Shown here: positions 1 to 64,000 of the stretch, piece after piece
How positions within the stretch are numbered: position 1 is the first letter of the stretch
How the letters are laid out: the number at the start of each line of letters is the position of its first letter
NCBI GenBank assembly: GCA_029778615.1
Contig: JAKOPZ010000085.1
Coordinates: 1 to 64,000 of the forward strand
Length of the DNA: 64,000 bases
Origin: Chloroflexota bacterium
GTDB taxonomy: Bacteria > Chloroflexota > Anaerolineae > UBA4142 > SHND01
Direction of reading: 5' to 3'
The notes under the pieces: generated by a model
What the model was told of the DNA's origin: nothing
Database searches by the model: none
What the model saw: only the letters and a program-made list of their open reading frames with translations
Program-made: the position numbers and the translations under genes

Positions 1-611
1 AACGAAATTTGCTTCAAACCCATTTCGCGCGCTTTATCAATCAAGTGTGGCAATTCGCGGAAATTGTGACGATGCAGTGTGCTGCGCGCGCGGATGGGAA
101 TGTGCGACGCGATGTGTTGCAATTTTTTCACGCCGCGTTCCACCAATGCCAACGCGTCCACGCCGCGAATTCTTTGATACAACGCCGTTGTGTGTCCGTC
201 GAGCGAAATCGTCACTTGGTCAAAATGCCGCGCGATTTTTTCGGCGTCGCGTTCGAGAAAGAGCCCTGCCGTGAGCAAATACAATTTGATATTTTGCGCG
301 CGAAACAAATCCGCGATTTCGTACACATCGCGCCGCAGCAATGGTTCGCCGCCCGAAAACACCACCATCCGCACGCCGAGCGCGGGCAGCTGCGCCACCA
401 GCGCGCGAATTTCCTCGAATGACAAATCGTCCGCGCCGTCACTTTGCCACCAATCGCACGAGATACAGTGCGAATTGCAGCGCGCGGTCGGATAAAAAAT
501 GAGAATCGGCAGCGCAAGCGTTTGGTTGGTGAGTTCGTTGTATTTGACGGCGAGGTTCGTTGCCACGTTGGCAGCCAAGTTGGCAGCGAGGTGTGTGGGA
601 GCAAGCATCAT
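1..611 (-). CDS. Radical SAM protein, partial at window edge
   Basis: Reading the minus strand from 611, the ATG overlaps the TGA of the upstream methyltransferase (ATGA, 4-nt overlap), so the two are translationally coupled. The frame stays open to base 1, giving about 203 residues without a stop. The N-terminus holds a radical SAM CxxxCxxC motif (CNSHCISC), which binds the [4Fe-4S] cluster that cleaves S-adenosylmethionine. It is followed by a FSGGEPLL segment, the SAM-contacting GGE motif, and SLDGHT, typical of MoaA/PqqE/SPASM-type enzymes. The C-terminal part, where a SPASM domain would lie, is outside the window, so the substrate cannot be named. Family confident; function unknown. Confidence 0.85.
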   Translation of the reverse strand, partial: MMLAPTHLAANLAANVATNLAVKYNELTNQTLALPILIFYPTARCNSHCISCDWWQSDGADDLSFEEIRALVAQLPALGVRMVVFSGGEPLLRRDVYEIADLFRAQNIKLYLLTAGLFLERDAEKIARHFDQVTISLDGHTTALYQRIRGVDALALVERGVKKLQHIASHIPIRARSTLHRHNFRELPHLIDKAREMGLKQIS

Positions 612-1402
612 CTTTTTTGGAGTACCATCAAAAAATGGTCGCCCATGTTTCTGAAAAACGGTAATAGAGAAACGCGCGCGTCGAGCCAAGTGAACGGTTT
701 GGTGAGAATGCCCGCGTGTTGATACCAACGAATGAGATACGGCGGCAAAAATAGATTGAGCGCGCGATAGGTGCCAAGTCGAAAATCATTTTCGAAGAAT
801 TGAAAAAATTCGTGCGGGTCATAATAGCGCGTCCACACGATTCCATTTTCCAAATTGACCGGAATCATTGCGCGCGGGAATCGGCGCGTCGCCTGCTTGA
901 AATCGCCGCGCAAAGTGAAATACAAAATTTCGAGCGGACAAATGCGCGCCATGACCGAAACAATCACAAAGCCTCTCGGTTTCAAATGCGCGGCGCATTG
1001 TTTTGAAACAGTTTCCAAATTTTCAACACAATTCAGTGGACCCAAATCGGAATAAATCGCATCAAATTTTTCGTCGCCCAATTTCTCCAATTCGTCCGCG
1101 CCGAAATTTTCCACGCGAACATTCAAATTTTCGCGCGCGACGCGTTGGCGCGTTTGATTCACCATTTCGCACGACGCGTCAATTGTGGTGACAGAAAATC
1201 CGCGTTGTGCGAAATACATTGCGTCAATTCCCGTGCCGCAGCCAACGTCGAGCAAACGCGCGGGCGGCGCAACACGGCGCGTGACCTCCTTCCACAACGC
1301 CGCGCGCATGTTTTGCAAGAGCGCGTTTGATTCAACCAGCGCGTCGTAATGTTGCGCGTGCGCGTCAAACGCGCGCGAGGTTTCGGAAAGGAGAGTTTGC
1401 AT
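608..1402 (-). CDS. Class I SAM-dependent methyltransferase
   Basis: 264 residues. Motif I, LLDVGCGTG, is at residues 50-58. It is followed by an acidic strand end (TTIDAS) and YSDLGPLN as the motif IV region, the usual Rossmann-fold methyltransferase layout. The C-terminal third is rich in aromatics and may form a substrate lid. The gene lies directly after the Uma2-like gene with no spacer and overlaps the next radical SAM gene by 4 nt, so the three probably share a transcript. The association with three radical SAM proteins suggests tailoring of a small molecule or lipid, but the substrate is not evident. Confidence 0.85.
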   Translation of the reverse strand: MQTLLSETSRAFDAHAQHYDALVESNALLQNMRAALWKEVTRRVAPPARLLDVGCGTGIDAMYFAQRGFSVTTIDASCEMVNQTRQRVARENLNVRVENFGADELEKLGDEKFDAIYSDLGPLNCVENLETVSKQCAAHLKPRGFVIVSVMARICPLEILYFTLRGDFKQATRRFPRAMIPVNLENGIVWTRYYDPHEFFQFFENDFRLGTYRALNLFLPPYLIRWYQHAGILTKPFTWLDARVSLLPFFRNMGDHFLMVLQKR

Positions 1403-2056
1403 TCACCAAATTTGGGTCAAGTCCAAAACAAACCCTTTGAGCAGCGGTTCGCCTGAAAGCGTATCCGCGTTTTCGATAATTTCGATTGCGCCGTTCGGGT
1501 GATACACATGCACGCGTTTCGCGTCAGGGTCAATCAGCCATGCCAACTGCGCGCCATACTCGATCCATTTCTCCATTTTCGCCTGGAGATTCTTGAGACG
1601 GTCCGTTGACGATTTGAGTTCAATCACAAAATCAGGACAGAGTGGTGGAAATTGTCGTTTGTCTTTTGGCTTGAGCACGTCAAACCGTTCGCGTCGTACC
1701 CATGCTGCATCAGGTGCCCGCATCTCTAGTTTGCCCAACTTGAATCCACCCGAGGAATCAAATGTGACACCAGTGCCATCCTTCTTTGCCCAAATTTGCA
1801 GCTGTGCTGTAACTTCCGCATTGCGCGAACTGGCCTCCCCACCTGCGGGTGCCATAATGATAATTTCTCCTTCGTCCGTGCGCTCAATCATGAAATCACG
1901 ATTGATTTGGCAGAATTCAAAAAACTGGTCATCGTCAAATTCAACGCTCGGACGCAAGTAAAAGACAAATCCAGGTTCAGTTGCGATGAGAGGGTCAAGC
2001 AACAGCAGGACCTCACCGCTTGCCACTTTCGGTTCGGGTAAAGTTGCAACTGCCAT
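1403..2056 (-). CDS. Uma2-family (DUF820) putative restriction endonuclease-like protein
   Basis: 217 residues with the layout of the Uma2/DUF820 family, a PD-(D/E)XK nuclease fold common in cyanobacteria and Chloroflexota. Visible core residues are D116 in PDAAWV and the PDFVIELK motif at 141-148 (D142, E146, K148). The N-terminal half has the usual acidic FFEFCQINRD and an EGEIIIMAPAGG segment. Members are often multi-copy and their cellular role is unsettled; restriction or transposon-related nuclease activity has been proposed. The stop abuts the start of the methyltransferase, so it may be the first gene of that short operon. Confidence 0.85.
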   Translation of the reverse strand: MAVATLPEPKVASGEVLLLLDPLIATEPGFVFYLRPSVEFDDDQFFEFCQINRDFMIERTDEGEIIIMAPAGGEASSRNAEVTAQLQIWAKKDGTGVTFDSSGGFKLGKLEMRAPDAAWVRRERFDVLKPKDKRQFPPLCPDFVIELKSSTDRLKNLQAKMEKWIEYGAQLAWLIDPDAKRVHVYHPNGAIEIIENADTLSGEPLLKGFVLDLTQIW

Positions 2057-2066
2057 CGTTCTCTCC

Positions 2067-3458
2067 TTATGCTTCGACTTGCTTTTCCGTAATCATCATT
2101 CCCAATTTTCCAATGCCAATATTCGCCGCCGCTTTCGCCAAACGAAGCGGGTGATTTCCATTTTTCCGCTGCTTGTTGAAAATAAATTCGCCCCACAACC
2201 ACTGCTGCGCGAATGCGTAATATCTTTTTGAATGGCGTCCCGCGACGGTGAGGTCGCGGTCGGTGCGGTACTGCCAATCCGCGCGGGCGATGATTTTTTT
2301 CTCGACCGCTTTGTAATAACCTGTGCCTTTGATGGGATAGGCGACGGTGGTGAGAAAAATGTCGGGATTGGAAATTTTCAAATGCTCTGCCGTATTTTGA
2401 ATATCGCGTTCGTCTTCGCCTTCAAAGCCAAGCATGATGAACATGCCCACTTCGATGCCGCGTTTTTGCAATTCGTGTGTTGCCCACTGCACGCGTTCGA
2501 CATTCACCTCGCGCCGCATCGCGTCCAAAATTTTTTGCGAACCCGATTCGCTGCCAATCCACAAACGATAACAGCCCATCTCTTTTAGCGTATCAAAGAC
2601 CTGCTCGTTCATGCGGTCGGCGCGCGAGATACATTCAAACGGAATTTTGATACCGCGTTGTTTCAATTCTGCCGCGTACTTGAACAACCAGCCGTGATGA
2701 ATGGTGAACACATCATCGGCGTACCACAATTGGTCGGGCTTGTATGTTTCGATAATTTGCTGCGTCTCGTTCGCAAAGAGTTCGGGGGAGCGACGACGAT
2801 ATGTTTCGCCATAAACGGAATGAGAACACCACGTGCAGTGAAACGGACAGCCGCGCACGGAAATCAACGAAAGCGAACCGCGCCCATGATATTGTCGCCA
2901 CGTATCCACATATTTCTGCGCGTCAATCGCCGCGCGGTCGGGATAGGGCAGCGTGTCCAAATCTTTGATGTACGGACGCGGCATGGTTTGGGTGATGACG
3001 CCGTTCTCGTCGCGATAATGAATCCCCGCGATGTGCTGCAAATTGTGCGCGCCGTGTTTCGTCAACGCGGGAATCAATTCGTCGAGCGTTAATTCGCCTT
3101 CGCCGACGACAATCACATCCGCGCCGTGTTCGACATATTCTTTTGCATAGTATGGCGGTTCGGGTCCGCCGAGAATGACGTGCGCGCCGATTTGTTTGCA
3201 CGCGCGCATCATTTCCAACACGTTGAACTTGGTCATCATGTTGGTATAAATGCCGACGATGCGCGGACGCGTTTGGTTCAGATACGCGAAAAATTTTTCC
3301 TTTGTTGAAAATGTCGTATCGTACACGGCGACATCATAGCCGCGCGTTTTCAGATACGCGGACAGCGCGAGAATGCCGAGCGGCGGATACGGTTTCATTA
3401 TCCGCTTTTCGTGTTCGTCTTCGGCAATGAAATAGCCGTGCGTGAGGAGAATGTCCAT
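2067..3458 (-). CDS. B12-binding-domain radical SAM protein (BchE-like class)
   Basis: 463 residues. Residues 1-130 resemble a cobalamin-binding Rossmann domain (MKPYPPLGILALSAYLK near the start, ILGGPEPPYYAKEY, VVGEGE). The radical SAM cluster motif follows as C204-x3-C208-x2-C211 (CPFHCTWC), then a TIM-barrel-like core (IGSESGSQKILDAM). This is the class of BchE, hopanoid methylases and many B12-dependent methylases or cyclases. The product lacks a recognisable substrate-specific C-terminal domain. It is paralogous to the gene at 4103-5581, sharing the MKPYPPLG and ESGSQKILDAM landmarks, so the two may act on the same pathway. The reaction is not predictable from sequence. Confidence 0.88.
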   Translation of the reverse strand: MDILLTHGYFIAEDEHEKRIMKPYPPLGILALSAYLKTRGYDVAVYDTTFSTKEKFFAYLNQTRPRIVGIYTNMMTKFNVLEMMRACKQIGAHVILGGPEPPYYAKEYVEHGADVIVVGEGELTLDELIPALTKHGAHNLQHIAGIHYRDENGVITQTMPRPYIKDLDTLPYPDRAAIDAQKYVDTWRQYHGRGSLSLISVRGCPFHCTWCSHSVYGETYRRRSPELFANETQQIIETYKPDQLWYADDVFTIHHGWLFKYAAELKQRGIKIPFECISRADRMNEQVFDTLKEMGCYRLWIGSESGSQKILDAMRREVNVERVQWATHELQKRGIEVGMFIMLGFEGEDERDIQNTAEHLKISNPDIFLTTVAYPIKGTGYYKAVEKKIIARADWQYRTDRDLTVAGRHSKRYYAFAQQWLWGEFIFNKQRKNGNHPLRLAKAAANIGIGKLGMMITEKQVEA

Positions 3459-3460
3459 TA

Positions 3461-3769
3461 CTACAATTCGATAATTTCGCCAGATTGAATATGTGATAGT
3501 GCCTGTTGCACGATTGGGGCATAGCGAAGGACAATTTCCAAATGATTCGATGGAAAAACAATAAACGCCAACTTGAAGCGGCTCAAATTTTGTTGGTAAC
3601 GTATATTTTTATCGGCGGTAATCAAGACATCAAAGAGCTCGTTGGTTTGTTTGAGGAGTTCGCCATTCTTGAGCCCTCTCCATCCCATTTCTTTTACAGT
3701 TGAAGCGTCGAATCCTGCGAGCGCATCTTTCAACTCAATCGGCAAATTTTCATCAATCAAAATTTTCAT
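3461..3769 (-). CDS. DUF5615 PIN-like putative toxin
   Basis: 102 residues beginning MKILIDENLP, with later LITADKN and IVFPSNHL segments. These are the acidic positions of the short PIN-like fold classed as DUF5615, thought to be RNase toxins. The start codon overlaps the end of the DUF433 gene (ATGA-type 4-nt overlap), the standard antitoxin-then-toxin order. Together they look like a small chromosomal toxin-antitoxin unit inserted between the two radical SAM genes. Toxicity is inferred from family and gene pairing only. Confidence 0.8.
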   Translation of the reverse strand: MKILIDENLPIELKDALAGFDASTVKEMGWRGLKNGELLKQTNELFDVLITADKNIRYQQNLSRFKLAFIVFPSNHLEIVLRYAPIVQQALSHIQSGEIIEL

Positions 3770-4122
3770 CGAATTGCGTTCACGCTAAGATGTTCTGTCG
3801 CATGTTCGAGAATTGCCAGCGCATCCACGCGTTCGACGGTTGGAAAGCTGTGGAGAAATTGTTCGACGGTATAGCCGTCCGCAAGATAGTCGAATAGCGT
3901 TTGCACGGGAACGCGCGTACCGCGAATGACGGGAACACCACTCATAATTTCTGGGTCAATGGTGATGGGCAAGTCCTTCAAATGGGGATCATTTGCCATG
4001 ATCGGTCTTTCTCCTTTCAAATGTCTAATCGGTTCTTCCCACGCCAGATTATCTTTAGCTTGTGTAATTACAATTTCATCAATCTCGCGTTCGGTCAATT
4101 GTTTACGACGTTTGGTACTCAT
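3766..4122 (-). CDS. DUF433-domain putative antitoxin
   Basis: 118 residues from the first ATG. The C-terminal part is a clear DUF433 domain: ITIDPEIMSGVPVIRGTRVP, then LFDYLADGYTVEQFLHSFP. It is a small helix-turn-helix-like fold that partners DUF5615 toxins. An internal ATG at 3999 (residue 42) has a strong Shine-Dalgarno (AAAGGAGA) a few bases upstream and would give a canonical 77-residue DUF433 protein. The longer start has only a weak GAGAG and overlaps the end of the upstream radical SAM gene by 20 nt. Residues 1-40 (QLTEREIDEIVITQAKDN...) resemble the N-termini of other small antitoxins, so both forms are possible. Confidence 0.8.
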   Translation of the reverse strand: MSTKRRKQLTEREIDEIVITQAKDNLAWEEPIRHLKGERPIMANDPHLKDLPITIDPEIMSGVPVIRGTRVPVQTLFDYLADGYTVEQFLHSFPTVERVDALAILEHATEHLSVNAIR

Positions 4123-5581
4123 ATCGCTCTCGTTGATTCAACTCACTCCGCGCCCTCTGCAATCGCGCGGTCTGCAACGGAATTGCACCCAACGCGCGGA
4201 ACGTGTCTGCATGAATCGTTCGCGGTTGTTGGAACGCGCGTTTCAATTTACGTTCGGCGTGCAAGCGGCGCAATTCGTGATGTGTGACGCGATAGAGGAT
4301 GCGATAATAGTCCGTCGAATACGTGCCGTGATACATCATTGCCAAATCGTCGCTGTCGGTCCAGTTTTGTTTTGCGCCGAGTTCCATTTTTACATTGTCG
4401 TAAAATTTTGTGCCGGGCAGCGGGTACGAAACCGAAATGCCGATTTCGTCGGGAATGGTTTCGCGAATCATTTTCAGCGTGAGTTCGATGTCGTCGCGCG
4501 TTTCGCCGCGATAGCCGTATTGGATGAAATAGCCGACGCGGATGCCTTGCGCGCCCAATAGTTTTCGCGCGGTGTAAATTTGTTCGACGGTGGTGCCTTT
4601 GTCCATCGCGTCGAGAATTTTTTGCGAACCGCTTTCCGCACCCATCCAAACGGTGTGACATTTTGCGCGTTTCAACGCCGCCGCGACATTTTCATTTACC
4701 AAATCCGCGCGCAGCAAACATTTGAACGGCGTCGCGCAGTTGTATTCATTCACCAAATCGGCAAAGCGTTCGAGCCAATTGGGTTTCAATCCCAAAATAT
4801 CGTCGGCAAACCAAATGTGGTCGGGTTGAAACTGTTCGCGCAGCCATTTCAGTTCTTGCGCGACATTTTCCGCCGAACGCACATTGTAGCGCTGCCCGTA
4901 AATCGGTTTCGCGCACCAATTGCACGAATACGGACAGCCGCGCGTCGTGACCATGTTCATCGAATAATAGCCGTGCCGCTCGCGCCAAATTTTTTGATAA
5001 CGCGGAATATCCACCAAATCCCACGCGGGAAAAGGCAGGCGGTCAAGGTCGCGGATAAATTCGCGTTTGAGCGAACGCTGCAAATTCCCGCTTTCGTCTT
5101 TCCAAACCAAACCGCGAATTTCTGAAAATTCGCGTTGCTCATTTCGTTCCAATTTCCCCAACAAATCCTCTAGCGTAATTTCCCCTTCGCCCAAAATCAT
5201 ATAGTCCGCGCCGCGCGCAAAGTATTCTTCCAGATGGTCCGTCGCGTCCGAACCATTCACAATCACCACACAGCCGCGCGCTTTCGCCATTTCAATCATT
5301 TTGAACGCCGCTTGGCGCATGTTTAGCAAACACATCTTGGATAAATAATTGAAATTGTCTTCAAACAAAATCGCGTATTTCGGTTTGTGCGTATCGAGCG
5401 CGCGCGCCCATTCGTCTTCGGACTGGGCGAGCATCGCGTCGAACAGCGCGACCTCGTAACCGAGCGAACGCGCATAACTCGCCGCGTACAGCGAACCGAG
5501 CGGCGGATACGGTTTCATTTCCACATACAGTTTCGGGTCGAATTTGAGATAGTAGGATTGACCGAAAAGAATGGAGGACAT
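4103..5581 (-). CDS. B12-binding-domain radical SAM protein
   Basis: 492 residues. The N-terminal cobalamin-binding-like domain covers about residues 1-140 (EMKPYPPLGSLYAASYARSL, MILGEGEITLEDLL). The radical SAM motif is C216-x3-C220-x2-C223 (CPYSCNWC), followed by YGQRYNVRSAE and MGAESGSQKILDAM. It is a clear paralogue of the gene at 2067-3458 but differs in its C-terminal 100 residues, which are basic (HELRRLHAERKLKRAFQQP). The toxin-antitoxin pair separates the two paralogues. A role in modification of a lipid, pigment or natural product is plausible for the class; the exact substrate is unknown. Confidence 0.87.
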   Translation of the reverse strand: MSSILFGQSYYLKFDPKLYVEMKPYPPLGSLYAASYARSLGYEVALFDAMLAQSEDEWARALDTHKPKYAILFEDNFNYLSKMCLLNMRQAAFKMIEMAKARGCVVIVNGSDATDHLEEYFARGADYMILGEGEITLEDLLGKLERNEQREFSEIRGLVWKDESGNLQRSLKREFIRDLDRLPFPAWDLVDIPRYQKIWRERHGYYSMNMVTTRGCPYSCNWCAKPIYGQRYNVRSAENVAQELKWLREQFQPDHIWFADDILGLKPNWLERFADLVNEYNCATPFKCLLRADLVNENVAAALKRAKCHTVWMGAESGSQKILDAMDKGTTVEQIYTARKLLGAQGIRVGYFIQYGYRGETRDDIELTLKMIRETIPDEIGISVSYPLPGTKFYDNVKMELGAKQNWTDSDDLAMMYHGTYSTDYYRILYRVTHHELRRLHAERKLKRAFQQPRTIHADTFRALGAIPLQTARLQRARSELNQRERYEYQTS

Positions 5582-5588
5582 AGGTAAT

Positions 5589-5647
5589 CAGGTATCAGGT
5601 ATCAGGTAGCAGGTAGCAGTCGTCAGTTAGCAGTTCACTGTTCACTG
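5589..5647. repeat. GTAGCAGG / CAGTTCACTG short direct-repeat tract
   Basis: Degenerate tandem units of GGTATCA and GGTAGCA pass into TTAGCAGTTCACTGTTCACTG. The right end supplies the last codons and stop of the minus-strand nucleotidyltransferase gene. Related tracts lie at 17338-17405, 35890-35955 and 41343-41396, always between genes. Confidence 0.75.
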
Positions 5648-6564
5648 ATGGCGCGCCAGCGCGCGTTGAATGTGTTGACAACGTAATCGGACAAATCGCG
5701 CGCGTGGAAGCGCAACTGTGTGGGTGTGATTTTGACGTTCGTGTTGTGCCCGCGCGCGTGTTTGGATTCGATGCGTTTGAGTTGACGGCGCGCGAGTTCG
5801 CGGTCAATGCGCGTGCCGACGCCGTTCGCGAACGCGACTTCAAATGCGCGCTGCGCGTTTCGGAATGACGCGCGGTCTTGAAATTCAACGCGCGCAGGAT
5901 TCCATTGCGGCAAAAAATTTCTGACCCACGCGTTTGCGTTCAAAAAATCGTGATACGTTTTTTCGCCGAGCAGCGGAAGCATTTGGCAAATCTCGTGCGC
6001 AATAAATAAATTTTCGTCGGGAACGTACAAATCGTTTTCACTCAAAAAAATGTTGGCACAGATGAGATTCGGATATTCATCGCGCCCGTCGTCGGGACGT
6101 TTTACACCCCACGCCATAAGCGCGGACAACACGAGCGCGCGCGTGAGCCACAAACGATTTTTCGCGGCGATGACGAGAAAATCAATGTCGTCTTCGGGGA
6201 CGGCGCTTGACATTGCCAACGAACCTGTGACGCCAATGTACCGCACGCCCGGCACAATTTGCAAGAGCCGCGCAAATTTCCGCGCGCGCTGTAATTTTTC
6301 CACCGACGCGCTGTTTAATTGCGCGCGGCGTTCGATGTAATGCGCGCGCCCTTTGAGAAACCAGAACGCGTCGCGTGATTCCCACCATTCGCCGTGATGT
6401 GGCACATCGTCGGCGAGATATTCATGCGCGTAACGCAATAATTCTTCTGCGCGCAGGGGAAATGAAAAAATGTCGAAATAGAGCAGTGTGGCGACGATGG
6501 CGCGGTCGCGCGGCGGTGCGCCATTTAGCGGCGGAAGGGGCGGTGCGTTTTGAACCGTGAACAT
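5635..6564 (-). CDS. Nucleotidyltransferase-fold protein
   Basis: 309 residues. The polymerase beta-like nucleotidyltransferase signature is at residues 113-131: TGSLAMSSAVPEDDIDFLVI, with G114-S115 and the metal-binding pair D126 and D128. A winged-helix-like region precedes it (LLYFDIFSFPLRAEELLRY) and helical segments follow. Such proteins transfer a nucleotide to small molecules, proteins or nucleic acid, or are inactive minimal transferases. No partner HEPN gene is adjacent. Its last three codons and stop fall in an intergenic repeat, suggesting the original C-terminus may have been altered. Function beyond fold is unknown. Confidence 0.75.
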   Translation of the reverse strand: MFTVQNAPPLPPLNGAPPRDRAIVATLLYFDIFSFPLRAEELLRYAHEYLADDVPHHGEWWESRDAFWFLKGRAHYIERRAQLNSASVEKLQRARKFARLLQIVPGVRYIGVTGSLAMSSAVPEDDIDFLVIAAKNRLWLTRALVLSALMAWGVKRPDDGRDEYPNLICANIFLSENDLYVPDENLFIAHEICQMLPLLGEKTYHDFLNANAWVRNFLPQWNPARVEFQDRASFRNAQRAFEVAFANGVGTRIDRELARRQLKRIESKHARGHNTNVKITPTQLRFHARDLSDYVVNTFNARWRAISEQ

Positions 6565-6726
6565 GTGTCGTCAAGCAATACGCCGGGTCGCCCGTTTTGG
6601 ATTTTCAAGTGGGGCGCGGCGACATACAAACAATTTACGAAACGAACGATACAACAAGCGCGTTCCCAAAGCGTCGCCGTTGACTTGGGATTATATGTGC
6701 TTTGCGAGCTTGGGCAAACGCTATTG

Positions 6727-6745
6727 TATAATCGTCTGCGGAGGA
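6727..6745 (+). promoter_or_regulatory. -10 box and Shine-Dalgarno that set the start of the MBL hydrolase
   Basis: TATAAT at 6727-6732 follows a TG, an extended -10 look with no clear -35. GGAGGA at 6740-6745 sits just before the ATG at 6749. This rules out the longer reading frame that begins at 6557. Confidence 0.6.
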
Positions 6746-6748
6746 CAC

Positions 6749-7384
6749 ATGATTTTTCAAATGATGCAGGTCGGACCGCTCGGCGTGAATTGTTATATCG
6801 TCGGTGATGAAAATTCGCGTGAGGTGGTGGTAATTGACCCCGGCGGACACGCGCGGCAGATTTCGGAATTGTTGAATAGTTTGCGGCTGAATGTGAGCGC
6901 GATTGTTTTGACGCACGCGCATTTTGACCATGTGATGGGTGTGGAAGGATTGAAACGCGCGACGCTTGCGCCGCTGCTGGTTGGGGAAAAAGAAAAGCGC
7001 GTGTTTGAATCGGTGGAACGTCAAGGCGAAATGTTTGGAATCGCCGTGCCGCCGCTGCCTGACCCTGAACGTTGGCTCAACGAAGGCGATGTGGTCGAAG
7101 CAGGAAATTTCAAGTTGCAAGTGTTTGAGGTGCCGGGACATTCGCCCGGTTCGATAGCGCTTTACAACGCGGAAAATGGCGTGGTGTTCGTCGGCGATGT
7201 GTTGATGCGCGGAACAATCGGGCGCACGGATTTCCCTGGCGGTTCACTTGAAGAATTATTGAAATCTATCCGCACAAAATTATACACGCTGCCTGACGGG
7301 ACAAAAGTCTATTCGGGTCACGGACCGATGACGACGATTGGCGAAGAAAAGTTGTTGAATCCGTTTACGAAGAATTATGTGTAA
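6749..7384 (+). CDS. Metallo-beta-lactamase-fold hydrolase (glyoxalase II-like)
   Basis: 211 residues from the ATG with a GGAGGA ribosome site. The zinc-binding THxHxDH motif is intact (H56, H58, D60, H61, in THAHFDHVMG). Further ligands are in VPGHSPGSIAL and the FVGDVL and YSGHGPMT segments. The length and the early GVNCYIVGD match the small glyoxalase II/YcbL class, which hydrolyse thioesters such as S-lactoylglutathione analogues in the cytosol. The natural thiol in this organism is unknown. The gene is divergent from the nucleotidyltransferase and ends in a palindrome shared with the glcF terminus. Confidence 0.88.
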   Translation: MIFQMMQVGPLGVNCYIVGDENSREVVVIDPGGHARQISELLNSLRLNVSAIVLTHAHFDHVMGVEGLKRATLAPLLVGEKEKRVFESVERQGEMFGIAVPPLPDPERWLNEGDVVEAGNFKLQVFEVPGHSPGSIALYNAENGVVFVGDVLMRGTIGRTDFPGGSLEELLKSIRTKLYTLPDGTKVYSGHGPMTTIGEEKLLNPFTKNYV

Positions 7385-7389
7385 AAATT

Positions 7390-7417
7390 GTAGGGGCGTT
7401 CAATTGAACGCCCCTAC
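7390..7417. terminator. Perfect palindrome between convergent genes, possible bidirectional terminator
   Basis: Two 14-nt arms (GTAGGGGCGTTCAA and its complement) meet with no loop spacer and overlap the TAG stop of glcF. There is no clear T-tract, so it may be a REP-like palindrome acting as a terminator or mRNA end block. Confidence 0.5.
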
Positions 7418-8778
7418 GCATTGTCATACGCTTCATCCAACAACTCTACCAAATGCATCACGCGCCCATTCCACCCCGCGCGTCGTGCGCCGTATTCCAA
7501 TTGCAACAGACAACCGATATTGCCCGTAACAACAATTTCCGCGCGCGTGTCGCGCGTGTTGGCGATTTTTTCGTCAACGAGTTGGTCAGACATTTCGGGA
7601 TGCACAACGTTGTAAATGCCCGCGCTGCCGCAGCAGCGGTCGCTCGCGCGCATTTCGACGAGTTCGACATTGCCGATTTGTTTGATGACTTGGCGCGGCT
7701 GGACGCGAATTTTTTGCGCGTGGGCGAGATGACACGCGTCTTGGTACGTCACGCGCGTTTTGTTTTGCAGTGACGCGTTCGGCGCGAGTTTTGGCGCGAG
7801 CAGTTCGCTCACATCCTTGACGCGTTTCGCGAATTCTTCCGCCTTGTGAAAATATTCGGGGTCATCGCGAAAAATTTCCGCGTATTCTTTTAACTGTGCG
7901 CCGCAGCCCGCGGCGTTGATAACGATTGCATCCCATTGTTCTTGCATAAACAAATCAATGTTGCGTTTCGCCATTTCGCGCGCCATGTCGCGTTCGCCCG
8001 CGTGAACGTGCAATGCCGCGCAGCAAATTTGCCCTTCGGGAACAATGACCTCGTAATGATTTTTTTCCAACACGCGCACGGTCGCTTCGTGAATGTTGGC
8101 AAAGCCCGCGCGCATGAGGCAGCCGGTAAAGAGGGCGACGCGGCGTTTTGGGGATTGGAGACTAGAGACTGGAGACTGCATTCGGCGATACGCGCCTTCA
8201 ATTTCAGGAGCAACGCGTTTCGGTTTCGGCGGTTTGTATTGGCGCAGTTTGCGCGCGGGCAACATGCCTTCCATCTCGCCGAGTTTGCCAAATAGTTTCA
8301 AAATGCCCGATGCGCGCACGAGCGGCTGAGCGGTGCGTTGATACAAACCCGTCATGCCCGCGACAAAATTCAAACGCGCGGGATAGGGAAAGAGTTGTTT
8401 GAAAATTGCCCAGCGAATAAATTTTTCGCGCCCGGATAATTTTCCCTGCTTGACGATTTCGCCGCGCGCCGCTTCCAACAAAACGGAATAGCGCACGCCG
8501 CTCGGACACACCGTTTCGCAATTGCGACAGTTCAAACACAAACCGATGTGTTCTTCAAACGGTGCGTTGACGATTTGTTTGCCTTCCGCGAGTTCTTTGA
8601 TGAGAAAAATTCTGCCGCGCGGCGATTCGGTTTCGAGCGACGTTAAACGATACGTGGGACAATGGTTGAGACACAAACCGCAATGCACGCAACGCAGCAA
8701 ATCCGCGTCGTGCGGCGGGTCGGGGATGGTGAAACCGCCGATTTTGATTTCACTTATTGGAATCATTGCCTCTGCCAT
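7414..8778 (-). CDS. glcF: Glycolate oxidase iron-sulfur subunit GlcF
   Basis: 454 residues. Two ferredoxin-type [4Fe-4S] motifs lie at the N-terminus: C30-x2-C33-x2-C36-x3-C40 and C81-x2-C84-x2-C87-x3-C91. Two CCG domains follow (FTGCLMRAG, CCAALHVHAGE, YQDACHLAH, CCGSAGIYN). This is the GlcF layout: the subunit passes electrons from the flavin subunits GlcD/GlcE to the respiratory chain while glycolate (or lactate) is oxidised. glcD and glcE lie 1.5-4 kb upstream on the same strand, separated by three other genes, one of them antiparallel. A GGAGACTGGAG repeat is inserted in frame between the Fe-S and CCG regions (8150-8179, encoding part of MQSPVSSLQSPKRR), in what looks like a tolerant linker. 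Confidence 0.9.
   Translation of the reverse strand: MAEAMIPISEIKIGGFTIPDPPHDADLLRCVHCGLCLNHCPTYRLTSLETESPRGRIFLIKELAEGKQIVNAPFEEHIGLCLNCRNCETVCPSGVRYSVLLEAARGEIVKQGKLSGREKFIRWAIFKQLFPYPARLNFVAGMTGLYQRTAQPLVRASGILKLFGKLGEMEGMLPARKLRQYKPPKPKRVAPEIEGAYRRMQSPVSSLQSPKRRVALFTGCLMRAGFANIHEATVRVLEKNHYEVIVPEGQICCAALHVHAGERDMAREMAKRNIDLFMQEQWDAIVINAAGCGAQLKEYAEIFRDDPEYFHKAEEFAKRVKDVSELLAPKLAPNASLQNKTRVTYQDACHLAHAQKIRVQPRQVIKQIGNVELVEMRASDRCCGSAGIYNVVHPEMSDQLVDEKIANTRDTRAEIVVTGNIGCLLQLEYGARRAGWNGRVMHLVELLDEAYDNA
8150..8179. repeat. GGAGACTGGAG-family repeat inside glcF
   Basis: Three successive near copies of GGAGACT lie inside an open reading frame. The same unit occurs between genes at 11583-11637, 13102-13128 and 25246-25310. 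The length keeps the glcF frame. Confidence 0.8.
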
Positions 8779-8837
8779 TCGCGTATCCTTTTGTAGAACG
8801 CGTTAGAGAACACGTTCTACGCGTGTATAATTTCAAT

Positions 8838-9224
8838 ATGGAAAAATCCAATCCCTTCCAAGACCGCGTGCTTGAAATCGTCCGCGCGATTCCGCGCGGC
8901 AAGGTGTTATCGTACGGTCAAGTCGCGTTGCTCGCGGGTGCGCCGCGCGGCGCGCGCCAAGTGGGACGCATTTTGTACGCGCGCGGACGCACGGTGCCAT
9001 GGCAGCGCGTCATCAATCGTTACGGCGGACTTTCGACGTACAAAGTCGGCAGCGGCGCGGAACAGCGCGCGTTGTTGGAAAAAGAAGGTGTCGCGTTCAC
9101 AAAAGACGGCGTGGTGGATTTGAAAAAACATCAATGGCGTCCCGGCGCGCATACGGTTGAAAAATTGCATTTGCCCGAAGATGTGGTGTTTGAGATTAAT
9201 CGCAAGTTGCCGTTTTCAAGATAG
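8838..9224 (+). CDS. atl: Alkyltransferase-like (MGMT-like) DNA-binding protein
   Basis: 128 residues with the C-terminal fold of O6-alkylguanine-DNA alkyltransferase: YGQVALLAG, then GARQVGRIL for the DNA-binding helix. The active-site PCHR is replaced by PWQRVIN (W55 for Cys). This defines ATL proteins, which bind O6-alkylguanine and route it to nucleotide excision repair rather than transferring the alkyl group. The ATG at 8838 is chosen because a TATAAT at 8826-8831 lies only 6 bp upstream, predicting a leaderless transcript. An in-frame start at 8757 would overlap glcF. It lies antiparallel inside the glc locus, with no obvious functional link. Confidence 0.88.
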   Translation: MEKSNPFQDRVLEIVRAIPRGKVLSYGQVALLAGAPRGARQVGRILYARGRTVPWQRVINRYGGLSTYKVGSGAEQRALLEKEGVAFTKDGVVDLKKHQWRPGAHTVEKLHLPEDVVFEINRKLPFSR

Positions 9225-9227
9225 AAC

Positions 9228-9292
9228 GTAGTGACGATTTCAATCGTCCGACTCGCTTCACGCGCAAAGGAACGATTAAAATCGTTACTACA
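9228..9292. repeat. Inverted repeat between convergent genes
   Basis: Imperfect arms (GTAGTGACGATTT near the left, AAATCGTTACTAC at the right) around a short spacer. Each arm is itself nearly palindromic (ACGATTNNAATCGT). It overlaps the stop codon of the minus-strand gene and may end transcripts from both sides. Confidence 0.65.
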
Positions 9293-9827
9293 TTTGCGCG
9301 CTATACAAAAACATCGCCAATTGTTTTTCATCCCACAACGGAAATGTCCACTGCGCGTTGAATTTCATGTTCGCGTTTTGGTAAATTGGTTCGAGCGCGC
9401 TGTGCCATTCCGTCGCGCGATTTTCTGTGAGCGGAAAAATCACCGCGAGATGATGAAAGGAATCGGGGGCACGCAAGCGTTCGCGCTTTGCCACATCCGC
9501 AACAATATCCTCGATTTTCCCAAGCGATTTCTTGACGCCAACAACAATCGTTTTCACTTCGAGCCAATTTTCAATTTCGTTTTGTTTCCACCACAAATCG
9601 CAATGTTCAAAGATTCTCACTTGAGCGATTGGAAATTTGTGTTCGCCTTCCGCGTTCTGCACAACGCCTTTCGATTTTAGTTCCATCAAGCGCGCTGCCA
9701 TTTCAATCAACAGCCATTTTTCAATTTGCATCCCATTACCCAAGCCGCGATTGACCGCGTATGCCCAAATCTCGCGGCGCGCGGCAGGGGTTTGAATCAA
9801 GTATTCGACGATGTGCGGAACGTTCAT
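9288..9827 (-). CDS. Hypothetical protein
   Basis: 179 residues from the ATG at 9827, which has GAGAAG 8 nt upstream. An in-frame start at 9869 would translate an AGCGAGAAG-type simple repeat and is disfavoured. The sequence has a basic helical N-terminus (YAVNRGLGNGMQIEKWLLIEMAARLMELK) and a central CDLWWKQNEIENWLEVKTIVVG. The spacing D...E-x-K in that segment is compatible with a PD-(D/E)XK nuclease-like core, but this is weak. It sits between glcF/atl and the cupin. I do not recognise the family. Confidence 0.6.
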   Translation of the reverse strand: MNVPHIVEYLIQTPAARREIWAYAVNRGLGNGMQIEKWLLIEMAARLMELKSKGVVQNAEGEHKFPIAQVRIFEHCDLWWKQNEIENWLEVKTIVVGVKKSLGKIEDIVADVAKRERLRAPDSFHHLAVIFPLTENRATEWHSALEPIYQNANMKFNAQWTFPLWDEKQLAMFLYSAQM

Positions 9828-9865
9828 GTTGACACTTCTCGGCTTTTCGCTTCTCGCTTCTCGTT

Positions 9866-10258
9866 TCACGGTTCAGGTCCATCCACATTCACCGTCACCG
9901 TATTCGCGCAGCCACGCGCAACCACCATCACGAAATCTTCTTCGCCGATTGCTTCTTCGTGATGAATTTCATTCGGCGGCACAGAGAGAAAATCGCCCGC
10001 GCTCACTTCGGCAACGTGTTCGCCGTTTTTGCCCCAACGAAAACGTCCGCGTCCGCTCACCACATAAATCGCGGATTCGCAATCTCCATGGTGATGCCAA
10101 CCCGCGCTCACACCTGCGGGCGTCGTCACAAGTCCAACCCAAATCGTTTGACTGCCTGTGAGTTCAGGCGAAATCGCCGCTTCGCGTTTCATGCCGCTCG
10201 TCTGCGCGGTGGCACTGCTGCGTTCGTTTGGATGAATAATTTTGATGCCGTCGGTCAT
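9866..10258 (-). CDS. Single-domain cupin protein
   Basis: 130 residues from the ATG at 10258. A longer reading frame to 10339 would run through an inverted-repeat element and is rejected. Cupin motif 1 is GWHHHGDCESAIYVVSGRG, with the metal-binding HxH and later E. Motif 2 is GDFLSVPPNEIHHEEAIG with a histidine. This conserved beta-barrel usually binds a metal and a small acid or sugar, or senses one. Its place directly downstream of glcE suggests, but does not prove, a connection with glycolate or hydroxyacid metabolism. Confidence 0.8.
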   Translation of the reverse strand: MTDGIKIIHPNERSSATAQTSGMKREAAISPELTGSQTIWVGLVTTPAGVSAGWHHHGDCESAIYVVSGRGRFRWGKNGEHVAEVSAGDFLSVPPNEIHHEEAIGEEDFVMVVARGCANTVTVNVDGPEP

Positions 10259-10269
10259 TCTGATTGCGT

Positions 10270-10338
10270 TGTCATTTCGAACGCAGTGAGAAATCTCTTT
10301 TTGCCAGACCGAGATTTCTCGCGATGCTCGAAATGACA
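10270..10338. repeat. TGTCATTTCGA inverted-repeat element, copy 1 (69 bp)
   Basis: The ends are TGTCATTTCGA and its exact complement TCGAAATGACA, with inner arms GAGAAATCTC / GAGATTTCTC. The element fills the gap between the glcE stop and the cupin start. Two longer copies occur at 32580-32696 and 55939-56033. Confidence 0.85.
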
Positions 10339-10339
10339 T

Positions 10340-11581
10340 TCAAATTCCTCCAACAAATCGCCCCGGGTTCAAAATGTTGTTCGGGTCGAATTTGCGTTTG
10401 AGCGCTTGCATCAGTTTGAAGGACGCACCCACGTCGTTCCACGCGTTGAGATTTTTCTTTAAGGTTGATGCCGCGTGTTCGACGATGATGTGCCCGTGTA
10501 ATTCGTGCACGCGTGCGCGCAGTTGTGCCACAAATGTTTCGGGCGACGCGTACGCGTCTTGAAACGATGCGTAAATGGACGCGACTGCCGCGTGCGAGAA
10601 AATGCGCGGTGGGCTGGGAAAATCCATCAAGACCCGCAGTGCGCTTGGCAATTCTTTCGGCGGAACGCTCACGCGCACGAGCAGCGCATCGGAAAAATGT
10701 TCGCGCAAGGTTGCGGGCAAATCTGCAATCGCGCGCCAGAATTTTTGCGTGTCGTCAATCACATTCACCGAACGCGCGTTTTTTTCGTTCGCCGCGTTTG
10801 AAAAGAAATCGCGCGCGGCTGCCATCGTCGCCTTTGAACCGCCGAAACGCGCAAGGACAAAATACGCGCCGCGCGCGTTCGGTTCGACAAATTTCATCGT
10901 CGCGGTGTCGAGCAATTCAATCGCGAGCGGCGGGGTGGACAAATTCCAAATTTGTCCTACTGCCGCGCACGCGTCGCTCAATTCGTCGAACGAAGCCCAC
11001 ATGGAAATTTCGGCAGGCGGTTTGGGAAAGAGCTTGAATGTTGCTTCCGTGAGAATGCCGAGCGTGCCGAACGCGCCGACTTGGACTTTGTGCAATTCAT
11101 AGCCCGCGACATTTTTTACAACTTTGCTTCCTGCTTTGATGAGTTGTCCGTCAACGGTGGCAAAGCGGTTGCCGAGCATGTAATCGCGCGCGGGTCCGTA
11201 ACGCAAACGGAGCGCTCCATTCATTCCCGTAGCAAGAACGCCGCCAATCGTCGCGCGTTCGGGATGGGGAACATCGAGCGGTAGAAATTGTCCGTGCTCG
11301 CTCAACACGCGTTCGATTTCTGCAAGCGTCATGCCCGCGCCGAACGTGGCGGTGAGGTCGTCGTACGCGTATTCGATGACTTGATTCAAATTCGTCGTTT
11401 GAAGCACCGCGTTATATTGCGATGGCGCGTTGCCAAGATGTTGAAGCGTTCCACCACCCCACGGCACCACCGCGCATTTTTCTGCGTTGCACTGCGCGAG
11501 CACTTGCGCGAGTTCGTTCGCGTCGGGGGGAGTATAAATGCGTTGAGGTGAAATGCCGTCGAGAGCGAAAGTTAAAGGCAT
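10340..11581 (-). CDS. glcE: Glycolate oxidase FAD-binding subunit GlcE
   Basis: 413 residues with a single FAD-binding PCMH-type domain (VPWGGGTLQHLGN, GGVLATGMNGALRLRYG, DYMLGNRFATVDG, KVVKNVAGYELHKVQVGAFG). It lacks the long C-terminal substrate-oxidase domain of GlcD, as expected for GlcE. The C-terminus LKRKFDPNNILNPGRF is the conserved tail. It partners GlcD and GlcF in membrane-associated glycolate oxidation to glyoxylate. It lies 63 bp downstream of glcD, the gap being filled by a hairpin-forming repeat, so polarity between the two genes is possible. Confidence 0.9.
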   Translation of the reverse strand: MPLTFALDGISPQRIYTPPDANELAQVLAQCNAEKCAVVPWGGGTLQHLGNAPSQYNAVLQTTNLNQVIEYAYDDLTATFGAGMTLAEIERVLSEHGQFLPLDVPHPERATIGGVLATGMNGALRLRYGPARDYMLGNRFATVDGQLIKAGSKVVKNVAGYELHKVQVGAFGTLGILTEATFKLFPKPPAEISMWASFDELSDACAAVGQIWNLSTPPLAIELLDTATMKFVEPNARGAYFVLARFGGSKATMAAARDFFSNAANEKNARSVNVIDDTQKFWRAIADLPATLREHFSDALLVRVSVPPKELPSALRVLMDFPSPPRIFSHAAVASIYASFQDAYASPETFVAQLRARVHELHGHIIVEHAASTLKKNLNAWNDVGASFKLMQALKRKFDPNNILNPGRFVGGI

Positions 11582-11582
11582 T

Positions 11583-11637
11583 GGAGACTGGAGACTGGAG
11601 ACTGGAGCCCGGAGATTTAGTCTCCAGTCTCTAATCT
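11583..11637. repeat. GGAGACTGGAG-family inverted repeat between glcE and glcD
   Basis: Three to four tandem copies of GGAGACT face AGTCTCCAGTCTCTAATCTC, so the RNA can fold into a hairpin within the likely glcD-glcE transcript. Confidence 0.8.
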
Positions 11638-11644
11638 CTCTTTT

Positions 11645-13099
11645 CTAAATCCAAACTTCTGTATTTCCCGCAATCGCTTGCGGCAATTTCGAACGCGCGG
11701 CTTCACCGCATTTGCTTCCTTGCGGCAGCATTTTGCAGGGATTCAAAATGCGCGTCGGCGCAATCGCATCGCGGAGGTTGGCTTGCGCGTCCAAGTCACT
11801 CTGTTGAAATAAAAGCGGCATGTAATCCAATTTTTCGAGACCGACGCCATGCTCGCCGCTAATCGTTCCGCCGACATCCACGCACAATTTCAAAATTTCG
11901 CCGCCCGCTTTTTTGACGCGTTCGTACGCGCCCTCTTCGCGCGCGTCGAATAAAATATTTGGATGCAAATTCCCGTCGCCCGCGTGCAAAACGTTTGCAA
12001 TCGTCACGTTATACTTTTTTGCAATCGCATCTTGCTGCGCCAAAACGTACGGGAGTTTCGAACGCGGCACGACGCCGTCTTGAATGTAATAGTTCGGCGC
12101 GAGCCGTCCGAGCGCGCCGAGCGCGGTCTTGCGCGCTTTCCACAAGTCCGCGCGTTCTTGTTCGTTTTTCGCGATGCGAACTTCGCGCGCGCCAAATTCA
12201 ACACAAAAATCCGCGAGCATTTCTTGGAGTTCGTCAATCCCCGCTTTCGGTCCGTCCACTTCAATCAACAACACCGCGTCCGCGTCGAGCGGCAAGCCAA
12301 TGTTGTACGCCGCCTCGACCGCGCGAATCGTCGTGCCGTCAATCATTTCAATCGCCGCCGGAATCACGCCCGCGCCAATCACACCACTCACTGTGCGCGA
12401 TGCTTGTTCAATCGTGTTGAAAACGGCGAGAAGTGTGCGCGTCGCTTCGGGAAGCGGCATGATGCGAACGAGGATTTTTGTAATGATGCCGAGCGTGCCT
12501 TCACTGCCAATAAACGCGGCAACCAAATCGTACCCTTGTTCATCAGGCGCAGTTCCGCCGAGCCACAAAATTTCGCCGTCTTCCAAAACGACTTCCAAAC
12601 CCAACACATGGTTCGCGGTGACGCCGTACAACAAACAATGCGGACCGCCCGAATTGTTTGCGACGTTACCGCCGATGCTGCACGCGGCTTGCGACGACGG
12701 GTCGGGCGCGTAAAAGTATTTGTGCGGCGCGAGCGCGGTGGACACATCGAGATTGATGACGCCCGGTTCGACGAGCGCGGTGCGATTTTCCAAATCAATG
12801 TTGTGGATTTTTTTCATGCGCGCGAACGCAATCATAATGCCGCCCGCAATCGGCGTGATTGCACCACAAAGCCCTGTGCCGGAACCGCGCGGGACAATTG
12901 CCATTGAATAGCGGCGCGCGATTTTGATGATGCTGCTGATTTGTTTCGCGGTTTCGGGCAATACCACAATATCGGGCGTCGCCATGTTGTTCGAGCCGTC
13001 GTACGAATAGACGCGCAAATCGTCGGGCTGCCATAAAACGTTGCGCGCGCCTAAAAGCTTTTGCAGTTCTTGAACGGCGGGAGAGATGGGTTCTTTCAT
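11645..13099 (-). CDS. glcD: Glycolate oxidase catalytic FAD subunit GlcD
   Basis: 484 residues, close to E. coli GlcD length. The FAD-binding domain contains VPRGSGTGLCGAI and GGNVANNSGGPHCLLYG. The C-terminal oxidase domain has HAGDGNLHPNILFD and GTISGEHGVGLEKL, including the metal or substrate histidines. It oxidises glycolate or a related 2-hydroxyacid such as D-lactate; family sequence alone does not separate these substrates. It is first in the glcD-glcE unit, with a good minus-strand promoter upstream (ATGACA-16-TATAAT at 13173-13146). It presumably works with GlcE and GlcF in glycolate salvage. Confidence 0.92.
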   Translation of the reverse strand: MKEPISPAVQELQKLLGARNVLWQPDDLRVYSYDGSNNMATPDIVVLPETAKQISSIIKIARRYSMAIVPRGSGTGLCGAITPIAGGIMIAFARMKKIHNIDLENRTALVEPGVINLDVSTALAPHKYFYAPDPSSQAACSIGGNVANNSGGPHCLLYGVTANHVLGLEVVLEDGEILWLGGTAPDEQGYDLVAAFIGSEGTLGIITKILVRIMPLPEATRTLLAVFNTIEQASRTVSGVIGAGVIPAAIEMIDGTTIRAVEAAYNIGLPLDADAVLLIEVDGPKAGIDELQEMLADFCVEFGAREVRIAKNEQERADLWKARKTALGALGRLAPNYYIQDGVVPRSKLPYVLAQQDAIAKKYNVTIANVLHAGDGNLHPNILFDAREEGAYERVKKAGGEILKLCVDVGGTISGEHGVGLEKLDYMPLLFQQSDLDAQANLRDAIAPTRILNPCKMLPQGSKCGEAARSKLPQAIAGNTEVWI

Positions 13100-13101
13100 A
13101 A

Positions 13102-13128
13102 TTGGAGACTGGAGAGTAGAGACTTTGG
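13102..13128. repeat. GGAGACTGGAG-family repeat in the glcD leader
   Basis: Copies of GGAGACT and AGAGACT lie between the glcD start and its -10 box, so they would be in the 5-prime untranslated RNA. Confidence 0.7.
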
Positions 13129-13145
13129 ATTCGTTGTCTGCCAGA

Positions 13146-13173
13146 ATTATACATCACTCGCGCGGGTTGTCAT
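13146..13173 (-). promoter_or_regulatory. Predicted glcD promoter
   Basis: Minus strand: -35 ATGACA (13173-13168), 16-bp spacer, -10 TATAAT (13151-13146). It overlaps the -35 of the divergent promoter at 13167. Confidence 0.6.
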
Positions 13174-13195
13174 GGTAGTTCTGTCGTGCTACACT
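13167..13195 (+). promoter_or_regulatory. Predicted promoter of the DUF2568 gene
   Basis: -35 TTGTCA (13167-13172), 17-bp spacer, -10 TACACT (13190-13195). The ATG at 13206 is 10 bp beyond the -10, so the leader would be only a few bases long. Confidence 0.6.
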
Positions 13196-13205
13196 CGCGC
13201 TCATT

Positions 13206-13562
13206 ATGCGCGTTCCACTTTCTCCACATGATACGGTTGCTTCTGCCGCGTTACGTTTTGTTTTGGAACTCGCCGCATTGTTTGCGATTGGCGCGGCGTT
13301 CGGCGTCCCAAATTTTTTGATTTCCGTTTTTGCGATTGCGTTGTTCAATGCGCGCGGCGACAAACGTTTTCAAGGCATTTTGGTTTCGGGTCCGATTCGA
13401 TTGATGATTGAAGTGGTGATTGCGCTCATGGGCATTTACAGCGCGCTGTTGGTGTTTGGCACAATGTGGGCGGGAATTTTTGGCGCCGTGTGGGCGGCGT
13501 ATTTGTTTTTGGGACGGGAAAGGTTGTTGTGGTTGGCGCGAGGGGCGAAGGAAAAGGAGTGA
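13206..13562 (+). CDS. DUF2568 (YrdB-like) small membrane protein
   Basis: 118 residues with three to four hydrophobic helices. The pattern ALRFVLELAALFAIGAAFGVP at the start is the DUF2568/YrdB signature, and GDKRFQGILVSGPIRLMIE follows. Members are small integral membrane proteins of unknown role. It is transcribed divergently from glcD through back-to-back promoters with a very short leader. Confidence 0.75.
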   Translation: MRVPLSPHDTVASAALRFVLELAALFAIGAAFGVPNFLISVFAIALFNARGDKRFQGILVSGPIRLMIEVVIALMGIYSALLVFGTMWAGIFGAVWAAYLFLGRERLLWLARGAKEKE

Positions 13563-13610
13563 GCGGGTGAAGAGATGAAAAGGTGAACGGGTGAAGGGGC
13601 GAGGTTTTTT

Positions 13611-13799
13611 CTGCGGGTTTGTTCTTTTTTTCTGTGGGTTTGTTCTTTTTTCTGTTGGTTTGTTCTTTTTTTCTGCGGGTTTGTTCTTTTTTTCTGTGGG
13701 TTTGTTCTTTTTTTTCTTCGGGTTTGTTCTTTTTTTCTTCGGGTTTGTTCTTTTTTTCTTCGGGTTTGTTCTTTTTTTCTTCGGGTTTGTTCTTTTTTC
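13611..13799. repeat. Nine-copy minisatellite of a ~20-21 bp T-rich unit
   Basis: Nine tandem copies of a GGTTTGTTCTTTTTTTCT-like unit. The first five vary in the bases before GGTTTG; the last four are almost identical and carry TTCGGG. Two forward frames stay open and would encode Phe-rich repeats, but they have no ribosome site or family match. The tract lies between the DUF2568 gene and the CPBP protease and should be prone to length change. Confidence 0.85.
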
Positions 13800-13802
13800 A
13801 GC

Positions 13803-13821
13803 CCGTAAATTACATTTACGG
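13803..13821. repeat. Short hairpin CCGTAAAT-N3-ATTTACGG
   Basis: Eight-base perfect arms directly after the minisatellite, 8 bp before the CPBP start codon. No clear Shine-Dalgarno remains, so the hairpin may affect translation. Confidence 0.55.
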
Positions 13822-13829
13822 AAACCGCG

Positions 13830-14681
13830 ATGAAAAATTATTTCCGCGATATTTTTATTGATGCGAAAAATACAACACGCGATTTTGCGCGCAATCGTTC
13901 TGCGCTCATCGTTGCAAATCTTGTGCTGCTGCCTTGGTTCGCGGCGATTGTTTCGGGACGCAATACGAATCCGTTTCCCGCGCTCGGAGAAATTTTTGGC
14001 ATTATGTTTGTGTATTGGTTTTTCACGCGGCGGCGCGCCATCGAAATGCTGCGCGTCAAATTTCCCATCATCGAAACGGCAGTTGCGCTCGCGCTCGTTT
14101 TGATTTGGATGCTCTTTCGGATCGGGCAGTATGCAAATGTGTATGCGTTGCCGCGCGTGCGATTTTTTTCAATCGGTGATGTGTTTGAAACGATTGTGCC
14201 CAAGACGCTTGAAATGGTCATTGCGCCGCTCGCGCTTTGGCTGGCGCTGCGGTATCGCCCGCGCGAATTGGGGCTGCGCGTGAATTGGCGCGATTGGATT
14301 CCGGCACTCGTTCTTGTCGCCGTGTTGGTTTTTTTTGGTCTGCGGAACAACTCGCCGCAGGAATGGTGGGACAGCTGTATCTATTTTTTTCTGGGCGCAG
14401 GTCTGCCGGAAGAATTTTTGTTTCGCGGCATTTTGCAATCGCGCCTCGAAGCGCTGGTAAAAAATCCCGCGTGGGGCTTGTTCCTCGCGGCGTTTGTATT
14501 TGGCGCGTCACATTTGCCCATCAATCTATCCAACGCGTCGCCAAGCAATTGGCTCTCGGCGTTTGAAAGCGCGTTCACGTTTCAGATGAGCATCGGGTTT
14601 GCGCTCGGGTACGCGTTCCAACGCGCGCGGAACGTGCTGCCACTGGCAATTATTCACACCTTGATTGATGCGGCACCATAA
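13830..14681 (+). CDS. CPBP-family intramembrane metalloprotease
   Basis: 283 residues with about eight hydrophobic segments. The CPBP/ABI motif 1 is present as GLPEEFLFRGILQSRL (EExxxR, the catalytic Glu pair). Motif 2 is AFVFGASHLPIN with the metal-binding His. A last NVLPLAIIHTLID carries the third His. These Rce1-like enzymes cut prenylated proteins in eukaryotes and process or protect against peptides in bacteria. No bacteriocin genes are adjacent. The minisatellite lies immediately upstream, so expression could vary with its length. Confidence 0.85.
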   Translation: MKNYFRDIFIDAKNTTRDFARNRSALIVANLVLLPWFAAIVSGRNTNPFPALGEIFGIMFVYWFFTRRRAIEMLRVKFPIIETAVALALVLIWMLFRIGQYANVYALPRVRFFSIGDVFETIVPKTLEMVIAPLALWLALRYRPRELGLRVNWRDWIPALVLVAVLVFFGLRNNSPQEWWDSCIYFFLGAGLPEEFLFRGILQSRLEALVKNPAWGLFLAAFVFGASHLPINLSNASPSNWLSAFESAFTFQMSIGFALGYAFQRARNVLPLAIIHTLIDAAP

Positions 14682-14687
14682 GTGAGA

Positions 14688-14762
14688 ACACAGATTACAG
14701 AACACAGAGTACAAATAGGGCATTCTGTGTTCTGTGTTCTGTGTTCTGTATTTTGTAATCTG
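14688..14762. repeat. Inverted repeat of ACAGAACACAG units
   Basis: ACAGATTACAGAACACAGAG on the left faces CTGTGTTCTG repeated three times and then GTAATCTG. It can fold into a long hairpin that ends 2 bp before the ybaK start codon. Confidence 0.7.
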
Positions 14763-14764
14763 CA

Positions 14765-15283
14765 ATGAACAAAACCAACGCCATGCGTCTGCTCGACGCG
14801 CAAAAAATTGAATACACAACCACCGTGTATGACATCGCGGGCGAATTTCATTCGGCGGACGAAGCGGCGGCGTTGATTGGCGCGCCGGTCGAGCAAGTTT
14901 ACAAAACGCTGGTGGTGCTGCGCGAGAGTCCCGCGCCGCGCGCCAAGCCGCTGCTCGTGATGGTCGCGTCGCATCGTGAAGTGGACTTGAGATTGTTGGC
15001 GAAAAGCATCGGCGAAAAGAAATTGCGGATGGCGACCAAAAAGGAAGCGGAACAATTGACGGGCGCGCAAATCGGCGCGATTTCGCCACTGGCGCAATTG
15101 AACAAGGGCTTTGAGATTTTGCTCGACCAAACCGCACTGAATTTAGAAACGATTCATGTGAGCGGCGGCGCGCGGGGTGTGGATATTCAACTGCGCGTTC
15201 AGGATTTGGTGCGGGTGACCCATGCCAAACCGGTTGAGGCAACGACAGGCGCAAACCCAAGCGCGCGTTTTTCCTTCGCGTGA
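14765..15283 (+). CDS. ybaK: YbaK/EbsC-family Cys-tRNA(Pro) deacylase
   Basis: 172 residues. YbaK-fold landmarks are visible: TNAMRLLDAQKIEY at the start, VEQVYKTLVVL with the catalytic Lys-Thr pair, LRMATKKEAEQLTG, IGAISPLAQ and VSGGARGVDIQL. The family trans-edits Cys mis-charged onto tRNA-Pro in the cytoplasm. The ATG at 14765 follows a long inverted repeat with no evident ribosome site. Confidence 0.88.
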   Translation: MNKTNAMRLLDAQKIEYTTTVYDIAGEFHSADEAAALIGAPVEQVYKTLVVLRESPAPRAKPLLVMVASHREVDLRLLAKSIGEKKLRMATKKEAEQLTGAQIGAISPLAQLNKGFEILLDQTALNLETIHVSGGARGVDIQLRVQDLVRVTHAKPVEATTGANPSARFSFA

Positions 15284-15304
15284 ATTCCGCATACAATTGC
15301 GCGC

Positions 15305-15823
15305 ATGTTTCTCCGTAAAACATTCTGGTTCGTCTTGACGCTTGGCGCGTGTTTCGCGCCATTCCTCGCACTGCCCACTTTCGCAGCAGAGCGCCCCGCA
15401 AGCAAAAACGCCGCGCGCGTCCTGAATGCTCCGCCGCCGACGGCAACGCGCGCGCCGCACAGTGCAGTGTCTGCCACGACGCGCGGACGCTGTGAGGTTC
15501 CGGTATTGTGGCGCGATTTCGGCGAAATGCCGTTTCAAAAAAAATGTGGCGCAGGACAGCGCGAACGCGGCACACTCGATCTCATCCCGACGTTGGGAAA
15601 AGCGGACGTGATGCAACTCCTCATCGAGTGGCGCATTGTCACAGACACCAAAATCAAATTTCGCTGCACGGGCTTTGTGACGTATTCCTTTGCGGACACG
15701 CTCAAGAATCATGTGTATAGGATTCGCACCAAGCCCGGGCAAAATCTATATGCCGCGCGTCTTTACCTCACCCCGCGCGGGTGGGACGCACTCGATGCCA
15801 ATACACAGAGCGCGTGCCAATAA
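15305..15823 (+). CDS. Hypothetical secreted protein
   Basis: 172 residues with a signal peptide (FWFVLTLGACFAPFLALPTFA, likely cut after TFA). A Pro/Ala/Thr-rich stretch and a mature domain with four cysteines follow (GRCEVPVLW, KKCGAGQRE, FRCTGFVTY, QSACQ). They are spaced as two possible disulfides. It precedes the glycosidase-like lipoprotein by 21 bp and may share its transcript. I do not recognise the family. Confidence 0.65.
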   Translation: MFLRKTFWFVLTLGACFAPFLALPTFAAERPASKNAARVLNAPPPTATRAPHSAVSATTRGRCEVPVLWRDFGEMPFQKKCGAGQRERGTLDLIPTLGKADVMQLLIEWRIVTDTKIKFRCTGFVTYSFADTLKNHVYRIRTKPGQNLYAARLYLTPRGWDALDANTQSACQ

Positions 15824-15844
15824 TTCTGCACACTCTCCGCTTGA

Positions 15845-17332
15845 ATGAATAGGAAACGTATGAAGAAACTGTTACGCTTTTCGACGCGCGTCGCGCTTGG
15901 CTTTGGTTTTGTCGCCGCTCTGACCATCATCGTCGCGTGCGGCACGCCGACAACTACCTTACCCACGCCGAATCCGGAACAAGCGCGCGCCCAAACGCTC
16001 ATCGCGCAAGGCACGCCCGCGAGTTTTCTCGGCACCAAAGTCGCGCGTCCCGAACACACCAACACGCCGGGCGAACCGGCGAACGGCGAGAATGGACAGG
16101 TCACGGTGAATCCCACGCGCGCGGCGCGTCAAACCCGCGCCGCAGAAACGAAACAAGCGGGGCAGCCGACAACAAAAGCCAATGCGACAAAAGCGCCCGC
16201 GAAACAACGGACGCCACTGCCGGAAGATTTTGAACCGACCGCGACGCCCCCCCCCCTTCCACCGCAAAAAGGCGCGCGTTTGAATTCGCCCGAATATTCG
16301 ATTCAAATTTTCGGCTGGTATCGTCCCGAAATCGCCGACCGCGACATGAACGAAATCAAAGCGATGGGGTTTGGTTGGGTGAAACAACAATTCGCGTGGC
16401 GCGACATCGAGGGCGCGAAAAAAGGCGCGTTCGATTGGAGTCGTTCGGACGAAGTAATTTATCGCGCGAACGTAAAAGGACTGGATGTCCTCGCGCGAAT
16501 GGACAATGCGCCGGATTGGGCAGCGCCCGGTTGTTTCGACCCGGCGAGCGCATCTATGGGTCCCGCGCGCAATACGCAAGACTGGACCGATTTCTTGAAA
16601 GCATTCGCGTCGCGGTACAAGGGCCGCGTGCGCGCGTACCAAATTTGGAATGAACCGAATCTGGCGCGCGAATGGTGCAAGCAGCCGCCGAATCCCGAAC
16701 AATACGCGCAGCTATTAAAAGCGTCGTACGCTGCAATCAAGAGTGTTGACCCGAACGCGCTCGTCATCAGCGCGGGACTTACGCCCACAACTGCCGATTT
16801 TGACCAGGCGATGCCCGACATGAAATTTTTCGGGCGCATGTACGACGCGATGAGCAACAACAGCAGCGGCTATTTTGATTTGCTCGGCGTGCACGCGGCA
16901 GGATTCAAAGCCGACCCCGAAGCCGACCCCGGTGTCGTCGCGCAAGACGCATCGCTCACAAACGGCGACCCGAGTCCGACCGAAGCGAAACGCATTTATT
17001 CCTTCCGTCACGTTGAAGATGTCCGTGCGTTGATGGAACAGCGCGGCGACGGCGGAAAACAAATCGCGATTTTGGAATTTGGCTGGACGAGCGACCAGGT
17101 GAATCCCGCGTACTCGTGGTTCCGCGTGAGTGAAGAGGAAAAAGCCAATCGCATTGTGCGCGCGTACCAATACGCCAAACAACATTGGAGCCCGTGGATT
17201 GGCGTGATGAGTTTGATTTATATGGCGAACGCGGATTGGACGGGAAGCGAAGAACAATACTGGTGGGCAATCACAAATCCCGACGGCACCGCGCGTCCCG
17301 CGTATAACGCATTGAAACAGATGGCGAAATGA
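15845..17332 (+). CDS. Lipoprotein with a glycoside hydrolase (GH39/GH5-like) domain
   Basis: 495 residues. A hydrophobic leader ends at AALTIIVAC, a lipobox-like site with Cys near residue 36, followed by about 100 residues of Thr/Pro/Ala-rich linker. From about residue 150 it is a TIM-barrel clan A-like glycosidase: GWVKQQFAWRDIE, WNEPN with candidate acid/base E270, and ILEFGWTS with candidate nucleophile E411. It probably acts on exopolysaccharide or host/biomass sugars at the cell surface. A 10-base C tract (16247-16256) in the linker is prone to slippage. A second in-frame ATG at 15860 is a possible start. Confidence 0.8.
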   Translation: MNRKRMKKLLRFSTRVALGFGFVAALTIIVACGTPTTTLPTPNPEQARAQTLIAQGTPASFLGTKVARPEHTNTPGEPANGENGQVTVNPTRAARQTRAAETKQAGQPTTKANATKAPAKQRTPLPEDFEPTATPPPLPPQKGARLNSPEYSIQIFGWYRPEIADRDMNEIKAMGFGWVKQQFAWRDIEGAKKGAFDWSRSDEVIYRANVKGLDVLARMDNAPDWAAPGCFDPASASMGPARNTQDWTDFLKAFASRYKGRVRAYQIWNEPNLAREWCKQPPNPEQYAQLLKASYAAIKSVDPNALVISAGLTPTTADFDQAMPDMKFFGRMYDAMSNNSSGYFDLLGVHAAGFKADPEADPGVVAQDASLTNGDPSPTEAKRIYSFRHVEDVRALMEQRGDGGKQIAILEFGWTSDQVNPAYSWFRVSEEEKANRIVRAYQYAKQHWSPWIGVMSLIYMANADWTGSEEQYWWAITNPDGTARPAYNALKQMAK

Positions 17333-17337
17333 AAAAG

Positions 17338-17405
17338 GGTAGTAGGTAGTACGTAGCAGGTAGGAAGGACACAATACCTTCTACTTGCTACGTACTCCTT
17401 GCTAC
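17338..17405. repeat. GTAGCAGG-family inverted repeat
   Basis: GTACGTAGCAGGTAGGAAGG on the left faces CCTTCTACTTGCTACGTAC on the right. It lies between two convergent genes and could form a hairpin in both transcripts. Confidence 0.7.
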
Positions 17406-17410
17406 CCAAA

Positions 17411-18109
17411 TTATTGCTGCACAAAATCCACGCGCGTTGGACAATTGCCGCTGCCGCCCCACGCTTCGCCGACGGCAACCTGAAACGGTGTACTGCGGAG
17501 GGTATCGCGTTTGCCCATCACTTCGACAATCCATGTGCCGCTGCCGACGGGAATGTCGTAAATGCCCGGACGGTCAGGCGGTCCTTTGGTATCTTTTTCG
17601 CCTGCGTTCCCGCCCGCATCGCGGAAATGGATTTTGATGCCGGGCATTCCCTGCCCGGAAGAATCGAGCACATAGCCCCAAATTAAATTAGAGGGACACG
17701 GATTTCCGCCGGGCGCGTTCGCATCGGCGGGACCGGGACGCGGACAAAATTCCGCGCCGCACCCCGGAGGCGTCGCGCTCGCTTCGGGTGTGGCAGTCGC
17801 TTCGGGCGTCGCAACCGTTGGAATAAAGTCGAGCGTGGGTCCGCGCGTTGCCGCAGGAATATCGGTCGGCTGAAATCCTTCCGGGGTGCGCGTGGGCGGC
17901 AGTGGCGTATTGGTCGCCGGTGCAGGCGTTTCGGTGGGTATTTCTATGGTCACCCCCGCAGTCGGTGTTGCCGTTGTACTCAGGAACCCGATGGAAATGC
18001 CGCCGGGGTTGGCATTCGCGAATCCGCTGACGGCAACATACGCGCCGATACAGCACAAACCTAAAATGATAAATATCGCCGCGGCGTATACACGGTCTTG
18101 CATGCTCAT
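17411..18109 (-). CDS. Membrane-anchored protein with regulatory-like beta-sandwich domain
   Basis: 232 residues from the ATG at 18109, with GGGGAGA 9 nt upstream; a longer TTG start would overlap that ribosome site. One N-terminal transmembrane helix (VYAAAIFIILGLCCIGAYVAVSG) is followed by a long Thr/Pro/Glu-rich linker. A C-terminal domain then has NLIWGYVLDSSGQGMPGIKI and GIYDIPVGSGTWIVEV, the pattern of carboxypeptidase regulatory-like (prealbumin-like) domains. Four cysteines lie in and around it. It is probably extracellular and anchored. Partner unknown. Confidence 0.65.
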   Translation of the reverse strand: MSMQDRVYAAAIFIILGLCCIGAYVAVSGFANANPGGISIGFLSTTATPTAGVTIEIPTETPAPATNTPLPPTRTPEGFQPTDIPAATRGPTLDFIPTVATPEATATPEASATPPGCGAEFCPRPGPADANAPGGNPCPSNLIWGYVLDSSGQGMPGIKIHFRDAGGNAGEKDTKGPPDRPGIYDIPVGSGTWIVEVMGKRDTLRSTPFQVAVGEAWGGSGNCPTRVDFVQQ

Positions 18110-18191
18110 CACATTGATTCTCCCCAAACACGGCGATTATATGCGTAACTGACAGGGAAACGAAACAGAGCGCGATGACCCAAATGCCCCC

Positions 18192-18258
18192 TTGACCCGC
18201 GCGCGCGAGCTGCTATAATTTTTCGGATATTTGACACCGAAAAATTAACCTATAAAAT
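18192..18258 (+). promoter_or_regulatory. Two tandem promoters upstream of tRNA-Val
   Basis: P1: TTGACC (18192-18197), 16 bp, TATAAT (18214-18219). P2: TTGACA (18231-18236), 16 bp, TAAAAT (18253-18258), about 12 bp before the mature tRNA 5-prime end. Confidence 0.65.
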
Positions 18259-18270
18259 AGCGACCATCAA

Positions 18271-18343
18271 GGGCGGTTGGCTCAGTTGGTAGAGCACACG
18301 GTTCACATCCGTGGGGTCATAGGTCCGAGTCCTATACCGCCCA
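18271..18343 (+). tRNA. tRNA-Val (anticodon CAC)
   Basis: The 73-nt cloverleaf folds by eye. The acceptor GGGCGGT pairs with ACCGCCC, the D stem is GCTC/GAGC, the anticodon stem CACGG/CCGTG encloses loop TTCACAT (CAC, reads GTG), and the T stem is ATAGG/CCTAT. CCA is not encoded. Two promoter-like sequences lie upstream. Confidence 0.93.
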
Positions 18344-18477
18344 CTTGTAAATTTGCCGCCGTGGTCGCTATTTTTCAGCGCCGCGGTTTTTTTTTCCAAA
18401 CGATTTTGCATCGCTCCAGTTGCAAGGCAGGTGAATTCGTCCTGTTTCCCAGCGATGCCGCCGGCAAGACAAACGTG

Positions 18478-18492
18478 TATAATCAATCTGTG
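18478..18492 (+). promoter_or_regulatory. -10 box abutting a GTG start (leaderless candidate)
   Basis: TATAAT at 18478-18483 lies 6 bp before the GTG at 18490, so transcription should begin at or next to the start codon of the histidine kinase. No Shine-Dalgarno is seen. Confidence 0.5.
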
Positions 18493-20307
18493 TGGGTCGA
18501 AGATTCTCCCTTTAATCTCTCCTCGCGCGTCTCGCGTCAAGTGGACGGTGCCCTCGTCAACCTGCGCTGGATGCTGATTGCTCTGGTATGGGTCATTGAA
18601 ACCCTCATCACCGGCAACCCCATTCCCGACGATTTTTTCCTCGTTTGGCTTGTCACCTACGCCGCATTCAACGGGCTCTTGAGCATCGGCGTTCGGTACA
18701 AACAACTGCCACAGCATTTGCCGACGCTCGGTCTCATTGGCGACATGTTGGCGTTCAGCATCCTGCCGCTTTTGCCCGGTGTCAACAACCCATTGTTGGT
18801 TCTCTTTGCCATCTATCCTACATTGGTTGCGGCAATGCGCTTTGGCATCGCTGTCGGCGCGCTCGTCGCCGCACTCGTCCTTTTGCCGTACGAAGCGGCA
18901 GCAATCCTCTTGTTGTTGCCTGCGCCGCTGCGCGACATTTTACCCATTTCGTTCAATACCGACATCAGCATCTTTTCTGCCTTTTTACCGCTGCTCGCTT
19001 TGCTCGGTTCGGTTTTCCTGGTCGGTTACTTGGCGCAGCGCGAACGCGAAGCCGCCATCGGACGCGCCCAAGTGGAATTGGAAGAATTGCGCAAGGCAAT
19101 GGAAAATGCGCGGCTCTTGTACGACACGTCGGACAGCTTGAGCGGCAGTACCGATTATGTGCATGTTCTCGAATCCATGTTGCAGGCGGGCGTGAGCGGA
19201 ATGCCGCGCGGACGCATGGACACCGGCGCGCCCGTAGGCATTGCGCTCATTTTTCGCGATGCCCTGCCGGGCGAAGACCACAAGTCGCTCGCGGTTGCCG
19301 CCTCGCGCGGTCTGGACCGCGCGGATACAGGACGCGCCATCTCCGGCAAACAAGGCATCGTCGCCAAGGTACTCGAAAGCGGTGATGCGATTCCGTTTGG
19401 CAAAGTTGGCAATGACCCCGAGCTCTCGCAGTTCTCTACCCTCCAGCGCGCCCGCACGGGCGTTTGCTACCCACTGCAATCGGGACTGGACGTGTACGGC
19501 GTCGTCATTCTCGCCACGCCGAGCACGCAAATGCCGAATGAACAACATCTGCGCTTGATGCGCGCGTTCATCAATCAAGCTGCCATCGCCTTTCAAAACG
19601 CGACGCTGTACCAAAATTTGCGCGAGGAACGTGACCGCATCATCGAAGCCGAAGCGCTCGCGCGCGCGAAATTAGCGCGCGACTTGCACGATGGACCGAC
19701 GCAATCTATGGCAGCGCTTGCCATGCGCCTCGATTTTATTCGCCTGCTCATGGACCGCGATCCGCCACAGGCGAAACAAGAATTGGAACAAGCGCGCGAA
19801 GCGGTCATGCGCGTCGGCAAAGAACTGCGCGGTTTGCTCTTTACCCTGCGTCCACTCACTCTGGAAACACAAGGACTTTCGGCAGCATTGAAACAGTACG
19901 AACAACGGCTGCGCGAAAATGAAGGCATTCCGATTGATGTGCAAGCGGGCAACTTTGGCATCGAGTTGGACGTGAATGTTTCCGCGACCGTTTTTGCCAT
20001 TATTGAAGAAGCGGTCAACAATGCGCGCAAACACGGCGGCGGTGCGCCGATTCATGTGAACGTGCAGCAGCAAGGCGGCTCGCTCGTCGCCACCGTCCGC
20101 GATGAAGGACCCGGCTTTGACACGGACGCGGTCTCGTCCAATTATTCCGAGCGCGGTTCGCTGGGCATGGTGAATATGCGCGACCGTGCGCGCTTGGTGG
20201 ACGGCAAATTCTCACTCGAGTCCGCGCCGGGGCGCGGGACGCGCGTCACCCTTACCGTCCCGTTGAATGACCGCCGCAGAGCGCGCGCTGATGCCGCGCG
20301 CAAATAA
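18490..20307 (+). CDS. Membrane GAF sensor histidine kinase (NarL-partner type)
   Basis: 605 residues from the GTG at 18490. An earlier start would lie inside the tRNA gene. About five to six transmembrane helices occupy residues 15-180, then a coiled linker (REREAAIGRAQVELEELRKAMENA), a GAF domain (about 200-375), and a HisKA_3 dimerisation helix with phospho-acceptor H400 in LARDLHDGPTQ. The HATPase domain has EEAVNNARKHGG (N box, about 507), DEGPGFD and SLGMVNMRDRA. It should autophosphorylate and signal to a LuxR/NarL-type response regulator, none of which is adjacent. The ligand sensed by the GAF or membrane domain is unknown. Confidence 0.9.
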   Translation: MWVEDSPFNLSSRVSRQVDGALVNLRWMLIALVWVIETLITGNPIPDDFFLVWLVTYAAFNGLLSIGVRYKQLPQHLPTLGLIGDMLAFSILPLLPGVNNPLLVLFAIYPTLVAAMRFGIAVGALVAALVLLPYEAAAILLLLPAPLRDILPISFNTDISIFSAFLPLLALLGSVFLVGYLAQREREAAIGRAQVELEELRKAMENARLLYDTSDSLSGSTDYVHVLESMLQAGVSGMPRGRMDTGAPVGIALIFRDALPGEDHKSLAVAASRGLDRADTGRAISGKQGIVAKVLESGDAIPFGKVGNDPELSQFSTLQRARTGVCYPLQSGLDVYGVVILATPSTQMPNEQHLRLMRAFINQAAIAFQNATLYQNLREERDRIIEAEALARAKLARDLHDGPTQSMAALAMRLDFIRLLMDRDPPQAKQELEQAREAVMRVGKELRGLLFTLRPLTLETQGLSAALKQYEQRLRENEGIPIDVQAGNFGIELDVNVSATVFAIIEEAVNNARKHGGGAPIHVNVQQQGGSLVATVRDEGPGFDTDAVSSNYSERGSLGMVNMRDRARLVDGKFSLESAPGRGTRVTLTVPLNDRRRARADAARK

Positions 20308-20328
20308 ATTTCCCGCAGGAAAATTCCA

Positions 20329-21120
20329 TTGATAGAAACTTTTTTGGCGCTCGTCCAATCCGGTCGCGGCTGGAATGCTGTGGCTCTGGCGCTTGGCTCG
20401 TTCTGCGTGTACGCGCTCGTTTCCAATTTCGCGGCGCGTCCATTTTTTGTCGAACGCTTTGGCGCGCGGCAAGCGCCGCGCGGGCTTGTCCCCACCACTG
20501 CCTTGGGCATTGCGATAGAGTTGGTGCGTTTCGGCTTTTATGTCGGCGTGCCCTTTTTGGCATTGTACATGGGCTGGATTGATTTACGCGCGATGGGTTT
20601 GGGCGTGGTGGATTGGGCAGAAGGTCTGCGCTGGGCGATTGTGATTTTGCTCGCCGCGTGGTTGTTGTTAATCGTGATTTGGCTGCCATATCTGCGCGCG
20701 ACGCCGGATGTGTATGCCGCGCCGGAAACGAGTCCCACGTTTGCGCGACGCATGGTCGAATTGATTTACATGCAGGCGCATTGGGCTTTTTACCGCGCGG
20801 CGGCAATCAGTTTGTTCTTGCCGCAAATTATTCCCGATAACGGCTATTGGGGCACCGCGTGCGGCTTGGCATTAATCTGTCTGGAAGCATTTTCCAATCC
20901 GCGCATTCGCCAACAGTTGGCAATGCTCGGACAAGCGGATAGTGTCGTTTGGAATTTTGGACAGGCGACAATTAACGCGTTGGGATTCATCGTCACGCGC
21001 AATTTTTTTCTGCTGGTGTTGATTCATTTCCTCCTCGAAGTCACCGTGCCGCATGTGCGCGCGGCGCGTCCTGCCTCCAATCTCCCGCCGCGCACAGTAC
21101 CGCGCACGCGCGAAAATTAA
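20329..21120 (+). CDS. Polytopic membrane protein of unknown function
   Basis: 263 residues from a TTG codon preceded by GCAGGAAA. It has six to seven hydrophobic helices and charged loops (PYLRATPDVYAAPETSPTFA). The last helix, RNFFLLVLIHFLLEV, and an NxGYWG motif hint at a distant relation to CPBP-type proteins, but no EExxxR is visible. It lies 21 bp after the kinase gene and ends in a strong terminator, so the two are probably co-transcribed and it may take part in the sensing function. Confidence 0.6.
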   Translation: MIETFLALVQSGRGWNAVALALGSFCVYALVSNFAARPFFVERFGARQAPRGLVPTTALGIAIELVRFGFYVGVPFLALYMGWIDLRAMGLGVVDWAEGLRWAIVILLAAWLLLIVIWLPYLRATPDVYAAPETSPTFARRMVELIYMQAHWAFYRAAAISLFLPQIIPDNGYWGTACGLALICLEAFSNPRIRQQLAMLGQADSVVWNFGQATINALGFIVTRNFFLLVLIHFLLEVTVPHVRAARPASNLPPRTVPRTREN

Positions 21121-21155
21121 AAAACTCGCAAGCATCCGTCGCTTGCGAGTTTTTT
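21121..21155 (+). terminator. Rho-independent terminator
   Basis: The stem AAAACTCGCAAGC pairs with GCTTGCGAGTTTT around a 7-nt loop and ends in a T run. It directly follows the kinase/membrane protein operon. Confidence 0.9.
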
Positions 21156-21189
21156 GTTACAGGGATTGTTAGCAAATCAAATTCACGCG

Positions 21190-21489
21190 CTACCGATTTA
21201 AAACATACGCGAGCGCAATCATCACGGCGAGGCAGAAGAATGCCAAGAGCGCGATGCGGCGCAAATCCGCAAACACATAGCTGTAATCAAATTCTCCTTC
21301 CGCGCTGTGTGGGAGCGCAACCGCATTGTTCACGCGGCGCGCGGGCGCGCTGGGCACATTTAGCGCGATTCCGCTCCCGATGTCTTCCACTTCGGTTTGA
21401 ATCGGCGCCGGCGCGATGGGACGCTTGATTTGTCCGCTTTCACGTCGCGCCGCCGCGCGTTCCTTTTGCGTGCGAGTTTTCTGTGGCAT
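21190..21489 (-). CDS. Small membrane protein, hypothetical
   Basis: 99 residues from the ATG at 21489 with AAAGGA upstream. A basic, Arg/Lys-rich cytosolic N-terminus (MPQKTRTQKERAAARRE) leads to a Pro/Ala linker. One C-terminal transmembrane helix follows (IALLAFFCLAVMIALAYVLN). The tail-anchored shape and the position downstream of the sortase suggest a membrane-associated accessory protein. It carries no LPxTG-like motif. Unknown family. Confidence 0.6.
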   Translation of the reverse strand: MPQKTRTQKERAAARRESGQIKRPIAPAPIQTEVEDIGSGIALNVPSAPARRVNNAVALPHSAEGEFDYSYVFADLRRIALLAFFCLAVMIALAYVLNR

Positions 21490-21556
21490 GAAAAAAATCC
21501 TTTCGGTGTGAGTTAATGCAAGGCATGGGTCGTTGGTCATTCGTCGTTCTGCCTTG

Positions 21557-22468
21557 TCATGGCACCAGCTGCGCGATGACCACCAGTCGCTGTGTATCCA
21601 CGCGATAAGGGTGACACGTTATCAATGTCACGACGGCTTCGCGCGAGGGCTGCAAGACGGACAAATCATTGGGCGAGACAATGCGTTTCGCGCGCACCAC
21701 ATAGTTGAACAATTTGCCGCCCGTAAATACGTGCACCTCATCGCCGTTCTTGAGCGCTTCCAAATCTTTGAACACTTCACCAAAGACATCATTGTGTCCC
21801 GACAAAATCATATTGCCGCGTTCGCCCGGATTGACCGAACCGACATGATGTCCCACGCCGAGTTTCAATTGTTCCCAGCCGTCCCCCGGCACAATGGGCC
21901 AATCTACGCCAATCGCAGGAATCACAATGCGCGTCGGCGATTGTGGACCGGGCGTCGGCGGAGGCAGCGCGGGCGCTTGCTGAACGGTCACGCCGATGGA
22001 CGCGGGCAACGCTTCGGGTGGAAACGAAGAACCGGGCAATTCGCCATCGGCTTGTGTTGGAAATGAGGACCCGGGCAATTCACCGGGCGACTGCGCGGGC
22101 GCGGCAGAGACATTCGTAATCGGTTCCGAAACCGTCGGGGCTTGATTGCCGCGCACTGCCGCCGCCACTTCTTGATTCAGCGCCTGCAAATTCAGCAGCG
22201 CCGCGCCGATGATGCCAAGCAAGCCAAGCACCGCCGCGACTTCAACCAGAAACAAGAGATTGTCGCGCCAGCCGCGCCGTCGCCGTTTTTGTTTTTCATC
22301 GGGACGAATCGTAATCGGCGCAAAACGCCGCGTATCATCCGTTTCGGCAAACGCGCGCGCGCGTTCGATGCGGCGGCGTTCTTCTACAATGGCTTCCAAC
22401 TCTTGAAGCGAAAGCTCCGAAACCGCACGCGCATCCTGTTTTTCCGCTTTGTCGCGTTTGCGAAACAT
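21557..22468 (-). CDS. Sortase (class D/E-like)
   Basis: 303 residues. The N-terminal cytosolic part is charged, followed by one transmembrane helix (NLLFLVEVAAVLGLLGIIGAAL) and a linker containing a duplicated ELPGSSFP motif. The C-terminal sortase beta-barrel starts at RIVIPAIGVDWPIV. The catalytic triad is visible: H225 in SGHND, C285 in TLITC, R294 in TQR. Sortases join cell-wall-sorting-signal proteins to the envelope or to each other. No LPxTG-type substrate was seen in the window. Downstream lies the small membrane protein at 21190. Confidence 0.9.
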   Translation of the reverse strand: MFRKRDKAEKQDARAVSELSLQELEAIVEERRRIERARAFAETDDTRRFAPITIRPDEKQKRRRRGWRDNLLFLVEVAAVLGLLGIIGAALLNLQALNQEVAAAVRGNQAPTVSEPITNVSAAPAQSPGELPGSSFPTQADGELPGSSFPPEALPASIGVTVQQAPALPPPTPGPQSPTRIVIPAIGVDWPIVPGDGWEQLKLGVGHHVGSVNPGERGNMILSGHNDVFGEVFKDLEALKNGDEVHVFTGGKLFNYVVRAKRIVSPNDLSVLQPSREAVVTLITCHPYRVDTQRLVVIAQLVP

Positions 22469-22499
22469 CGAAGCGCATTATAGCGCGCGGCGCGCGACG

Positions 22500-22545
22500 G
22501 GTCAAAAAAAAACCGCGCGGCGGACGCCCGTTCGCCGAATGGGTT
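22500..22545 (-). terminator. Terminator-like hairpin after murJ
   Basis: On the minus strand a GC-rich stem-loop region (CGGCG ... CGCCG and outer ACC ... GGT) is followed by a run of nine T. It lies between the murJ stop and the sortase start. Confidence 0.6.
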
Positions 22546-22558
22546 TTTGATTACGTAA

Positions 22559-24136
22559 TCAACGCGTGCGTCGAAAACGCTGTCGCACCACCGCCGCGAT
22601 TTGGTCGGCTTCGCGCACGCCCAGCAATTTTACAAGTGCCACATACGCGCTTGCGCCCACAAGTGCGGGGAAAACAACCTGCACCGTTTCACTCACAAAG
22701 CGATTGCCAAATGCAAGAGTTGGCAAGAAAAACATAATGCCCCCCATCACCGCGCCCGCGCCGGCGAGTTTTACCACCGTCCCGCCGAGTCCTTCCCCTT
22801 TCAGTCCACCGAGCCGCTTTTGCGTGAGCCAGAGCATGATGAGCGCGTGTCCGGTCAACTGTGCCGCGTTGGCGAGCACCAACGCAAGATAGCCCAGCGC
22901 GGGCAGCAGCGCAAACGCGACGAGCAAGTAAATACCCAGCCCCACCACGGCGACCAAATTGGGCAAGAGTGTATTCTTGCGCGCATAAAACGCAAACACG
23001 AGCGGTTGGTCAATTGCAGCAAAGCAGGTGCCGAGCAAATAAAATTGCAGCGCGCGCGCAGTTTCCGTTGTGTCCTGCGCGGTAAAGGCGCCGTGTTCAA
23101 ATAACAAAGCAATCACCGGTGTCGCCAACACAAACAGCGCAATCACACACGGCAAAAGCAACAACAGCACCAATTTCAACCCGAACGCCAACGTACGGCG
23201 AAATTCGTCGGGCGCCACCGCGCGCGAGAGGCTGGGCAAAATCGCAAAGGAAATTGCTGTCGAGACGAGTCCCAATGGCAGCTGCACGACATAAGTCGCC
23301 GCTTGCATCCACGCGAGCGATTGCGCGCCGGTAAACGACGCGAGATTGCGGTCCACACCCACGCCAACCAACATCACACTCAAGCCGCCGAGGACGGGCA
23401 GATACAAACGCACAATTTGTCGCAGCGCGGGATGTTTGAAATCGAGCGAAAATCTCAACGCCGAGTTTCGCAAGCCCAACACTTGCAAGAGCACCTGCGA
23501 CGCCGCGCCGACCACAACGCCGACCACCACACTCGTAATCCCAAAAAGCGGTGCGAATAAAATTGCGACGACGATGATGCCAAGATTAAACGCGGCAGTA
23601 GTGAACGAAGGGAGGGTGAATTTTTTGAGCGACAACAAAATTCCTGACAAGACGCCGGCAACGCCCAAAAAAAAGACGGCGGGCAAAATGAGACGAATCA
23701 TTTGTACCCCTGCCGCGCGCAAGTCTGCCTGATAGCCCGCGCCAAGAATTGTGAACAATGGTTCGGCAAACAGTTCCAAAATCAATACTGCGACGCCGAG
23801 CAGCAGCGCCAACACACTCAAAACGGTGCTGACGAGTTTCCAAAAATCTTGGCGGCGGGACGGGTCCGCCGCGTACTCGCTAAAGGTGGGAACGAGTGCG
23901 GCAGTTATCATGCCGCCGACCAAAAAGTCATAAAGGGTGAGGACAAGTGTGGACGCGACACGAAAAACGCTCACGTATCCTGACGCGCCAAACAAGTCCG
24001 CAATGACCAATTCGCGTCCCAGCCCCAACACGCGCGAGGCAATGTTGCCCGCCGCGAGAATCGTTGCCGCGCCGACAATGCCGCGCGCCGGCGAGGCGGG
24101 AGCCGGTGATGCTATTTGTTCGATTTCAAGAGCCAT
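22559..24136 (-). CDS. murJ: Lipid II flippase MurJ (MviN)
   Basis: 525 residues from the ATG at 24136. About 14 transmembrane helices and MurJ landmarks are visible: NIASRVLGLGRELVIADLFG, GGMITAALVPTFSEY, GVGVDRNLASF, and AISFAILPSLSRAV. MurJ moves lipid-linked peptidoglycan precursor across the membrane. Its presence with a sortase indicates a peptidoglycan-containing envelope. An in-frame upstream ATG (24172) would add 12 residues but gives a less typical start. Confidence 0.9.
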   Translation of the reverse strand: MALEIEQIASPAPASPARGIVGAATILAAGNIASRVLGLGRELVIADLFGASGYVSVFRVASTLVLTLYDFLVGGMITAALVPTFSEYAADPSRRQDFWKLVSTVLSVLALLLGVAVLILELFAEPLFTILGAGYQADLRAAGVQMIRLILPAVFFLGVAGVLSGILLSLKKFTLPSFTTAAFNLGIIVVAILFAPLFGITSVVVGVVVGAASQVLLQVLGLRNSALRFSLDFKHPALRQIVRLYLPVLGGLSVMLVGVGVDRNLASFTGAQSLAWMQAATYVVQLPLGLVSTAISFAILPSLSRAVAPDEFRRTLAFGLKLVLLLLLPCVIALFVLATPVIALLFEHGAFTAQDTTETARALQFYLLGTCFAAIDQPLVFAFYARKNTLLPNLVAVVGLGIYLLVAFALLPALGYLALVLANAAQLTGHALIMLWLTQKRLGGLKGEGLGGTVVKLAGAGAVMGGIMFFLPTLAFGNRFVSETVQVVFPALVGASAYVALVKLLGVREADQIAAVVRQRFRRTR

Positions 24137-24209
24137 GAAAGAAAAGAGCCAGGAGGAAAAAACGGTGGACAATCATTGTCTGCGCTGCGCTCTATGCGAA
24201 CGACGATTG

Positions 24210-25241
24210 CTATAGACCCGAAACATCTACACTCCCGGCAACTTGGCTTTCGATGTCGTCGAACGCGTCCTCACCGCGCACCGCAATCGTCTCCGGGGAA
24301 ATGAGTGCGCCGTCGCGCGCGGCGGTAATGTTCCACATGCGGCAAAACGCGCAGCGTCCGGGCGCAGTGGTCGGTTGTCCACAGACCTCGCACGCGTGCA
24401 ATTCATGTTTGTCGGCGGGAGGCGTAAAGAATCCGGCTTGGCGCGCTTTGAGGAATTCAACATAAAAGGAAAGTTTAGCGCCGGGTGACTCGGCTTCGAG
24501 TTGATTGAGCAAGGTCTTGTAAAAATTCGTGAGATTGCCGACCGCATGTGGACATTCGTCATAGACGTAATCAATGTTCCGCACCACCGCGTAGGTCGCC
24601 GTCTCGCGTTCATAAAAGCGACAAAACGGTTTCACTTTTTTCGCCAGTCCATCGCTCGCCTCGAGCACCGGCGCCTGCCGCGCGAGATAGCCCGTTTGCC
24701 AATGTAATGTGTTTTGCATCAACACCGCCGCTTCGTCGTCGAGGTTGTGCCCTGTTGCCAAAACAGCATAACCGCGTTCGGCGGCGAGCCGATTCATCAC
24801 ATAGCGCTTGGTGAGTCCGCACGCGGAGCAAGGTTTACCGTGACCGCGCGTGCTCTCGCGCGCAATTTGGGGAATGGTTTTGCCGTACGTTTCTTGAATA
24901 TCCACGACATGCAATTGCGCGTCGGGAACATTGTCTTGCGCGAATTTGCGAATGGCTGCGAGCGATTGGTCCGAATACTCAATGTCGCCTTGAATGCCCA
25001 AGCCAATATACAAGCCGTCCGCCTTGTACCCCAGACGCGTCAACACATCCCACAGCGCGAGCGAATCTTTGCCGCCGCTGACGGCGACCAATACGCGTTC
25101 GTCGCGTGCGAACATTTTGTATTTTTCAATCGCGCGCTGTGTTGAATTCACAAACCACTCGCTGTAATGTTCACCGCACAGCGCGAGTTTGTGATGCCGC
25201 ATGTTGATGACGGCAGGTGTAGCACATTTACGACATTTCAT
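24210..25241 (-). CDS. TtuA-like tRNA thiolase (adenine nucleotide alpha-hydrolase family)
   Basis: 343 residues starting MKCRKCATPAV at 25241. Zinc-finger cysteines are at the N-terminus (CRKC, later C in LCGEH) and C-terminus (CEVCGQ...CAFC). The PP-loop ATP-binding motif is VLVAVSGGKDSLALWDVL. A central KPCSACGLTKRYVMN and TGHNLDDEAAVLMQN fit the TtcA/TtuA group that binds an Fe-S cluster and puts sulfur on tRNA. TtuA makes 2-thio-m5U54 with the ubiquitin-like TtuB. The adjacent upstream ThiS/TtuB-like gene supports this. The start lies just inside an inverted repeat that separates the two. Confidence 0.85.
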   Translation of the reverse strand: MKCRKCATPAVINMRHHKLALCGEHYSEWFVNSTQRAIEKYKMFARDERVLVAVSGGKDSLALWDVLTRLGYKADGLYIGLGIQGDIEYSDQSLAAIRKFAQDNVPDAQLHVVDIQETYGKTIPQIARESTRGHGKPCSACGLTKRYVMNRLAAERGYAVLATGHNLDDEAAVLMQNTLHWQTGYLARQAPVLEASDGLAKKVKPFCRFYERETATYAVVRNIDYVYDECPHAVGNLTNFYKTLLNQLEAESPGAKLSFYVEFLKARQAGFFTPPADKHELHACEVCGQPTTAPGRCAFCRMWNITAARDGALISPETIAVRGEDAFDDIESQVAGSVDVSGL

Positions 25242-25494
25242 AACTGCAGACTGGAGATTGGAGACTTGGACTGGATAGAGCCTCGAGTCTCCAGTCTCCA
25301 ATCTCTCCTCCCGAAATCACCGCCACCAATTTCACCACATCCCCTTCGCGCAGTGTGTAATCATCCGTCACGAGTTTGCCATTCACGGTAATCAAGACGC
25401 TCTCGGGGTCAATGTTGATTTTTCTCAGCGCATCGCGCGCGGTGATATTTTCCTTGACCTCGAATTTTTTATTGCGAAACGTAATTTCAACCAT
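25228..25494 (-). CDS. ThiS/MoaD/TtuB-like ubiquitin-fold sulfur carrier with masked diglycine
   Basis: 88 residues. Residues 1-63 form a typical ThiS/MoaD-like beta-grasp protein, ending at VVKLVAVISGG, the diglycine that must be C-terminal to be adenylated and thiocarboxylated. Here no stop follows. The frame runs on for 25 residues (EIGDWRLEALSS...) encoded by a GGAGACTGGAG inverted repeat and ends 14 nt inside the TtuA-like gene. The carrier would donate sulfur to the TtuA-like enzyme. As written it needs trimming after GG, or the extension blocks function. The promoter (TTGACC-17-TAGAAT) lies immediately upstream with almost no leader. Confidence 0.85.
   Translation of the reverse strand: MVEITFRNKKFEVKENITARDALRKINIDPESVLITVNGKLVTDDYTLREGDVVKLVAVISGGEIGDWRLEALSSPSLQSPVCSYEMS
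25246..25310. repeat. GGAGACTGGAG-family inverted repeat at the ThiS/TtuA junction
   Basis: On the minus strand GGAGATTGGAGACTGGAGAC is followed after a spacer by the complementary TCCAATCTCCAGTC, giving a hairpin. It replaces the expected stop after the ThiS-like diglycine. Confidence 0.85.
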
Positions 25495-25502
25495 CGCAAA
25501 CG

Positions 25503-25531
25503 ATTCTATCCGATAAAGAGGGGCGGGTCAA
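25503..25531 (-). promoter_or_regulatory. Promoter of the ThiS-TtuA unit
   Basis: Minus strand -35 TTGACC (25531-25526), 17 bp, -10 TAGAAT (25508-25503). The ATG at 25494 is 8 bp from the -10, a very short or absent leader. Confidence 0.65.
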
Positions 25532-25553
25532 AATGGACGCGCCGCGCGGGCTC

Positions 25554-25582
25554 TTGACGCGCGGAGAGCCGTTTTTTATAAT
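25554..25582 (+). promoter_or_regulatory. Promoter of the CSLREA protein gene
   Basis: -35 TTGACG (25554-25559), 17-bp spacer, -10 TATAAT (25577-25582). AAAGGA lies before the ATG at 25633. Confidence 0.75.
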
Positions 25583-25632
25583 TTTCGCATCATGTGCCTC
25601 GCCCTGGCGATTTTCGGTGAAAGGAATCTGCT

Positions 25633-26925
25633 ATGAATGCTTTGCCCCTCCTGCGCCCGCTGCTGCTTTTCCTTCTTGGCTTGGCGCTGGTCACATTTTC
25701 GGATGCGTCTGCGATGCCTGCGCGACGCGCGCGGCATCTTCCAACACACCTCGCGCCAACGGCAACCTTTCTCGTCAATAGCACACTGGACGAGGTGGAC
25801 AAAAAACCGGGCGACGGCATTTGCCAAAGCAAACCGTCGAAAAAATGTACGCTCCGCGCGGCGATTATGGAAGCGAACGCGCTTGCGGGCAAAGACACCA
25901 TTGTTTTGCCTGCCGGCGTCTATCCGCTGACCCACACCGGCAGCGGTGAAGACCAATCTGCCACCGGCGACCTCGACATCCGGAGCAAAATCATCCTCAA
26001 GGGACAAGGCGCGGCGACGACGATTATTGATGGTGAGAGCTTGGACCGCGTCTTGCACATTGTCAAAGGCGCTGTGAAAATTTCCAAGCTCACCTTGACC
26101 AACGGTTCGACCGCAGGTGACGGCGGCGGAGGGATACTCATCGCCTATGGCGCGAAACTCACCTTGACCCAAGTCGTCGTACGCGTCAACCGCGCCAACC
26201 ATGGCGGAGGCATTATGAATTTGGGCAAATTGGTGATGAACCAGTCCACGCTCAGCGAGAACCAAAGTGAGGGGTTTGCTGGCGGACTCGACAATCTAGG
26301 GACCGCCACCCTCAAGAACAGCACCATCAGCAATAACACCACCTACGCGAGCGGAGGCGGCATTTTCAATGATTACGCGCAAACGCTCACACTGGTGAAC
26401 AGCACGGTGAGCGGCAACACAGCCACTATCGGCTATGGCGGCGGGATTCGGACGGATACGAATAGTCAAACCTATCTCTTCAATGTGACGATTGCAAACA
26501 ATCGCGGAAACATTGCGGGGGGTGGCGTTTCCGCCAATGGCACGACCTTTTTGTACAACACGATTCTTGACCGCAACAAAGTGAATACAGACCAATTCCC
26601 TTATTTCGAGTTTAGTGATTGCGAGGGAAGCATACAGTCCTTTAACTATAATCTCGTTTCAAAGGATTGCGGGTTCGTTCACCTCCCCTTTGATTTAGTA
26701 GATACTTCCGCCGAGCTTGGCGCCCTCGCCGATAATGGCGGACCGACGCAAACGCACGCGCTCCAACCTAACAGCCCCGCCATTGACCACATTGCCCCGA
26801 GCTCTTGCGTGGACGAAAGAAATATCGTCTTGACGACGGACCAACGCGGATTCACGCGTCCCGTGGATGGAGACGGGAATAGCAGTGTGCGCTGTGACAT
26901 TGGCGCATTTGAATATCATCCTTGA
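25633..26925 (+). CDS. Secreted CSLREA-domain, parallel beta-helix repeat protein
   Basis: 430 residues with a signal peptide (LLLFLLGLALVTFSDASA). The CSLREA domain follows at about 40-75: FLVNSTLDEVDKKPGDGICQ ... KKCTLRAAIMEAN. Then comes a long array of beta-helix rungs (KISKLTLTNGST, LVMNQSTLSENQ, ATLKNSTISNNT, LTLVNSTVSGNTA, GGGI motifs), as in polymorphic outer-membrane or pectate-lyase-like proteins. It ends with DNGGPTQTHALQPNSPAID and RGFTRPVDGDG, the usual tail of this family. It is an extracellular adhesin or surface protein. No enzymatic site is visible. Confidence 0.88.
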   Translation: MNALPLLRPLLLFLLGLALVTFSDASAMPARRARHLPTHLAPTATFLVNSTLDEVDKKPGDGICQSKPSKKCTLRAAIMEANALAGKDTIVLPAGVYPLTHTGSGEDQSATGDLDIRSKIILKGQGAATTIIDGESLDRVLHIVKGAVKISKLTLTNGSTAGDGGGGILIAYGAKLTLTQVVVRVNRANHGGGIMNLGKLVMNQSTLSENQSEGFAGGLDNLGTATLKNSTISNNTTYASGGGIFNDYAQTLTLVNSTVSGNTATIGYGGGIRTDTNSQTYLFNVTIANNRGNIAGGGVSANGTTFLYNTILDRNKVNTDQFPYFEFSDCEGSIQSFNYNLVSKDCGFVHLPFDLVDTSAELGALADNGGPTQTHALQPNSPAIDHIAPSSCVDERNIVLTTDQRGFTRPVDGDGNSSVRCDIGAFEYHP

Positions 26926-26999
26926 CACGCATTCGCCGACCGTGATGACGATTACGAGAATTTGTTATGACGCGCGGGCCGTTGAATCACCACCTAAAA

Positions 27000-27036
27000 A
27001 AAAGAGCGAGCCAAATTTGGCTCGCTCCATTTTTCT
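27000..27036. terminator. Bidirectional terminator between convergent genes
   Basis: A 12-base-pair perfect stem (GAGCGAGCCAAA / TTTGGCTCGCTC, 27004-27027) is flanked by an A-run on the left and a T-run on the right, usable in both directions. Confidence 0.9.
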
Positions 27037-27050
27037 CAACCCGCTTGGCG

Positions 27051-28004
27051 TTATGGATACAAACGCTCCACGCTGCCAAAGTATGAAAACCTCTGCCACT
27101 TGGTCACACGCGTTTGCCAATCATACGCGGCGACGACATAGCCGCCGTACTTCCAATCGGGTGAGATATTCACACGATAATACACATTTCCTTTCGCGCT
27201 TGCGGTCGTCATGGTCATCGCTTGCGAAGTTCCATCCGGCAGTCCAACCCAAATCGAAACGCGTCCGTTTGGCGTAAAGCCACCTTGCCAGAAATCATAG
27301 TACGGCGAGGGGCGCACAATCGGATTCGAAGCGCGGACATCGGTTACTTTGCCGAACCAGCTAAACGTGATGTATTCCGTGTGCTTGGATTGCCAGCCGC
27401 GTCCAACCACCTGATAGCCGCCAAACATCCAGCCCTGCGACACCACAAACGGAAACTGCAAATTGCCCCACGCATCCGCCGTAAAGGTGTTGTAACTGAC
27501 GACGGTGCCATTTGGCAAATTGTACCAGACGCCGACGTTCTCGCCCGGTGTGTACCCTTGCGCGCTAAATTGCGCGGTCCGCTCGGAAAGTGTCGGGATT
27601 GGAACCGGATTGGTGGTGCTGTCATTATTGTTGTTGTTCGACGGTTTTTCTTGGGGCGGTGAAACCACATTAAATTTTACAAACACCTCGCCCGAAACGC
27701 GTCCGTGTGCAACGGCGATATATTCACCCCCGCCATAACTCGTCTTGGGCTTGAAAGACCATTTCACCCTTCCGTTCGCGTCCGCGCGCAGTGTGCCTGT
27801 CGCTACCGTATCCAGCTTGGGCAAGCTCACCCACGTGTCCACGATTTCATTGTACTGAAAACCACTGGCGGAAAGTGCAAACGTCGTGTCAAAATTCCCA
27901 TACGTCGGCTCTGCGGAAATCGCCGCAGCTGCCGCCGGTGCTGCTGTGACAAGCGCGGCAAACATCGCGACGGCAACAAAAAAGAGAGAAAATATTTTTT
28001 TCAT
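27051..28004 (-). CDS. Secreted protein with three homologous Ig-like repeats
   Basis: 317 residues with a signal peptide (KKIFSLFFVAVAMFAALVTAAPAAAA). Three related units of about 85-95 residues follow, at roughly 28-112, 140-222 and 235-315. Each has a pattern of G(F/Y)xxxExVxxWxxLP, a T-x-A-DAxGxxxxxF-like turn, YGGYxVxAxG and a closing WxxF. An Asn/Ser/Pro linker separates the first two. The shape suggests beta-sandwich surface domains. It is convergent with the CSLREA gene and shares its terminator. No known family name recognised. Confidence 0.75.
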   Translation of the reverse strand: MKKIFSLFFVAVAMFAALVTAAPAAAAAISAEPTYGNFDTTFALSASGFQYNEIVDTWVSLPKLDTVATGTLRADANGRVKWSFKPKTSYGGGEYIAVAHGRVSGEVFVKFNVVSPPQEKPSNNNNNDSTTNPVPIPTLSERTAQFSAQGYTPGENVGVWYNLPNGTVVSYNTFTADAWGNLQFPFVVSQGWMFGGYQVVGRGWQSKHTEYITFSWFGKVTDVRASNPIVRPSPYYDFWQGGFTPNGRVSIWVGLPDGTSQAMTMTTASAKGNVYYRVNISPDWKYGGYVVAAYDWQTRVTKWQRFSYFGSVERLYP

Positions 28005-28052
28005 TTTGTCACCTCAAAGGATAGACGCAGCATGGGCATTTTTGGTTCCGCG

Positions 28053-28082
28053 AAAAAAAAAGTGACGGGCATATCCCGTCAC
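28053..28082 (-). terminator. Rho-independent terminator after the isocitrate dehydrogenase gene
   Basis: Minus strand stem GTGACGGG with loop ATATG... and CCCGTCAC (28082-28062), followed by nine T (28061-28053). Confidence 0.9.
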
Positions 28083-28089
28083 GCGGTTT

Positions 28090-29178
28090 TCATTTCCCTT
28101 GCAATTTGGCAATGATGGCGTCTGCCATCTGACTGGTCCCCACCGCCGTTGGGTCGTTGCGGTCGGGCTTCATGTCATACGTAACGCTCTTGCCTTCCGC
28201 CACCACTGCCGACACGGCTTTTTCCAAACGGTCTGCCGCATCGTTTTCATCCAAATAGCGCAGCATCAACATGCCTGACAAGATGAGCGCCATCGGATTG
28301 ACTTTGTTTTGACCTTTGTACTTTGGCGCGCTGCCGTGCACCGCTTCAAACATAGCGCCGTTGTCGCCGATGTTAGCGCCGGGCGCGACCCCTAATCCGC
28401 CGACCAAGCCCGCGCACAAATCGCTCAAAATATCGCCGTACAAATTCGGCAGCACCAACACGTCGTACAGTTCGGGCTTTTGCACAAGCTGCATGCACAT
28501 GTTGTCAACGAGCATTTCTTCATACGCAATGCCCGGATAACTTTTGGAAACATCTTTGGCGACCGCGAGAAAAAGTCCGTCCGTGAATTTCATAATGTTC
28601 GCTTTGGTGACGGCGGTTACTTTTTTGCGATTGTTTTTGACAGCGTACTCGAACGCAAAACGCACAATGCGTTCCGTGCCGGGAATCGAAATGGGTTTAA
28701 TCGAGATGCCAACCGGTTCGCGTATCACCGCTTTCGGCTGCTTGCTGCGAATCCAATTGACCAATTCGACAGTCTCCGGTTTGCCTTCTTCAAATTCGAT
28801 GCCCGCGTACAGGTCTTCGGTGTTTTCGCGAATCAACACCAAATCAATATTTTCATAGCGCGAGCGCACGCCTTTGTAGGTTTTCGCGGGGCGCACATTC
28901 GCATACAAATCAAACTCTTTGCGAAATGCCACGTTCACACTGCGAAAGCCCGTGCCAATTGGCGTCGTAATCGGCGCTTTCCATGCAACGTGCGTACGTC
29001 GCATCGAGTCCAATACATTTTCCGGAAGCGGCGTGCCGTATTGCTCCATCGCATCTACGCCTGCCTCCACCACGTCCCACTCAAACTGCACGCCCGTTGC
29101 TTCCAGCACGCGGCGTCCCGCTTCAATCAATTCGGGTCCGGTCCCGTCGCCGCGAATTAATGTGACTGCATGTGCCAT
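28090..29178 (-). CDS. icd: NAD-type isocitrate dehydrogenase (isocitrate/isopropylmalate family)
   Basis: 362 residues, the short monomer length of NAD-dependent IDH and isopropylmalate dehydrogenases. Visible motifs are [13 protein letters not shown] at the N-terminus, [19 protein letters not shown] (substrate loop with Ser and Arg residues typical of IDH rather than LeuB), [34 protein letters not shown] and [14 protein letters not shown]. It should convert isocitrate to 2-oxoglutarate in the TCA cycle. Homoisocitrate dehydrogenase remains an alternative. It is distinct from the longer E. coli-type NADP enzyme that AceK normally phosphorylates, although aceK is present at 58135-59862. Confidence 0.85.
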
Positions 29179-29252
29179 TTTGAATCGCTCCGTTGAAAAA
29201 TTTTTTTCGTTCGAGCAGATACGGAACCGCGTCCCGTTTCCGCCGCAAACCG

Positions 29253-29804
29253 TTACCGCCGCCGCATCGCCAGCACAACTCCGCCGACAACGCCCGCCGC
29301 AATGCCAAACACAAGAGCCGCGCGCGTGTCAAACAACGCGCGCACATTGCCGGTCACATTCTGCGCCAAAATCAAACCGACAAAAGAATTGTTCACTTCG
29401 GCATTGCGCGTAATCAGCACACCTGCGCCGCCCTGGTCTAGGGTAATTTTTTCGCGCGCCAACATCCACTGTGCGCCGCCGGCTTCCACTTGGACATTGG
29501 AAGCAAGAATGCCGAGCGCGCCGCCGGCGGTAATATTTACCTGGTCGCCGCGCGCCAACAGAATGCCGCCTTGCACCACCGAAATCGAGCCGCCCTCCGC
29601 TTGCATCACGACGCCCTGTTTCACCACCACCGATTCCGCACTGATGTTTTGCACGCCGCCTTGCTTGATAGTTACCGACTGCGCGTCAATGTTTTGCGCG
29701 CCGCCTTGCGTGATGTTTACGACATCGCCATGTACGGTGTCATTCATTTCATCCGTCATCGGCTCTGCCATCTCTGCATTCAAATCTTGAAAAGGGTCAT
29801 TCAT
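29253..29804 (-). CDS. Repeat-containing beta-solenoid-like protein with C-terminal membrane anchor
   Basis: 183 residues. Between about 25 and 135 a unit of 12-17 residues recurs with consensus VxIxQGGxxxIxAxxV (for example [53 protein letters not shown]). The alternating beta/turn pattern is like a small solenoid, reminiscent of bactofilin-type polymers but not recognisably that family. One transmembrane helix lies at the C-terminus ([18 protein letters not shown]) ending RRR. It may form a membrane-tethered rod or scaffold. It lies directly downstream of the paired M16 peptidase genes. Confidence 0.7.
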
Positions 29805-29835
29805 TATGTCCTCCCGCTTGTTCGCGCCGTATGCG

Positions 29836-31104
29836 TTACGCGCGTTCCGGTCCAGCCGTCACAATCACTGCATCTTCCAGACGCGCATAGTGCTGCGACA
29901 CCTTCAAAATTTGGTCGCGCGTGACGCTGCGATACAAATCCGCATACCGCACAATATAATCCATGCCCAACTCGTACAATTCCATATCCGCCAGCGTGCT
30001 CGCCACACCGTCGTTCGTCTCTAAACGGAGCGCGAGTGAACCCGTCATAAAATCTTGCGCGTGCGCGAGTTCGTCTTGGGTAACGCCTGCACTCCGCAGG
30101 CGGCGAATTTCATCGCTGATGGCTTCAATCGCCAAATCCACGTTGCGCGGATTGACGCCCGTACCAATCATCCACGACCCCGCGCCAATGCCCGCGTTCA
30201 GCGAACTATACACGTAATAACACAAGCCCATTTTATCGCGCACAATTTCGCCGAGCCGCCCCGACAGACCGAGTTGTCCGAATATAAGGTCGGCGGTGCG
30301 GAGCGCATAAAAATCAGGATTGTTGCGCCGAATGCCCGGATACCCCATCACCACATCGGCTTGGATTTTTCCTTCGAGCGCAATGTCTTGGCGCATCGCG
30401 CGCGGCGGCGGCGGCACATCGGGAATATCAAACGGCAATCCTTTCTTGCCTTTCCAACCGCCAAAATGTTTGGTCACCAAGTCAATCGCGCGCTGTGCAT
30501 CAATGTCGCCGACGATGACAAAAATCGCGCCTTCGGGACGAAAATATTTGGTGTGAAACTCGGCGAGCTTGGCGCGCGTTAATTTTTCAACCGTCGCTTC
30601 GGTGCCGTCATCGGGACGATGATACGGATGCCCTTTCGGAAAAGAGAGTTCCTGAAATTTGCGCCACGCGACATAGCGCGTATCGTCTTCGGCTTCGCGC
30701 AGACCGGTGACAATCTGCCCGCGCAGTTTTTCAATTTCTTTTGGCGGAAACGTCGGCTCACGCAATACTTGCTCGGCGACGCCAAGCAAACGTTCAAAAT
30801 CTTCGGTCAGCGCCTTGCCGCCAAACGATGCGACTTCGGTGCTGGCGCCCGCGCCGAAACTCATTCCCACGCTGTCATACAATTCGTTCAATTGCTGAAA
30901 CGTAAATTTTCTCGTGCCGCGTTGTAACGAGGAAGCTGTGAATGAAGCCAGCCCGGCAGTCGCGTCCGTTTCGTACAACGCGCCCGCGCGCACGCGCCCG
31001 CGCAGCGTGATGGAAGCGTTGGTGTGATTTTCTTTGACGAGAATAACAATGCCGTTTGAAAGTTCGGCACGCGTTACATTTTCCGGAGTGATTGGATGGG
31101 ACAT
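29836..31104 (-). CDS. M16 peptidase-like protein, non-catalytic partner
   Basis: 422 residues with the two-domain M16 (pitrilysin/mitochondrial processing peptidase-like) fold: LSNGIVILVKENHTNASITLRGRVRAG, FGGKALTEDFERLLGVAEQVL, KLTRAKLAEFHTKYFRPEGAI. The zinc HxxEH site is missing: the equivalent segment reads TAGLASFTASSLQRGTRKF. Such subunits pair with an active M16 chain. The active chain is encoded immediately upstream (31150-32511), as in many bacteria. Confidence 0.88.
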   Translation of the reverse strand: MSHPITPENVTRAELSNGIVILVKENHTNASITLRGRVRAGALYETDATAGLASFTASSLQRGTRKFTFQQLNELYDSVGMSFGAGASTEVASFGGKALTEDFERLLGVAEQVLREPTFPPKEIEKLRGQIVTGLREAEDDTRYVAWRKFQELSFPKGHPYHRPDDGTEATVEKLTRAKLAEFHTKYFRPEGAIFVIVGDIDAQRAIDLVTKHFGGWKGKKGLPFDIPDVPPPPRAMRQDIALEGKIQADVVMGYPGIRRNNPDFYALRTADLIFGQLGLSGRLGEIVRDKMGLCYYVYSSLNAGIGAGSWMIGTGVNPRNVDLAIEAISDEIRRLRSAGVTQDELAHAQDFMTGSLALRLETNDGVASTLADMELYELGMDYIVRYADLYRSVTRDQILKVSQHYARLEDAVIVTAGPERA

Positions 31105-31113
31105 TTAGATTAT

Positions 31114-31147
31114 CGGATTTTTCGATTTTTCGATTTTTCGATTTCTG
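31114..31147. repeat. Octamer tandem repeat GATTTTTC
   Basis: About four tandem copies of the 8-mer between the two M16 genes. T-rich in both reading directions; a possible slippage site. Confidence 0.7.
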
Positions 31148-31149
31148 AT

Positions 31150-32511
31150 TTACTTTTTTTTGCTCGCCCCTGCGCGTTTGCTCTGTGGTTTCCGTCTGGT
31201 GTCCCGCTTGGACAACCGCTTGCCATTCTCCCCCGCGCTGTTCGTTGGAATAAACCAGCCCACCGTGCGATTGGTCTCGGCGAGATATTTTTTTGCGACG
31301 CGCTGCACGTCGTCTTTGCTCACCTGCTCCAAATTTTCTAAAAACGTTTCGTACATGCGCCACGACGCGACCACGTCCAACATGCCGAGCCGATAACCGT
31401 GATTCGCCACGCCATCTTCGGCATACACGTACTGCGCGCGCGTTTGTTTTAATACTTTTTCATACTCGTTATCGGTGATGGGCTTGGCAGAAATTTTTTC
31501 CAATTCCGCCAAGACTGCGCGTTCGATTTTTTCCAGCGACACACCCGGGCGCGCGGTGGCGCTCACTTGAAACAGGTACGGGTCGAGCATCGGGCGGTAA
31601 AACACCGACGCGTCTGCCGTCAAACCCTTGTCCACTAACGCGCGATACAAACGCGAAGAACGTCCCGGACTCGTGCGTCCCATTGCGAGACCGCTCGCGC
31701 CGGACAGGACGCCTGCCAGCATCATGGTCGCGTAAAAATCCGGGTCCGTCGCCCGCGGCGCTTTGAACGCCGCCATGAAATAGGGCGCCGCGCCGGGGCG
31801 ACGCACGGTCACGCGGCGTTCGCCTGCCTGTTCCGGTTCTTCAATTGTCAGTGCGGGAATGTCCGCGCCGCGCGGAATCTTTCCAAAGCTCGCGTTCAAT
31901 TTGTCCAACAGCTGGTCCGTGTCGAAATCGCCGACGGCGACGAGGGTGGCGTTATTGGGCGCATAATACTTTTTGTAAAAATTGTACAGGTCGTCGCGCG
32001 TCATGCGCTGCAAGTCCGCTTTCCAACCAATCGTTTCGTGATGATACGGATGCACTTTGAACGCCGTCGCTTGCAATTCTTCCGAAAGCCAAAAGCCCGG
32101 GTCATTCTCGTGCCCCTCGCGTTCGGAAATAATCACCGTGCGTTCGGAAGCCACTTCCTCCGGGTCAAAGCGCGCGTTCGTCATACGGTCGGACTCGATT
32201 TGGATAGCAATATCGAGACGGTCACTTGGAAGCGTTTCAAAGTAGGCGGTATAGTCAAGCCACGTGAACGCATTATTGACGCCGCCGTTGCGCGTAACGA
32301 GTTTGAACACATCGCCCTTGCCAAGATTCTGTGTCCCTTTGAACATCATGTGTTCGACCCAATGCGCCGCGCCCGTGATGCCCAGCACTTCATTGCGCGA
32401 GCCGACGCGATACCACACCCAAAACGTCGCGACCGGCGCGTTGTGCAGTTCCCGCGTCAAAATTTTCAGACCGTTTTCAAAATGTGTCTCGCGTACTCCG
32501 CTGTCCATTTG
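31150..32511 (-). CDS. M16-family zinc peptidase, catalytic chain
   Basis: 453 residues from the ATG at 32511, which has GGAG 5-6 nt upstream; a start at 32544 lacks this. The inverted zinc motif HxxEH is H49-W-V-E52-H53 (AAHWVEHMMFKGT), and the distal Glu lies in ASERTVIISEREG. The C-terminal domain has the glycine-rich SGLAMGRTSPGRSSRLYRALVDKG loop. It degrades small peptides or processes exported proteins. It ends in a highly basic tail (KRDTRRKPQSKRAGASKKK). The non-catalytic partner follows 45 bp downstream. Confidence 0.92.
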   Translation of the reverse strand, partial: QMDSGVRETHFENGLKILTRELHNAPVATFWVWYRVGSRNEVLGITGAAHWVEHMMFKGTQNLGKGDVFKLVTRNGGVNNAFTWLDYTAYFETLPSDRLDIAIQIESDRMTNARFDPEEVASERTVIISEREGHENDPGFWLSEELQATAFKVHPYHHETIGWKADLQRMTRDDLYNFYKKYYAPNNATLVAVGDFDTDQLLDKLNASFGKIPRGADIPALTIEEPEQAGERRVTVRRPGAAPYFMAAFKAPRATDPDFYATMMLAGVLSGASGLAMGRTSPGRSSRLYRALVDKGLTADASVFYRPMLDPYLFQVSATARPGVSLEKIERAVLAELEKISAKPITDNEYEKVLKQTRAQYVYAEDGVANHGYRLGMLDVVASWRMYETFLENLEQVSKDDVQRVAKKYLAETNRTVGWFIPTNSAGENGKRLSKRDTRRKPQSKRAGASKKK

Positions 32512-32517
32512 TCTCCA

Positions 32518-32745
32518 AGTCAAAAGTGAAAAGCCAAAGCTCAAAGGATTGTTTGCACTTTGGCTTTAGGACTTGCGCTTGTCATTTCGAACCCCTCAAT
32601 CCTTCGGGGTAAACTCTGTGAGAAATCTTGCACTGTACCGCTGAGATTTCTCGCCAAGCATCTCCCGAAGCATTGACGGAACGGCTCGCAATGACATCAG
32701 AGCGAAAGTCCTGAGTTTTTTACTTTGAGCTTTTAGCTTTTCAAA
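32518..32745. repeat. Nested inverted repeats containing TGTCATTTCGA element copy 2
   Basis: The inner element (32580-32696) starts TGTCATTTCGA and ends AATGACA, with inner GAGAAATCT / AGATTTCTC arms. Outside it lie second arms AAAAGCCAAAGCTCAAAG and CTTTGAGCTTTTAGCTTTTC. The whole fills the gap between mdh and the M16 gene. Confidence 0.8.
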
Positions 32746-33682
32746 TCCCCATTACCTTTAACAACTCTTGTACCGCCGCGACGGATTTCGCGAGTCCTGC
32801 TTGTTCTTGTTCGCTCAATTTCCACTCGACAACTTTTTCCGCGCCTTGCGCGCCGAGCTGTACGGGCACGCCCGCGAACACGCCGTTCATGCCGTATTCA
32901 CCTTGCAGCAAGACAGTGCACGGAATAATCTTTTTCTTGTCATGCACAATGGCATCCACCATTTCCGCAATCGCCGCGCTGGGCGCATAAAACGCGGAAC
33001 CGGTTTTCAAAAGTTTTACAATTTCTGCGCCGCCGTCGCGCGTCCGCTGCACAATTTGCGCGAGGCGTTCGGGCGCAATCAATTCGGTCACCGGAATGCC
33101 CGCGACGGTTGTGTAACGCGGCAGCGGGACCATCGAATCGCCGTGTGCGCCGAGAACGTATGCGTCCACGTTTTGCACCGACACGCCAAGTTCCATGGCG
33201 AGAAAGGTGCGAAACCGCGCGCTGTCGAGCACGCCCGCTTGACCAATCACGCGTTCGCGCGGGAATTGCGTCACGTGCCACGCGTACTGCGTAATCGCAT
33301 CCACCGGATTGCTGAGCACAATGAGAATTGCAGCAGGCGCGTGCTGCTTGACGGCTTGCGCCCAACCATGCATGATTTTTTGATTCGTCGTCACCAAATC
33401 ATCGCGGCTCATGCCCGGCTTGCGCGCAATGCCCGCCGTCATAATGACAATATCCGAACCCGCGAGCTGTTCATACCCCGCGCCCTCTTTGACCGTCACG
33501 CCCGTCACATTCGAATCGAATCCGAGAATCGGACCCGATTCCAACAAATCGAGCGCCTCGCCCTCGGCGAGTCCTTCGATTACATCAAACAAAACGATAT
33601 CGGCATAGTTGCGTTCGGCGAGCCGCTGCGCGGTGGTCGCGCCGGTTTTCCCCGCGCCGATGACAGAAATTTTGCGTCGCAT
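32741..33682 (-). CDS. mdh: Malate dehydrogenase (LDH-like, Chloroflexus type)
   Basis: 313 residues. The NAD-binding motif is ISVIGAGKTGATTA, and a following acidic end VLFDVIEG selects NAD. The substrate loop TAGIARKPGMSRDDL carries the Arg that marks malate rather than lactate specificity. LSNPVDAIT, VIGQAGVLDSARF and VLGAHGDSMVPLPR with the catalytic His complete the site. The sequence follows the tetrameric MDH of Chloroflexus closely. It interconverts malate and oxaloacetate in the TCA cycle. The region downstream is filled with a mobile-type inverted repeat. Confidence 0.93.
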   Translation of the reverse strand: MRRKISVIGAGKTGATTAQRLAERNYADIVLFDVIEGLAEGEALDLLESGPILGFDSNVTGVTVKEGAGYEQLAGSDIVIMTAGIARKPGMSRDDLVTTNQKIMHGWAQAVKQHAPAAILIVLSNPVDAITQYAWHVTQFPRERVIGQAGVLDSARFRTFLAMELGVSVQNVDAYVLGAHGDSMVPLPRYTTVAGIPVTELIAPERLAQIVQRTRDGGAEIVKLLKTGSAFYAPSAAIAEMVDAIVHDKKKIIPCTVLLQGEYGMNGVFAGVPVQLGAQGAEKVVEWKLSEQEQAGLAKSVAAVQELLKVMGI

Positions 33683-33779
33683 ATTTTTTTCTCCGCATTG
33701 TAGATTTCGACGTGCGCCAATTCCACATTACCGCAATGGTGAAAATGAACCGTGTTGTCACAGACACATTTTCATCAAA

Positions 33780-34115
33780 CTATTTCGGTGAGGCGGAACC
33801 GTGCCTGCCGTTTTTGACGCCAATCAAATACAAGACCGGCTGTTCCTCATCCACATCCGCCCAATACGATTCATTCGGCTCCAGTTCCAGACGGTCGCCG
33901 GCGTACAGCGTGATTTCGTTATTTTGCTCGGGCAACCCCACCCGCAATGTTCCGCGAACCACCCACCGCACTTCGCTCGTCGGATGTTGATGCGCCGGGT
34001 AAACGGTGCCCGGCATGTCGGTCCATTCCGAAACCTGAAAACCCTGTTGCGCCAATGCTGCGCGCAAATACTCACGAGACGGCACCGTCTCTTTGTTCCA
34101 TCGCTCCAGCTTCAT
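33780..34115 (-). CDS. Cupin-domain protein
   Basis: 111 residues. Cupin motif 1 is YPAHQHPTSEVRWVVRGTLRVG (HxH and E), and motif 2 is GDRLELEPNESYWADV, lacking the usual histidine. About 20 N-terminal residues (ERWNKETVPSREYLRAALAQQGF) are typical of small metal- or ligand-binding cupins. The ATG overlaps the TGA of the preceding reading frame. Ligand unknown. Confidence 0.8.
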   Translation of the reverse strand: MKLERWNKETVPSREYLRAALAQQGFQVSEWTDMPGTVYPAHQHPTSEVRWVVRGTLRVGLPEQNNEITLYAGDRLELEPNESYWADVDEEQPVLYLIGVKNGRHGSASPK

Positions 34116-34528
34116 CTTGGCACATTAACGGCGGCGCCGCCCGGACGCACACACAGCGCGTTCGGGAAACGCTTGGATTCGGTTGCTAACGCCTCTGCAT
34201 CCGAACGCTTGACATCCCAACAACGCGATGTGGCAGCTGCGTCGCTGTCAAAGAAAAGAGCGCGCGTCTTGGGTTGCATTACGTGCCGAAACAGGTGCGG
34301 CGTGGCAATTGTTTTTGTATATTTCCTTGAAAGGGAGTGTAAGAAAAGAACCTCGGAACGGAAGGGGGATATTGTTTTTTGCACGTTGACGTGTTCGGCA
34401 ACATGCGTTAAAGGAGGGTTCTGAATCAGCGACCGTCCGAGCTCTCCGTGCGTTTCTGAAAGCGCTGCCGCTTGAACAAGCATGTCGGACCGATGTTGGG
34501 CAACCGTTAGAGTAGCTGTCATCAACAA
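34112..34528 (-). CDS. Uncertain hypothetical protein
   Basis: 138 residues in an otherwise empty 490-bp gap. The only support is an open frame that ends in a 4-nt ATGA overlap with the cupin gene. There are no clear motifs (HRSDMLVQAAALSETHGELG at the start, then Arg/His-rich text). Local base composition is lower in GC than in neighbouring genes, so this may be a decayed or spurious frame. No better gene is seen in this gap on either strand. Confidence 0.3.
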   Translation of the reverse strand: MLMTATLTVAQHRSDMLVQAAALSETHGELGRSLIQNPPLTHVAEHVNVQKTISPFRSEVLFLHSLSRKYTKTIATPHLFRHVMQPKTRALFFDSDAAATSRCWDVKRSDAEALATESKRFPNALCVRPGGAAVNVPR

Positions 34529-34604
34529 ACAAACTCCATTGTTTCAATCAAGACCACATTTGATTATAACCTGTTCAGTCCGTGTGTCAAAGCATTTTTT
34601 TGCC

Positions 34605-35384
34605 TCACCCGTCTCGCTTCCGAATCGCTTCAAACAAAAGAATGCCTGTTGCGACTGCCGCGTTCAACGATTCGGCGTTGCCCGGCATTGGAATCGAAAC
34701 GGCCGCTGTGGCAATTTTGCGCGCGTCGTCACTTGCGCCTTCCGCTTCGCCGCCGACAATCAACGCGCACGGCGTTGACCAGTCGGCATCGGTGTACGAA
34801 AATTCGCTCGCGGCATCGGACAAGTACACGCGCGGGATATTTTCTACCTGCGCCGCGATGTCTGCCCAAGACGCGGCCGCGATGGGCATGTGAAACTGCG
34901 CGCCCATCGCCGCACGCACAACTTTCGGATTGAAAGCATCCACCGTTTCGGGCGCAAGCAAAACGGAATCAACGTTTGCCGCCCACGCGGTTCGCAGAAT
35001 CGTCCCCATGTTGCCGGGGTCGCGCACGCGGTCAAGGATCAGCGTCAGGCGCGCGTTGGGGGGGGGTGAAAGTTTAGGCAGAGGAAAAACGGCGGCGATG
35101 CCTTGTGGTGTCTCTGTGTCCGAAAGCGCGCGCATCGTTTGCGCGTTCACTTCCAGCACTTGGCGTTTTTCTTTTTCCCACGCAACAATGAGGGAACGTA
35201 CCCGCGCGTCCGTTTGGAACGCGGCGCGTTCAAAAAACACCAGCGCGGGCTTGAATCCGGCGCGGTCTGCTTCGGCGACGAGGCGCACCCCTTCGATGAA
35301 AAATTGCTGCGCAGCGGTGCGTTCTTTATGGCGCGCGAGCGAACGCGCAAATTTTATTTTTTCGTTGGACGCGCTGGTAATCAT
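34605..35384 (-). CDS. SpoU/TrmH-family RNA 2-prime-O-methyltransferase (RlmB-like)
   Basis: 259 residues from the ATG at 35384. A longer start at 35423 would lie inside the rplT terminator and is rejected. The N-terminal substrate-binding domain has ITSASNEKIKFARSLARHKER and FFIEGVRLVAEA. The SpoU knot domain has LILDRVRDPGNMGTILRTA (motif 1), ALIVGGEAEGAS (motif 2) and IPMPGNAESLNAAVATGILLFEA (motif 3). It methylates ribose in 23S rRNA or tRNA. A 9-base G tract at 35058-35066 falls in the Pro-rich linker. It follows the infC-rpmI-rplT operon. Confidence 0.9.
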   Translation of the reverse strand: MITSASNEKIKFARSLARHKERTAAQQFFIEGVRLVAEADRAGFKPALVFFERAAFQTDARVRSLIVAWEKEKRQVLEVNAQTMRALSDTETPQGIAAVFPLPKLSPPPNARLTLILDRVRDPGNMGTILRTAWAANVDSVLLAPETVDAFNPKVVRAAMGAQFHMPIAAASWADIAAQVENIPRVYLSDAASEFSYTDADWSTPCALIVGGEAEGASDDARKIATAAVSIPMPGNAESLNAAVATGILLFEAIRKRDG

Positions 35385-35402
35385 TTTTTTTCGCCGATGC
35401 AA

Positions 35403-35437
35403 AAATAAAAAAGGGGCAATCACGAGGATTGCCCCAA
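35403..35437 (-). terminator. Terminator of the infC-rpmI-rplT operon
   Basis: Minus strand stem GGGGCAATC / GATTGCCCC (35435-35413) with a 5-nt loop, followed by TTTTTTATTTTT. Confidence 0.92.
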
Positions 35438-35443
35438 AAAAAT

Positions 35444-35830
35444 TTATGCACTTGGTGTGGTTGGAGTTGACTGCACGTCACGCGCTTGGTTCGCCACATC
35501 TACCAGCGTTTTGAATGCGCCCGCATCGCGTACCGCGAGGTCGGCGAGAATTTTGCGGTTCACATCCACGCCGGCGAGTTTCAACCCGTGCATGAGTTGA
35601 TTGTACGTTGTGCCCTCTTCGCGCGCGGCGGCGTTAATGCGCGCAATCCAGAGGCGGCGAAATTCGCCCTTGCGGTCATGGCGGTCGCGGTCATGATAAA
35701 AGAGCGAATGAGTCAGGGCTTCATGCGCGCGGCGGTAAAGCAGATGACGCGAACCGATTTGCCCTTTGGTCTGTTTCAGTACTTTTTTGTGACGCGCACG
35801 CGCGGTCACTCCACGTTTTACGCGAGGCAT
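35444..35830 (-). CDS. rplT: 50S ribosomal protein L20
   Basis: 128 residues: MPRVKRGVTARARHKKVLKQ at the start, then RRLWIARINAAAREEGTTYN, diagnostic of L20. It is an early 23S rRNA-binding assembly protein and, in several bacteria, the autoregulator of this operon through rpmI-rplT mRNA. The C-terminus has an extra Thr/Pro-rich tail (QSTPTTPSA). The gene is the last of infC-rpmI-rplT, followed by a strong terminator. Confidence 0.97.
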   Translation of the reverse strand: MPRVKRGVTARARHKKVLKQTKGQIGSRHLLYRRAHEALTHSLFYHDRDRHDRKGEFRRLWIARINAAAREEGTTYNQLMHGLKLAGVDVNRKILADLAVRDAGAFKTLVDVANQARDVQSTPTTPSA

Positions 35831-35840
35831 TTTATATTCT

Positions 35841-35961
35841 CCTTGTAACTATCAGGAAGGCATCCTCGAGCCACCTGATTGGGTCAACTATCAGTATTCC
35901 GCATTCCGTACACAGTGTTCACCATTCGGCTCACTGCTTATTGGTCACTGTTCACTGAATA
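35841..35961. repeat. rpmI-rplT spacer with degenerate GTTCACTG-type repeats
   Basis: 120-bp gap containing repeats of TTCACTG, ATTCCG and CTATCAG, partly complementary to each other. It may carry or disturb an L20 regulatory structure. Confidence 0.55.
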
Positions 35962-36162
35962 CTAAATGTATGGAGCTAACTGATTGATTTTCTTTTCTTG
36001 CTCGTGCAATTTCACTGGCACGTAGCGGTCCAGTTTGCGATTGTTGCGTTTCGAGTGCCGACGGCGCAAGTGACCTTTGGGCATATTCTGCCGCATCAAC
36101 TTGCCCGTGCCGGTGCGTTTGAAACGCTTGGCAGTGGACTTGTGTGTTTTGAGTTTTGGCAT
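35962..36162 (-). CDS. rpmI: 50S ribosomal protein L35
   Basis: 66 residues from MPKLKTHKSTAKRFKRTGTG, the standard L35 N-terminus, with AGGAGAA upstream. The in-frame extension to 36210 is not conserved. The rest is highly basic (RRRHSKRNNRKLDRYVPV). It sits between infC and rplT, the conserved bacterial order. Confidence 0.96.
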   Translation of the reverse strand: MPKLKTHKSTAKRFKRTGTGKLMRQNMPKGHLRRRHSKRNNRKLDRYVPVKLHEQEKKINQLAPYI

Positions 36163-36295
36163 GATTCTCCTTCCACTTGATTTGCGGACTGTGTGTGAGG
36201 GAAGTTTCACACGTTACGTTTCACATGCTGCGCTTACACAACAAAACACGCCCCACGAGGAGGCGTGCCGTTCACGATTCACAGCCCCTACAGAA

Positions 36296-36970
36296 TTAAG
36301 ACGCGACGGTTTCGGATGTTTGGGCGACCGTCTCGGTATCATCAACGTCTTCCACACTGGTGGACGCGGGCATCGCCGCGAGGGCGGCGGCATCTTCGGC
36401 GGAAGGTCGCGCTTTGGCAAAGCGCACTGCGCGTTTCGCCGCCTCGACCCCACCGCGTTGCGCGCCCGGTCCCAACAGCATCACCAAACTTTTTCCATCC
36501 ATCAACGGCGCTTGTTCCACCGTTGCAATGTCCGCCATATCTCCCGCGATTTGCTCGAGCGTTTCACGTCCCAAATTCGAGTGCGTGATTTCGCGCGCGC
36601 GGAACAAGATACGAATTTTCACCTTGTTCCCTCTTTTAATCCAATCGCGCACGCGGTTCAATTTGAAACCGACGTGATACATCGCGGTCTTGGGGCGGAT
36701 GCGGACCTCTTTGACCTCAATGACCTTTTGTGCCTTTTTCGCCTCGCGCTCTTTTTTCGTCCGTTCGTACTGAAATTTGCCGTAATCCATGATACGGCAC
36801 ACGGGCGGGTTCGCGTTCGGCGCGACTTCGACAAGGTCGAGATTGCGTTCACGCGCCATCGCGATGGCTTCACGCGGGGCGAGAATGCCGAGCTGTTTGC
36901 CCGAGGCATCGTCAATCACGCGAACTTCGCGCGCGCGAATTTGTTCATTTACTCTGAGACGGTCGCTTAT
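36296..36970 (-). CDS. infC: Translation initiation factor IF-3 (ATA start)
   Basis: 224 residues if begun at the ATA codon 36970-36968. That start gives ISDRLRVNEQIRAREVRVID, the conserved IF-3 N-terminus, and has TAGGAG 6 nt upstream. The first AUG/GUG-type start (36919) would remove this region. N domain: EVAPNANPPVCRIMDYGKF; C domain: KEVRIRPKTAMYHVGFKLNRV, ITHSNLG. A C-terminal Ala/Glu/Thr-rich tail of about 35 residues is extra. IF-3 checks start codons and represses its own mRNA when that mRNA uses a rare initiator, so the ATA fits that autoregulation. Promoter TTGACG-17-TATATT lies upstream. Confidence 0.93.
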   Translation of the reverse strand: MSDRLRVNEQIRAREVRVIDDASGKQLGILAPREAIAMARERNLDLVEVAPNANPPVCRIMDYGKFQYERTKKEREAKKAQKVIEVKEVRIRPKTAMYHVGFKLNRVRDWIKRGNKVKIRILFRAREITHSNLGRETLEQIAGDMADIATVEQAPLMDGKSLVMLLGPGAQRGGVEAAKRAVRFAKARPSAEDAAALAAMPASTSVEDVDDTETVAQTSETVAS

Positions 36971-37043
36971 GTGATGCTCCTACCTGAATGGGTTCCGTTG
37001 AACCGAAAATAAATAGTCGCCGGAGGACTCACGGCGAGACAGG

Positions 37044-37072
37044 AATATAACATAGCTGGAGGGGTTCGTCAA
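37044..37072 (-). promoter_or_regulatory. Promoter of infC-rpmI-rplT
   Basis: Minus strand -35 TTGACG (37072-37067), 17-bp spacer, -10 TATATT (37049-37044), about 70 bp upstream of the infC start, leaving a real leader. Confidence 0.8.
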
Positions 37073-37094
37073 ATACGCGACGGGCTTGGTCGCA

Positions 37095-39329
37095 TTAATC
37101 CATCACCGCCTCAAGCGTTCGCACATTGTCGGCGAGACGTTCCGCGATGACGCCGGCAATCCATTTGTGCAACGCGGCGGCGAGGTCGGCATCTGCGCGT
37201 TCCATTGCGCGCAGCGCGTTCGCCGAGACACGATAGACCACTGTCGGCGCCAATGACACAACCGATGCGGTGCGCGTGCCGCCCAAGTACAATGCTACTT
37301 CGCCGACCGTTGTGCCATGACGAATCGTCCGCAAGCGCACAGATTTTCCATCCGCCAGCTGCAGCTCGACACTCACTTCCCCTTGCTCGATGAAATACAG
37401 CGCGTCGGCGCGCTCGCCTTGCCGCATCAATACGGCGCGCGCGGGCATTTCGATGCGCTCGAGATATTTTTCCAAGCGCGGCGCGTCTTGCGCCGAAGGC
37501 AAGATTTGCGCGAGGCGTTCGTGAAACGTCGCGGGCGCATCGGCTTGGCGCGACGGCAAGTGCATCAAGATTTGATTCTCGCACCATTCCATTCCATAGT
37601 CGAGCGTCGGAAAATAATGCACCCCGTCGCCGATGCCGCCGCGCCGGAGCTGCGCTTGAATTTCGGGTCGGGCGCCTGTCAGCAACAGTTCAATCTCTTG
37701 CGCCTGCGTCAATTGCAGCATCCGTAAAAAACTTGCGACCGCCGACGAATCCACACCGGGCACGCGCGAAAAATCGAGCAGGATAAAGCGCAGGGGTGCC
37801 AGATTGATGTTTTGCAGACGCGCGCGGCTCTGGTCCAACAAACGCTGTGCCGTACCAAAAAAGATGTACGTTTGCAATTGCAGAATCATCAAGTCTTGGC
37901 CGCGTTGGCGCAGCAGCGCGCGTTCGTGCGGCGGACGTTCGACGGAACTGCGGAATGTTTCACCCGTCCACGCTTGACGCGTGATGTTGACGCGACTGTA
38001 ATTGAACACAAATAAAACGCTCGCAATCAAAATGCCCAACACCACACCTTCCAAAAAACCGACGCCGGTCACTACAATCACAATCGCGAGCATCAAAATA
38101 TAATCCATGCGTGACAATTTGAACCACGCGTCCAAGACCCAATCCACCAAAAACACCAGTCCCAAATAAAAAAGCAGCCCACCCAAAACCCAACGCGGAA
38201 AAAATGAAAACAAGTCCGCGCCCAACAGCAGCGCCGCCAAGACGGTTCCCGCCGCGACCAAGCCCACCACGCGGCTCATACCGCTCATGCGCTGCGCGAG
38301 CGCGGACAAGCTGAGCGCGTGATAGCCGACCACGCCGCCCAACGCGCCTGCCAAGACGTTAGCGATGCCCGCTGTCTGCAATTCGCGGTCCAAATCAATA
38401 TCGCGGCGCGCCACCAATTCCAAACCGCTGATATTCATCAAAAGCGCAATCACACTGATAAACACGACTGTCGCCATCTTGTCTGCTTGACTGAACAGCG
38501 CGCGCCAGTCTACTTGGGCAATGAGCTGCAAGGAAGGTAGAGTCCAAATCGCGCCGCCGCGCGCCGCTGCGAGGACCCAGCCGTTACTCGCCGCGTATGC
38601 CGGCGTCAGACCCACGCCCGCCAAAACCAAATAAAACACAATCGTCGCGCCCACCACCATCATCGGCATAATCAAATAATGCGGACGCCAACGTAACAAC
38701 ATCAAAAGCGTCATACCGAACGCGACGCCCGGAATCCAACGCAGCGCAATATCCGGTTCGAGCAAAAGCACAAGACTCGAGAGCGCAAAGTTCACATTCA
38801 ACATTACGCCAAGCGCACCCAACACCAACAACATGCCCGTCCCACCCAAGAAGCCGCCAATCACCGGATAGGGCACGAATCGCGCAAGCTCGCTCAAGCG
38901 AAAACGTCCGATGAGAAAAAAGGTAATGCCGGTGGCAACCGTCGTCACGACCATCGCCATCAGCACCGTGGCAAAACTCGCTTCGGGTCCGGCAGTGAGC
39001 ATGTGCGCGAGAATGCCGGAAGAGACAAGCGCAAAAATCGCGACGGGAATATCTTGCGGCAGCGCAATCGTCGCGGGAAACGAACTCCACAGCGCCAGCA
39101 CAACCGCAATAATGACGGTAGAGGTCAGAATCAAGCCGATGCCGTTGCTCACGTACGCGGCAAGCGGTCCGGCAAAGATGAGCGCGGCAAAAGAAATCTC
39201 GATAAAAATATCGAGGACCCCAATCACGACGCCACTGATGAAAAGAGGAAAGAAACGCGCGCAAGAGAAATTGCCCCAACGGGCTGCTGCATTAGACAAA
39301 AGAATCACCGGGGTTGTGAAATCGCGCAT
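37095..39329 (-). CDS. SulP-type anion transporter with STAS and cyclic-nucleotide-binding-like domains
   Basis: 744 residues from the ATG at 39329. About 12 transmembrane helices of the SulP/SLC26 class come first (FPATIALPQDIPVAIFAL, VPYPVIGGFLGGTGMLLV, NISGLELVARRDIDLDRELQ, GGVVGYHALSLSALAQR). A STAS domain follows near 500-590 (FILLDFSRVPGVDSSAVASF) and a C-terminal cNMP-binding-like barrel near 625-735 (GEVALYLGGTRTASVV). It should move sulfate, bicarbonate or another anion, with the cNMP-like module as a regulatory input. Proteins of this architecture exist elsewhere, but the ligand is unknown here. Confidence 0.88.
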   Translation of the reverse strand: MRDFTTPVILLSNAAARWGNFSCARFFPLFISGVVIGVLDIFIEISFAALIFAGPLAAYVSNGIGLILTSTVIIAVVLALWSSFPATIALPQDIPVAIFALVSSGILAHMLTAGPEASFATVLMAMVVTTVATGITFFLIGRFRLSELARFVPYPVIGGFLGGTGMLLVLGALGVMLNVNFALSSLVLLLEPDIALRWIPGVAFGMTLLMLLRWRPHYLIMPMMVVGATIVFYLVLAGVGLTPAYAASNGWVLAAARGGAIWTLPSLQLIAQVDWRALFSQADKMATVVFISVIALLMNISGLELVARRDIDLDRELQTAGIANVLAGALGGVVGYHALSLSALAQRMSGMSRVVGLVAAGTVLAALLLGADLFSFFPRWVLGGLLFYLGLVFLVDWVLDAWFKLSRMDYILMLAIVIVVTGVGFLEGVVLGILIASVLFVFNYSRVNITRQAWTGETFRSSVERPPHERALLRQRGQDLMILQLQTYIFFGTAQRLLDQSRARLQNINLAPLRFILLDFSRVPGVDSSAVASFLRMLQLTQAQEIELLLTGARPEIQAQLRRGGIGDGVHYFPTLDYGMEWCENQILMHLPSRQADAPATFHERLAQILPSAQDAPRLEKYLERIEMPARAVLMRQGERADALYFIEQGEVSVELQLADGKSVRLRTIRHGTTVGEVALYLGGTRTASVVSLAPTVVYRVSANALRAMERADADLAAALHKWIAGVIAERLADNVRTLEAVMD

Positions 39330-39410
39330 GGGCGCGTCGAGTTTGTCATTATACGCAAAAAAAATAGAAAGCGTACTGCAATCCAAACGACTTGGGATTT
39401 GGACAAGCCA

Positions 39411-39439
39411 TTCAACCTCTCTATACTCATTCGTATAAT
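39411..39439 (+). promoter_or_regulatory. Possible promoter of the sugar dehydrogenase gene
   Basis: TATAAT at 39434-39439 with a weak TTCAAC 16 bp upstream. The ATG at 39471 has an A-rich GGGAAAAAAGA before it. Confidence 0.45.
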
Positions 39440-39470
39440 GAATGCGCCTCCGCTGCAGAGGGAAAAAAGA

Positions 39471-40832
39471 ATGAACCGTATTTTTTTCTGGCTCACACTT
39501 GTCTTGGCTTTTTGCTTGAGCGCTTGTACTGCGGGAGCCACGCCAACTCCCATTGCGTCCACTACCCTGCCAACACTCGTCTCCCCAACCGATACCGTCG
39601 CGCTAAACACCCCCCCCCCTACAAGCACTCGCGTCGCGCCGACAGCAACAGCAGAATCTACGCGCGCGCCAGCCGCATTGACTCCGCGCACACAACCCAC
39701 GCCGTCCACAACCGCACGGCAAACGCGTACCGGAGACAGCGCTTTGTTCGGACTTGACATTGCGCCCATTGCGGACGAATTCACGCGTCCCGTTTTCATC
39801 ACGAACGCGGGCGATGATTCAAATCGTCTGTTTGTTCTAGAGCAGCAAGGACGCATTTATTTTTTGAATGCGGGGAGCGCGCGCAAACATTTGTTTCTGG
39901 ATTTGCGTGAGATTGTTAATGACAAGGGCAATGAGCAAGGACTGTTGGGACTCGCGTTTCATCCCGATTACAAAAACAATGGCAAGTTCTATGTGGACTA
40001 TACCAACCTGCCGAATGGCGACACAGTTATCGCGCAATATCAAGTTTCCAGTAATCCCGACAAGGCAGAACCGAACAGCGCGCAAATTCTGTTGACCATT
40101 GACCAACCCGAACCGAACCATAACGGCGGAATGCTCGCGTTCGGACCCGATGGATATTTATACATCGGCACGGGCGACGGCGGCGGCGCGGGCGACCTGC
40201 ACGGCGATATCGGAAACGGGCAATCGCGCAATACCCTGCTCGGAAAAATTCTGCGGCTCGATGTGAACAATGCGCCGCCGTACCAAATTCCACCGTCGAA
40301 TCCGTTTGTGAATACAGCGGACGCGCGTCCCGAAATTTGGGCGTACGGTCTGCGGAATCCGTGGCGTTTTTCGTTTGACCGCGCCACCGGCGATTTGTAT
40401 ATTGCGGATGTCGGACAGGGCACGTACGAAGAAATCAATTTTCAACCTGCCGCTTCGGGGGGGGGTGAGAATTACGGCTGGCGCACGATGGAAGGCAATC
40501 ACTGCTTTCGCGGCGGCGACAGCTGCAACACAGCCGGTTTGACCCGTCCCATCACCGAATACACGCACGACCTCGGCTGCTCGGTCACGGGCGGCTATGT
40601 CTATCGCGGACAAGCATTTGCGTGGCTGCAAGGATATTATCTCTTTGCCGATTATTGCACCGGCATCGTGTGGGCAACGCGGCGCGACACATCGGGCGCA
40701 TGGCAAACGCGTCAAGTGACGACGTTCGACGATACCATCAGTTCGTTTGGGCAAGATGAACAAGGCGAGCTGTACATCGCGGGACACAAAAGCGGGACCG
40801 TTTACAAACTCACTTCGCAGGCGGGTCCTTGA
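39471..40832 (+). CDS. PQQ-dependent sugar dehydrogenase-like lipoprotein
   Basis: 453 residues from the ATG at 39471. The lipobox is in FWLTLVLAFCLSACTAG (Cys about 19), then a Thr/Pro-rich linker to about residue 90. The six-bladed propeller of the glucose/sorbosone dehydrogenase family is clear: FITNAGDDSNRLFVLEQQG, GLLGLAFHPDYKNNG, NHNGGMLAFGPDGYLYIGTG, GLRNPWRFSFD, DVGQGTYEEIN, GGGENYGWRTMEG. It probably oxidises an aldose at the outer membrane face with PQQ, though PQQ synthesis genes are not in view. Two homopolymer tracts (C10 at 39610-39619, G9 at 40457-40465) lie in the frame. Confidence 0.88.
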   Translation: MNRIFFWLTLVLAFCLSACTAGATPTPIASTTLPTLVSPTDTVALNTPPPTSTRVAPTATAESTRAPAALTPRTQPTPSTTARQTRTGDSALFGLDIAPIADEFTRPVFITNAGDDSNRLFVLEQQGRIYFLNAGSARKHLFLDLREIVNDKGNEQGLLGLAFHPDYKNNGKFYVDYTNLPNGDTVIAQYQVSSNPDKAEPNSAQILLTIDQPEPNHNGGMLAFGPDGYLYIGTGDGGGAGDLHGDIGNGQSRNTLLGKILRLDVNNAPPYQIPPSNPFVNTADARPEIWAYGLRNPWRFSFDRATGDLYIADVGQGTYEEINFQPAASGGGENYGWRTMEGNHCFRGGDSCNTAGLTRPITEYTHDLGCSVTGGYVYRGQAFAWLQGYYLFADYCTGIVWATRRDTSGAWQTRQVTTFDDTISSFGQDEQGELYIAGHKSGTVYKLTSQAGP

Positions 40833-40850
40833 TAGCTTGGCGGGACAGGA

Positions 40851-40869
40851 TATGACGCAGTGCGTCATA
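40851..40869. promoter_or_regulatory. Operator O1, perfect 19-bp palindrome
   Basis: Arms TATGACGCA / TGCGTCATA around a single G, 3 bp upstream of the -35 of the phasin promoter. Same sequence as operators at 40912, 44078, 44096, 44846 and 44876. Confidence 0.85.
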
Positions 40870-40872
40870 AAC

Positions 40873-40901
40873 TTTTCAGCGCGCGTGTTCCCGTGTATAA
40901 T
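40873..40901 (+). promoter_or_regulatory. Phasin promoter
   Basis: -35 TTTTCA (40873-40878), 17 bp, -10 TATAAT (40896-40901), lying between operators O1 and O2. Confidence 0.7.
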
Positions 40902-40911
40902 ACTCAACACA

Positions 40912-40926
40912 TGACGCACTGCGTCA
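40912..40926. promoter_or_regulatory. Operator O2 (TGACGCA-C-TGCGTCA)
   Basis: Perfect 7-bp arms, just after the predicted transcription start of the phasin gene. With O1 it brackets the promoter (centres 59 bp apart), suited to repression. Confidence 0.85.
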
Positions 40927-40964
40927 AATTTGAACTGCCAAAAGAGTCTAACAGGAGGGCTGCC

Positions 40965-41342
40965 ATGCCAAAGAACGCGGCGCACAAAGCAGCGGACGAT
41001 GCCAAAAAAGAAGGCAACGTTGTGCTGAATACCTTTCGCAAAATGATGCTGGCGAGCGTGGGCGTCGTCGGCGTCGCGCAAGACGAAATCAACCATGTGC
41101 TGAACCGCATGGTTGAACGCGGAGAGATTACCGAAAAAGACGCGCGCAAATTGGTCAGCGAGATGCAAAGAGAAATCAACAAGCGGCGCAAGAGCGGTCA
41201 AACCAAAGCAGAAAAAGAAATGGAAAGTTTGATGGAGAAAATGAACGTGCCCTCCAAAGGGGATATTGAAGATTTGACCAAACAAGTCGCGCACTTGTCC
41301 AAACGCATCGAAGAATTGAAAGCGGAAATGCAAAGCAAGTAG
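40965..41342 (+). CDS. Phasin-family granule-associated protein 1
   Basis: 125 residues. AGGAGG lies 6 nt before the ATG. A short amphipathic region FRKMMLASVGVVGVAQDEI is followed by a highly charged helical and coiled-coil tail (KLVSEMQREINKRRKSG, then LTKQVAHLSKRIEELKAEM). This is the shape of phasin / poly(3-hydroxyalkanoate) granule-associated proteins, which coat lipid or polyester granules. Its promoter is bracketed by two palindromic operators also found at phaR and at another phasin gene. A hairpin with a T-run ends the transcript. Confidence 0.8.
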   Translation: MPKNAAHKAADDAKKEGNVVLNTFRKMMLASVGVVGVAQDEINHVLNRMVERGEITEKDARKLVSEMQREINKRRKSGQTKAEKEMESLMEKMNVPSKGDIEDLTKQVAHLSKRIEELKAEMQSK

Positions 41343-41345
41343 TAT

Positions 41346-41397
41346 GTAGCAGGCAGCAAGACCCAATGCATGACTTGCTGCCTGCTACTTTTTTTTC
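41346..41397 (+). terminator. Terminator made from a GTAGCAGG-family hairpin
   Basis: 15-nt arms GTAGCAGGCAGCAAG / CTTGCTGCCTGCTAC with a 14-nt loop, followed by eight T. It is related in sequence to the repeat at 17338-17405. Confidence 0.85.
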
Positions 41398-41399
41398 CT

Positions 41400-42554
41400 A
41401 TGTGGCAATTTAAAAGTCCATTTGTCGTTTTTGGCGAGGATGCGCTCGAGTATCTCAACAATATTCAGGCGCGCCAGTTTTTCATCGTCACCGACGCAAA
41501 CATGGTGCGGCTCGGCTTGGTTGACATGGTCGCGCATCATTTGAACGCCCCCTACACCGTGTTTGACCGGGTAGAACCGGAACCTTCACTGCAAACGGTG
41601 CGCCTCGCCGCGCAAACGATGGACCAATCGCAGCCCGATTGGATTATCGGTTTGGGCGGCGGCTCGTGTATGGATGCGGCAAAAGCCGCGTGGCTGCTGC
41701 ACGAAAAACCCGACGCCGATATTACGACAATTAACCCGATGGAAGATTATGGGCTGCGCGCCAAAGCCAAGTTGATAGCCATCCCCACAACTTCCGGCAC
41801 CGGTTCGGAAACAACCATGGCGACCGTGCTGACCGACAAGGAGGAACAGCGCAAACTCGCGCTCGGTTCGTACGAACTCGTCCCCGATATAGCCATCGTG
41901 GACCCGGCGCTCGTGATGAAATTGCCCCAAGCCATTACCGTTGATACGGGCATGGATGTGTTGACGCACGCGGTGGAAGGATATACCAGCCGGATGCACA
42001 ATGATTTTTCCGACGGGATGTGTTTGAAAGCAACCGAATTGGTGATGAAATATCTGCCGCGCGCCTACGCCGACGGGAGCGATCTCGAAGCGCGCACCCA
42101 CATGCACAATGCGGCGACCATTGCCGGTTTGGGCTTTGGCAATTCGCAAGCCGCGCTCGCGCACGCGATGGGTCACGCGCTCGGCGCATTATTCAAACTC
42201 GCGCACGGACGCGCGGTGAGTTTGTTTTTGCCGTACACGATTGAATACACGGCGAACGGCGGCGACTCGCGCTATATTGAACTCGCGCACATGATGAAAC
42301 TGCACACCCATTCGGAAATGGAATCGGCGCGCGAGATTGCCGAACATATTCGCGAATTGCAGCGGAGCATGAACATGCCCACTTCGCTTCAGGACGCGGG
42401 CATTCCGCACGACGAATTTGTCGAGGCCCTGCCGCGTCTTGTGGCGAATGCAAATATGGATACACAAGTCGTGATGAATATGCGCGTGCCGGAAAGTGCC
42501 GAGTTGGAAAAACTATTCGAGTATGCCTACGCGGGTCGCCGCGTTGATTTTTGA
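41400..42554 (+). CDS. Iron-containing alcohol dehydrogenase
   Basis: 384 residues from the ATG at 41400. NAD(P) motif GLGGGSCMDAAKA; AIPTTSGTGSE; metal-binding His residues in DVLTHAVEGY, HAMGHALGALFKLAHGRA. These are standard for group III Fe-dependent alcohol dehydrogenases, which reduce aldehydes or oxidise alcohols with NAD(P)H. In this neighbourhood, with an acyl-ACP reductase-like protein 3 kb downstream, a role in fatty aldehyde to alcohol reduction is attractive but unproved. It starts right after the phasin terminator with no clear ribosome site. Confidence 0.92.
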   Translation: MWQFKSPFVVFGEDALEYLNNIQARQFFIVTDANMVRLGLVDMVAHHLNAPYTVFDRVEPEPSLQTVRLAAQTMDQSQPDWIIGLGGGSCMDAAKAAWLLHEKPDADITTINPMEDYGLRAKAKLIAIPTTSGTGSETTMATVLTDKEEQRKLALGSYELVPDIAIVDPALVMKLPQAITVDTGMDVLTHAVEGYTSRMHNDFSDGMCLKATELVMKYLPRAYADGSDLEARTHMHNAATIAGLGFGNSQAALAHAMGHALGALFKLAHGRAVSLFLPYTIEYTANGGDSRYIELAHMMKLHTHSEMESAREIAEHIRELQRSMNMPTSLQDAGIPHDEFVEALPRLVANANMDTQVVMNMRVPESAELEKLFEYAYAGRRVDF

Positions 42555-42581
42555 CACGCGGCATGGAACTGAATTGCCTCT

Positions 42582-43412
42582 ATGTTCACACGCAACAAAA
42601 CTGTCGGACTCGCGTTGAGTGGTGGAGCCGCACGCGGCGCGGCGCATCTCGGCGTACTGCGCGTGCTCGAGCGCGCCAAGATTCCGATTGATGTGGTTGC
42701 GGGCGTGAGCGCGGGTTCCATCGTCGGCGCGTTGTATTGCGCGGGCGTGTCATTGGACGACATGCTGCACGCGATGGAGGATTTCCGTTGGAGCCAAATC
42801 ACTTCGCTGACGCTTCCGCGTCACGGCCTTGTCTCGTTCGCCAAGTTGGAAAAATATCTCGTCAAATGGATTGGCGACGTGTGGTTCAGCGAATTGCAAG
42901 TTCCATTCGCCGTTGGCACGACGGACTTGCTGACGGGACGCGCCGTGACGTTTGTCACCGGACGCGTGGCGCCGCTTGTGCGCGCGAGTTGTTCCATTCC
43001 CGGTCTGGTTGTGCCGCTCGAGTATGGCGATTACTGGTTGTGCGACGGTGCCATTTCGTGTAATTTGCCATCGCAAGCCGCACGCGATTTGGGCGCGGAC
43101 ATTGTGATTGGCGTGGACTTGATGCAACCGTACGTGCGAAAAAATTTCGGGGCGTTGGGCATTGCCAGCACCGCGCTCGAGATTCTGGTGCGGCATTCCG
43201 GCGGCGGTGTGCAAGGCGCGGACATTGTGATTGCTCCCGCGTTGGATAACAAGACCTATTCGCGTTTCAGTCGTTACCGCGAAATGATTGAATTGGGAGA
43301 ACGCGCGGCAGAGCAAATCCTGCCAGCCCTGCGCGCGCAAGGAGTGGGGCATTCCGTTGCAGAGTTCGCACACGAAACAAAAATCCCCGCTCTCGCTCCG
43401 GACGGGGATTAG
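42582..43412 (+). CDS. Patatin-like phospholipase (RssA/NTE type)
   Basis: 276 residues. The oxyanion motif is GLALSGGAARGAAHLGVL, the nucleophile Ser is in GVSAGSIVGAL (GxSxG), and the catalytic Asp is in LCDGAISCNLP (DGA). The dyad is complete. Patatins hydrolyse acyl esters, and members occur on PHA granules and lipid bodies. It follows the alcohol dehydrogenase by 27 bp. The last codons form a stem (AATCCCCG / CGGGGATT) that may end the transcript. Confidence 0.9.
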   Translation: MFTRNKTVGLALSGGAARGAAHLGVLRVLERAKIPIDVVAGVSAGSIVGALYCAGVSLDDMLHAMEDFRWSQITSLTLPRHGLVSFAKLEKYLVKWIGDVWFSELQVPFAVGTTDLLTGRAVTFVTGRVAPLVRASCSIPGLVVPLEYGDYWLCDGAISCNLPSQAARDLGADIVIGVDLMQPYVRKNFGALGIASTALEILVRHSGGGVQGADIVIAPALDNKTYSRFSRYREMIELGERAAEQILPALRAQGVGHSVAEFAHETKIPALAPDGD

Positions 43413-43480
43413 AGTAAATTTCCAAAACCCCTTTGCAAACTTCCGACGACGTAACGGACGGCGCGCGCGAGTTGACTCGT

Positions 43481-44044
43481 TCAATTCCGCGCGCGTTTCT
43501 TTTTTGCAGGTTTGGGTTTGAGCGTTTCCAATTCGCGTTTCAGGTCGGCAACTTGATGCGCCAACTCTTGGACTTGATTCCGCGTCGGGGTGCCGCGCTT
43601 TGCCAGCGCGCGCTCCAATTTGACTTCGTCGGGCGAGCGCGGTTCGGGATGCACGGACAATAATTTTTCCAACAGCTGCGTGCCCAGTTTTTTGCTGAGC
43701 GCGCCATTTTGAATCAGCTTCATCATGCGCTGCTCAATTTCGGAATCTATCCGCGCGGCGGCATCCAGCGGCAAAACCGTGTTGCGAATTTGTTTGAGCG
43801 TTTGATTGCTCGCTTGAATAATATTGGTCAGGACGGTGTTGGGCAGCCCACTGCTCGCCTGCCGTTCTTGTTCAAAAATAATCTGCGCTTGAATTTGCGC
43901 GGTAATATCTTCGCCCGTGCCGTGGTCCAGGACCATAATGTCATCGCCCTGCCGAATCATTTCGGCGAGGTCGAAAAGCGTCACATAACGTTTCGCGTGG
44001 GTATCGTACAATTTGCGGTTGTTGTAGCGTTTGATAATCGGCAT
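43481..44044 (-). CDS. phaR: PhaR-type polyhydroxyalkanoate synthesis regulator
   Basis: 187 residues from the ATG at 44044, which has GAGG 5 nt upstream; a GTG at 44050 overlaps that ribosome site. The N-terminal DNA-binding domain is diagnostic: MPIIKRYNNRKLYDTHAKRYVTLFDLAEMIRQGDDIMVLD. An accumulation-regulatory segment (EDITAQIQAQIIFEQE) and a long helical tail with a coiled-coil (QELAHQVADLKRELETL) follow. PhaR represses phasin genes and is released when it binds nascent granules. Two copies of the local operator overlap its own predicted promoter, consistent with autoregulation. No PHA synthase is in the window. Confidence 0.9.
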   Translation of the reverse strand: MPIIKRYNNRKLYDTHAKRYVTLFDLAEMIRQGDDIMVLDHGTGEDITAQIQAQIIFEQERQASSGLPNTVLTNIIQASNQTLKQIRNTVLPLDAAARIDSEIEQRMMKLIQNGALSKKLGTQLLEKLLSVHPEPRSPDEVKLERALAKRGTPTRNQVQELAHQVADLKRELETLKPKPAKKKRARN

Positions 44045-44077
44045 AGCCACCTCAGATTGGGTCGCGGCGCCAAGATA

Positions 44078-44110
44078 TGACGCAGCGCGTCAAAATGACG
44101 CAAAGCGTCA
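44078..44110. promoter_or_regulatory. Operators O3 and O4 in the phaR leader
   Basis: O3 TGACGCA-G-CGCGTCA (44078-44092) and O4 TGACGCA-A-AGCGTCA (44096-44110), centres 18 bp apart. A minus-strand -10-like TATACT lies at 44124-44119, so both sites overlap the transcript start of phaR. Confidence 0.8.
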
Positions 44111-44138
44111 TAAACGCTAGTATAACCGTTGTTAGAGG

Positions 44139-44176
44139 AAAACAAAAGAGGCGGCGCGCGGCGAGCGCGACGCCTC
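44139..44176 (-). terminator. Terminator-like hairpin after phasin 2
   Basis: Minus strand GAGGCG ... CGCCTC stem with a GC-rich loop, then TTTTGTTTT. It separates the phasin transcript from phaR. Confidence 0.6.
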
Positions 44177-44227
44177 CGGAGAGAGACGAGAGTCGGTTGC
44201 GACTCTGGCACCCGACATCCCTACCAA

Positions 44228-44524
44228 TCAAGCAATCGCGTGTTCAACACGTTTCACGGCTTTTTTGACGGTCTTGTTCGCGCGCGCCATAGCGGTTTTT
44301 TGTTCTTTTTGCACTTCGTGCGCGAATTGACGAACGTCTTTGTTGCTCTGGCGCGCCATTTTGCGCGCGTCCTGTTGCATGCGCTCGCCGCGCGTGACAA
44401 AGGTCTCGAACAACTTGCCCAATTCATCGCCCGCCACGCCGAATGCGCCGACATACGCCAACGCCATCTTGCGGGTGAATTCCATAAAGCGGTTGGGCTC
44501 TTTCATTTCTACTTTTTTTACTGC
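44228..44524 (-). CDS. Phasin-family granule-associated protein 2
   Basis: 98 residues from the ATG at 44524, with AGGAGGC upstream. After a short lead, FTRKMALAYVGAFGVAGDELGKLFETFVTRGERM matches the hydrophobic-then-charged phasin signature and aligns with phasin 1 (FRKMMLASVGVVGVAQDEI). The rest is a Lys/Arg/Gln-rich helix (DVRQFAHEVQKEQKTAMARANKTVKKAVKRV). It lies downstream of the small phasin-like gene and upstream of phaR, all on the minus strand. Confidence 0.8.
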   Translation of the reverse strand, partial: AVKKVEMKEPNRFMEFTRKMALAYVGAFGVAGDELGKLFETFVTRGERMQQDARKMARQSNKDVRQFAHEVQKEQKTAMARANKTVKKAVKRVEHAIA

Positions 44525-44619
44525 CATTGGATTTGCCTCCTGTGCAAATTTCAATTCTGTTACCATCGGCGCGACAACGTGTATGACACAAGGTCCCGCT
44601 GTCCACCGAAATCCTCTTG

Positions 44620-44817
44620 CTAACGACGGACCCAGGCACGCGCGCTTTTTTCGACGCGCGCACCACGGCGGACAATTATCTTCAAGAGCATGTTAGGGCG
44701 AATGATGCGGTTGACATGGTCGCTTGCGATGCCAAGCCCACCGAGAGCTGCCAGCACGAGCATCCGTCCGAGATTTCTTGGTTCCGGCGCCTCCGGGACT
44801 TGGGTTTTGACTGCCAT
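44620..44817 (-). CDS. Small phasin-like protein 3
   Basis: 65 residues from the ATG at 44817 with GGAGGG upstream. It contains RMLVLAALGGLGIASDHVNRIIRPNM, alignable with the ALAYVGAFGVAGDELG core of phasin 2, but lacks the long charged tail. The C-terminus is basic (IIVRRGARVEKSARAWVRR). Its promoter is consensus-like (TTGACA-17-TATAAT) with operators in the spacer and at the start, so it should be tightly repressed. It may be a minimal granule-surface peptide. Confidence 0.65.
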   Translation of the reverse strand: MAVKTQVPEAPEPRNLGRMLVLAALGGLGIASDHVNRIIRPNMLLKIIVRRGARVEKSARAWVRR

Positions 44818-44845
44818 GTGTGATGCCCTCCGCGAAAAATTTTTA

Positions 44846-44860
44846 TGACGCAGTGCGTCA
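44846..44860. promoter_or_regulatory. Operator O5 (TGACGCA-G-TGCGTCA)
   Basis: Perfect palindrome that extends 3 further bp each side (TTA/TAA). It sits just downstream of the minus-strand transcript start of the small phasin-like gene. Confidence 0.85.
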
Positions 44861-44871
44861 TAATCACAAAC

Positions 44872-44900
44872 ATTATAACGCACTGCGTCATAAATGTCAA
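44872..44900 (-). promoter_or_regulatory. Consensus promoter with embedded operator O6
   Basis: Minus strand -35 TTGACA (44900-44895), 17 bp, -10 TATAAT (44877-44872). Operator O6 (TAACGCA-C-TGCGTCA, 44876-44890) lies in the spacer, one mismatch from consensus. Confidence 0.85.
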
Positions 44901-44962
44901 TAGCCCGCGCGGGGCGTGCCTGTGCTACAATAGGGGCAGTTGCACAGAAAGGATTTTCACCC

Positions 44963-45394
44963 ATGCCCGTCTTTCAAAACAGCCAGCAGTTTTACGATAC
45001 GGTCGGTGAGTTGATGGACCGCGCGAAAACTGACCCCGTCGTCGGTCCCAAAATCGCCAAAGCCGGAGTCATTCTGCAATTCAAATACACCGACCCCGAC
45101 GCGGTGACCACAGTGAACGCGAAAAGCAAACCCACACAGCCCGGCGCGTTTGTGGACGTGATTCACGGTCCGACCACCCTCAAGCCCGATATTGAAATGA
45201 CGATGCAAGCCGACGTCGCCCATCAATTCTGGCAAGGCAAGGTAAATCTCGTCGAAGCGCTCGCGCGCAAAAGAATCCTGCTCAAAGGCAATCAACTCAA
45301 AGTGCTCGGACTTTTGCCCGCCGTCGCGCCCCTCTATAAAAAGTACCCGGAACTCTTGCGCGAAAAGGGACTCGAAAAGTTGCTTGCCAAATAG
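44963..45394 (+). CDS. SCP2 sterol/lipid-carrier domain protein 1
   Basis: 143 residues from the ATG at 44963 with AAAGGA upstream. The SCP2-like fold is recognisable: GVILQFKYTDPDAVTTVNAK, a beta region PDIEMTMQADVAHQFWQGKVNLVEALARKRILLKGN, and a C-terminal helix LLPAVAPLYKKYPELLREKGL. SCP2 domains bind acyl chains, acyl-CoA or sterols in a hydrophobic tunnel. It is divergent from the operator-controlled phasin-like gene and may share its regulatory region. A second SCP2 gene is at 50571. Confidence 0.85.
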   Translation: MPVFQNSQQFYDTVGELMDRAKTDPVVGPKIAKAGVILQFKYTDPDAVTTVNAKSKPTQPGAFVDVIHGPTTLKPDIEMTMQADVAHQFWQGKVNLVEALARKRILLKGNQLKVLGLLPAVAPLYKKYPELLREKGLEKLLAK

Positions 45395-45457
45395 ATTGGC
45401 GCGCACCCCCTTCCTGCACCCTCCCCCATCGGCGCGCTCGTGTGCGTCGTTGGCTAC

Positions 45458-45502
45458 AAGGACGAATGACCAGCTACAACAGGGTCATTCGTCCTTTGTT
45501 TT
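45458..45502 (+). terminator. Rho-independent terminator after SCP2 gene 1
   Basis: Perfect 14-nt arms AAGGACGAATGACC / GGTCATTCGTCCTT with an 11-nt loop, then TGTTTTTG. Confidence 0.9.
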
Positions 45503-45665
45503 TGTTCGCGGGCGGAGAGATGATGAGGATAACGCATTTCAAAAGCAGTCGTCAGAATCAGGGCAGGCACGCTGTACCTGACCTCGCGTTCGTGCGTACT
45601 GCGACAATTCCTTTTTGAAATGGGTTGAGCAAAAGCCATTCCGAAAAAATCAACAAGGTGCATTC

Positions 45666-47873
45666 ATGAAACACATTCTGGTAATTGACCTGCAACGCGG
45701 TGAACCAACCTCTCCCGGGCGCGATGGGACGCGCACCCTTTCCTTTGCGGGAAATGAGATTGAAATCAAACACGTCGGCTGCGATGGGGATGTCGAACGC
45801 GCGCGCGAACTCATCGCGCAATACGATGGACAAGTGGATGCGATGGCGTTGGAGGGAATGCCCGCACAATTGAAATTGGGGAACATCACGCACGCGCACG
45901 AACTGGGAACCCAACTGCGCGCCATCGCTACGCAAACACCCGTCGTGGATGGCAGCGGCGTGCGCGATGGTTTGGAACGCTGGGCAGTGATGCTCGCGGA
46001 CCGCGCGCAGCCCGGCATCTTTGCCGAAAAATTTATTTTGATGGTGCCGGGCGTGAATCATTCGGGGCTCGCGGATGAAATCGCCAAGCACAGCCCCGCG
46101 ATGCGGTACGCCGACCCGTTCGTTTTTTTTAATCTCCCCGATTTTCCGGGCGTGGGCAGCAAGCAAACTTTGGAACAAGTTGCCGCGCCCACGCTCGAAC
46201 AGCTCGCGCGTTTGCCATTCAAGCGCGTGCATCCGCTTGCGGGCACACCACATGCCCATCGCGCGGAATCGCCGTTTGAGCACGCCGACGTTTTGGTCGG
46301 CGACATTGGCGCGATTCGACGTTATGCCCCGCACGAATTGAAACGCAAAACGATTGTGGTCGAATCCGCGACGGAAGCGGACATTGCGGATTTAAAAGCG
46401 CGCGGCGCATCCATTGTGGTGACGTTGATGCCCGGCTTGGACGAACGCGGCGCGTTGGGCGATTTGCCCGCGTCGGTGCTCGAAGCGATTTTTGTCGCGT
46501 GCCGTACCAACACGGCATTGTCGTTGAACGAAGACACCTATCTCGACATGATGGCGAATCTGGATTGGACGCCGCACATCCGCTATTTGCGCGCGGACGA
46601 AGCCGGCGTGAATAAATTCGCGTTCGTGATTCATCCACTCAACGTGGCTTTCATTCACCAAAACAAATTGTTGAAATGGACAAAATATCTGCCGGATGAT
46701 TTGGTCGAAGCAACCGCCGCGTATTTTCCGCCCCTCTATCTTTCCAAAATTACCGGCGCGCAATCGCCGACCACGGGGCAGCGTGTGGAGGGATATTTGT
46801 TTTCGCTCGGCGCGACGCCGCGTCAAATGATGCAGCACAATGAAAAATTTACCTACACGCGCTTGAATCAAGCCGCGCGCATGGCGGAACGCATGGGTGC
46901 GCGCATCATGGGGCTCGGCGCGTTCACAAGCGTCGTCGGCGACGCGGGCATCACCGTCGCGAATGAATCAGACATTGCGATTACGTCCGGTAATTCGCTC
47001 ACCGTCGCGGCAACGCTCGAAGCCGCCAAGCAAGCGGTGATTCAAATGGGCGCGACCGATTTGACACGCGGCAAAGTGATGATTGTCGGCGCGACCGGTT
47101 CGATTGGTTCCGTCTGCGCGCGTTTGCTGGCGCAAGCGATTCACGATGTCGTTCTCGTTTCGATTGAACCCGCGAAATTGATTGAACTCAAACGTACGAT
47201 TCAAAATGAAACGCCCGGCGCGCAAGTGACCATCGCGCTGCGCGCGGACGAACTCATTGGCGAGTGTGATTTGATTGTGACCGCGACGTCCGCGTTCGGA
47301 CAGCGCGTTGTGGACATTACCAAATGCAAACCGGGCGCGGTGATTTGTGATGTGGCGCGCCCGCCCGACATTAACACGGCGGAAGCGGCGCTGCGTCCCG
47401 ATGTGTTGGTCATCGAAAGCGGCGAAGTATTGATTCCCGGCGACATTGATTTTGGATACGATATTGGGCTGCCGCCGAAAACGTCATACGCGTGTCTCGC
47501 GGAAACGTGTTTGCTCGCGATGGAAGGTCGCTTTGAAGATTACACGCTCGGACGCAATATCGAAATGGAGCGCGTCAAAGAGATTTACCGGCTCTTTAAA
47601 AAACATCAATTCAAACTCGCGGGCTTGCGTTCATTCGGCAAATACATCACGGCAGAAGATGTCGCGGTGAAACGCGCGTTGGCAGAAGAATTGCGCGCGG
47701 ATGCGGAGCGATTCGCAAACGTCAAACGTGAAACGTCAAAGCAATTGGCGAAAATTCCCGCGTCGTCGAAAGGCGTGCGCGTTTCCAACAACGGTTGGAA
47801 AAAATGGTTGGCAATCGGCGTTGGCGCGGGTATAATTGGGGCGATTGCAATGCGTCCGCGTACACTCCATTAG
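45666..47873 (+). CDS. Two-domain protein with C-terminal acyl-ACP reductase (AAR-like) domain
   Basis: 735 residues from the ATG at 45666 (AAGGTG upstream). Residues about 1-315 resemble a Chloroflexota family sometimes labelled quinate/shikimate dehydrogenase-like ([34 protein letters not shown]), lacking an obvious nucleotide motif. From about 320 it follows cyanobacterial aldehyde-forming acyl-ACP reductase: [13 protein letters not shown] (416-428), NADP-binding [12 protein letters not shown] (about 472-483), and [14 protein letters not shown], whose first Cys, C610, aligns with the acyl-thioester Cys. The C-terminus has a short membrane-seeking helix ([16 protein letters not shown]). No aldehyde deformylating oxygenase gene is nearby, so alkane synthesis is not implied. 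Confidence 0.8.
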
Positions 47874-48039
47874 GTTCGTTTTGGTAGAAAAGCGAAAACG
47901 CGAATTTACGCGAATCCTTGCCAATCGCCGCGAACTTGAGTTCGCGTGAATTTGTTATGATTCGCGTAGCTTCGCGTTGCGTTCCTTTCGCAAAATCAGC
48001 GCTTTCCATTTTCGCAAGCTAACCGAAAGGTCAACGAAT
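47871..48039. repeat. Intergenic stretch with ACGCGAATTT-type repeats and a palindrome
   Basis: Near-repeats of ACGCGAATTTACGCGAATC, GCGTGAATTTG and GATTCGCGTAG. A perfect 16-bp palindrome (GCGAACTT/AGTTCGC core) lies at 47931-47946. Nothing coding is seen. GAAAGG near 48027 is the ribosome site for the next gene. Confidence 0.55.
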
Positions 48040-49068
48040 ATGACTGACGAACGCGTCATTCTTGTAACCGGCGTCGCGGGCTTTTGGGGGAATCGCGCCG
48101 CCGCGAAATTGATGGAACAAGATAATGTTCACGTCATCGGCATTGATAGCGAGCCGCCGCAAACCAATCTCGAGGGGCTCGATTTTGTTCAAGCCGATGT
48201 CCGCAATCCCCTCCTCATCGAATTACTCCAAGAAGAAAATGTGGAAACGGTCTTGCATTTGCAGTTCCGCGAAACGCTCACGCCGAGCGAAGCCACGTTT
48301 GAACAAAATGTGATGGGCACCGCGAAACTTTTGGGTGCGTGCAGTGAAGCGGGCGTCAAGCATGTTGTGTTGAAAAGCAGCACGATGGTATATGGCGCGC
48401 GCCCCGACAATCCGATGTATCTGCGCGAAGACCATCCGTTGAACGCCCCGAAAAAATACGGCTATCTGCGCGATTGGATCGAAGCCGAAAAATACGCCGA
48501 AAGTTTTCGCGACCAAAATCCGGATGCGACACTCACCATTTTGCGGTTCGGCAATATTGCGGGACCCAAAGCGGATACGCCGCTAACGCGTTTTTTGCGC
48601 GCCGAAGAAGCGGTCACACTATTGGGCTTTGACCCGATGATGCAAGTGATTCACGAGCACGATGTGATTGCGGCATTGGTGCACGCGGTCAACGGCACCT
48701 ATCCGGGGACGTACAATGTCGCGCCGGAAAAAGGAATGCCGCTTTGGAAAATATTGGGGCTCGCGCGCAAAGTGCCCCTGCCCGTTTTGCATCCGCTCGC
48801 TTACTGGAGCGTTTCGCTTGGCGGTCCGCGCCTCGCGCCGCTGCCGCTTGATTATTTGCGCTATCCCTGCATGGGCGACATGCAGAAAATGCGCGACGAA
48901 CTGCAATTCACTCCGCAGTACACGCCGGAAGAAACCGTGCGCGAACTCGCGTCACAACAGCGCTTGCGCAAATTGTTTGGCAAAAAGAGCGCGGACGCGT
49001 TGGACGAAGACCGCTTGCGGGATACCATTCAACGCCGCAAACGCGCGCGGACGCGGGCGGGCAGTTAG
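48040..49068 (+). CDS. Extended SDR (NAD-dependent epimerase-like) with altered catalytic motif
   Basis: 342 residues. The Rossmann motif is TGVAGFWGNRAA with VIGIDSEP as the acidic end of strand 2. QFRETLTPSEATFEQNVMGT and STMVYGARPDNPM are typical of extended SDR epimerases or ketoreductases. The catalytic YxxxK is changed: aligned with YARDK-type relatives the site reads Y142-L-R-D-W146, so the general-base Lys is a Trp. It may bind a nucleotide or lipid substrate without standard redox chemistry, or use another base. It lies between the AAR-like protein and the acyltransferase in the same direction, probably one operon. The C-terminal tail is very basic. Confidence 0.8.
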   Translation: MTDERVILVTGVAGFWGNRAAAKLMEQDNVHVIGIDSEPPQTNLEGLDFVQADVRNPLLIELLQEENVETVLHLQFRETLTPSEATFEQNVMGTAKLLGACSEAGVKHVVLKSSTMVYGARPDNPMYLREDHPLNAPKKYGYLRDWIEAEKYAESFRDQNPDATLTILRFGNIAGPKADTPLTRFLRAEEAVTLLGFDPMMQVIHEHDVIAALVHAVNGTYPGTYNVAPEKGMPLWKILGLARKVPLPVLHPLAYWSVSLGGPRLAPLPLDYLRYPCMGDMQKMRDELQFTPQYTPEETVRELASQQRLRKLFGKKSADALDEDRLRDTIQRRKRARTRAGS

Positions 49069-49089
49069 AAACTGCGGCAACGCATAGCA

Positions 49090-49167
49090 AGTCAACCTTT
49101 GTTGACTGAATACAAATTCGACGGAGGTCGAATTCGCCCTGTGTTGCTCGCGAACTTTGTTCGCAAC
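49090..49167. repeat. Three consecutive small hairpins upstream of the acyltransferase
   Basis: AGTCAAC-CTTT-GTTGACT (49090-49107), AATTCGAC-GGAG-GTCGAATT (49115-49134) and GCGAAC-TTT-GTTCGC (49150-49164) follow one another in about 75 bp. Confidence 0.75.
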
Positions 49168-49206
49168 GAATTTCTATTCGCTTGCAAGTCGCAAGGAATC
49201 AAACCT

Positions 49207-50562
49207 ATGGCAAAGAAAAAACGCACCCCGAGCGCGGAACTTGTCCGCACAGAAATTGTAGAACCCTCCGCGAACGGTGACGGTATGAACGCGACGACGG
49301 AACCTGCCGCGCGCAAAACACGCACCAAACGGAACGCGCCGAACCAAGCCGCCGTAAAAAAATCCGCGCGCGCGAAATCACCGCGCCGCGCGCGGCACAT
49401 CATGCAAGAACCCCTCGCAGAACCGGAAGAAATCGAATTACCGGATGTTCAAGCCGAACTCGAAGCCAGTCCCTCGCTGCAACGGCGCAGTCGAAAATTG
49501 GCTAAAGAATTGCTCGCCGAGTTGGAACAGCTTGCCAAGCGCATTATGCGTTTGTCGCCCGCGTATCACGCGGAATCCGCAATCCCGGATGAAATGCAAG
49601 AGACCATCGGCGAAAACATCGAAAGCGTTCTCAACGGCGCGGGTGCGGCAAGCATTCTGGCGCGCGTACAAAAATTGCTCCCCGGTGAAATGCTCGACAC
49701 GGACACGCTCAAAGGCATGTGGACCATGTTGAAATTCACCGCGCAATACCAAGCTGATGTTGCCAAGCGGCGGCTCACCGGCGATTACGAAACCGACGAA
49801 TGGGGTATGGACCAAGAATTTGTGGATGCGGTGCTGCCCTTTTTCAATTTCCTGTACAACCGCTACTGGCGCGTCAGCATGAGCGGTTTGGAAAATATTC
49901 CGGATGATGGACGTACCCTGCTCGTCTCGAATCATTCCGGACAATTGCCTTTTGACGGCGCGATGATTGGCACGGGCATTTTGCAGAATCATTCGAGCGC
50001 GCGCTTTATGCGCGCCTTGTACGCGAGTTGGTTTCCCACACTCCCATTCGTCTCTGACATTTTGACCAAAGCGGGTCAAGTGATGGCAAACGATGAGAAC
50101 GCGTTGCGCTTGTTGGAGCAAGACCATCTCGTCGCCGTATTTCCCGAAGGATACAAAGGCGTCGGGAAATTGTACAAAGACCGCTATCATCTCGCGCGTT
50201 TCGGACGCGGCGGCTTTGTGCGCGTCGCATTGAAAGCAAAAGCGCCGCTGATTCCCGTCGCGGTCGTCGGCGCGGAGGAGACGTACATTTCGCTTCACAA
50301 ATCGCAAACGCTCGCAAAGCTGGTCGGCTTTCCGTACTTTCCCATTTCGCCGACCTTCCCCTGGCTCGGTCCGCTCGGCTTGATTCCTCTGCCGACGAAA
50401 TGGTACATTGACATTGGCGAACCGATTCGCACGGACGAATATCCCGAGGGTTCGGAAAACAATCTCATGCTCATTTCGCAATTGACCGATCAGGTGCGCG
50501 ATACGGTACAAAATATGCTCAACGACCGCTTAAGAATGCGGAAAAGTATTTTCACGGGATGA
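49207..50562 (+). CDS. PlsC/MGAT-like acyltransferase
   Basis: 451 residues from the ATG at 49207 (AAGGAA upstream). The first 200 residues are a basic, Ala/Glu-rich helical extension (KSARAKSPRRARHIMQEP; SLQRRSRKLAKELLAELEQLAKRIMRL). The acyltransferase domain begins near 225: VSNHSGQLPFDG (H243 with Asp 7 residues on, the spacing of MGAT/DGAT-type LPLATs), VAVFPEGYKG (about 309-318), LIPVAVVGAEE. Such enzymes esterify glycerolipids or alcohols with acyl-CoA/ACP. The product could be a phosphatidate, diacylglycerol or wax-type ester; this is not decidable here. It is coupled to the following SCP2 gene by only 8 bp. Confidence 0.85.
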   Translation: MAKKKRTPSAELVRTEIVEPSANGDGMNATTEPAARKTRTKRNAPNQAAVKKSARAKSPRRARHIMQEPLAEPEEIELPDVQAELEASPSLQRRSRKLAKELLAELEQLAKRIMRLSPAYHAESAIPDEMQETIGENIESVLNGAGAASILARVQKLLPGEMLDTDTLKGMWTMLKFTAQYQADVAKRRLTGDYETDEWGMDQEFVDAVLPFFNFLYNRYWRVSMSGLENIPDDGRTLLVSNHSGQLPFDGAMIGTGILQNHSSARFMRALYASWFPTLPFVSDILTKAGQVMANDENALRLLEQDHLVAVFPEGYKGVGKLYKDRYHLARFGRGGFVRVALKAKAPLIPVAVVGAEETYISLHKSQTLAKLVGFPYFPISPTFPWLGPLGLIPLPTKWYIDIGEPIRTDEYPEGSENNLMLISQLTDQVRDTVQNMLNDRLRMRKSIFTG

Positions 50563-50570
50563 GGTCAACA

Positions 50571-50975
50571 ATGCCCAAATTTTCCGATGCTGAAAAATTG
50601 TATGACGTAATGCGTGATATGTTTGCGCGTGTGGCGGCGCAAGACCCGAAAGCATTTGACGAAATGGTCAAAGCGCGCCTGACCGTGCGCTTTCAGGTGA
50701 ATCAACCCTCCGGCGAAATTACGGTTGACGGGAAAACGCGTCCGCCGAAACTGACGTATGGGGCATACAGCGGGCGCCCCGACATTGATTTGGATTTGAC
50801 AGGCGACAATTTGGATAAACTCCTCAGCCACCAAATTTCCGCGACCAAGTCCGTTACGAACGGCACGATTAAATTCAAAGGCAATATTTTGAAATTAAAA
50901 GCGCTGCTGCCCGTCATCAAGGCAGGCAATGCGGTGTATGCGGATGTGTTAAAAGCGCACCAGCTGGACAAATAA
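50571..50975 (+). CDS. SCP2 sterol/lipid-carrier domain protein 2
   Basis: 134 residues from the ATG at 50571, with GAGG overlapping the acyltransferase stop. The SCP2 pattern is ARLTVRFQVNQPSGEITVDGK, then RPDIDLDLTGDNLDKLLSHQISATKSVTNGTIKFKGNILKL and a C-terminal helix LLPVIKAGNAVYADVL. It is more acidic than SCP2 protein 1. A degenerate operator-like sequence (TGACGTA-A-TGCGTGA, 50603-50617) lies inside the coding region. It probably presents acyl substrates to the acyltransferase next door. Confidence 0.85.
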   Translation: MPKFSDAEKLYDVMRDMFARVAAQDPKAFDEMVKARLTVRFQVNQPSGEITVDGKTRPPKLTYGAYSGRPDIDLDLTGDNLDKLLSHQISATKSVTNGTIKFKGNILKLKALLPVIKAGNAVYADVLKAHQLDK

Positions 50976-51008
50976 AAAATCTCGCAGACAAAATCTGCGA
51001 GATTTTTA
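50975..51008. terminator. Bidirectional terminator
   Basis: 14-nt perfect arms AAAAATCTCGCAGA / TCTGCGAGATTTTT with a 5-nt loop. A-rich on one side and T-rich on the other, it serves the SCP2 gene and the convergent minus-strand gene. Confidence 0.9.
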
Positions 51009-51722
51009 TTGCAAGGGGTTCTTGTCGCCGCGCGCAATGCGCTCCATAATTTTCGTTTCGCGTTCCTCAATTGCCTTCAAGAACGCGTCCGGTTTTTTCA
51101 CTTGCGCGAACGCGCGCTGCCCGCGCTCCAAAAAATCATACATCTCGTGCCAGCCCGCCGCGTGTGCCGGTCCTTTTGCCAAACGCAGTGCCGGTCCGGT
51201 CAATCTCATGCGCGCCGTCTCGGCAGCGTCGCGCATCGTCCTCATCAACAATTCGATTTGCAGTTCGCGTTCCCCATAATTATTACAGCGGCGATATGCT
51301 TCGGCGTACGTTTGGGGCGTAAGCGTCGCGGGCGCATGCATCTCGCCCAGGGCACGCACGATTTTGTCGTCCAACGCATAACTCAGGCGCGTCAAATCAA
51401 GCGCATCGGATGCGAGGCGGAGCATTTCGGCAGGAAAAAATTTTCGCAAAAAATTGTGAAGGCGTTCCGCGTCATGGTCGCGCTGTGTGAAATCCCGCGC
51501 GCCGTACAAATCGGAAAGAAAAAATTCCATCACTGCCGCATATTGCGGCTGGGCGGCAAAATCGCGATACGTGTTCGCGATGCGTTTGCATTGAAACTCG
51601 CGCAGGCGCACCAACTCGGGCGCGAGTCCCGCGCTTTCGATGTCACGGTGCCGTGCGTCCTCACTCGTTTGCGCTTGATGCAAAACATTCTGCACCACGC
51701 GCAGTGGATTGCGTTGGGTCAT
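51006..51722 (-). CDS. Conserved hypothetical protein (FFLSDLYG type)
   Basis: 238 residues, helical and soluble-looking. The segment REFQCKRIANTYRDFAAQPQYAAVMEFFLSDLYGARDFTQRD is the conserved landmark of a family of uncharacterised bacterial proteins. Later DDKIVRALGE and ALRLAKGPAHAAGWHEMYDFLERGQRAFAQVKKPDAFLKAIEERE are also typical. Such proteins often sit beside acyltransferase or lipid genes, which is also the case here. No catalytic residues recognised. Confidence 0.75.
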   Translation of the reverse strand: MTQRNPLRVVQNVLHQAQTSEDARHRDIESAGLAPELVRLREFQCKRIANTYRDFAAQPQYAAVMEFFLSDLYGARDFTQRDHDAERLHNFLRKFFPAEMLRLASDALDLTRLSYALDDKIVRALGEMHAPATLTPQTYAEAYRRCNNYGERELQIELLMRTMRDAAETARMRLTGPALRLAKGPAHAAGWHEMYDFLERGQRAFAQVKKPDAFLKAIEERETKIMERIARGDKNPLQ

Positions 51723-51862
51723 ACCAAAAGTATAGTCCCGCGCGCGGCGCTGTCAATTCAACCCTTCCCAAAATTTTCGCTTGACAAGAACGAACAGTTG
51801 CCCCTACACTATTCGCACACGTTCCTCATCCTGAATTTTCCATCCGCGAAAGGGGTGCCCCG

Positions 51863-52603
51863 ATGGCAGCAACCGGAATCGAAATTGCACCCGGCGTTGT
51901 GGATTTGACGCCGCCCCAGAATGGTTATCTGAAAGGCGGCTATGTCCATTCGTTCCTGCTCGATACGCCCGACGGCGTTATCTTGATTGATACACTCTTC
52001 GACGCGGACGCGCAGGTCATCCTCGACGCGTTGGCGGCGCGCAGCAAAACGCCCGCCGACGTAAAACACATTCTCCTGACACATGGTCATCGCGCGCATT
52101 TGGGCGGACTGGCGAAATTAAAAGAATTGTCGCGCGCGCCGGTTTACGCGCACGAATGGGAAGCGGACATTATCGCAGGCGAACGCAAACAACAAGGCGT
52201 GAGTTTGCGTCCGATGAAAGGGCTTGCCGTTTTACCCATTCTGATTGGCGGCACCGTGTTCGGACCATTGAGCGAACACAAACCCTGCCCCGTTGACCAT
52301 TTGATTACGCAAGGCGCGCGCATCGGACCGCTGCAAGTCTTGCACACGCCGGGGCACACGCCGGGACATTTGGCGTTTTATTGGCACGAACGACGCGCGT
52401 TATTTACGGGTGACGCGTTCGTGACATGGCCCCTCATTTGTCCGGGTTGGCCCAATACGATGTTGAACAAAAAACAGACGTGGGAATCTCTGCGGCGTTT
52501 GTCAGAGTTGGATGTGCAAGCGATTGGCGTCGGACACGGCGCGGCGATAACACAAAACGGTTCGCAAGTACTGCGCGAATTGTCCGCGCGCGGGTATGTT
52601 TGA
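51863..52603 (+). CDS. Metallo-beta-lactamase-fold protein with altered metal motif
   Basis: 246 residues with the full MBL fold (SFLLDTPDGVILIDTLFD, LHTPGHTPGHLAFYWHERRALFTGDAF, IGVGHGAAI). The hallmark HxHxDH reads H74-G-H76-R-A78-H79 (THGHRAHLGG), so the metal-binding and catalytic Asp is Ala. Other ligands (the PGHTPG His, the TGD Asp, the GHG His) remain. It may bind one metal only, or be a non-hydrolytic relative. It is followed 18 bp later by the cupredoxin-like gene, same strand. Confidence 0.85.
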   Translation: MAATGIEIAPGVVDLTPPQNGYLKGGYVHSFLLDTPDGVILIDTLFDADAQVILDALAARSKTPADVKHILLTHGHRAHLGGLAKLKELSRAPVYAHEWEADIIAGERKQQGVSLRPMKGLAVLPILIGGTVFGPLSEHKPCPVDHLITQGARIGPLQVLHTPGHTPGHLAFYWHERRALFTGDAFVTWPLICPGWPNTMLNKKQTWESLRRLSELDVQAIGVGHGAAITQNGSQVLRELSARGYV

Positions 52604-52621
52604 ACGCGCTGAGGAGCATAC

Positions 52622-53683
52622 ATGGCACGCATCGAGTACTGGCTGCAAATCGAAAATCAAAATTGGGATGCTGCGCCCAACGGCATCCATCGCATGACGG
52701 GCGAAATGTTGACGCGCGATGCGAACGGATTTTTTCGCGCGCTCCCCGCGCCCGCGTTGCTCGTGCGACGCTACATGGCGAATTGGGCGAGCCCCGATGA
52801 CCAACCGCTCAACGCGTGGGACTTGACGGAACCGCCACCTTCCCAAACGCACGGCACGATTCCGGGCGCGACGCTTGAAGCCAAAGTGGGCGATGAAATC
52901 ATTGTGCATTTTCGTAATATGGACATGCGCGCGGGTGTGCCGGACCGCGAGCGCGTGCACAGCTTTTACGCGCAAGGACTCCAACGCGCGCCAATGTATG
53001 ACGGCACGTTTCCGTTTTCGCCGCCTGACCCGCGTCAGGGAAACAAACAAGGCGACCGCGTAGAGCCGGGCGAAAGTTTTGATTACACCTTTACCGCGCC
53101 GCATCTCGCCAACGCGGGCGCGTGGTTGTATTACGATGCTTCCATCGCTTCCGCCGCGAGCATTCAACTCGGCGCGTTGGGCGCCCTCATCGTACGGCAA
53201 GGCGGCGAATCGCGTTCCCAAATCGCGTCACAAAATTTACGCGCGGGCGGCGACACGCCTACGCATTTTTCAAATGTGCCGCCCCCCCCCACAGCTGTCG
53301 AACATGTTTTGATTTGGCATACTCTCGCGGGCGTGGGCGATTGTTTGAACGGACGACAATTATTGGGCAACACCCCAACGCTTTTGGCGCGCTTGAACGG
53401 ACGCGTGAAATTTCGCTTGCTGAATCTCGCCACGCACGCGCAGGTGTTTCATTTGCACGGACATCGTTGGAAACGCGGCGCAAACGAGTGGACCGATACA
53501 GAGTGGCTTGCACCGGGCGCAACTGCCACGTTCGAAATATTGGAAGGCACGGTGGAGTTTGGCGGAAGCAATGGCGATTGGCAAATTGAAACCGTCGGCG
53601 CGCCCGCGTTGAGCGCGTCGTATGTGGTTACCGACGGCGGCGCGTTGAACCTTGCTGTGGGCAGCGACGGAGGGCAAGTATGA
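52622..53683 (+). CDS. Multicopper oxidase-like cupredoxin protein lacking most copper ligands
   Basis: 353 residues with the two-cupredoxin layout and typical text IPGATLEAKVGDEIIVHFRNMDMRAG, YDGTFPFSPPDP, VFHLHGHRW. In relatives the first copper motif reads HSLHPHG and the second WLYHDH. Here they are V-H113-S-F-Y116-A-Q118-G and W-L-Y-Y-D-A-S (168-174). Only the later HLHGH segment is kept, and no HCHxxxH-x4-M type 1 site is seen. It is probably not a functional multicopper oxidase and may be a structural or binding protein. There is no signal peptide. A 9-base C tract is at 53282-53290. Confidence 0.8.
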   Translation: MARIEYWLQIENQNWDAAPNGIHRMTGEMLTRDANGFFRALPAPALLVRRYMANWASPDDQPLNAWDLTEPPPSQTHGTIPGATLEAKVGDEIIVHFRNMDMRAGVPDRERVHSFYAQGLQRAPMYDGTFPFSPPDPRQGNKQGDRVEPGESFDYTFTAPHLANAGAWLYYDASIASAASIQLGALGALIVRQGGESRSQIASQNLRAGGDTPTHFSNVPPPPTAVEHVLIWHTLAGVGDCLNGRQLLGNTPTLLARLNGRVKFRLLNLATHAQVFHLHGHRWKRGANEWTDTEWLAPGATATFEILEGTVEFGGSNGDWQIETVGAPALSASYVVTDGGALNLAVGSDGGQV

Positions 53684-54474
53684 CCATCGAAACGCATGGC
53701 TTGAAACGGTGGGGCATCGGCGGCGGACTCATCGCACTGGCGTTTGCGATATGGATGTTCTTTTTTCCCGACCTCGCCGTTTCACATTTCGCGTGGGCGG
53801 TGGAACCGCGTCTCAGCCAGATTTTCATCGGCGCGGGTTATGTGTTTCGCACCGGCTTTTTTTTCACGGTTGCGTTGACCGCTGCGTGGCATCGCGTGCG
53901 CTGGATTTTTTGGGGCAATTTGGTTTTTACCGGAACGCTGTTGCTCGCAACGTTCTGGCACATTGACCGCTTTAATTGGTTCTTTGTCACCGCGCACGTG
54001 TGGATTGTTTTGTATATCGTCGAACCGGTGACGATGTTGTATTCGGTGCCGCGTCACGCGTGGACAAACGTGCCGACCCCGCGCGGTCCACTGAATCGAA
54101 TTTTTCGCGGCTTTCTGATTGCCGAAACCGCGATTCTGTTGACCTTTGGGCTGCTGTTGGTGTTGAATCCCGAGTTTGCGGACTTGCGCTGGCCCTGGCA
54201 GTTGAATCCGCTCGACGCGCGCATTATCGCGGCATGGTTTCTCGGCTGGGCAACGTGGGCAGGAACGATGGCGTTCGCGAGCGATTGGGATGAAATTCGG
54301 CTCGGCGCGGGGCTGAACATTTTGTTTGGCGTCGCGTTGATTGCGACGTTCATTTTCTTTTTCCCGCTGTTTGATTTTACGCGCGTGACGACGGGCGTGT
54401 ACATGGGCGGAACCGTTGTGCTCACCCTCGGCATGTTGTTTTTTGCGTGGCGACAAGAACGCGCGACGGCTTGA
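53680..54474 (+). CDS. Polytopic membrane protein, hypothetical
   Basis: 264 residues; the ATG overlaps the TGA of the cupredoxin-like gene (ATGA). Eight hydrophobic helices are visible (GGGLIALAFAIWMFFF, IFIGAGYVFRTGFFFTVAL, WIFWGNLVFTGTLLLATFW, WIVLYIVEPVTMLY, IAETAILLTFGLLLVLN, AAWFLGWATWAGTMAF, ILFGVALIATFIFFFPLF, GGTVVLTLGMLFFAW). No transporter or enzyme motif is recognised. Translational coupling suggests a complex with the protein before it. Confidence 0.7.
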   Translation: MTIETHGLKRWGIGGGLIALAFAIWMFFFPDLAVSHFAWAVEPRLSQIFIGAGYVFRTGFFFTVALTAAWHRVRWIFWGNLVFTGTLLLATFWHIDRFNWFFVTAHVWIVLYIVEPVTMLYSVPRHAWTNVPTPRGPLNRIFRGFLIAETAILLTFGLLLVLNPEFADLRWPWQLNPLDARIIAAWFLGWATWAGTMAFASDWDEIRLGAGLNILFGVALIATFIFFFPLFDFTRVTTGVYMGGTVVLTLGMLFFAWRQERATA

Positions 54475-54481
54475 GCAAACC

Positions 54482-55057
54482 TCATTTCCCGCGACGCATC
54501 AGCGCGATTTTCACACCTGCTTCCGAATCGCGTATCAACGTTTCCAAACGTTTCCTGCGCGTCGTTTCTTGTTTCGCGCTAATGACCCACCAGCTCGCGG
54601 CATGTTGATAGTACGGCGCTTGCGCGGAAAACCACGCCCACGCTTTTTTGTTGGCGCGAAAAATTTTCTCTTGCGCCGCATCCAATTTCCGCTCTTTGTT
54701 CTCAGACGAATACTGCCCGGTCAACTTTAGATCGCGCCCGTGAAACGCGGCAAGCCCCGACGCGCGCATCTGTCCTGCCGCTTCCAATTCCTGCGCGCGC
54801 TTGAGATTCACCGCGCTCCAAATGCTTTTCTTTTTGCGCGGCGTAAAGCGAATCGTGTAACTGTGTTCGTCATACGCTCTGCGAATCCCATCAATCCAGC
54901 CGAAACACAACGCTTCGTCCACCGCGTTTTGATACGTGATGCCGCCCTTGCCCGAACCGACTTTGAAAAATCCGATGACGAGTTCTTGCGCCCGGTCATG
55001 ATTTTTTTCAAGCCATGCGCGCAGTGCTTGCTGCGTTTTGAAAAAGGTAGGTTTCAT
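54482..55057 (-). CDS. YdeI/OmpD-associated family protein
   Basis: 191 residues: FFKTQQALRAWLEKNHDRAQELVIGFFKVGSGK, ITYQNAVDEALCFGWIDG and RRAYDEHSYTIRFTPRKKKSIWSAVN. These are the signature segments of the YdeI family, linked to resistance to peptides or bacteriocins in some species, with no known enzymatic activity. The C-terminal half is basic and helical (ETTRRKRLETLIRDSEAGVK). The gene overlaps the upstream nucleotidyltransferase gene by one base (TAATG). Confidence 0.88.
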   Translation of the reverse strand: MKPTFFKTQQALRAWLEKNHDRAQELVIGFFKVGSGKGGITYQNAVDEALCFGWIDGIRRAYDEHSYTIRFTPRKKKSIWSAVNLKRAQELEAAGQMRASGLAAFHGRDLKLTGQYSSENKERKLDAAQEKIFRANKKAWAWFSAQAPYYQHAASWWVISAKQETTRRKRLETLIRDSEAGVKIALMRRGK

Positions 55058-55854
55058 TACGCTGTCTCACCTCTATAATCTTTCGCGCGTTCGATGGAGA
55101 ATTGAATCAACGCGCGCGTTTCGTTCAACGCGTGCGGCGACAAAGCGGCTTGCTGTGTCACCGCGCGTTCAATCAATGGTTTCCACCGCGCGTTCAAATT
55201 TTCCATCGCCCACCGCGCCGCGACCGGTTTGGAAACAATCGCGCCGTGCTCAAAGCAATACAGCGAACGGCACATTGTCAACACCGCGTACGGTTGATAG
55301 CCCGCGCGTTTCAGTTGTTCCGGATGCGCAAGGATTTCAGTCGCCCACCAACCATTCAAAATTCCCGCGACCGCGCCGCGCAATTCGTCGGGCGTGACGG
55401 GGCCAATATATGCTTTCAATGGCGCACCTGCGACAATCACGCCGTGCTCGCGCAAAACATAGCGCTGAATAATCCAATCGGCGTTGTGCGGCGCGAGGAA
55501 AAATTCTCCTTCGTTGTACTGCGGGCGCGGCGGGTCGTTCGGATTGTAACGCCGCAGCGCGGCAAGCGGCATGTACGAACCTTCCAACTTTGACGCATAA
55601 TTCAAATTGCTCGCCGCGATGCGTTCGTGCAGCGCGCGCAGTGCCGGAATCGTTTCGTCAGAAATTTCCCCGCGCGTGACGACGACAAAATCCACATCGC
55701 TCGAATGTTCGTCGAAATCGCCGCTCGCCAGCGAACCATACAAATACATGCCGAAAAAATTTTCACCCAACGCATTTTGCGCCTCTACTAACAGGCGATG
55801 GAGCAAAACATTCACTTTTGCGTACGGTGTTGGCGGCTGAGAAATTTTTGCCAT
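55057..55854 (-). CDS. Aminoglycoside adenylyltransferase-like nucleotidyltransferase (DUF4111)
   Basis: 265 residues from the ATG at 55854; the longer frame to 56142 runs through an inverted-repeat element. The nucleotidyltransferase motif FFGMYLYGSLASGDFDEHSSDVDFVVVT holds G-S and the Asp pair (SDVDF). The C-terminal DUF4111 helical domain (NGWWATEILAHPEQLKRAGY, AVLTMCRSLYCFEHG, SKPVAARWAMENL) matches AadA/ANT-type enzymes that adenylylate streptomycin or spectinomycin. The native substrate may differ. The promoter is TTGACA-16-TATACT at 55892-55865. Confidence 0.85.
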   Translation of the reverse strand: MAKISQPPTPYAKVNVLLHRLLVEAQNALGENFFGMYLYGSLASGDFDEHSSDVDFVVVTRGEISDETIPALRALHERIAASNLNYASKLEGSYMPLAALRRYNPNDPPRPQYNEGEFFLAPHNADWIIQRYVLREHGVIVAGAPLKAYIGPVTPDELRGAVAGILNGWWATEILAHPEQLKRAGYQPYAVLTMCRSLYCFEHGAIVSKPVAARWAMENLNARWKPLIERAVTQQAALSPHALNETRALIQFSIERAKDYRGETA

Positions 55855-55864
55855 ATCGTTGGCG

Positions 55865-55892
55865 AGTATAACCACGCGCGCGCGGATGTCAA
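55865..55892 (-). promoter_or_regulatory. Promoter of the nucleotidyltransferase-YdeI unit
   Basis: Minus strand -35 TTGACA (55892-55887), 16 bp, -10 TATACT (55870-55865), 11 bp from the ATG. Confidence 0.7.
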
Positions 55893-55913
55893 GAACTATA
55901 ATATAATTTGTCA

Positions 55914-56066
55914 AGGCAACTGCAAAGTCGCGCCAATTGTCATTTCGAGCGGATGCGAGAAATCTCAACCTTTCGTGACAAACGAGATTTCTCACAGAGT
56001 TTACCCCGAAGGATTGAGGGGTTCGAAATGACATATCCTTGTCAAGGGACTTTGCAGTCGCCTTAT
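55914..56066. repeat. TGTCATTTCGA inverted-repeat element copy 3 with outer arms
   Basis: Core 55939-56033: TGTCATTTCGA ... TCGAAATGACA with GAGAAATCTC / GAGATTTCTC inside. Outer arms AAGGCAACTGCAAAGTC and GACTTTGCAGTCGCCTT extend it. Its right half matches, in reverse complement, about 48 bp of copy 2. Confidence 0.85.
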
Positions 56067-56172
56067 ATAATTCGTCCGGCGATGGCATGTCGGACGCCTT
56101 TTCTAGGCAGGACCATCGCACTCGAATTTTGCCATTCACCACAGTTTAGACAAGTACGCCAAAGCATAACAA

Positions 56173-57015
56173 ATGTCTGCTCCAAACCAACCTCCGCGTT
56201 CGCGCCGCATTCTGCTCTTATTCGGCGGACTCGTCGCGCTCTGCCTGTGTCTTGTTGTCGTTATCGCTCTCGTATCGTTACCCACATTCAGCGGCACGGC
56301 CACGGCGCCGAATGTTTCCGCGACACAACCTGCCGCGGGCGCCGCACGCACACCGACCGAACCCATTGCCGGCGCAGTACCCAGCTCATTGCCGCCGGGT
56401 ACGCGTCGCCCTTCCCCCGCGCCCACGTACGCAATGGTCATTGGCTCGACAGGCGAGCTTCGCCTTGATTATCCAATTACCCTCGCTGTGGACAAGGACG
56501 AAATCGTCACCGTCGAAATTGTGCCCGACCAACCTGTCGCGTTCGTGGGCGATGGCGGCTTTGCGCCTCCCGCCAAATTGCTCGTCGAAGCCGGTTCCGG
56601 CGATGCGCCGCGCAAAACGGCATCGTATCAAATTCCGCTCTATCCCGCGATGTCGGCGGAACTTGCTACCGCGCGCCAAGACCTCAGCATTGTCGCGGGC
56701 AGTGAATCAAAGCAAGAAATCAATCCGTATGATAAAAATTTTTGGACGTGGTCTCTGGTCGCGCGACGCGGCGGTGAATATCGCATCACCTTGCGCGTGT
56801 TTGGTTACGCCGCGCTCGCCGACGAGGACCCATTGAAACAAGTCGTCAGTGATACGCGCATCGTGCACGTAAACGACCGTCCGTTTCTGGAAAATCTCAC
56901 GCGCGGCTTGGCAGAAAATTGGCTCGTGCTCTTTGGCGCGGGCGGACCGATTGCGCTCATTCTCGCCGCGCTCTCGTTTTGGTTCGCGCGCCGCGACTCG
57001 CAAAAACCGAAATAG
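56173..57015 (+). CDS. Membrane-anchored hypothetical protein
   Basis: 280 residues. N-terminal transmembrane helix (ILLLFGGLVALCLCLVVVIALVSL), Thr/Ala/Pro-rich linker to about residue 85, then an extracellular beta-rich domain (GELRLDYPITLAVDKDEIVTVEIVPDQP, GEYRITLRVFGYA). A second transmembrane helix lies near the C-terminus (WLVLFGAGGPIALILAALSFWFA) ending RRDSQKPK. The central domain has no family I can name. It precedes the TIR-domain gene by 117 bp on the same strand and may be functionally linked. Confidence 0.65.
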   Translation: MSAPNQPPRSRRILLLFGGLVALCLCLVVVIALVSLPTFSGTATAPNVSATQPAAGAARTPTEPIAGAVPSSLPPGTRRPSPAPTYAMVIGSTGELRLDYPITLAVDKDEIVTVEIVPDQPVAFVGDGGFAPPAKLLVEAGSGDAPRKTASYQIPLYPAMSAELATARQDLSIVAGSESKQEINPYDKNFWTWSLVARRGGEYRITLRVFGYAALADEDPLKQVVSDTRIVHVNDRPFLENLTRGLAENWLVLFGAGGPIALILAALSFWFARRDSQKPK

Positions 57016-57132
57016 TTGTGCAAGACGTGACGGGTTTTCGTGTCATTTGTTTTCAGTACACCGGTCGCGTTCTGCATCACAGACGCGATATTTAGAGTTT
57101 GAATTTTTGAAACCTGTCACGTCCCCAATACG

Positions 57133-58089
57133 ATGGCAAACTCGAAACATCTCGCGGTTTTGAAAAAAAGTGTGGACGCGTGGAATGCGTGGCGCGAGAA
57201 AAACCCCGACGTGATTCCGGATTTGAAAGGCGCGTATTTGCGGCGTCGCCGTTTGGACGGCATCAATTTTCGCCAAGCGTATTTGTTTGAAACAAACTTG
57301 CGCCGCGCGGGATTGGAACGCGCGAACTTGCGTTACGCGCAGTTGGGCGGCGCGGATTTGAGCGGCGCGAACTTGCGGCGCGCGGCGTTACGCAGTGCCA
57401 ATTTGCGCGGTGCCAATTTTTCGCGCACGGAACTGCGCGGGGCGGATTTCACGCACGCCACGTTCGGCTTGACAGTGTTTGGCAGTGTGGACTTGAGCCG
57501 CGCGAAAGGTTTGGAAACGGCAACGCACGCCAGTCCCTCCACCGTCGGGATTGACACGCTGTATCGTTCGGGCGGAAACATTCCCGAAATTTTTTTGCGC
57601 GGCTGCGGCTTGGATGACGCGATGGTGGAATTGGCAAAATCGTTGGCGAAAAAAATGCCGCGCTATTTTTCCGCGTTCATTTCATTCGCGGAGCAAGACG
57701 AATCGTTTGCGCGGCTCTTGCACGAGCATTTACAAAAGAACGGCGTGCGCGTGTGGTTTGCGCCCGAAGATTTGAAAATTGGAGAAACGATTGAAGAGTC
57801 CATAGACCAGGCAATTCAAGATTTTGACAAGGTGATTTTGGTCCTCTCGAAATATTCGATTGACCGCGCGTGGGTGCGGCATGAATTGGAACGCGCCGCA
57901 CAAAAAGAAAAACGCCAGCGCCGTACTGTTCTCTTTCCCATTCGCCTCGACGATGCGGTATTTGAAACCACCGAACAGTGGGCATACGACCTTCGCAAAC
58001 GGCACATTGGCGACTTTCGCCATTGGGACAATCCACTCTTGTATCAAAACGCCATCAATCGCTTGCTGCGCGATTTGAATGCGACCTGA
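57133..58089 (+). CDS. Pentapeptide-repeat / TIR-domain protein
   Basis: 318 residues. Residues 31-125 are tandem pentapeptide repeats of A(N/D)LxX type (for example ANLRYAQLGGADLSGANLRR), forming a right-handed quadrilateral beta-helix. From about 178 comes a TIR domain: YFSAFISFAEQDESFARLLHEHL, GVRVWFAPEDLKIGE, and VLSKYSIDRAWVRHELERAA with E251 as the candidate NADase Glu. Bacterial TIRs often cleave NAD in anti-phage abortive defence or act as effectors. The pentapeptide half could be a sensor or oligomeriser. No other defence gene is adjacent. Confidence 0.88.
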   Translation: MANSKHLAVLKKSVDAWNAWREKNPDVIPDLKGAYLRRRRLDGINFRQAYLFETNLRRAGLERANLRYAQLGGADLSGANLRRAALRSANLRGANFSRTELRGADFTHATFGLTVFGSVDLSRAKGLETATHASPSTVGIDTLYRSGGNIPEIFLRGCGLDDAMVELAKSLAKKMPRYFSAFISFAEQDESFARLLHEHLQKNGVRVWFAPEDLKIGETIEESIDQAIQDFDKVILVLSKYSIDRAWVRHELERAAQKEKRQRRTVLFPIRLDDAVFETTEQWAYDLRKRHIGDFRHWDNPLLYQNAINRLLRDLNAT

Positions 58090-58134
58090 GATAAAAAAAT
58101 CGCTGTGTATACAACACACAGCGATTTTTTTATC
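58088..58134. terminator. Long bidirectional terminator
   Basis: Arms of about 20 nt (GAGATAAAAAAATCGCTGTG and its complement) with an ATACA-type loop. A-rich and T-rich flanks serve both the TIR gene and aceK. Confidence 0.92.
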
Positions 58135-59862
58135 TCATCGCAACCTTTTTTCCTCCGCGTACGGCACAATATCAATAATTTCCCCCTTGCGAATGCGCGT
58201 TTGCACATCCTCCCAAAATGGCGTATCGAACAAATCCGCGTGCGACTGCATGAAAATTTCTTTCCACTCGCGCGCGAGTCCAATCCACCTTTCAAATTCT
58301 TGCGGGAAAAAATCATTCGCGCCGACAGAGAACCACGCTTCGCCCGCCAGTTCATCGTCTTCATCCCGCGCTTCGGGCAGGCGGCGAAAATTCAAATCGG
58401 TAATTAAACACAGCTCGTCGTAATCGTACGAAATGACGCGTCCGTGCCGCGTGACCCCAAAATTTTTCAAAAGAATATCGCCGGGGAAAATGTTGGCTTT
58501 TGCCAAATCTTTAATCGCGCTGCCATAATCTATGACGGCGCGGCGCACCGCCTCGGCATCCGCATAACGCACGTACAAATTCAACGGCTCTAATCTGCGC
58601 TCGACGTACAAGTGGGAAATGACCACGCGTTCATTTTCCACGCGCACGGTGTTGCCCGCGCGCGCCAACATTTCTTGCAGCAGTTCGGGCGCAAACCGCG
58701 CGCGGTCGAACGCAAGATGTTCAAATTCCTGCGCGTCAATCAAACGTCCCGCGCGGTCATGGCGAAAGACCAAATTGTATTTTGCCTTGACCTGTTCGCG
58801 CGTCGTTTGTTTTGGCTCGTCGAAATTGTCTTTGATGATTTTAAAGACCGCTTCGTACGACGGCAGATGAAACACCAGCATCACCATCCCGCGTTCTCCG
58901 GGCGCAATTTCAAAGGGGTCGTCCGACTGCGCGAGATGTTTTAGAAAATCGCGATACAGTTCCGTTTTACCGTGTTTGTGATAGCCGATAGAAATGTACA
59001 ATTCCGCGATGCGTTTGCGCGGCATCAACGATTGCAAAAAACGCACGAGGTCATACGGACGGTGCGCCTGCACGAAAAAGTACGAGCGCGTGAATGAAAA
59101 CAAAATGCTGATGTCGTCTTCGTCAATCAACACCGCGTCCACATAAATCCCCCGCGCATCATTTTGCAAAGCGAGAATCAAAGGCAAGGTGTGCGCGCCG
59201 CTGTAAATTTTGCCAACGAAATACGCGCGCCGTCCGCGATAGAAAATCTGCGTGACGATTTGTGCGCGCGTAATCACCAATGCCGCGCGCCGCGCGCGCA
59301 ATTCGTTTTCTATCACGCGCGCGACGAGTTTCGCATCGCGCGCGGCATTTTCATACGGCACATCGAACGCGAAATCGGCAAGAATGCGCTCCATCAGCGC
59401 GGGGATGGAACTCGCCTGCGCGTAGCTGCGCACAATGGGCGCGCGCGGTTCTGTCGGCGGCGCGTCGAAATCCGTATCCACAAATTCGATTTGCGCGTCC
59501 ACACCCACCGTCGCAAACATGCGGCGCGTCACGCTGTTGTAAAACGTTTCCGCAATCTCCCAATCCTCACGGTCCGCGATGAATCCCGAATACACCGCTT
59601 TGATGCCGACCCAGACCGCGTGGTCATTTACGCGCGCGTCCAACAATTCGCGAATCGCGTTCACCGTGCGCGAGAGAATCGTATTGCGAATTTCGAGCCG
59701 CGCGACGGAATCGTTCATCATGCCCTGCCACTCGCAGCGTTCAAAACGCGTTTTCGCCTGACGCGTGATGGCTTTGAACTCATTGTGATAATCGTCAAAG
59801 CCGTTGCGAATCGTCGTCGCGCCCAGATTTGCCAAACGCGAATCGGAAAGAGATTGCGTCAT
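58135..59862 (-). CDS. aceK: Isocitrate dehydrogenase kinase/phosphatase AceK
   Basis: 575 residues, nearly the E. coli length (578). AceK landmarks are present along the whole length: IRNGFDDYHNEFKAITRQAKTRFE, RREALD-type WVGIKAVYSGFI, ELARTFYNS-like EIAETFYNSVTRR, PGERGMVMLVFHLPSYEAVFKIIKD, RHDRAGRLIDAQEFEHLAFDR, NIFPGDILLKNFGVTRHGRVISYDYDEL. This bifunctional enzyme controls NADP-IDH activity at the TCA/glyoxylate branch. It follows the ABC permease directly with no gap, outside any glyoxylate operon. The only IDH in the window is the NAD-type short enzyme, so its target may lie elsewhere. Confidence 0.95.
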   Translation of the reverse strand: MTQSLSDSRLANLGATTIRNGFDDYHNEFKAITRQAKTRFERCEWQGMMNDSVARLEIRNTILSRTVNAIRELLDARVNDHAVWVGIKAVYSGFIADREDWEIAETFYNSVTRRMFATVGVDAQIEFVDTDFDAPPTEPRAPIVRSYAQASSIPALMERILADFAFDVPYENAARDAKLVARVIENELRARRAALVITRAQIVTQIFYRGRRAYFVGKIYSGAHTLPLILALQNDARGIYVDAVLIDEDDISILFSFTRSYFFVQAHRPYDLVRFLQSLMPRKRIAELYISIGYHKHGKTELYRDFLKHLAQSDDPFEIAPGERGMVMLVFHLPSYEAVFKIIKDNFDEPKQTTREQVKAKYNLVFRHDRAGRLIDAQEFEHLAFDRARFAPELLQEMLARAGNTVRVENERVVISHLYVERRLEPLNLYVRYADAEAVRRAVIDYGSAIKDLAKANIFPGDILLKNFGVTRHGRVISYDYDELCLITDLNFRRLPEARDEDDELAGEAWFSVGANDFFPQEFERWIGLAREWKEIFMQSHADLFDTPFWEDVQTRIRKGEIIDIVPYAEEKRLR

Positions 59863-60711
59863 TTATTCTGCGCTCCCCACAAACAAACGGTCCAACAGAT
59901 AACGCTGCAGGACGATAAACAATATCACAACCGGCACGCTCATCAACAAGGTCAACGCGGCGAGCGAACTGCGCGAGACCGACGCGCCGGTGCCGCCGAC
60001 GATGACTGCGAGCGCCATCGCGAGCGTGATGTTTTCGCCGCGCTGGACAAAGAGCCAGCCCATCGCAAATTCTGAATAGCCCGCGAGAAACGCAATCAAC
60101 GCCGCAATGAACAGCGCGGGCAGTGCGAGGGGCAGTGTGATGCGCGTGAAGGTTGTCCAAAAATTCGCGCCGTCAATGAACGCGGATTCTTCCAATTCTT
60201 TTGGCACGGCTTGAAACGCCGCGCGCATGTTCCAAATGCAAAACGGCAATGCAATCGCAGTGTAGACGAGCATCAAGCCAAACAACGTCGTACGAATTTG
60301 CAGAATCGTCAGCAAAACATACAGCGGCGTCATTAACGCGACGGGCGGCAAGAGCGCGCCGACGAGCAAGAGAAACAGCCCCGTTTGGCGTCCTGGAAAA
60401 CGAAAACGCGCGAACGCGTACGCCATGCTTGCGCCCAAACCGATAGACAACAGTGCCGCGCCGCCCGCGACGAGCAAACTGTTTTTCAACACATTGAGAA
60501 ACGGCTGCTGTTGAGTGGAATTTTGCCACACGGCGAGAAACGGCGCGAACGACAATTGTTTTGGCAAAATTTGGAATTCCGTCGGCGTCAATTTGATTGC
60601 ACCATCGAACGCGAGCAACACCATGCCCCAAATCGGAATCAGCACGTACAGTGCGACGAGCGCGAGCGCGAGTTGAATCAACAATTGACGCGAAAATTTA
60701 AGGTGACGCAT
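59863..60711 (-). CDS. Sugar ABC transporter permease, MalG-like
   Basis: 282 residues from the ATG at 60711; an in-frame extension runs into an intergenic repeat. Six transmembrane helices and the inner-membrane EAA motif for ATPase contact (ELEESAFIDGANFWTTFTRITLPLALPAL), as in MalG/carbohydrate permease group 1. The usual leading ALVALYVLIPIWGMVLLAFDGAIK is present. It pairs with the MalF-like half of the fusion upstream and the binding protein at 62943-64000. No ATPase gene is in the window, so a shared MsmK-type ATPase may be used. Confidence 0.9.
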   Translation of the reverse strand: MRHLKFSRQLLIQLALALVALYVLIPIWGMVLLAFDGAIKLTPTEFQILPKQLSFAPFLAVWQNSTQQQPFLNVLKNSLLVAGGAALLSIGLGASMAYAFARFRFPGRQTGLFLLLVGALLPPVALMTPLYVLLTILQIRTTLFGLMLVYTAIALPFCIWNMRAAFQAVPKELEESAFIDGANFWTTFTRITLPLALPALFIAALIAFLAGYSEFAMGWLFVQRGENITLAMALAVIVGGTGASVSRSSLAALTLLMSVPVVILFIVLQRYLLDRLFVGSAE

Positions 60712-60721
60712 TCGGTTTAGC

Positions 60722-60777
60722 GTAGGGGCAAAGCATTTTTGCGACACAAAACGTCGCGCTGAAAATGCTTCGCTCCG
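60722..60777. repeat. GTAGGGGCAAAGCATTT inverted repeat
   Basis: GTAGGGGCAAAGCATTTTTGC faces GAAAATGCTTCGCTCC in the spacer between the fusion gene and the MalG-like gene. Related to the palindrome at 7390. Confidence 0.6.
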
Positions 60778-60784
60778 GCACAGT

Positions 60785-62932
60785 TTACGCGTACGTAACG
60801 CCTTCCGCCGCGCGGCTCCATTTGTTGAAATACAAAAGCAGAAAAATCAGCACGCCGACGGTGATGAGATTGATGCCCGCCGAAACGGCAAACACGCCGC
60901 CGAATCCGTACGTGGGGTTAAAGAAAAAATACGAGAGCGATGACAGGGTGTACAACGGATACGGCGGATTCATCACATAAAACAAATAAAATTGATTGAA
61001 CGCAAAAATGGTTCGCAGAATCAACGCGGGCGCGAGCAAGGGGAGCAACAATGGAAGCGTAAGCGCGCGAAAGGTTTCCCACGACGACGCGCCGTCGAGC
61101 GCCGCCGCGTCGTACACATTTTTGGGAATTGCTTTCAAACCTGCGAGCGTTGCGAGCAGAATCAACGGAAAACCGTACCACGTTCCCGCGACGAGCAGCA
61201 CCAACAATGCCAGCTCGGGTTTGTTTTGCCATGTGCTGATAGCTTGCAACGCAAACCGCAAATCGCCCGGCGCGCCCGCCGCAAGCGACAGCCAGCCAAA
61301 GGATGGGTCAAAAATTTGAAACCAGACAAGCGCGCCGACAAATTCGGGAATCGCCCACGGCAAAATAAAAAGCGCGCGCCAAAAACCCACAAACTTGACG
61401 CCGCGCACGTTCAGCAACAATGCAACCCCGACGCCCAACACGGTGGTCGTCGCCACCGACAGCACTGTCCATATCACATCAAACACCATTACGTCCGCCC
61501 ACGCGCCCGTCAACATTTGCCACACCAAATCAATCCCCGCAAAACGCACCTCGCGCGCAAATTTTGGCGATGGGTCAAACAAATTCACCTGCACGGGCTG
61601 CACTTGAAACGTTATGCCGCGCCACACTTCGCGCAGCACGCCGCCGTTTAAACCATCGCGTATCGAGAGACTCGAAAAATCAGTGAGCGCCATCGCAATT
61701 TGATACAGAAACGGAATGAGCGCGAGGATGATGAGAACGAGCGCGCCGGGGATGAGGTACGGGAGCGCGGATTTGGAATCGTTGGGTAAAGGGGCAAAGG
61801 GGCGACGGGGTGACAGGGTGACAGGGTGACGATTCAACCGTCGGCGTTTGATGGGTTCGACAATTGTTGCGCGGATGCCGAGTGAGGCGGCGAGAGAAAC
61901 GGGAACGGTGATGGTGAGAATGTACTGGGGCCATTTGGTGGTCCACACGAGCAAGAACAAGAGCATCAACGCAAGCCACAATGCCAAGACGCGATATTTG
62001 CGCCACAAATCGCGCAAGCCAAAAAACGCAAACAGGGTAATGAACAAATCGAACGAAAAAATAAAAACGCCGGGATGCCACGGCACTGCGCCAAATAACC
62101 ACACGAACGGCTGCCATATGGGAAAGCCCGCGTCTTGTACCGCTTGGCTCTGCGCGTAGCTGCCGTGATAGGCAATCGAATCGCGCAAACGATGCACGGG
62201 GTCGTTCCACAGGTACGGGTCGGCGAGAGCAAAAAACAGAAACGCCAGCAGAATCCAAATTCCGATGCGCGGAAAAATTCTGGCGGCGTCCGCGCGCCAA
62301 TCCTTTTTCGCGGCGATGAACCAATCTGCCAAAATCGCAATGCCCACCACACAGTACATGTACTTCGACGCGGCAGTGAGACCCAGCGCGATGCCCGAGA
62401 ACGCGAGCCAACCATTCCCTGCGCGTTTTGATTTCACGTACGCGAGGACACACAGCAGACTCGTCAGCGACGGCAATGCTTCGAGCATCACCTGACTCGT
62501 GTATTTGATTGTCCACGTGTGCATTGCCAAGACAAGCCCGGCGAGGGGATTGAGCAACGCGAGCGCGAACACGGTGAGGACACCAAACAAGGCAGCAGTC
62601 AGCCGCGCGAACAGCAAGTGCGGCTGCGGAAGTGAGCGCGCAGGGGATGCTGTTGTAGGCAGGTCGGGGATTTCGGGTGCGGGTTTTAGCGGGGCGAGGG
62701 CGACGCCGTATGCGATTTTGGCAAGGGGGGGGTGTTCGGCGCGATAGTTCAGTTCGGTGAACGCGCGCCAATCGCCGTGTTGAATCGCCGTCGCAAATTC
62801 TTGTCCCGCGCGCAAATAATCGTCTTCATCATAATCAATCGGCAGCATGTTGACCGCGCGCAAACGCAAGCCGAGCGCGAGGAGAATGGCAAGGACGATG
62901 AGCAAAACGTGTGCGACGCGAGCGAACGACAT
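60785..62932 (-). CDS. GT39/ArnT-like glycosyltransferase fused to MalF-like ABC permease
   Basis: 715 residues from the ATG at 62932. Residues 1 to about 365 are a polytopic GT-C type glycosyltransferase: first-loop acidic motif PIDYDEDDYLRAGQEF (31-46), AEHPPLAKIAYG, GLTAASKYMYCVVG, TTKWPQYILTITVP. At about 367-385 lies a basic/Pro-rich stretch encoded by GGGTGACA repeats. From about 390 it is a MalF-type permease (ALVLIILALIPFLYQIAMAL, PWAIPEFVGALVWFQIFDP, EAA motif KNVYDAAALDGASSWETFRALTLP). Frame and sequence are continuous with no stop. Normally these are separate genes. A G8 tract is at 62725-62732. Confidence 0.85.
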   Translation of the reverse strand: MSFARVAHVLLIVLAILLALGLRLRAVNMLPIDYDEDDYLRAGQEFATAIQHGDWRAFTELNYRAEHPPLAKIAYGVALAPLKPAPEIPDLPTTASPARSLPQPHLLFARLTAALFGVLTVFALALLNPLAGLVLAMHTWTIKYTSQVMLEALPSLTSLLCVLAYVKSKRAGNGWLAFSGIALGLTAASKYMYCVVGIAILADWFIAAKKDWRADAARIFPRIGIWILLAFLFFALADPYLWNDPVHRLRDSIAYHGSYAQSQAVQDAGFPIWQPFVWLFGAVPWHPGVFIFSFDLFITLFAFFGLRDLWRKYRVLALWLALMLLFLLVWTTKWPQYILTITVPVSLAASLGIRATIVEPIKRRRLNRHPVTLSPRRPFAPLPNDSKSALPYLIPGALVLIILALIPFLYQIAMALTDFSSLSIRDGLNGGVLREVWRGITFQVQPVQVNLFDPSPKFAREVRFAGIDLVWQMLTGAWADVMVFDVIWTVLSVATTTVLGVGVALLLNVRGVKFVGFWRALFILPWAIPEFVGALVWFQIFDPSFGWLSLAAGAPGDLRFALQAISTWQNKPELALLVLLVAGTWYGFPLILLATLAGLKAIPKNVYDAAALDGASSWETFRALTLPLLLPLLAPALILRTIFAFNQFYLFYVMNPPYPLYTLSSLSYFFFNPTYGFGGVFAVSAGINLITVGVLIFLLLYFNKWSRAAEGVTYA
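61795..61835. repeat. GGGGTGACA direct repeats at the fusion junction
   Basis: GGGGCAAA, GGGGCGAC, GGGGTGACA, GGGTGACA, GGGTGACG in a row, inside the fused reading frame. A related GGGTGAA run lies between genes near 13563-13605, suggesting an intergenic repeat captured into coding DNA. Confidence 0.65.
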
Positions 62933-62942
62933 GAAAGACAAC

Positions 62943-64000
62943 TTACGGCAATTTTTCGACACACGCTTCCGCCGCAGACTGCATTGCGCGTGCGGCATCG
63001 TTCACGGGCGTATTCGCGTTGAGGACGCCGAGTTGGTTCGGGCGAATCGCATCCCAAATGCACGTGAGGATATTGGAATCGGGCGGCGCGATGCCGAGCA
63101 GCATTTGGTCGCTCATGCCTTTGAGAATCGCGTCGTTCGTAATCGTCGCGTCTTTGAGGGCGTCGTTCAGCGCGGGCAAGCGGCGGAATTTTTTCGCCAT
63201 ATCCAATTGAATGGGTTTGGAGGTGACGAATTGGATGAATGCTTGAGCGATTTCCAATTTTGGTCCCTCCGTGCCGGCAGGCAAGGCAAAATACACGCCG
63301 CCCGTGTAGGGACGCGGATTATCATTTTTTGAAACTTGCGGCAGGCGCGTTACGCCGAGGTCGCTGCCAAATTTTGCCGCGTACGCGGTGAGCGCTTCGT
63401 CACCGTTAATAATCATTGCCGCGCGTCCTTCGGAAAAAATCGCGTCGGCAATCGCATTGTCCGAATCGGGCGGCGAAACTTTTTTGTCCTTGAATGTTTT
63501 CAAGAGAGTGAGTGTTTCCGTCATGGCGCGTGTGTCGAGCGTCGGCGTTTTGCCGTCTTCCGCGACCACGCCGCTCTTGTACGCGCCGAGCCAGGGCATG
63601 AGCCAAAACGGATTCGTGGTGTCATAGACCAACGTGTATTGTCCGATGGGTTCTTTGGTCAACGTTGCGCCGAGACGAATCAACGCGTCCGTGTCTTTGG
63701 GTGGGTCTTTCAAGAGTTTTTTGTTGTAATACAAAACGAGATTGTTACCTGTCGAAACGGGCACGCCGTACAAAAAACCGTCGCGGGTTGCGCCGGCGAT
63801 GGATGGCGAAACAAACTGCGTCGGCGTGATGAAATCGGTGACGCGCAGCAAATCGCTCGCGGCGAATTGTTGGATTTCCTCATTCGTCGTCCACAACAAG
63901 TCCACGCCGCCGCTCGCGTCGGCAAACGTGTCGCGCACGGTTTGCGCGTCTTTGGGCAAGAGTTTGATTTCCACACCACGATTCGCCGCCGCGAACGCGC
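62943..64000 (-). CDS. Extracellular sugar-binding protein of ABC transporter, partial
   Basis: The reading frame continues past base 64000, so the N-terminus with the expected lipoprotein signal is missing. About 352 residues are visible. Landmarks of group 1 (maltose-type) solute-binding proteins are DLLWTTNEEIQQFAASDLL, GFLYGVPVSTGNNLVLYYNKKLLKDPPKDTDAL, FSEGRAAMIINGDEALTAYAA, YTGGVYFALPAG and AQAFIQFVTSKPIQLDMAKK. Ligand specificity is unknown; an oligosaccharide is likely. It is the first visible gene of the operon binding protein, glycosyltransferase-MalF fusion, MalG, aceK. Confidence 0.88.
   Translation of the reverse strand, partial: AFAAANRGVEIKLLPKDAQTVRDTFADASGGVDLLWTTNEEIQQFAASDLLRVTDFITPTQFVSPSIAGATRDGFLYGVPVSTGNNLVLYYNKKLLKDPPKDTDALIRLGATLTKEPIGQYTLVYDTTNPFWLMPWLGAYKSGVVAEDGKTPTLDTRAMTETLTLLKTFKDKKVSPPDSDNAIADAIFSEGRAAMIINGDEALTAYAAKFGSDLGVTRLPQVSKNDNPRPYTGGVYFALPAGTEGPKLEIAQAFIQFVTSKPIQLDMAKKFRRLPALNDALKDATITNDAILKGMSDQMLLGIAPPDSNILTCIWDAIRPNQLGVLNANTPVNDAARAMQSAAEACVEKLP

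Follow-up and report, generated by a model that had tools for sequence, protein, structure and literature searches.

A Chloroflexota genome carries an acyl-thioester reductase domain joined to what is probably a degenerate copy of its own fold, a combination that we regard as probably new and that genome content ties to wax-ester storage. The gene lies in a stretch of 64,000 nucleotides, here called the window. We predict, with a probability of roughly 0.6, that this tandem protein of the acyl-ACP reductase (AAR) fold is a membrane- or granule-bound reductase that forms fatty aldehyde for wax-ester storage and that its N-terminal half (N-half) is non-catalytic. The gene and its parts are:

45666..47873, + strand: whole fusion CDS (735 aa), coding for a pseudo-AAR-like N-half, a thioester reductase of AAR/PigE type and a hydrophobic tail
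45666..46592, + strand: N-half (residues 1-309), by prediction a degenerate AAR-fold domain; the GATGSIG loop is missing and S270 stands in place of the Cys
46614..47666, + strand: C-half, residues 317-667; predicted AAR/PigE-type acyl-thioester reductase domain (NF053554 1.2e-58, TIGR04058 8.5e-21; 6jzq Z 34.5)
47088..47108, + strand: dinucleotide loop GATGSIG, residues 475-481 (AAR 162-168; PMC7089970)
47160..47171, + strand: SIEP, residues 499-502; I500/E501 replace AAR R189/N190
47493..47495, + strand: C610, equal to AAR C294 and PigE C296, conserved in 40/40 C-halves (PMC7089970, PMC8341465)
47793..47852, + strand: C-terminal hydrophobic helix, residues 710-729 (type A tail)

The coding sequence opens with an ATG at 45666, preceded by AAGG 8-11 bases upstream, and ends with the stop at 47871-47873; the longest open reading frame at the locus begins at a TTG at 45615, and alignments of homologues begin at the MK encoded from 45666. 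Is such a fusion real? Thirty loci code for the fusion protein, or for a part of it cut by a contig end, at about 62-76% identity, and 35 near-full-length matches were found among 301 Chloroflexota genomes surveyed, the window's own (G000) counted; in the same survey each half also exists as a standalone gene. Because the identical architecture repeats across many independent assemblies, we rejected a chimaera or frameshift artefact: the fusion is conserved and is not an assembly accident. The ORF call and the homologue survey thus confirm the reading frame, the position of C610 and the fusion layout reported in an earlier, sequence-only reading of this DNA. That reading also knew of no described enzyme with this layout, and we likewise found no description of it in the open-access literature, subscription journals lying outside our scope.

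The reductase domain and its relatives

The best family match of the C-half in profile searches was the PigE N-terminus (NF053554, E 1.2e-58), followed by AAR (TIGR04058, 8.5e-21), and a sequence search of the PDB returned 4ppm at 7.7e-31 and AAR (6jzq) at 1.2e-14. Both equivalog scores lie below their curated cut-offs (199.1 of 850 bits for NF053554 and 74.6 of 449.7 bits for TIGR04058). In the AlphaFold2 model of the fusion (pLDDT 90.5, pTM 0.87) the C-half has the three-subdomain AAR fold, superposing on 6jzq with Z 34.5 and an rmsd of 2.5 over 327 aligned residues and on the NADH-bound carmabin domain 9e4u with Z 34.7, the next fold following at 14.7. In AAR the acyl group is carried on C294 and the hydride is supplied by NADPH (PMC7089970), and in PigE, for which evidence of thioester reduction has been given, the equivalent Cys, C296, is conserved (PMC8341465). 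The corresponding C610 is invariant, together with E613, in all 40 C-halves, and R630 (AAR R314) is invariant in the fusions. Sequence and predicted structure therefore support an AAR/PigE-type acyl-thioester reductase domain with intact catalytic-site motifs and predicted activity.

The earlier claim of a C-terminal AAR-like reductase domain with an NADP motif and a Cys aligned with the acyl-enzyme Cys is borne out by these results, as is the membrane-seeking helix that it placed at the C-terminus. Its similarity to cyanobacterial AAR also stands, but AAR is not the nearest relative, since the C-half is nearer the PigE thioester-reductase domain. Two outcomes had been named as contrary to the claim: a predicted structure lacking an AAR-like active site, and a profile search placing the domain with glutamyl-tRNA reductase or shikimate dehydrogenase and showing no AAR similarity. 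Neither emerged when the structure was predicted and aligned to AAR and the profiles were searched: the AAR-like site is present, the glutamyl-tRNA reductase profile scores 25.2 bits against a cut-off of 429, and PF01488 matches at 463-574 only, which is the Rossmann part of the C-half.

Which cofactor would the domain use? The AAR site for the NADPH phosphate is partly altered: R314 is kept, R193 is replaced by Lys, and R189 by Ile, followed by Glu, in the paralogue that we call type A, to which the window gene belongs. An acidic residue after the second Rossmann strand usually denotes a preference for NADH. Because type A has such a residue at the R189/N190 site (I500/E501 of SIEP), we predict that it prefers NADH over NADPH.

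The family nearest to the C-half, the PigE/TamH thioester reductase domain of prodigiosin and tambjamine synthesis (NF053554), has the same Cys (PMC8341465) and belongs to the same fold family. PigE/TamH is also a natural fusion, but to an aminotransferase; the window protein instead has an AAR-like N-half and a hydrophobic tail, and Pfam and NCBIfam profiles detected no aminotransferase domain in it. An aminotransferase-reductase fusion of the PigE/TamH kind, 849 aa long, does occur in another Chloroflexota genome (G145, L077:5018-7567). Cyanobacterial AAR (TIGR04058; 6JZQ) and the C-half have the fold, the Cys, the dinucleotide loop and R314 in common at 24% identity; AAR, however, stands alone at 341 aa and has ADO, not found in G000, as its partner. 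The AAR-like "TAD" domain of carmabin (9e4s, 9e4u) shares the fold over about 355 residues and, according to the PDB titles, binds NADH and has its Cys in a disulfide with dephosphocoenzyme A, but, unlike the window fusion, it belongs to a natural-product megaenzyme ("amino acid adenylation domain protein"). Closer in sequence (40-45% identity, same motifs) are standalone AAR-like genes of Anaerolineae, about 365 aa long, with neither N-half nor tail. One of these genes adjoins genes for a hexapeptide-repeat protein and GAF/response-regulator proteins.

The N-terminal half

We found no Pfam, NCBIfam or PDB sequence profile match in residues 1-309. A quinate/shikimate dehydrogenase, which the sequence-only reading had proposed for this region, was rejected on the lack of any Pfam or NCBIfam match there, and the best structural matches are to AAR and the carmabin domain. 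The roughly 315 extra residues are indeed an additional N-terminal domain, but their assignment to a different family did not hold, for no family matches by sequence and the structure points to the AAR fold. When the N-half was modelled alone, from N-half sequences only and with no C-half rows (pLDDT 84), the top eight rows of a structural search of the PDB were all AAR or carmabin-domain entries (Z 11.8-12.6, 243-256 residues, whole span), the first unrelated row having Z 10.2, so that the best value, 12.6, is only 2.4 above unrelated periplasmic-binding folds.

Might the N-half instead share no ancestry with AAR and derive from some other alpha/beta fold, such as a type I periplasmic-binding-like one, that was taken on to sense a ligand? 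In Foldseek the top places go to the sugar-binding protein MSMEG_1712 and aspartate transcarbamoylase, with AAR 48th, and hhalign comparison of the N- and C-half profiles was not significant (P 0.48 and 0.34 for the whole set), both of which favour such an origin. The Foldseek superpositions are poor, however (TM 0.26-0.43, rmsd 8-14 A), with AAR highest on TM at 0.43, and the second structural aligner places all AAR-family entries first; we therefore hold this origin to be improbable. Further comparisons of the two halves point in the same direction as the model. Their only local profile match, itself not significant, sits at the equivalent C-terminal part, where E273-A274, invariant in the N-half family, pairs with E613-T614 and S270 stands opposite C610; hhalign with the standalone N-half set alone gave P 0.011 over 34 columns. 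A combined score of sequence and predicted secondary structure reached 102.3 in native order against a maximum of 99.0 for nulls made by circular shifts and block shuffles, a narrow margin that is supportive only, and with sequence alone or secondary structure alone the native order did not exceed all nulls. The N-half is thus probably a degenerate second copy of the AAR fold, a homology resting mainly on predicted structure.

The copy is also probably non-catalytic. In 17 N-halves the column of the AAR Cys is never Cys, being Asn in nine of nine standalone relatives and otherwise Asp, Ala or Ser, and the dinucleotide loop is missing. Lacking a dehydrogenase match, the Cys and the loop, and with AAR-like entries as its best structural rows, the N-half looks more like a copy of the AAR fold that is probably inactive than like the built-in donor or regulatory module suggested earlier.

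Alternatively, the N-half could be an enzyme in its own right whose distinct reaction is linked in cis to that of the reductase; it might, for instance, provide or consume the aldehyde or acyl group. In favour of this is the standalone N-half family: its members, about 300 aa long, are strongly conserved, with IERIGTDGD, TPxxDG, VTNTTT and RSFGTNM among many invariant residues, and their genomes also carry standalone AAR-like genes elsewhere. These motifs are much relaxed in the fusion, in which 16% of N-half positions are invariant against 45% in the C-half, and no enzyme family matched in Pfam, NCBIfam or PDB sequence searches, so we consider a second enzyme unlikely. On the reading that we prefer, in which the enzyme carries a degenerate version of its own fold, the protein would make a clean case for pseudoenzyme control of catalysis.

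The standalone family (L080, L081, L084, L086 and others) has no NCBIfam match, and several Anaerolineae genomes carry two copies of it. Beyond Chloroflexota, relatives of the N-half were found in two of 40 genomes of one other phylum (that of locus L023), and a search of plasmids found none.

Paralogues and wax-ester synthase genes

The C-half tree unites all fusions in a single clade (support 100/100), a pattern that agrees with one fusion event in Chloroflexota and later divergence into two paralogues, types A and B. All 36 type A proteins carry SIEP behind the second Rossmann strand, and 30 of them possess the hydrophobic tail; of the six without it, two are truncated at contig ends. In type B the SIEP site holds Arg instead (APR) and the tail is absent, except that L048 has both Arg and a tail. 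The fusion clade also takes in two members scored as standalone, L034, which is cut by a contig end, and L067 (G214:C56:83930-85003), a C-half on a long branch with no N-half that possibly reflects secondary loss or decay. Fusion genes beyond Chloroflexota occur in two genomes of the L023 phylum and on a contig labelled Myxococcales (L031), which may reflect transfer or binning error.

Chloroflexus and Roseiflexus of hot-spring mats store lipid as wax esters (PMC4400912). By genome content, type A tracks the wax-ester synthase WS/DGAT. This gene is present in seven of ten type A genomes of the survey and in 21 of the 291 others (Fisher 2.8e-6), and in 29 of 34 type A genomes once relatives from the homologue search are added, related genomes being non-independent samples in both counts; G144 and G452, whose matches have identical coordinates, were counted as one genome. 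None of 18 genomes with type B only, G118 among them, yielded WS/DGAT, nor did the type A genomes G451, G301 and three of genus g152. The three proteins that have lost the hydrophobic tail, those of G222, G260 and G267, belong to genomes that yielded no WS/DGAT. In G094, G198 and G230, all of one genus, WS/DGAT is the next gene downstream of the type A fusion on the same strand, and that of G198 is a full WS/DGAT by TIGR02946; in G000 it lies on a different contig (C268). Alkane synthesis with ADO was rejected as a destination for the aldehyde: ADO (PF11266) was not found in G000 and no match exceeded the cut-off in the 301 genomes, whereas the S. elongatus control was found.

Neighbouring genes, the wax alcohol and local regulatory elements

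The fusion gene lies among genes of lipid and PHA metabolism:

40860..41342, + strand: phasin
41370..42554, + strand: iron alcohol dehydrogenase, best matched by the model for the alcohol dehydrogenase half of AdhE; candidate for the aldehyde-to-alcohol step
42582..43412, + strand: patatin-like lipase
43481..44050, - strand: PHB/PHA accumulation regulator (PhaR-like)
44228..44566, - strand: phasin
44945..45394, + strand: SCP2-like lipid carrier upstream of the fusion, in the same place in several relatives (weak Pfam match, below cut-off)
45458..45496, + strand: perfect 14-bp hairpin and, after it, a T-rich tail, in the gap that separates the fusion from the SCP2 gene (-31.9 kcal/mol over this stretch, z -3.07)
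47977..49068, + strand: extended-SDR/epimerase-like protein, conserved beside the fusion
49099..50562, + strand: PlsC-type acyltransferase, also a weak DAGAT match; conserved neighbour
50559..50975, + strand: SCP2 lipid carrier, conserved neighbour

Parts of this gene order recur in L021, L026, L029, L032, L038 and L103.

From these data we infer the substrate, cofactor and product of the fusion, the role of its N-half and its location. In the C-half, C610 would accept a fatty acyl group carried by ACP or CoA, and a nicotinamide cofactor, probably NADH, would then reduce the thioester to the fatty aldehyde; the N-half, its Cys and cofactor loop lost, would most likely serve structure, carrier-protein docking or control; and the tail would hold the type A enzyme on the membrane or on a lipid/PHA granule. 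An alcohol dehydrogenase and WS/DGAT would then complete the path to stored wax ester.

Does the wax alcohol come from elsewhere? Homologues of HMG-CoA reductase (HMGR) serve wax-ester synthesis as fatty acyl-CoA reductases (PMC11948995), and one of them, FcrA, belongs to a protein family unrelated to the fusion and would take the position in the pathway that we propose for the fusion. The aldehyde made by the fusion might in that case serve another path, such as ether lipids, a specialised lipid made with the neighbouring epimerase and acyltransferase, or aldehyde recycling, and the link to WS/DGAT would be indirect, because both would belong to a lipid-storing lifestyle. FcrA candidates occur in many type A genomes, a second HMGR being present in about 15 of 25 genomes searched (G000 and some 14 other type A genomes), and the conserved neighbours among the window gene's own relatives are the epimerase and the PlsC acyltransferase, not WS/DGAT. 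Against this source, type A and WS/DGAT occur together in G166, G184, G198 and G458, genomes that have a single HMGR and gave no strong FAR-type match, and in G198 and its genus WS/DGAT immediately follows the fusion. An FcrA-like source is thus rather unlikely in our judgement. With a single HMGR and no strong FAR match, these four genomes have the fusion as their best candidate reductase, although Acr1-type SDR reductases may be an alternative in them; PF07993 is too broad for FAR calls either way, strong scores excepted. One HMGR of G000 has a PF25653 N-terminal domain (contig C312:26052-27158; L200:4047-5585), and a second HMGR is also present in that genome; the former is a candidate FcrA-type fatty acyl-CoA reductase that could supply fatty alcohol.

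We found no acyl reductase named for the wax esters of Chloroflexus and Roseiflexus in the open-access literature, and the fusion is a concrete candidate whose Cys, cofactor and partner gene can all be tested. More tentatively, at rather less than even odds, the pseudoenzyme-enzyme tandem may be the missing fatty-aldehyde-forming wax-ester reductase of the filamentous Chloroflexota, Roseiflexus and its relatives, anchored to the membrane or a lipid granule, its dead copy governing access or the docking of carrier proteins. The protein would also be a new component for producing fatty aldehydes and alcohols.

The hairpin upstream of the fusion is terminator-like, and because it lies between the SCP2 gene and the fusion, the latter may have its own promoter. 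The palindrome TGACGCANTGCGTCA occurs at 40853, 40912, 44078, 44096, 44846 and 44876. These sites form three pairs in a 4-kb span, next to the genes for phasin, the PhaR-like regulator and SCP2. Allowing at most one mismatch in its 13-base core, the window has 13 matches on both strands against 1.24 expected, none of 100 shuffles having as many, and the palindrome also occurs in L021, L032 and L117; it is a candidate operator of the PhaR-like regulator. G000 has more than 30 perfect sites, and 147 within two mismatches against 17 for the reversed pattern. Sites elsewhere in this genome are mostly inside ORFs, including one near WS/DGAT inside a P450 ORF, so we rejected a genome-wide operator controlling WS/DGAT and claim no regulon past the local cluster. 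One copy of the palindrome is overlapped by a perfect sigma-70 consensus (TTGACA-17-TATAAT, 44872-44900, - strand), which is placed between the divergent SCP2 gene and an ORF at 44620-44964.
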